Source: Methyloceanibacter sp. (GTDB taxonomy: Bacteria > Pseudomonadota > Alphaproteobacteria > Rhizobiales > Methyloligellaceae). From it: 8,054 nt of DNA. The DNA lies in assembly GCA_025449615.1 (NCBI GenBank), contig JANWJA010000070.1:1-8054 (forward strand). Direction: 5' to 3'. A program made the translations under genes and the position numbers. The notes beneath the pieces are model-generated. The model was not told the origin of the DNA, made no database searches, and saw only the letters and a list, made by a program, of their open reading frames with translations. Of the stretch, positions 1 to 8,054 are shown in pieces (positions within the stretch are counted from its first letter, which is position 1; every line of letters starts with the position of its first letter).

Positions 1-104
1 GCCGACCAGTCCTTGAATTTCTCAAGGAGTGTGGCCGTCTGTGCGAATGCTGGCGAAATCCCAATCGCCGCGATCAGGCAAGAAGCTCGAACGGCTGCGC
101 GCAT
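1..104 (-). CDS. Invasion-associated locus B (IalB) family protein, N-terminal part, cut by window edge
   Basis: Only the first 34 codons are present; the gene runs off the left edge. The reading starts at ATG 104-102 with a purine-rich GGGGACGGAGAG just before it. The residues form a Sec signal peptide: MRAAVRAS, a hydrophobic core LIAAIGI, then SPAFA with predicted cleavage before QTATLLEKFKDWSA. A signal peptide followed closely by a KFKDW-type start of the mature domain matches the IalB family (PF06776) of periplasmic or secreted proteins in Hyphomicrobiales. That family is named after a Bartonella protein implicated in erythrocyte invasion; in free-living relatives its role is unclear. 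The signal peptide is seen directly. The family call rests on a short stretch and is a moderate-confidence inference. Another small periplasmic protein is the main alternative. Confidence 0.6.
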   Translation of the reverse strand, partial: MRAAVRASCLIAAIGISPAFAQTATLLEKFKDWS

Positions 105-132
105 CTCTCCGTCCCCGCCACGAAGCGAAGCG

Positions 133-161
133 AGCATAACGCGTCACCCACGGCTTGACCA
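133..161 (-). promoter_or_regulatory. Candidate sigma-70 promoter for the IalB-family gene
   Basis: Read on the minus strand, TGGTCA (161 to 156), a 17-base spacer and TATGCT (138 to 133) each match the sigma-70 consensus at 4 of 6 positions. Transcription would begin near 126, about 20 bases before the ATG at 104. This is weak pattern evidence only. Confidence 0.25.
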
Positions 162-179
162 GACGCAGTTAGAGAGAGC

Positions 180-731
180 CTAGCCCTGGCGCCGGCGCTT
201 GCGCGGGGCGCCCTGGCGGTGCGGCGGAACCGGCTCGACGTCGCCGCCCTCGGCCACCGGTCTTGCGGCGAAGCGGCCGAGCGAGCGCAAGCGGTCATAC
301 ATGACGATGGCGCCGGCGGTGGCGAGATTGAGCGAAAAGGCCGTGGGAATCCGTACCGTGTGGTGGCACTTGGCCAGCAGCGCGGGCGACAGCGCCCCGC
401 GTTCGGGCCCGAGCACATAGGCGGCTTGGGTCGGGTGGGCGAAGCTTGGCAGCTCGGAGGCCTCGTCCAGGAACTCCAGCCCGACGAGGCGGCAGGATTT
501 CGGCAGGGTCATTTCGGCAACGCTTCGCCAATGATAGAGCGGGATGTGGGAGGCGGCTTTGGAGGTGTCGGCCCTGGTCTCCATGGCGCGTGGATCGGCG
601 CCGATGGTGAAGACGAAGCTCGCGCCAAAGGCATGGGCCGAGCGCAACAGATTGCCGAGATTGACCGATTTGGAGACGCCCTCCACCCCTATGGCGAAAT
701 AACCGCGCGAGCCTGGAAGCAAGGATTTCAC
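180..731 (-). CDS. SpoU/TrmH-family RNA 2'-O-methyltransferase
   Basis: This 183-residue protein is of the SPOUT class, which transfers a methyl group from S-adenosylmethionine to a ribose 2'-OH of tRNA or rRNA in the cytoplasm. All three SpoU motifs are visible: motif 1 at about 20-37 (SKSVNLGNLLRSAHAFGA, with Asn24 and catalytic-type Arg30), motif 2 at about 105-115 (YVLGPERGALS, Glu110), and motif 3 at about 128-146 (IPTAFSLNLATAGAIVMYD). The last two form the knotted cofactor site. The lysine/arginine-rich C-terminus (PRKRRRQG) probably contacts RNA. The start is GTG at 731: an in-frame TGA lies 15 bases upstream, so no earlier start is possible, and a GGA lies at suitable distance. It has no N-terminal RNA-binding extension, so it is a minimal catalytic domain. 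The exact RNA target cannot be told from sequence. Confidence 0.9.
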   Translation of the reverse strand: MKSLLPGSRGYFAIGVEGVSKSVNLGNLLRSAHAFGASFVFTIGADPRAMETRADTSKAASHIPLYHWRSVAEMTLPKSCRLVGLEFLDEASELPSFAHPTQAAYVLGPERGALSPALLAKCHHTVRIPTAFSLNLATAGAIVMYDRLRSLGRFAARPVAEGGDVEPVPPHRQGAPRKRRRQG

Positions 732-835
732 AGCGATTCCATGTCATAAGGCGCCGCGTGAGTCCGGACCACTCCCGGACCTACGCAACTTTCCAGCGAC
801 TTGTAGGTATTTACAGGACGAAGAGGTCTCGTGCC

Positions 836-1816
836 ATGCGCGTGGCGCAATTCAAGGAATTTGGGGGCTTGGGGGCTCTTCGCGTTGAAGATGTGCCCGA
901 GCCGAACGCCGCGCCTGGCGAGGCCGTCATTCGGGTCGAGGCCGTCGGGCTCAACTTCTTCGATACGCTTTTGCTGCGTAACGAGTACCAGATCACCCCG
1001 CCGCTCCCGTTCTCGCCTGGGGCCGAGATTGCAGGCGTCATCGAGAGCGTGGGCTCGGGCGTCGTCGAGTTTCGGCCCGGCCAGCGTGTGGTCGCCTTTA
1101 TCGGCGGCAATGGGTCCCGCGAGAAGATCGCGACCAAGGCCCGCAATCTCATTCCCATCCCTGCTGGGGTGAGCGATGAGGTCGCGGCGGGCATCCCCGT
1201 CACCTATGGCACCGCATTCCATGCCTTGCAGGATCGCGCCCAGCTGAAGCCGCAAGACAGCATTGCCGTGCTCGGCGCTGCGGGCGGCGCGGGGCTTGCC
1301 GCGGTCGAGCTCGCCAAATTGATGGGCGCCCGCGTCATCGCCGTCGCCTCCTCGTCAGACAAGCTCGCGCTTGCCGCCGCAAATGGCGCCGATGAAGGCA
1401 TCAACTACACCGATACCGACCTCAAGGCGGCGCTCAAATCCTGCACCGGGGGAAAGGGAGTCGACGTGGTCTACGATTGCGTCGGCGGCTCGCATGCGGA
1501 GCCCGCGCTCCGCGCCACGGCCTGGGAAGGACGTTATCTCGTGCTCGGCTTTGCCTCCGGGACAATCCCCCGCATTCCGCTCAACCTCGTCTTGCTCAAG
1601 GGCTGCTCGATCATCGGCGTGTTCTGGACCTCATTCGTGGAACGAAATCCGGAGAAGCATCGGGCGAACACGATCGAGCTGCTCAAATGGTGTGAGGAAG
1701 GGCGCATCACGCCCCATATTCACGGCACCTTCCCGCTGGCAGAAACCGGAACCGCGCTTTCTTTGATCGAGACGCGCAAAGTGACCGGCAAGGTGATCGT
1801 CAAGCCGCAAACTTAG
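836..1816 (+). CDS. NADPH:quinone oxidoreductase-like protein (zinc-free MDR family)
   Basis: A 326-residue medium-chain dehydrogenase/reductase of the quinone oxidoreductase (zeta-crystallin) branch, the usual length for that branch. Such enzymes use NAD(P)H to reduce quinones or enoyl/enone substrates in the cytoplasm. The N-terminal GroES-like catalytic domain runs to about residue 115 and includes the family-typical GLNFFD (about 38-43) and a PFSPGAEIAGVI stretch (59-69). The Rossmann domain carries VLGAAGGAGLAAVELAK (145-161), where zinc-type alcohol dehydrogenases have GxGxxG, followed by GKGVDVVYDCVGG (206-218). The structural and catalytic zinc ligands of alcohol dehydrogenases are absent, which supports the zinc-free class. 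I chose ATG 836, where an AGAGGT box lies about nine bases upstream; an in-frame GTG at 758 would add 26 residues that do not resemble the family. It diverges from the methyltransferase gene. The physiological substrate is unknown. Confidence 0.88.
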   Translation: MRVAQFKEFGGLGALRVEDVPEPNAAPGEAVIRVEAVGLNFFDTLLLRNEYQITPPLPFSPGAEIAGVIESVGSGVVEFRPGQRVVAFIGGNGSREKIATKARNLIPIPAGVSDEVAAGIPVTYGTAFHALQDRAQLKPQDSIAVLGAAGGAGLAAVELAKLMGARVIAVASSSDKLALAAANGADEGINYTDTDLKAALKSCTGGKGVDVVYDCVGGSHAEPALRATAWEGRYLVLGFASGTIPRIPLNLVLLKGCSIIGVFWTSFVERNPEKHRANTIELLKWCEEGRITPHIHGTFPLAETGTALSLIETRKVTGKVIVKPQT

Positions 1817-1841
1817 AGCTCTAACGCATGATCATGCTCTA
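1814..1841. repeat. Two tandem short palindromes between convergent genes
   Basis: The 22-base gap between two tail-to-tail stop codons is filled by TAGAGCTCTA (1814-1823) and GCATGATCATGC (1826-1837), each a perfect palindrome. They overlap the stop codons of both flanking genes. They could form small structures at the 3' ends of both transcripts, but no T-tract follows on either strand, so a classical intrinsic terminator is not shown. GCATGATC-type short palindromes resemble extragenic palindromic elements common in Hyphomicrobiales genomes; that assignment is from memory and not tested. Confidence 0.45.
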
Positions 1842-2240
1842 GCTTTGCGGAGGCAATTCCTTGTCGAGCGCCCGGGCGGCGGCGGCGCGATGGATTGGCG
1901 TGATATGTGCCGACACAAGCCCGACCACGGCGGTCAGCAGCGCCGCATCGTCGGCGAACCCGAGGCCCACGATCAAATCGGGGACGATGTCCAGCGGCAG
2001 GATGAAATAGGCGAGCGCCGCGAGCAGCATGCCGCGGACCCGGGTCGGGGTCGCCGGGTCAAGCGCGCAATAATAGGCGGCGACCAGGTCCTCGACGAAC
2101 GGCACGCGCCCAGCAAAACGCTTCAGTTTCGCCCAGAAATCGCGGCGAACCTGACGCTCACGCTGGTTGAGGGCGTGGAGCGAGAGCTCTCTGCCGAGTG
2201 CGACATTGCGTAAATCGGCGGCATCGTTGCTTGCGAACAT
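1839..2240 (-). CDS. YkvA/DUF1232 family protein
   Basis: A 133-residue protein with the DUF1232 (YkvA-like, PF06803) core at about 65-101. It shows an Arg-containing helix, then LAALAYFILPLDIVPDLI and the loop GLGFADDAALL, which together form the family signature (YxxxPxDxxPD followed by GxxDD). The function of the family is not established; the conserved segment is hydrophobic and often thought to lie at a membrane. The charged N-terminal half (residues 15-45) has no recognisable domain. I chose ATG 2240 because GAGGTGG lies eight bases upstream; the open frame continues upstream to 2351, but that extension is arginine-rich and unlike the family. Its 3' end converges on the oxidoreductase gene, and its 5' end diverges from the DUF2865 gene. 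Confidence 0.85.
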   Translation of the reverse strand: MFASNDAADLRNVALGRELSLHALNQRERQVRRDFWAKLKRFAGRVPFVEDLVAAYYCALDPATPTRVRGMLLAALAYFILPLDIVPDLIVGLGFADDAALLTAVVGLVSAHITPIHRAAAARALDKELPPQS

Positions 2241-2392
2241 GGTGACCACCTCATGAAGGCCGTGACCCAATCCCTCCAATGAAATAGGGCCGCTGCGGGA
2301 GCGATGCAACCTTGTGTTTCGAAGGGGCGCGACGCCGCTAAAAGCAGCCAATTTTCCCGGCCCAATTAGCCGATTGTTTCATCCTTCTGTGC

Positions 2393-3445
2393 ATGATCCG
2401 GTTCGCCTCGGCAGAAAGAGCGCCGCGGGTTCAAGCGAGTGTGTCCGTGCGTAGCGTCTTCTCCCCTTCGATCTTGACCATTTTGACGGCGCTTGCGGTG
2501 CTGCCCTGCACGGCTCTCATCTCGGCCAATGCCCAATCGACGCAAGACGACAGCGCCTCGGCGAGCCCCGACCTGGTGGCAAGCCGCACCAAGCAGCTTG
2601 AAATTCTGAAACAGAATATCCACTACTGGGGCTGCGACAGCCCCCAATATGCGACCAGTGTCCTCTCCTGCCGTCAGCTCAACGCGCAAGCCACATCGCT
2701 CGCGGCGTCAATCGACGGATTGGAGGCGAGCGGAAGCCAGGCGACCGATGAGCCGGTTCCCGCGCCGACCGAGGCAGTTGCCGCAAAGAAGCCGCCGAGC
2801 CTCAAGATGTTGGCCTTTCGCTCGAGGACAAATCCTTCGGCCTATTATCGCACCTTCTGCGTGAAGCTCTGCGACGGGTCCTCGATCCCGATGAGCTATT
2901 CGACGCGGCCCGGAAACTTCCTCTCCGACGATGACAGATGCCAGTCGAGCTGTCCGTCATCCCCATCGAAGCTGTTCTATGCGCCGACCAACCAAGGCGT
3001 GGAGCAATCCGTCGGGCTCGACAGCCAGCGCTATTCCAATCTTCCGAATGCGCTGCGCTATAAGACCGAGTTCGTGGAGGACTGCCGCTGCAAGCCGGAG
3101 CCCTGGAGCAAAGAGGCGCAAATCGAATATCAGCGCCGCGATATCGTCGCGACACAAACGTCCGGTGAGAGCGTCGTCGCAGCCGGCATCACCGAGACTG
3201 CGAAGATCGCCGCGGGCGGAGATATCGAAATCGCGGATCAGGCGGAAACGCGGCCCAGCGCGCCGCGCTCAAAGGATTGGAGCCGGTATCGCTATTCCAA
3301 CGCGGATGACGGCTCGACGAATGGCTATGGGGCTAACACCTATCGCTCTGGACCCGCCGCGCGCAGCGCTTACGATCCGCGCAGCGCCAATGCCCAGCCG
3401 CTACCGCAACGGCGCAGAGGCTTTTTCCTGTTCGGATCGCGCTGA
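2393..3445 (+). CDS. Secreted DUF2865 domain protein
   Basis: A 350-residue exported protein of unknown function. Residues 22-48 form a signal peptide with a hydrophobic core (ILTILTALAVLPCTALI) and likely cleavage after ANA, before QSTQDD. Residues 60-110 look helical and hold a CDSPQY/SCRQL cysteine pair (Cys81, Cys93). The DUF2865 core at about 151-234 begins YYRTFCVKLCDGSSIPMSYS, continues with DDDRCQSSCPSS and SNLPNALRYKTEFVEDCRCK, and carries six cysteines (156, 160, 183, 187, 231, 233), suggesting disulphides in the periplasm. The C-terminal third is of low complexity and ends RRRGFFLFGSR. The start is uncertain: ATG 2393 has no clear ribosome binding site, and GTG 2441, 16 codons later, would still leave a complete signal peptide. 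The family is known to me mainly from Hyphomicrobiales; its role is not known. Confidence 0.82.
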   Translation: MIRFASAERAPRVQASVSVRSVFSPSILTILTALAVLPCTALISANAQSTQDDSASASPDLVASRTKQLEILKQNIHYWGCDSPQYATSVLSCRQLNAQATSLAASIDGLEASGSQATDEPVPAPTEAVAAKKPPSLKMLAFRSRTNPSAYYRTFCVKLCDGSSIPMSYSTRPGNFLSDDDRCQSSCPSSPSKLFYAPTNQGVEQSVGLDSQRYSNLPNALRYKTEFVEDCRCKPEPWSKEAQIEYQRRDIVATQTSGESVVAAGITETAKIAAGGDIEIADQAETRPSAPRSKDWSRYRYSNADDGSTNGYGANTYRSGPAARSAYDPRSANAQPLPQRRRGFFLFGSR

Positions 3446-3475
3446 CGCATTTGCTTTGCGCCGCACGAAACCCCA

Positions 3476-3496
3476 TGTCATGGGAACACCATGACA
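3476..3496 (+). promoter_or_regulatory. Hairpin covering the start codon of the phosphatase gene
   Basis: TGTCATGG (3476-3483) and CCATGACA (3489-3496) are perfect inverted repeats around a five-base loop GAACA. The ATG start (3491-3493) is in the 3' arm, and the only Shine-Dalgarno-like GGGA (3482-3485) straddles the 5' arm and the loop. If this folds in the mRNA, it would mask initiation. A second inverted repeat, CCCATG-T-CATGGG (3472-3484), overlaps it. The repeats are seen directly; the regulatory effect is inference. Confidence 0.4.
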
Positions 3497-4006
3497 CGTC
3501 ACCGCATTCTCTTCGTTTGTCTCGGCAATATCTGCCGCTCGCCCATGGCTGAGGGCGTGTTTCGGCGCCTGGTCGCCGAGCGGGGCTTGAGCGATTGTTT
3601 CGAGATCGACTCTGCGGGCCTCGGCAACTGGCACGAAGGCCAGGCGCCGGACAATCGCGCGCAACAAGCTGCGATGCGACGTGGCATCGACATCTCGACG
3701 CAGAGCGCGCGGCAACTGCGGCCGGACGATTTTTCCCGCTTCGACTTGATCCTGGCGATGGATGCCTCCAATCACGGAGATCTGCGACAGCTGTCGCCGA
3801 AGCGCGGGCACGGAAAGATCCGCCAGTTTCTCGAGTTTGCGCCGCAGACCGGGACGCGCGACGTGCCAGACCCGTTCTTCGGTGAAGCAGAAGGGTTCGA
3901 TCATGCGCTCGATCTGATCGAGGCGGCCGCGGAGGGTCTGCTCGAAGCTCTGGCGCCGAGAGACAGCGTCGCCGCCAAGCCGGACGCTCAACGCTCCAGC
4001 GGATAG
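3491..4006 (+). CDS. Low-molecular-weight protein tyrosine phosphatase
   Basis: A 171-residue cytoplasmic phosphatase that removes phosphate from tyrosine residues through a cysteinyl-phosphate intermediate. The P-loop CLGNICRS at residues 10-17 gives nucleophile Cys10 and Arg16, and DVPDPFFG at 124-131 supplies the general acid Asp127. ILAMD (87-91) is another family landmark. The fold normally ends near residue 155; the last 15 or so residues (RDSVAAKPDAQRSSG) are a polar tail encoded where the gene overlaps the convergent thpR. No tyrosine-kinase or exopolysaccharide gene lies in the window, so its partner is unknown; it may equally be an orphan metabolic phosphatase. The start ATG 3491 places the P-loop at the family-typical distance from the N-terminus and lies within an inverted repeat. 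The short 45-base gap behind the DUF2865 gene allows co-transcription. Confidence 0.93.
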   Translation: MTRHRILFVCLGNICRSPMAEGVFRRLVAERGLSDCFEIDSAGLGNWHEGQAPDNRAQQAAMRRGIDISTQSARQLRPDDFSRFDLILAMDASNHGDLRQLSPKRGHGKIRQFLEFAPQTGTRDVPDPFFGEAEGFDHALDLIEAAAEGLLEALAPRDSVAAKPDAQRSSG

Positions 4007-4524
4007 GCGGCTTCGACGACATAGGGTCCGCCGCCCACGGAATCTCGGGACGAAAATAAGACGAATTCGCTTACGGGAAATGGACTGCTCAGGAAAGCGC
4101 CTTGCAGTTCGAGATACCGGGCAACCTGATCGGCGCGCGCGCCTCTTAGCCGTGCCAGCGTGACGTGAGGTTTGAAGTTGCGCGGCTCCGGCGGCAGGCC
4201 TGCTTCGCGCGCGGCCCGCTCGGTCGCGCGCTGCAGGATCTCCAGCGCCGGCGACGATGCGATGCTGGCGAAGATCGCGCGCGGCTTGTTGCCGCCGAAG
4301 CTGCCGAGACCGTCGAGCTTGAGTTCGAAAGGCGCCGCTTCGATCTGGCCCAAACTCTGGATGAAGTCGCGCGCGGTGGCGCCGTCGACGTCGCCGATGA
4401 AGCGAAGGGTGAGGTGATAGTTTTCCGGGTCGATCCACCGGGCGCCAGGGATGGCGGCCTTGGCGAAGCTCAGCCTGTCGGCAATAGGTGTTGGAATTTC
4501 GATGCCGGCAAACAGCCTCGGCAT
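3988..4524 (-). CDS. thpR: RNA 2',3'-cyclic phosphodiesterase (ThpR/LigT, 2H family)
   Basis: A 178-residue member of the 2H phosphoesterase superfamily. These enzymes open 2',3'-cyclic phosphates on RNA to give a 2'-phosphate, and the E. coli protein also has 2'-5' RNA ligase activity in vitro. Both catalytic HxTx motifs are present: HLTL at 37-40 and HVTL at 120-123, about 80 residues apart as usual. The start RLFAGIEIP and the end YVVEAAYPLER are also family-typical. ATG 4524 is preceded by AAGGGG six bases upstream. The last 19 bases overlap the end of the convergent phosphatase gene, so the two transcripts are antisense to each other at their 3' ends. The gene follows the small membrane protein gene on the same strand after 64 bases and may share its transcript. 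Confidence 0.93.
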   Translation of the reverse strand: MPRLFAGIEIPTPIADRLSFAKAAIPGARWIDPENYHLTLRFIGDVDGATARDFIQSLGQIEAAPFELKLDGLGSFGGNKPRAIFASIASSPALEILQRATERAAREAGLPPEPRNFKPHVTLARLRGARADQVARYLELQGAFLSSPFPVSEFVLFSSRDSVGGGPYVVEAAYPLER

Positions 4525-4588
4525 AGCGGACCCCTTGAAGACTTGAAGCTTGGGTGGAAAAAGCTAACGCATGTGAACCCGATACGCT

Positions 4589-4744
4589 CTATTTGCTGTC
4601 GGGCAGAGCAGCGCCGGCTTGAGGCGCCCCAATCTTCGATTCGGATTCGCCCTGCCACCACGAGCCCACCACCAGCCAAAACAAAAACGCGCCAATGGTG
4701 AGGAGCGCTAGAAGCGCGAAGACCTTGGTGTAGTGCAGCGGCAT
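4589..4744 (-). CDS. Small single-pass membrane protein, 51 residues, unknown function
   Basis: The start MPLHYTK is followed by one long hydrophobic helix (about residues 8-28, VFALLALLTIGAFLFWLVVGS), a WW pair at the membrane edge and a polar tail ending in ALPDSK. ATG 4744 is chosen because a near-perfect AAGGAGG lies five bases upstream. The open frame extends further upstream to 4816, but that part lacks such a site. The strong ribosome binding site and clean membrane topology argue that this is a real gene and not a chance frame. I do not recognise a family. It lies 64 bases upstream of thpR on the same strand and could be its operon partner; nothing links them functionally. Confidence 0.65.
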   Translation of the reverse strand: MPLHYTKVFALLALLTIGAFLFWLVVGSWWQGESESKIGAPQAGAALPDSK

Positions 4745-4844
4745 GGGCGCCTCCTTGACAAGGGGAGCTACCACGCCTCGTGCGGGCGAAACTGTCAAGA
4801 CGTGAAAGAGGCCCACCTGCCGCGAAGCGAGTTGCCAAAATCCC

Positions 4845-5615
4845 TTACGTTTTGGATTGCGAAACTAGTGTTCCGGCGTTTCGCCCTGAGTGATCGTGAT
4901 CGCTTTTTGAAAGCGAAACAGCGCAATTCTTCAGGTGGCTGACCAAGCCTTGGGCTAGCAAATTTGCTGCTTTTCCCGATGGACCATGCCGGCTCAGCCG
5001 CCTCACGGTATCGATATTGCTCTCCCACAGGCTGAAGAGGCCTTCGACGTCAGGGGCATCGCTGATACATTTGCGCAGGGCCTCCGCAAATTTCTGCGGA
5101 TCGTCGAAGACTGAGCCTGCGTCACGGACATTGGTATGCAACATCCATTGTTGGGCTTCTGCCTCGGCGCGGCCTCTCGACTTTCGTACTCCTGATTGCT
5201 CGCGATCATAAAGGGCAAGACCAAATGGATTTCCGAAGGTGGCCAAAGCGCGTTTGGTAGCGTCGGTCTCCGCCCCCTTGAGCGCAAACTCATGAGCCTG
5301 TCCCGGCGTATAAGCTGTACCCTCGGCAGTCCCGGAGCCCTCCCGGACAATCGTGACATCGCCTGCACGCACGCTCACTCGAACTTTTGCCGTGTAAGCC
5401 GCGGAGTAGCGTGCGTTGCTCTTTCCGGTCCATACACAAGTGGTTGAGATCGTCCGCCGATCCCAGGCGTCGTGCCCGAAAATCCGGTTGGCTTCGGCGA
5501 TGACATGCCACCCCTCCACATAGTGGAGCGTCGTTCCCTCGGCCTTGCGCGTCCTAACGTGCTTGCCGTCAAGCTTGGCATTGAGCAGCCGCAGTTGGGC
5601 ATCGGTGAACTGCAT
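4845..5615 (-). CDS. Rad52/Rad22-family single-strand annealing protein
   Basis: A 256-residue protein whose N-terminal 137 residues follow the Rad52 annealing domain (PF04098). LHYVEGWHVIAEANRIFG (30-47) parallels the eukaryotic YIEGxxVIxxANxxFG block. YSAAYTAKVRVSVRAG (70-85) and VREGSGTAEG (90-99) are the beta segments. ETDATKRALATFGNPFGLALYD (116-137) parallels EAVTDxLKRALRxFGNxxGNxxxD. Such proteins form rings that anneal complementary DNA strands; in bacteria they are mostly phage-borne. A linker follows, then a second conserved-looking helical segment at about 170-205 (FAEALRKCISDAP, LFSLWESNIDTVRRL), resembling small C-terminal modules on other phage annealing proteins. ATG 5615 overlaps the stop of the Gp157 gene (TGATG) and has AAGGA seven bases upstream; GTG 5618 is the alternative. 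Local GC is lower than in the flanks. Single-strand annealing is inferred from the family. Confidence 0.82.
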   Translation of the reverse strand: MQFTDAQLRLLNAKLDGKHVRTRKAEGTTLHYVEGWHVIAEANRIFGHDAWDRRTISTTCVWTGKSNARYSAAYTAKVRVSVRAGDVTIVREGSGTAEGTAYTPGQAHEFALKGAETDATKRALATFGNPFGLALYDREQSGVRKSRGRAEAEAQQWMLHTNVRDAGSVFDDPQKFAEALRKCISDAPDVEGLFSLWESNIDTVRRLSRHGPSGKAANLLAQGLVSHLKNCAVSLSKSDHDHSGRNAGTLVSQSKT

Positions 5616-6115
5616 CACTTTGTCCTTACGACGAGTACGGGTTTTGGATTGCTCAGGAGAGCGCCGGGAATTTCGAGGCCTCGTTTGAGGCTCGCGAGCA
5701 TTGATTGCCGATCGATCTTGGGGGGCTGCGGGATCCAGTAGGTTGCCGGGATCGCATCCTCAGCGCTGATAATAAGCGACGGAGTGCCCGGTCTTGTCGA
5801 TGCGGTAAAATCCGGCTGTTCCAATTTGCTGAGTCCGGCTTCTTGCATCGCGTCAAGCGCCAGCTGCCGTTTCTTCGTGCCCCTGATCTCGATCCGCTCA
5901 AGCCGGAACTTCATCTCCTCGATGCGCTCACGGAGACCCAAAATGAGCGCCTGATCGATCAACGCCGACCGGATCACGCCGGCCAAAATCTCGGGAAGAT
6001 CGGTCAGCCCCTCGAGCGTATCTTTGATTGTCTCGGCATCGGCGTCGGGAAACTCGTGCAGAAGCCGGTCGCGAATCCAGTTATGGAGCTTTGCTTGGTG
6101 TTTGACGGGATGCAT
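5615..6115 (-). CDS. Siphovirus Gp157-family protein
   Basis: A 166-residue protein matching the Gp157 family (PF05565) over most of its length. An acidic N-terminal helix ETIKDTLEGLTDLPE (28-42) is followed by a long charged coiled-coil-like helix (about 45-90, with RERIEEMKFRLERIEIR). Then come AMQEAGLSKLEQPDFTASTRPGTPSLII (89-116) and the domain ending IPATYWIPQPPKIDRQSMLASLKRGLEIPGALL, which is the family's (P)xxY...KxxIKxxLKxGxxxPGAxL pattern. Gp157 genes sit in the recombination regions of many siphophages, often beside annealing proteins. The family description mentions increased phage resistance in streptococci, but no biochemical role is settled. I chose ATG 6115 (GGGAG eight bases upstream); an upstream start at 6151 would lie before the likely transcription start. 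The stop TGA overlaps the ATG of the Rad52-like gene, implying coupled translation. Confidence 0.85.
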   Translation of the reverse strand: MHPVKHQAKLHNWIRDRLLHEFPDADAETIKDTLEGLTDLPEILAGVIRSALIDQALILGLRERIEEMKFRLERIEIRGTKKRQLALDAMQEAGLSKLEQPDFTASTRPGTPSLIISAEDAIPATYWIPQPPKIDRQSMLASLKRGLEIPGALLSNPKPVLVVRTK

Positions 6116-6133
6116 CTGACCACTCCCTACTAA

Positions 6134-6154
6134 TGTGTGTACACTGTACACACA
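6134..6154. promoter_or_regulatory. Perfect palindromic operator between the Xre and Gp157-Rad52 genes
   Basis: TGTGTGTACA (6134-6143) and TGTACACACA (6145-6154) are exact reverse complements separated by a single C. Each arm contains its own smaller palindrome, TGTACA (6138-6143 and 6145-6150). The site lies in the 77-base divergent spacer and covers the -10 box of the minus-strand promoter and a possible -10 (TACACT, 6140-6145) on the plus strand. A dimeric Xre protein encoded next door is the obvious ligand, giving repression of the Gp157-Rad52 operon and probably autoregulation. The symmetry is seen directly; the binding partner is inference. Confidence 0.75.
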
Positions 6155-6171
6155 AAGGAATGGGGTGTCAA
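6143..6171 (-). promoter_or_regulatory. Sigma-70 promoter of the Gp157-Rad52 operon
   Basis: On the minus strand a perfect -35 box TTGACA (6171 to 6166) is followed by a 17-base spacer and TACAGT (6148 to 6143), a 4-of-6 match to the -10 consensus. Transcription would start near 6136, leaving a leader of about 20 bases before ATG 6115. The -10 box is inside the palindromic operator, so a bound repressor would exclude RNA polymerase. Confidence 0.65.
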
Positions 6172-6192
6172 CTGTGAGGGGCTCTTTTGGCC

Positions 6193-6423
6193 ATGATTAC
6201 TCGTGAACAGGTGCGGATGGCGCGTGCGGCTCTCGGCTGGGGGGTCCGTGATCTGGCGAAGGAAGCTGGGATTGCCGCGAATACCGTGAGCAGGTTTGAA
6301 AACGGCTCAGGTGCCAGGCCCGAGACGCTCAAGGTCATTCAGGAAGCCCTGGAGAAGGCCGGGATCGTGTTTATTCCACCGGAGGGGAGACACGGTTCAG
6401 GAGTGCGGATCAAGGCCAGGTAG
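6193..6423 (+). CDS. Small Xre-family helix-turn-helix regulator
   Basis: A 76-residue protein consisting almost only of an Xre/Cro-type DNA-binding domain. After MITREQVRMARAALGW come DLAKEAGI (helix 2, about 20-27) and the recognition helix AANTVSRFENG (28-38). The ending LKVIQEALEKAGIVFIPPEG...GVRIKAR belongs to a subgroup of small Xre regulators common in alphaproteobacteria, whose members usually have GWSQ where this one has GWGV. It diverges from the Gp157-Rad52 operon across a perfect palindrome and is the likely repressor of that operon and of itself. Start choice: ATG 6193 gives the family-typical N-terminus, but its GAGGGG (6176-6181) is 11 bases away. TTG 6187, two codons earlier, has the better spacing of five bases and may be the true, weak start, which would suit a low-level repressor. 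Confidence 0.88.
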   Translation: MITREQVRMARAALGWGVRDLAKEAGIAANTVSRFENGSGARPETLKVIQEALEKAGIVFIPPEGRHGSGVRIKAR

Positions 6424-6502
6424 CTACAAAAGCGAAACGAACCCAATTGCTGCGTTGCAATAGGATCTAATTTCCGCGTGCAGGTGATTGATGTAGCAGC
6501 GC

Positions 6503-7834
6503 TCAGTAATAAGACGCGGATTGTGAGGCAGGCTCGGTGGCGCCCGGCAGCGCCGGCGCCGCGGAAATATTGGGTTCGGCGGGAGGTTTAGGTTTCGGTC
6601 GCACTGCGGGAGCCTTCGGCGCGGCGCCTTGCGTCGCTTCGCCTAACCTCGGCGGCACCTTCCGCCACGGATAGCCAGCCTTCGCGGTTCTGAAGCCGAG
6701 ATCATAGAGCGCCGTCATATATTTCGGATCGAAAGCGCTCGTACTGGTATCGGGGAAATCCCCGGGAATGACGGCGAGGTTATAGTCCGCGCCGTTCCGC
6801 TTGGCTAATGCGTAAAGCTCATAGAGATCGCCGATGCCCTGGTTCTTGATCAGGGTTGAGACGGCGCGACCGGCGATCGAGAGCGTCTTCGCCTTCACCG
6901 CCTTCCATTCCGGGGCGACGCGACCGTTGCGGATGATATAGACGCGGCGGATGGGTTTGACGCTGAGCGTTGGGTCGATTTTCGAGGCCACAAATTGCGT
7001 CGGCAGAAGGAACACTTCACGGGTGGCGCCGCCGTCGACATGCATCTCGTCATAGAGGGAACCCTCGGCGTCAACCTTGATGAAGCCCGGCGGGAACACG
7101 GCCGGGATCGCCGCGGAGGAGAGCAGCACTTTGCGGAACAGGTCGAGCGCCTCAGGCGTGCCAATCAGAGCGATCTGGCCCATGTCCCAAGTGACCGGAC
7201 GCTGCGCATCGAGATTGGTGGTGCCGATCAGGAGGCGGCGGCCTTTCCTGTGTTCAGCTGCGACCTCTTTCAAAAAATCCTCGGTCACGTAGGAAGCGAT
7301 GACTCCGGCGAGTGGAGCATTGCTTGCAAGTGCGTCGCCGCCGAGCAGGCCTTTGATGGGATGCGCGTCGGCGATGTCTGCGGTGGTCGATTGCGTGTAG
7401 ACGTCTTTCAAAGCCTGATCGTAGCGCGGCCCGAGGAAAACGAACGGCGCCGCGAGCGCGCCGGTGCTGACGCCGGTGACGACATCGAATTCGGGCCGCT
7501 TGCCGCTCGCGGTCCAACCGGTGATGAGGCCGGCGCCATAGGCGCCGTCGCTCCCGCCGCCGGAGATGGCGAGGAAATTCACTACCGGGTGGCCGTTGGC
7601 GAGATATTGGGGCCTAGTGGCGCGGACTTGCGCCCATTTTTCCTTGACCATGGCGTCGGCATTCGGGGGGAGCGTGTCACCCCAATAGCGGATCGGGCTC
7701 GAGCCCATGCCGAGGACGGTGGCTTGATTTTCAAGGGCCAGGGGGACGGGATTGCGAGGCGCACCCGCACAACCAGCAAGGCAAAACGCTGCCGCCCCGA
7801 CCAATATTAGGCCCCTAGACCAACGCAGGCGCAC
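6503..7834 (-). CDS. Patatin-like phospholipase lipoprotein
   Basis: A 443-residue envelope lipoprotein with a patatin (PF01734) acyl-hydrolase domain, which cleaves acyl chains from phospholipids using a Ser-Asp dyad. Numbered from GTG 7834, a signal peptide ends in lipobox LAGC with Cys22 as lipidation site. ISGGGSDGAYGAG (91-102) is the oxyanion loop, GVSTG (121-125) holds nucleophile Ser123, and DGGA (267-270) holds catalytic Asp267. The domain continues to about residue 385 and is followed by a Pro/Ala-rich tail (393-443). The catalytic residues are intact, so an active enzyme is expected. I chose GTG 7834 because GGAGGG lies six bases before it; ATG 7858 would add MNRGGGFA and has no visible ribosome binding site. 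The gene lies 98 bases downstream of the beta-barrel gene on the same strand. Inner- or outer-membrane sorting cannot be told. Confidence 0.9.
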   Translation of the reverse strand: MRLRWSRGLILVGAAAFCLAGCAGAPRNPVPLALENQATVLGMGSSPIRYWGDTLPPNADAMVKEKWAQVRATRPQYLANGHPVVNFLAISGGGSDGAYGAGLITGWTASGKRPEFDVVTGVSTGALAAPFVFLGPRYDQALKDVYTQSTTADIADAHPIKGLLGGDALASNAPLAGVIASYVTEDFLKEVAAEHRKGRRLLIGTTNLDAQRPVTWDMGQIALIGTPEALDLFRKVLLSSAAIPAVFPPGFIKVDAEGSLYDEMHVDGGATREVFLLPTQFVASKIDPTLSVKPIRRVYIIRNGRVAPEWKAVKAKTLSIAGRAVSTLIKNQGIGDLYELYALAKRNGADYNLAVIPGDFPDTSTSAFDPKYMTALYDLGFRTAKAGYPWRKVPPRLGEATQGAAPKAPAVRPKPKPPAEPNISAAPALPGATEPASQSASYY

Positions 7835-7840
7835 AGCGAA

Positions 7841-7846
7841 CCCTCC
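7841..7846 (-). promoter_or_regulatory. Shine-Dalgarno site that favours the GTG start of the patatin gene
   Basis: Read on the minus strand this is GGAGGG, six bases before GTG 7834-7832. The alternative ATG at 7858 is preceded by GGCCGCTAACG, which has no such site. This favours the later start, but expression from both is possible. Confidence 0.5.
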
Positions 7847-7932
7847 CCCACGGTTCATCGTTAGCGGCCTTATAGAGAAGGAACAAGGCTTTGATCGGGC
7901 GGCGCCGATCGGCGCGACTGAGCCACCCGGCC

Positions 7933-8054
7933 CTACCAGTTGAATTTCGCGCCGAGCACCGGTCCATGCTGGATGTAATCAACTCCATTCTTGCCGTGTG
8001 CTCCGCTCTCGCTAAAGTCAACGGCCAGTGCGCGATAGCCGACCACGCTGTGCA
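7933..8054 (-). CDS. Outer-membrane beta-barrel protein, C-terminal fragment, cut by window edge
   Basis: The last 39 codons and the TAG stop of a gene that enters from the right edge. The residues run HSVVGYRALAVDFSES, a short Gly/Asn-rich turn, then VDYIQHGPVLGAKFNW. This is an alternation typical of two antiparallel transmembrane strands, with YRALAVDFSE ... QHGPVLG familiar from alphaproteobacterial outer-membrane barrel proteins. The chain ends on an aromatic residue, as the beta-signal read by the BAM assembly machinery requires; here it is Trp, where Phe is usual. No N-terminal part is available, so the exact family and function cannot be named. The frame agrees with the neighbouring patatin lipoprotein in strand, 98 bases upstream of it. 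Confidence 0.65.
   Translation of the reverse strand, partial: HSVVGYRALAVDFSESGAHGKNGVDYIQHGPVLGAKFNW

Follow-up and report, generated by a model that had tools for sequence, protein, structure and literature searches.

The Xre, Gp157 and Rad52 genes carried on the 8,054-nucleotide stretch of Methyloceanibacter sp. DNA analysed here (the window) probably belong, as a form without HNH, to a family of free-standing annealing cassettes under repressor control, derived from one phage recombination module. The cassette was found at 19 non-redundant loci, the window included. L061-L066 and L072-L074 duplicate other loci and stand outside the 19, and L071, a Rad52 fragment in G313, was not counted as a cassette.

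Genes and control region of the window

The rad52 gene (4845..5618, minus strand) encodes a protein of 257 amino acids matching PF04098 (E 1.1e-31). It is preceded by gp157 (5615..6115, minus strand; 166 amino acids), whose match to Sipho_Gp157 (PF05565, E 6.7e-17) scored 62.4 bits against a cut-off of 28.6, placing it within that family. The two reading frames overlap by TGATG, and the Gp157 stop and Rad52 start overlapped likewise in all 11 junctions printed. A small Xre/Cro-type helix-turn-helix gene (6193..6423, plus strand; 76 amino acids; HTH_3 E 4.4e-8, HTH_31 E 2.3e-7), presumed to encode a repressor, diverges from the pair; translation may instead begin slightly upstream, at the TTG at 6187. 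Gp157 overlapping Rad52 beside a divergent small Xre is the arrangement of the cassette family. The original prediction had described an Xre gene diverging from a coupled Gp157-Rad52 pair across a perfect operator, and its coordinates, families and palindrome were all confirmed. It had also placed no integrase, terminase or structural gene in the window, which holds for the 7 of the 11 main genes scanned with Pfam; the four outside the scan are those that we take to be TrmH-like, QOR, YkvA and DUF2865. No tRNA was found in the window. The G+C content of the trio is 0.57-0.61, against 0.62-0.64 in five neighbouring genes.

The window Rad52 is presumed from its sequence to be a single-stranded DNA annealing protein. 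It resembles the yeast and human RAD52 chains in sequence (phmmer E 2e-16 and 5.7e-11, respectively), and a TDxxKRxL stretch aligns with RAD52. Membership of the Rad52 core (PF04098) was indicated by profile and by predicted fold, the latter taken from a model of the L054 fusion protein (pLDDT 70) that matched RAD52 in Foldseek (E 3.6e-10, target TM-scores 0.39-0.85). The C-terminal half of yeast and human RAD52 is the RAD51-binding region, whereas that of the cassette protein is an HNH domain or nothing.

Gp157 is presumed to be a DNA-end or nuclease-inhibiting partner. The window protein matches the PHROG family annotated 'Mu Gam-like end protection', phrog_253 (E 6.7e-20), and the presumed link to Gam rests on this PHROG label. 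An AF2 model (pLDDT 88) returned no significant PDB fold and recovered no Gam chain, an absence that does not exclude Gam homology; hhalign of a Gp157 profile against a single Mu Gam sequence gave a probability of 4.4%.

A perfect inverted repeat, TGTGTGTACA-C-TGTACACACA (6134..6154, centred on 6144), whose two arms of 10 bp are separated by 1 bp, lies between the divergent genes and is presumed to be the Xre operator. When the 77-bp intergenic spacer was shuffled 2000 times, an arm of 9 arose in four shuffles and an arm of 10 in none. Shuffling of the whole 8-kb window gave arms of at least 10 in 15 of 200 shuffles, and the palindrome is therefore notable by its position and not by length alone. 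It covers the -10 element of the sole promoter-like site within 4700-6600, a sigma-70-like TTGACA-17-TACAGT on the minus strand (6143..6171) that would serve gp157-rad52; one such site was found where 0.8 were expected by chance. In 13 of 16 loci the best promoter-like site between Xre and Gp157 starts with TTGAC, a raw count uncorrected for chance. The related sequence GTACAGTRTACACA occurs in L076 and L077, whose Xre proteins are 70-71% identical to that of the window. Palindromes stood out only in the window, L051 and L054; in 13 of the 16 spacers between 9 and 44% of shuffles contained an inverted repeat as good as the best one.

Recurrence and genomic setting of the cassette

Gp157 preceded Rad52 in all 17 loci where the order was visible, and a divergent Xre was present at a nearly constant offset in 16 of 19. 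Genes were called with a home-made script, which missed Xre in several loci including the window. The Xre profile had only three other matches in 510 kb, and the trio was also present in 5/5 relatives from genome contigs. A survey of 297 genomes of the order yielded PF04098 in 10 and PF05565 in 12, adjacent in 8; by gene layout, seven of the ten Rad52 genomes carried cassettes and three prophage-like loci. Within the genus PF04098 is patchy (7 of 17 genomes). Database matches number thousands, and domain make-up was taken from the best 120 of each. A stand-alone cassette of this kind was not found described in the open-licence literature, preprints being outside the scope of the search.

A C-terminal HNH nuclease domain (DUF968, PF06147) was fused in frame to Rad52 in 14 of the 19 loci, the C-terminus not being visible in L055 and L077. 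The HNH part is out of frame in L051 and absent from L002 and the window, where Rad52 lacks the C-terminal PF06147 domain used to define the family. Its five nearest database relatives are also short (256-268 amino acids), with PF06147 absent among the matches listed. Both trees described below place the window in the family, and on that basis it was regarded as a lineage of the family from which the HNH domain was lost. The typical family protein is a Rad52-HNH fusion, and a sister cassette comprises Xre, YqaJ and an ERF-HNH fusion (PF04404 + PF06147); neither these nor the lack of HNH in the window copy had been noted in the original prediction. ERF-only matches without HNH, in G136 and G267, lie within about 12 kb of TerL and are phage-like.

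As the cassette would, lambda Red and RecET pair an end-processing or end-guarding protein with an annealing protein under repressor control, and the sister cassette has a YqaJ exonuclease with ERF. The present cassette differs in having a Rad52 core in place of Red-beta or RecT, with no exonuclease in the Gp157 type, a nuclease fused to the annealing protein and a location outside phage. In Firmicutes phages Gp157 or a Gam homologue is encoded immediately ahead of an annealing gene of the Erf type (PMC8093625), and the cassette shares with these Gp157-SSAP and Gam-Erf modules a partner gene that precedes the annealing gene. As those modules are presented there, the pair sits in a phage region and ssb or HNH are separate genes, whereas the cassette is chromosomal, has a divergent Xre and usually carries the HNH domain as a fusion (PMC8093625). 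Fusions of DUF968/HNH to Erf and Rad52 are mentioned in one sentence of PMC4118853 and match the PF04098 + PF06147 and PF04404 + PF06147 pairings seen here; a cassette, an Xre switch, a Gp157 or YqaJ partner and a chromosomal setting are absent from that account of the fusions.

In G078 and G195, two species of one genus, the cassette lies at different intergenic positions, and the site occupied in one species is closed in its counterpart. Different sites could instead reflect old presence followed by separate losses. The alignment proposed with the original prediction for finding the ends of the insert succeeded to the extent that they are bracketed in these species, the junction spacers having diverged so far that neither ends exact to the base nor duplications could be read from them. 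For the window it gave no exact empty site. The longest words shared by the flanks of the trio were of 7 bp, so that no target duplication was seen. LigT was found in 8/8 relatives and seven neighbourhoods were compared with the window. QOR, YkvA, LMW phosphatase and LigT occurred together in all seven, with the TrmH-like gene in six; the cassette, patatin and the DUF2865-labelled gene of the window occurred in none of the seven. In every one LigT had as its neighbour a gene for about 347 amino acids (72-96% alike; two frames in L091) that the window lacks. Given these differences, the window site is also a synteny breakpoint. The window LigT is 74% identical to that of G144, and the window patatin is 70% identical to that of G001, the M. 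superfactus genome of L001, which places the source organism near Methyloceanibacter.

Of the 18 other cassette genomes, 16 (all but G685 and that of L002) were searched for phage genes within 20 kb of the trio, a check also proposed earlier. On the same contig, a portal gene (PF04860) was found in none of the 16 and an integrase (PF00589) in one, G019, where integrases lie 13-15 kb from the cassette and tRNA-Phe is roughly 6.5 kb away. Both 20-kb flanks were on the contig in six genomes, five of which had no integrase there. These two families were searched anew in whole genomes because scans of pooled neighbouring proteins listed only the first 25 families, from totals of 29 (A3), 52 (A4), 76 (A5) and 36 (A8). 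Proteins were pooled as alignments with members not named, 66 to 117 per family search; A3 and A4 comprised 222 proteins of at least 75 amino acids from 17 of the 18 non-window loci (L077 gave none), and A5 comprised 91 of 157 proteins of prophage-like loci (none from L059 or L060). The trio is a recurring unit, mostly outside prophages, and on the contigs searched, 10 of 16 of which were too short to span both flanks, the outcomes that would have spoken against the original prediction were not seen: it did not occur solely in intact prophages, nor with integrase plus structural genes just beyond its neighbourhood.

Relationship to phage homologues and selection

The viral sample consisted of 137 best-scoring stretches from 128 contigs, nine contigs being common to its two sets, which had been selected by similarity to the query sequences (best 80 of 337 and best 80 of 133). 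Among these best-scoring stretches Gp157 lay directly upstream of Rad52 in 17 of 80 and 12 of 57; neither an HNH fusion nor a divergent Xre occurred in any of the 80 or the 57.

In the Rad52 tree, 17 cassette rows formed one branch against 106 viral or prophage rows with support of 100/97, and this branch was present in 100% of 200 bootstrap trees, the bootstrap itself not having settled. Identical rows and those below 120 amino acids were excluded, reducing the 137 viral stretches to 104 rows, and L055 and L070 were not included. The Gp157 tree, built without L004, likewise gave one branch of 16 cassette rows against 35 others (100/96). Phages beyond this sample could still fall inside the clade, because the viral rows are the query-like best 80 of 337 and of 133. 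In the HNH tree, which had too few columns, ERF-fused and Rad52-fused HNH domains grouped together, apart from most phage HNH; their interleaving was weakly supported and L097 was misplaced on a long branch.

Purifying selection acts on the domains in relatives of the window. Values of dN/dS were 0.071 and 0.073 for the Rad52 domain, 0.016 for HNH, 0.185 and 0.090 for Xre, and 0.202 for Gp157. For L003/L004 the full-length Rad52-HNH gave 0.29, a value above those of two neighbours (0.11 and 0.14). A Gp157 value for L003/L004 was discarded as invalid, owing to an in-frame stop in L004 and a slipped codon alignment; the two genes have 48 differences, mostly silent. Synonymous divergence between L076 and L077 was 0.10 for Gp157, 0.72 for Xre and 1.65, near saturation, for the Rad52 domain, and because it differs so strongly between genes the pair looks mosaic and its dN/dS is rough. 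Damage was evident as the stop in L004 Gp157 and a frameshift in L051. Such broken copies, together with the shortened, HNH-less copies of the window and L002, fit slow decay too.

Origin and possible function

Several explanations for the trio were weighed. That it is the leftover of a recent prophage integration, as the original prediction had allowed, is consistent with the phage character of all three families, the few broken copies and the G+C content of the trio, lower than that of its neighbours. Against this, both trees set the cassettes on a single branch separate from every phage sampled, domain dN/dS is low, the three genes stay linked in 16 of 19 loci, 12 of 19 show none of the companion genes sought, and none of the 137 best-scoring viral stretches shows an HNH fusion or divergent Xre. 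Simple decay is thus disfavoured for the family even though single copies are broken; we consider it highly improbable, and on these comparisons the cassettes appear not to be separate decayed prophages. A somewhat greater, still small likelihood attaches to a device against phages or plasmids that infection would derepress and in which Gp157 and Rad52(-HNH) would attack or scramble incoming DNA. The patchy occurrence within the genus, the nuclease fusion, the thousands of database matches (domains from the best 120 of each) and the variation of repressor recognition helices and spacer sequences among loci would suit such a role, but PADLOC (E 0.01) returned no family for Rad52, Gp157, Rad52-HNH, ERF-HNH or YqaJ and only generic HTH for Xre, and the window copy has no nuclease.

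A more serious contender, in our estimate clearly short of an even chance, is that the trio is the core of a larger phage-derived island or satellite, comprising also ParB-methyltransferase, DUF5681-like, terminase and STGPK proteins and a small-terminase-like HTH, of which the window retains a remnant. Companions were sought over 42 cassette loci (19 Rad52-type and 8 ERF-type genome loci and 15 viral-collection contigs), where ParB-methyltransferase and DUF5681-like genes each occurred in 12, terminase in 10 and the STGPK protein or a fragment of it in 14; none was present at 13 control chromosomal loci (217 kb, Methyloceanibacter-type and not matched for the ERF loci). A small-terminase-like gene adjoins the cassette in L054 and L001, and L068, where the cassette adjoins the large terminase, carries all three packaging-type genes. 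However, 9 of the 10 terminase cases came from the viral collection, whose contigs are recognised as viral partly through such genes, and the genome loci supplied 1 of 27. In G001, G078, G195, G220 and G293 the terminase is on another contig or more than 0.8 Mb from the cassette, and 12 of the 19 Rad52-type loci, including the window, have no companion in the stretch analysed. Terminase was present in 45 of the 297 genomes of the order survey, which did not support TerL as a general cassette companion. The original view of a free-standing unit therefore stands in that the trio recurs, mostly outside prophages; its independence is weakened by the small-terminase-like, ParB-methyltransferase and terminase neighbours at several loci and, at one, by the integrases of G019.

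The best reading is that a phage recombination module escaped from phages and spreads, under repression, as an accessory system for annealing with a putative role in recombination. Xre would dimerise on the palindrome and block the gp157-rad52 promoter until repression is lifted by a putative cue such as DNA damage, incoming DNA or phage, whereupon Gp157 and Rad52 would be produced together through coupled translation. Gp157 may then shield or engage DNA ends in the manner of Gam, and rings of Rad52 may anneal complementary single strands independently of RecA. In most relatives the attached HNH nuclease might trim or nick the joined product; in the window lineage this step would be gone, leaving protection and annealing. 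With it, the host or the cassette itself could recombine DNA that is broken or incoming even where homology is limited, and the cassette would spread horizontally.

More tentatively, and less probably than not, alphaproteobacterial chromosomes may harbour integrase-less, capsid-less, repressor-switched 'annealase islands' in which Xre, an end-handler (Gp157 or YqaJ exonuclease) and Rad52- or ERF-HNH are interchangeable parts, sometimes joined by a packaging set. These might move between intergenic sites by their own annealing or by helper phages, as satellite-like parasites or as a host gene-capture system. The Rad52-HNH and ERF-HNH proteins also offer candidate recombineering tools for hosts that are poorly served at present. 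If the best reading given above is true, single-strand annealing systems, mostly known from phages, would also constitute a maintained, mobile chromosomal class with its own switch and two parallel designs. One could then examine directly whether bacteria retain recombination of the lambda-Red type for their own use, what sets it off and whether it accounts for gene capture in Alphaproteobacteria.

Cassette genes and their recurrence

The window organism is a relative of Methyloceanibacter within the Hyphomicrobiales. The three genes of the original prediction were borne out, namely rad52 (4845-5618, - strand), gp157 (5615-6115, - strand) and a divergent Xre gene encoding 76 amino acids (6193-6423, + strand). 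The gp157 stop codon overlaps the rad52 start as TGATG, and such an overlap was present in all 11 junctions displayed. Where the operator was expected, in the 77-bp Xre-gp157 spacer, a perfect palindrome was recovered, with 10-bp arms and one base between them (6134-6154). It covers the -10 element of a promoter-like sequence, TTGACA-17-TACAGT, directed into gp157. To the left lies an ordinary block (QOR, YkvA, LMW phosphatase and LigT) present in 7/7 relatives read. In relatives LigT adjoins a 347-aa gene that is absent from the window, and no cassette was found beside LigT in those seven, which places the window cassette at a breakpoint between the LigT block and the patatin gene. The LMW phosphatase (+) and LigT (-) genes of the window converge and share their last 19 bp (3988-4006).

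Scanning the window Rad52 against the genome_contigs collection yielded five relatives, all with upstream Gp157 and divergent Xre. Among 297 genomes of the order, PF04098 was present in 10 and PF05565 in 12, the two being adjacent in eight. Cassettes were recognised by gene layout in seven of the 10 Rad52 genomes (G001, G019, G078, G195, G271, G288 and G293); Rad52 of the other three (G080, G145 and G039) lies amid short, dense, phage-like genes. Integrase, portal and similar families were among those listed in a pooled scan of the prophage-like loci L048, L049, L056, L057 and L058. PF04098 was found in 7/385 genomes of the class, two of them counted already, and in 7/17 of the genus. Counting each genome once, window included, gave 19 loci; the proposed search for Gp157 adjacent to PF04098 with a divergent Xre gene returned Gp157 directly upstream of Rad52 in all 17 where visible and divergent Xre in 16 of the 19, with none found at L069 and contig ends hiding the Xre position at L068 and L070. 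The Xre profile matched just three further places in 510 kb of cassette and control loci.

Neighbouring genes and phage relatives

Within 20 kb of the cassette, portal was found in 0/16 cassette genomes and integrase in one (G019, 13-15 kb), both 20-kb flanks lying on one contig in just G002, G003, G019, G195, G293 and G420. When 222 neighbour proteins were pooled and scanned against PHROG, the families listed included one large terminase (L068), transposases, sugar genes and a small-terminase-like family; the latter is represented at L054, and a member seen in one pool is taken to be that of L001. Two Methyloceanibacter genomes thus have a small-terminase-like HTH protein next to their cassette, at L054:11365-11745 (-; phrog_309) and L001:12151-12531 (+).

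Four companion genes were sought at 42 cassette loci, where an STGPK-motif protein or fragment was found in 14, a ParB-methyltransferase in 12, a DUF5681-like gene in 12 and a terminase in 10; none occurred in 13 control chromosomal loci. The ParB-methyltransferase was the sole companion present in 137 viral Rad52 stretches (13 cases). The viral collection accounts for nine of the 10 terminase cases. Among the 297 genomes of the order, 45 have the terminase, and in none does it share a contig with a cassette at a distance of 20 kb or less. The ParB-methyltransferase/DUF5681-like(/terminase) unit is a possible packaging-type partner. Such units lie beside annealase-HNH cassettes at L280:5653-8095 (+), L183:3126-6471 (-) and L068:6169-9435 (+).

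The STGPK family (motif STGPKTxxGKxRSxxNAxxHGL), often fragmentary in the 14/42 loci, occurs in 4/17 genomes of the genus, always at about 4 kb or less from a cassette. Copies lie at L054:11755-12273 (-; no Pfam or PHROG match), L001:11526-12107 (+), L051:10557-11168 (-), L052:8518-9467 and L075:5045-5489.

Phage relatives of the cassette proteins are numerous but distant. Identity to named phages reached at most 42% for Rad52 (37 records) and at most 34.5% for Gp157 among the matches listed (40 of 53 records), and viral contigs ranged from 31-56% (best 80 of 337 and best 80 of 133 relatives). Gp157 directly preceded Rad52 in 17/80 and 12/57 viral stretches, and neither the HNH fusion nor a divergent Xre was seen in any of the 137 best-scoring stretches, drawn from 128 contigs. 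The Rad52 tree (123 rows: 17 cassette, 104 viral, 2 prophage) places the cassettes on one side of a branch with support of 100/97, the bootstrap not having settled and several branches being long. The Gp157 tree (51 rows: 16 cassette, 35 others) separates them likewise (100/96). These data suggest a phage origin with one exit from phages. The phage row nearest to the cassettes in the Gp157 tree, L097, has Gp157 followed by Rad52 and, two genes further along, HNH as a gene of its own, an arrangement from which the fused cassette could plausibly have descended. Under midpoint rooting L068 is the earliest branch among the cassettes, and it adjoins a ParB-methyltransferase, a DUF5681-like gene and a large terminase; a phage, or an island resembling one, may therefore have been where the Rad52-HNH fusion arose.

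The HNH domain and a sister cassette

Rad52 of relatives has 330-443 aa with a C-terminal DUF968/HNH domain (ten aligned; PF06147 identified in L054), the CxxC...HH...C..HH residues being invariant across all ten. HNH is in frame in 14/19 loci, out of frame in L051, absent from the window and L002, and hidden in L055 and L077. Protein searches gave hits in the thousands: 6031 of 8000 were scored for the fusion protein, the 120 listed all having both domains, and 7240 of 7999 for the window protein. The five nearest matches of the window Rad52 (72-100% identity, 256-268 aa) are without PF06147, so HNH loss in this lineage looks old rather than a recent break; further matches without it stand lower in the list, some perhaps cut by contig ends. 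A small membrane-type protein is encoded downstream of Rad52-HNH in three genomes (L054:8929-9240, -; L001:11166-11357, +; L075:9733-9873, +).

Fifteen viral-collection stretches matched a DNA pattern built on the HNH core. In 13 of them a YqaJ gene precedes an ERF gene, with HNH in the same frame in 12 and in another in L187; L176, L179 and L180 seem to be a single element. Pfam scans of four proteins of each kind recovered PF09588 and PF04404 + PF06147, and divergent Xre was visible in 6/13. In the order survey, full-length ERF-HNH was present in G116 (three copies), G274 (two) and G039 (one) and broken in G220 and G257; any match occurred in 27/297 genomes, many being the HNH or ERF part alone. 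Xre was seen in 4/8 genome loci, and the families listed for 66 neighbour proteins of six loci included one integrase and transposases. There are thus two cassette designs, which have the switch and HNH in common and differ in the annealing protein and its partner. The G116 copies lie on three contigs (L275, L278 and L280).

Maintenance and proposed function

Pairwise dN/dS of the Rad52 domain was 0.07 in each of two pairs; HNH gave 0.016 (one pair), Xre 0.09 and 0.19, and Gp157 0.20 (one pair); full-length Rad52-HNH, linkers included, gave 0.29 and two neighbour genes 0.11 and 0.14. G078 and G195 have a colinear block in common (DNA identity 79-91%). The G078 cassette is part of a 2.8-kb stretch between FAD-binding and CarS-like genes, which in G195 are separated by 69 bp without an insert. 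The G195 cassette shares a 5.3-kb stretch with a sulfatase gene, between phosphoesterase and DAO genes whose spacer in G078 is likewise closed, at 102 bp. The G288 cassette lies between the same FAD gene as in G078 and CarS-like fragments. No integrase was at hand. The differing G078 and G195 sites could alternatively reflect old presence followed by separate losses. L003 and L004 have the cassette in a common position (91% identity across 3.9 kb). Taken with the low domain dN/dS, the differing sites suggest a cassette that is both kept and mobile. Between the L076 and L077 cassettes Gp157 is near-identical, whereas silent-site divergence is far greater in Xre and Rad52, a pattern suggestive of recombination inside the cassette.

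Rad52 groups with yeast and human RAD52 by sequence and predicted fold (fusion model of middling confidence, pLDDT 70). The Gp157 model (pLDDT 88) comprises a long helix and a small alpha/beta end, with no significant match among solved folds; the putative Gam-like role derives from the name of its PHROG family, and comparison with Gam did not confirm it. Spacer sequences vary among loci, and the half-site stays with similar Xre in one close comparison. Spacer and repressor co-vary in this way in phage immunity systems. From Rad52, Gp157 and the spacer/Xre evidence we infer an annealing system that would be held repressed and turned on by some cue, then guarding ends and annealing strands, with HNH processing added in most relatives; the host, or the cassette itself, may benefit.

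Fusion of an annealing protein to DUF968/HNH is already in print (PMC4118853), as is the pairing of Gp157 or a Gam protein with an annealing gene in phages (PMC8093625), modules that resemble the cassette pair. Searches of open-licence literature, excluding preprints, yielded no free-standing Xre-switched chromosomal cassette, single branch, HNH loss in the window lineage or ERF sister form.
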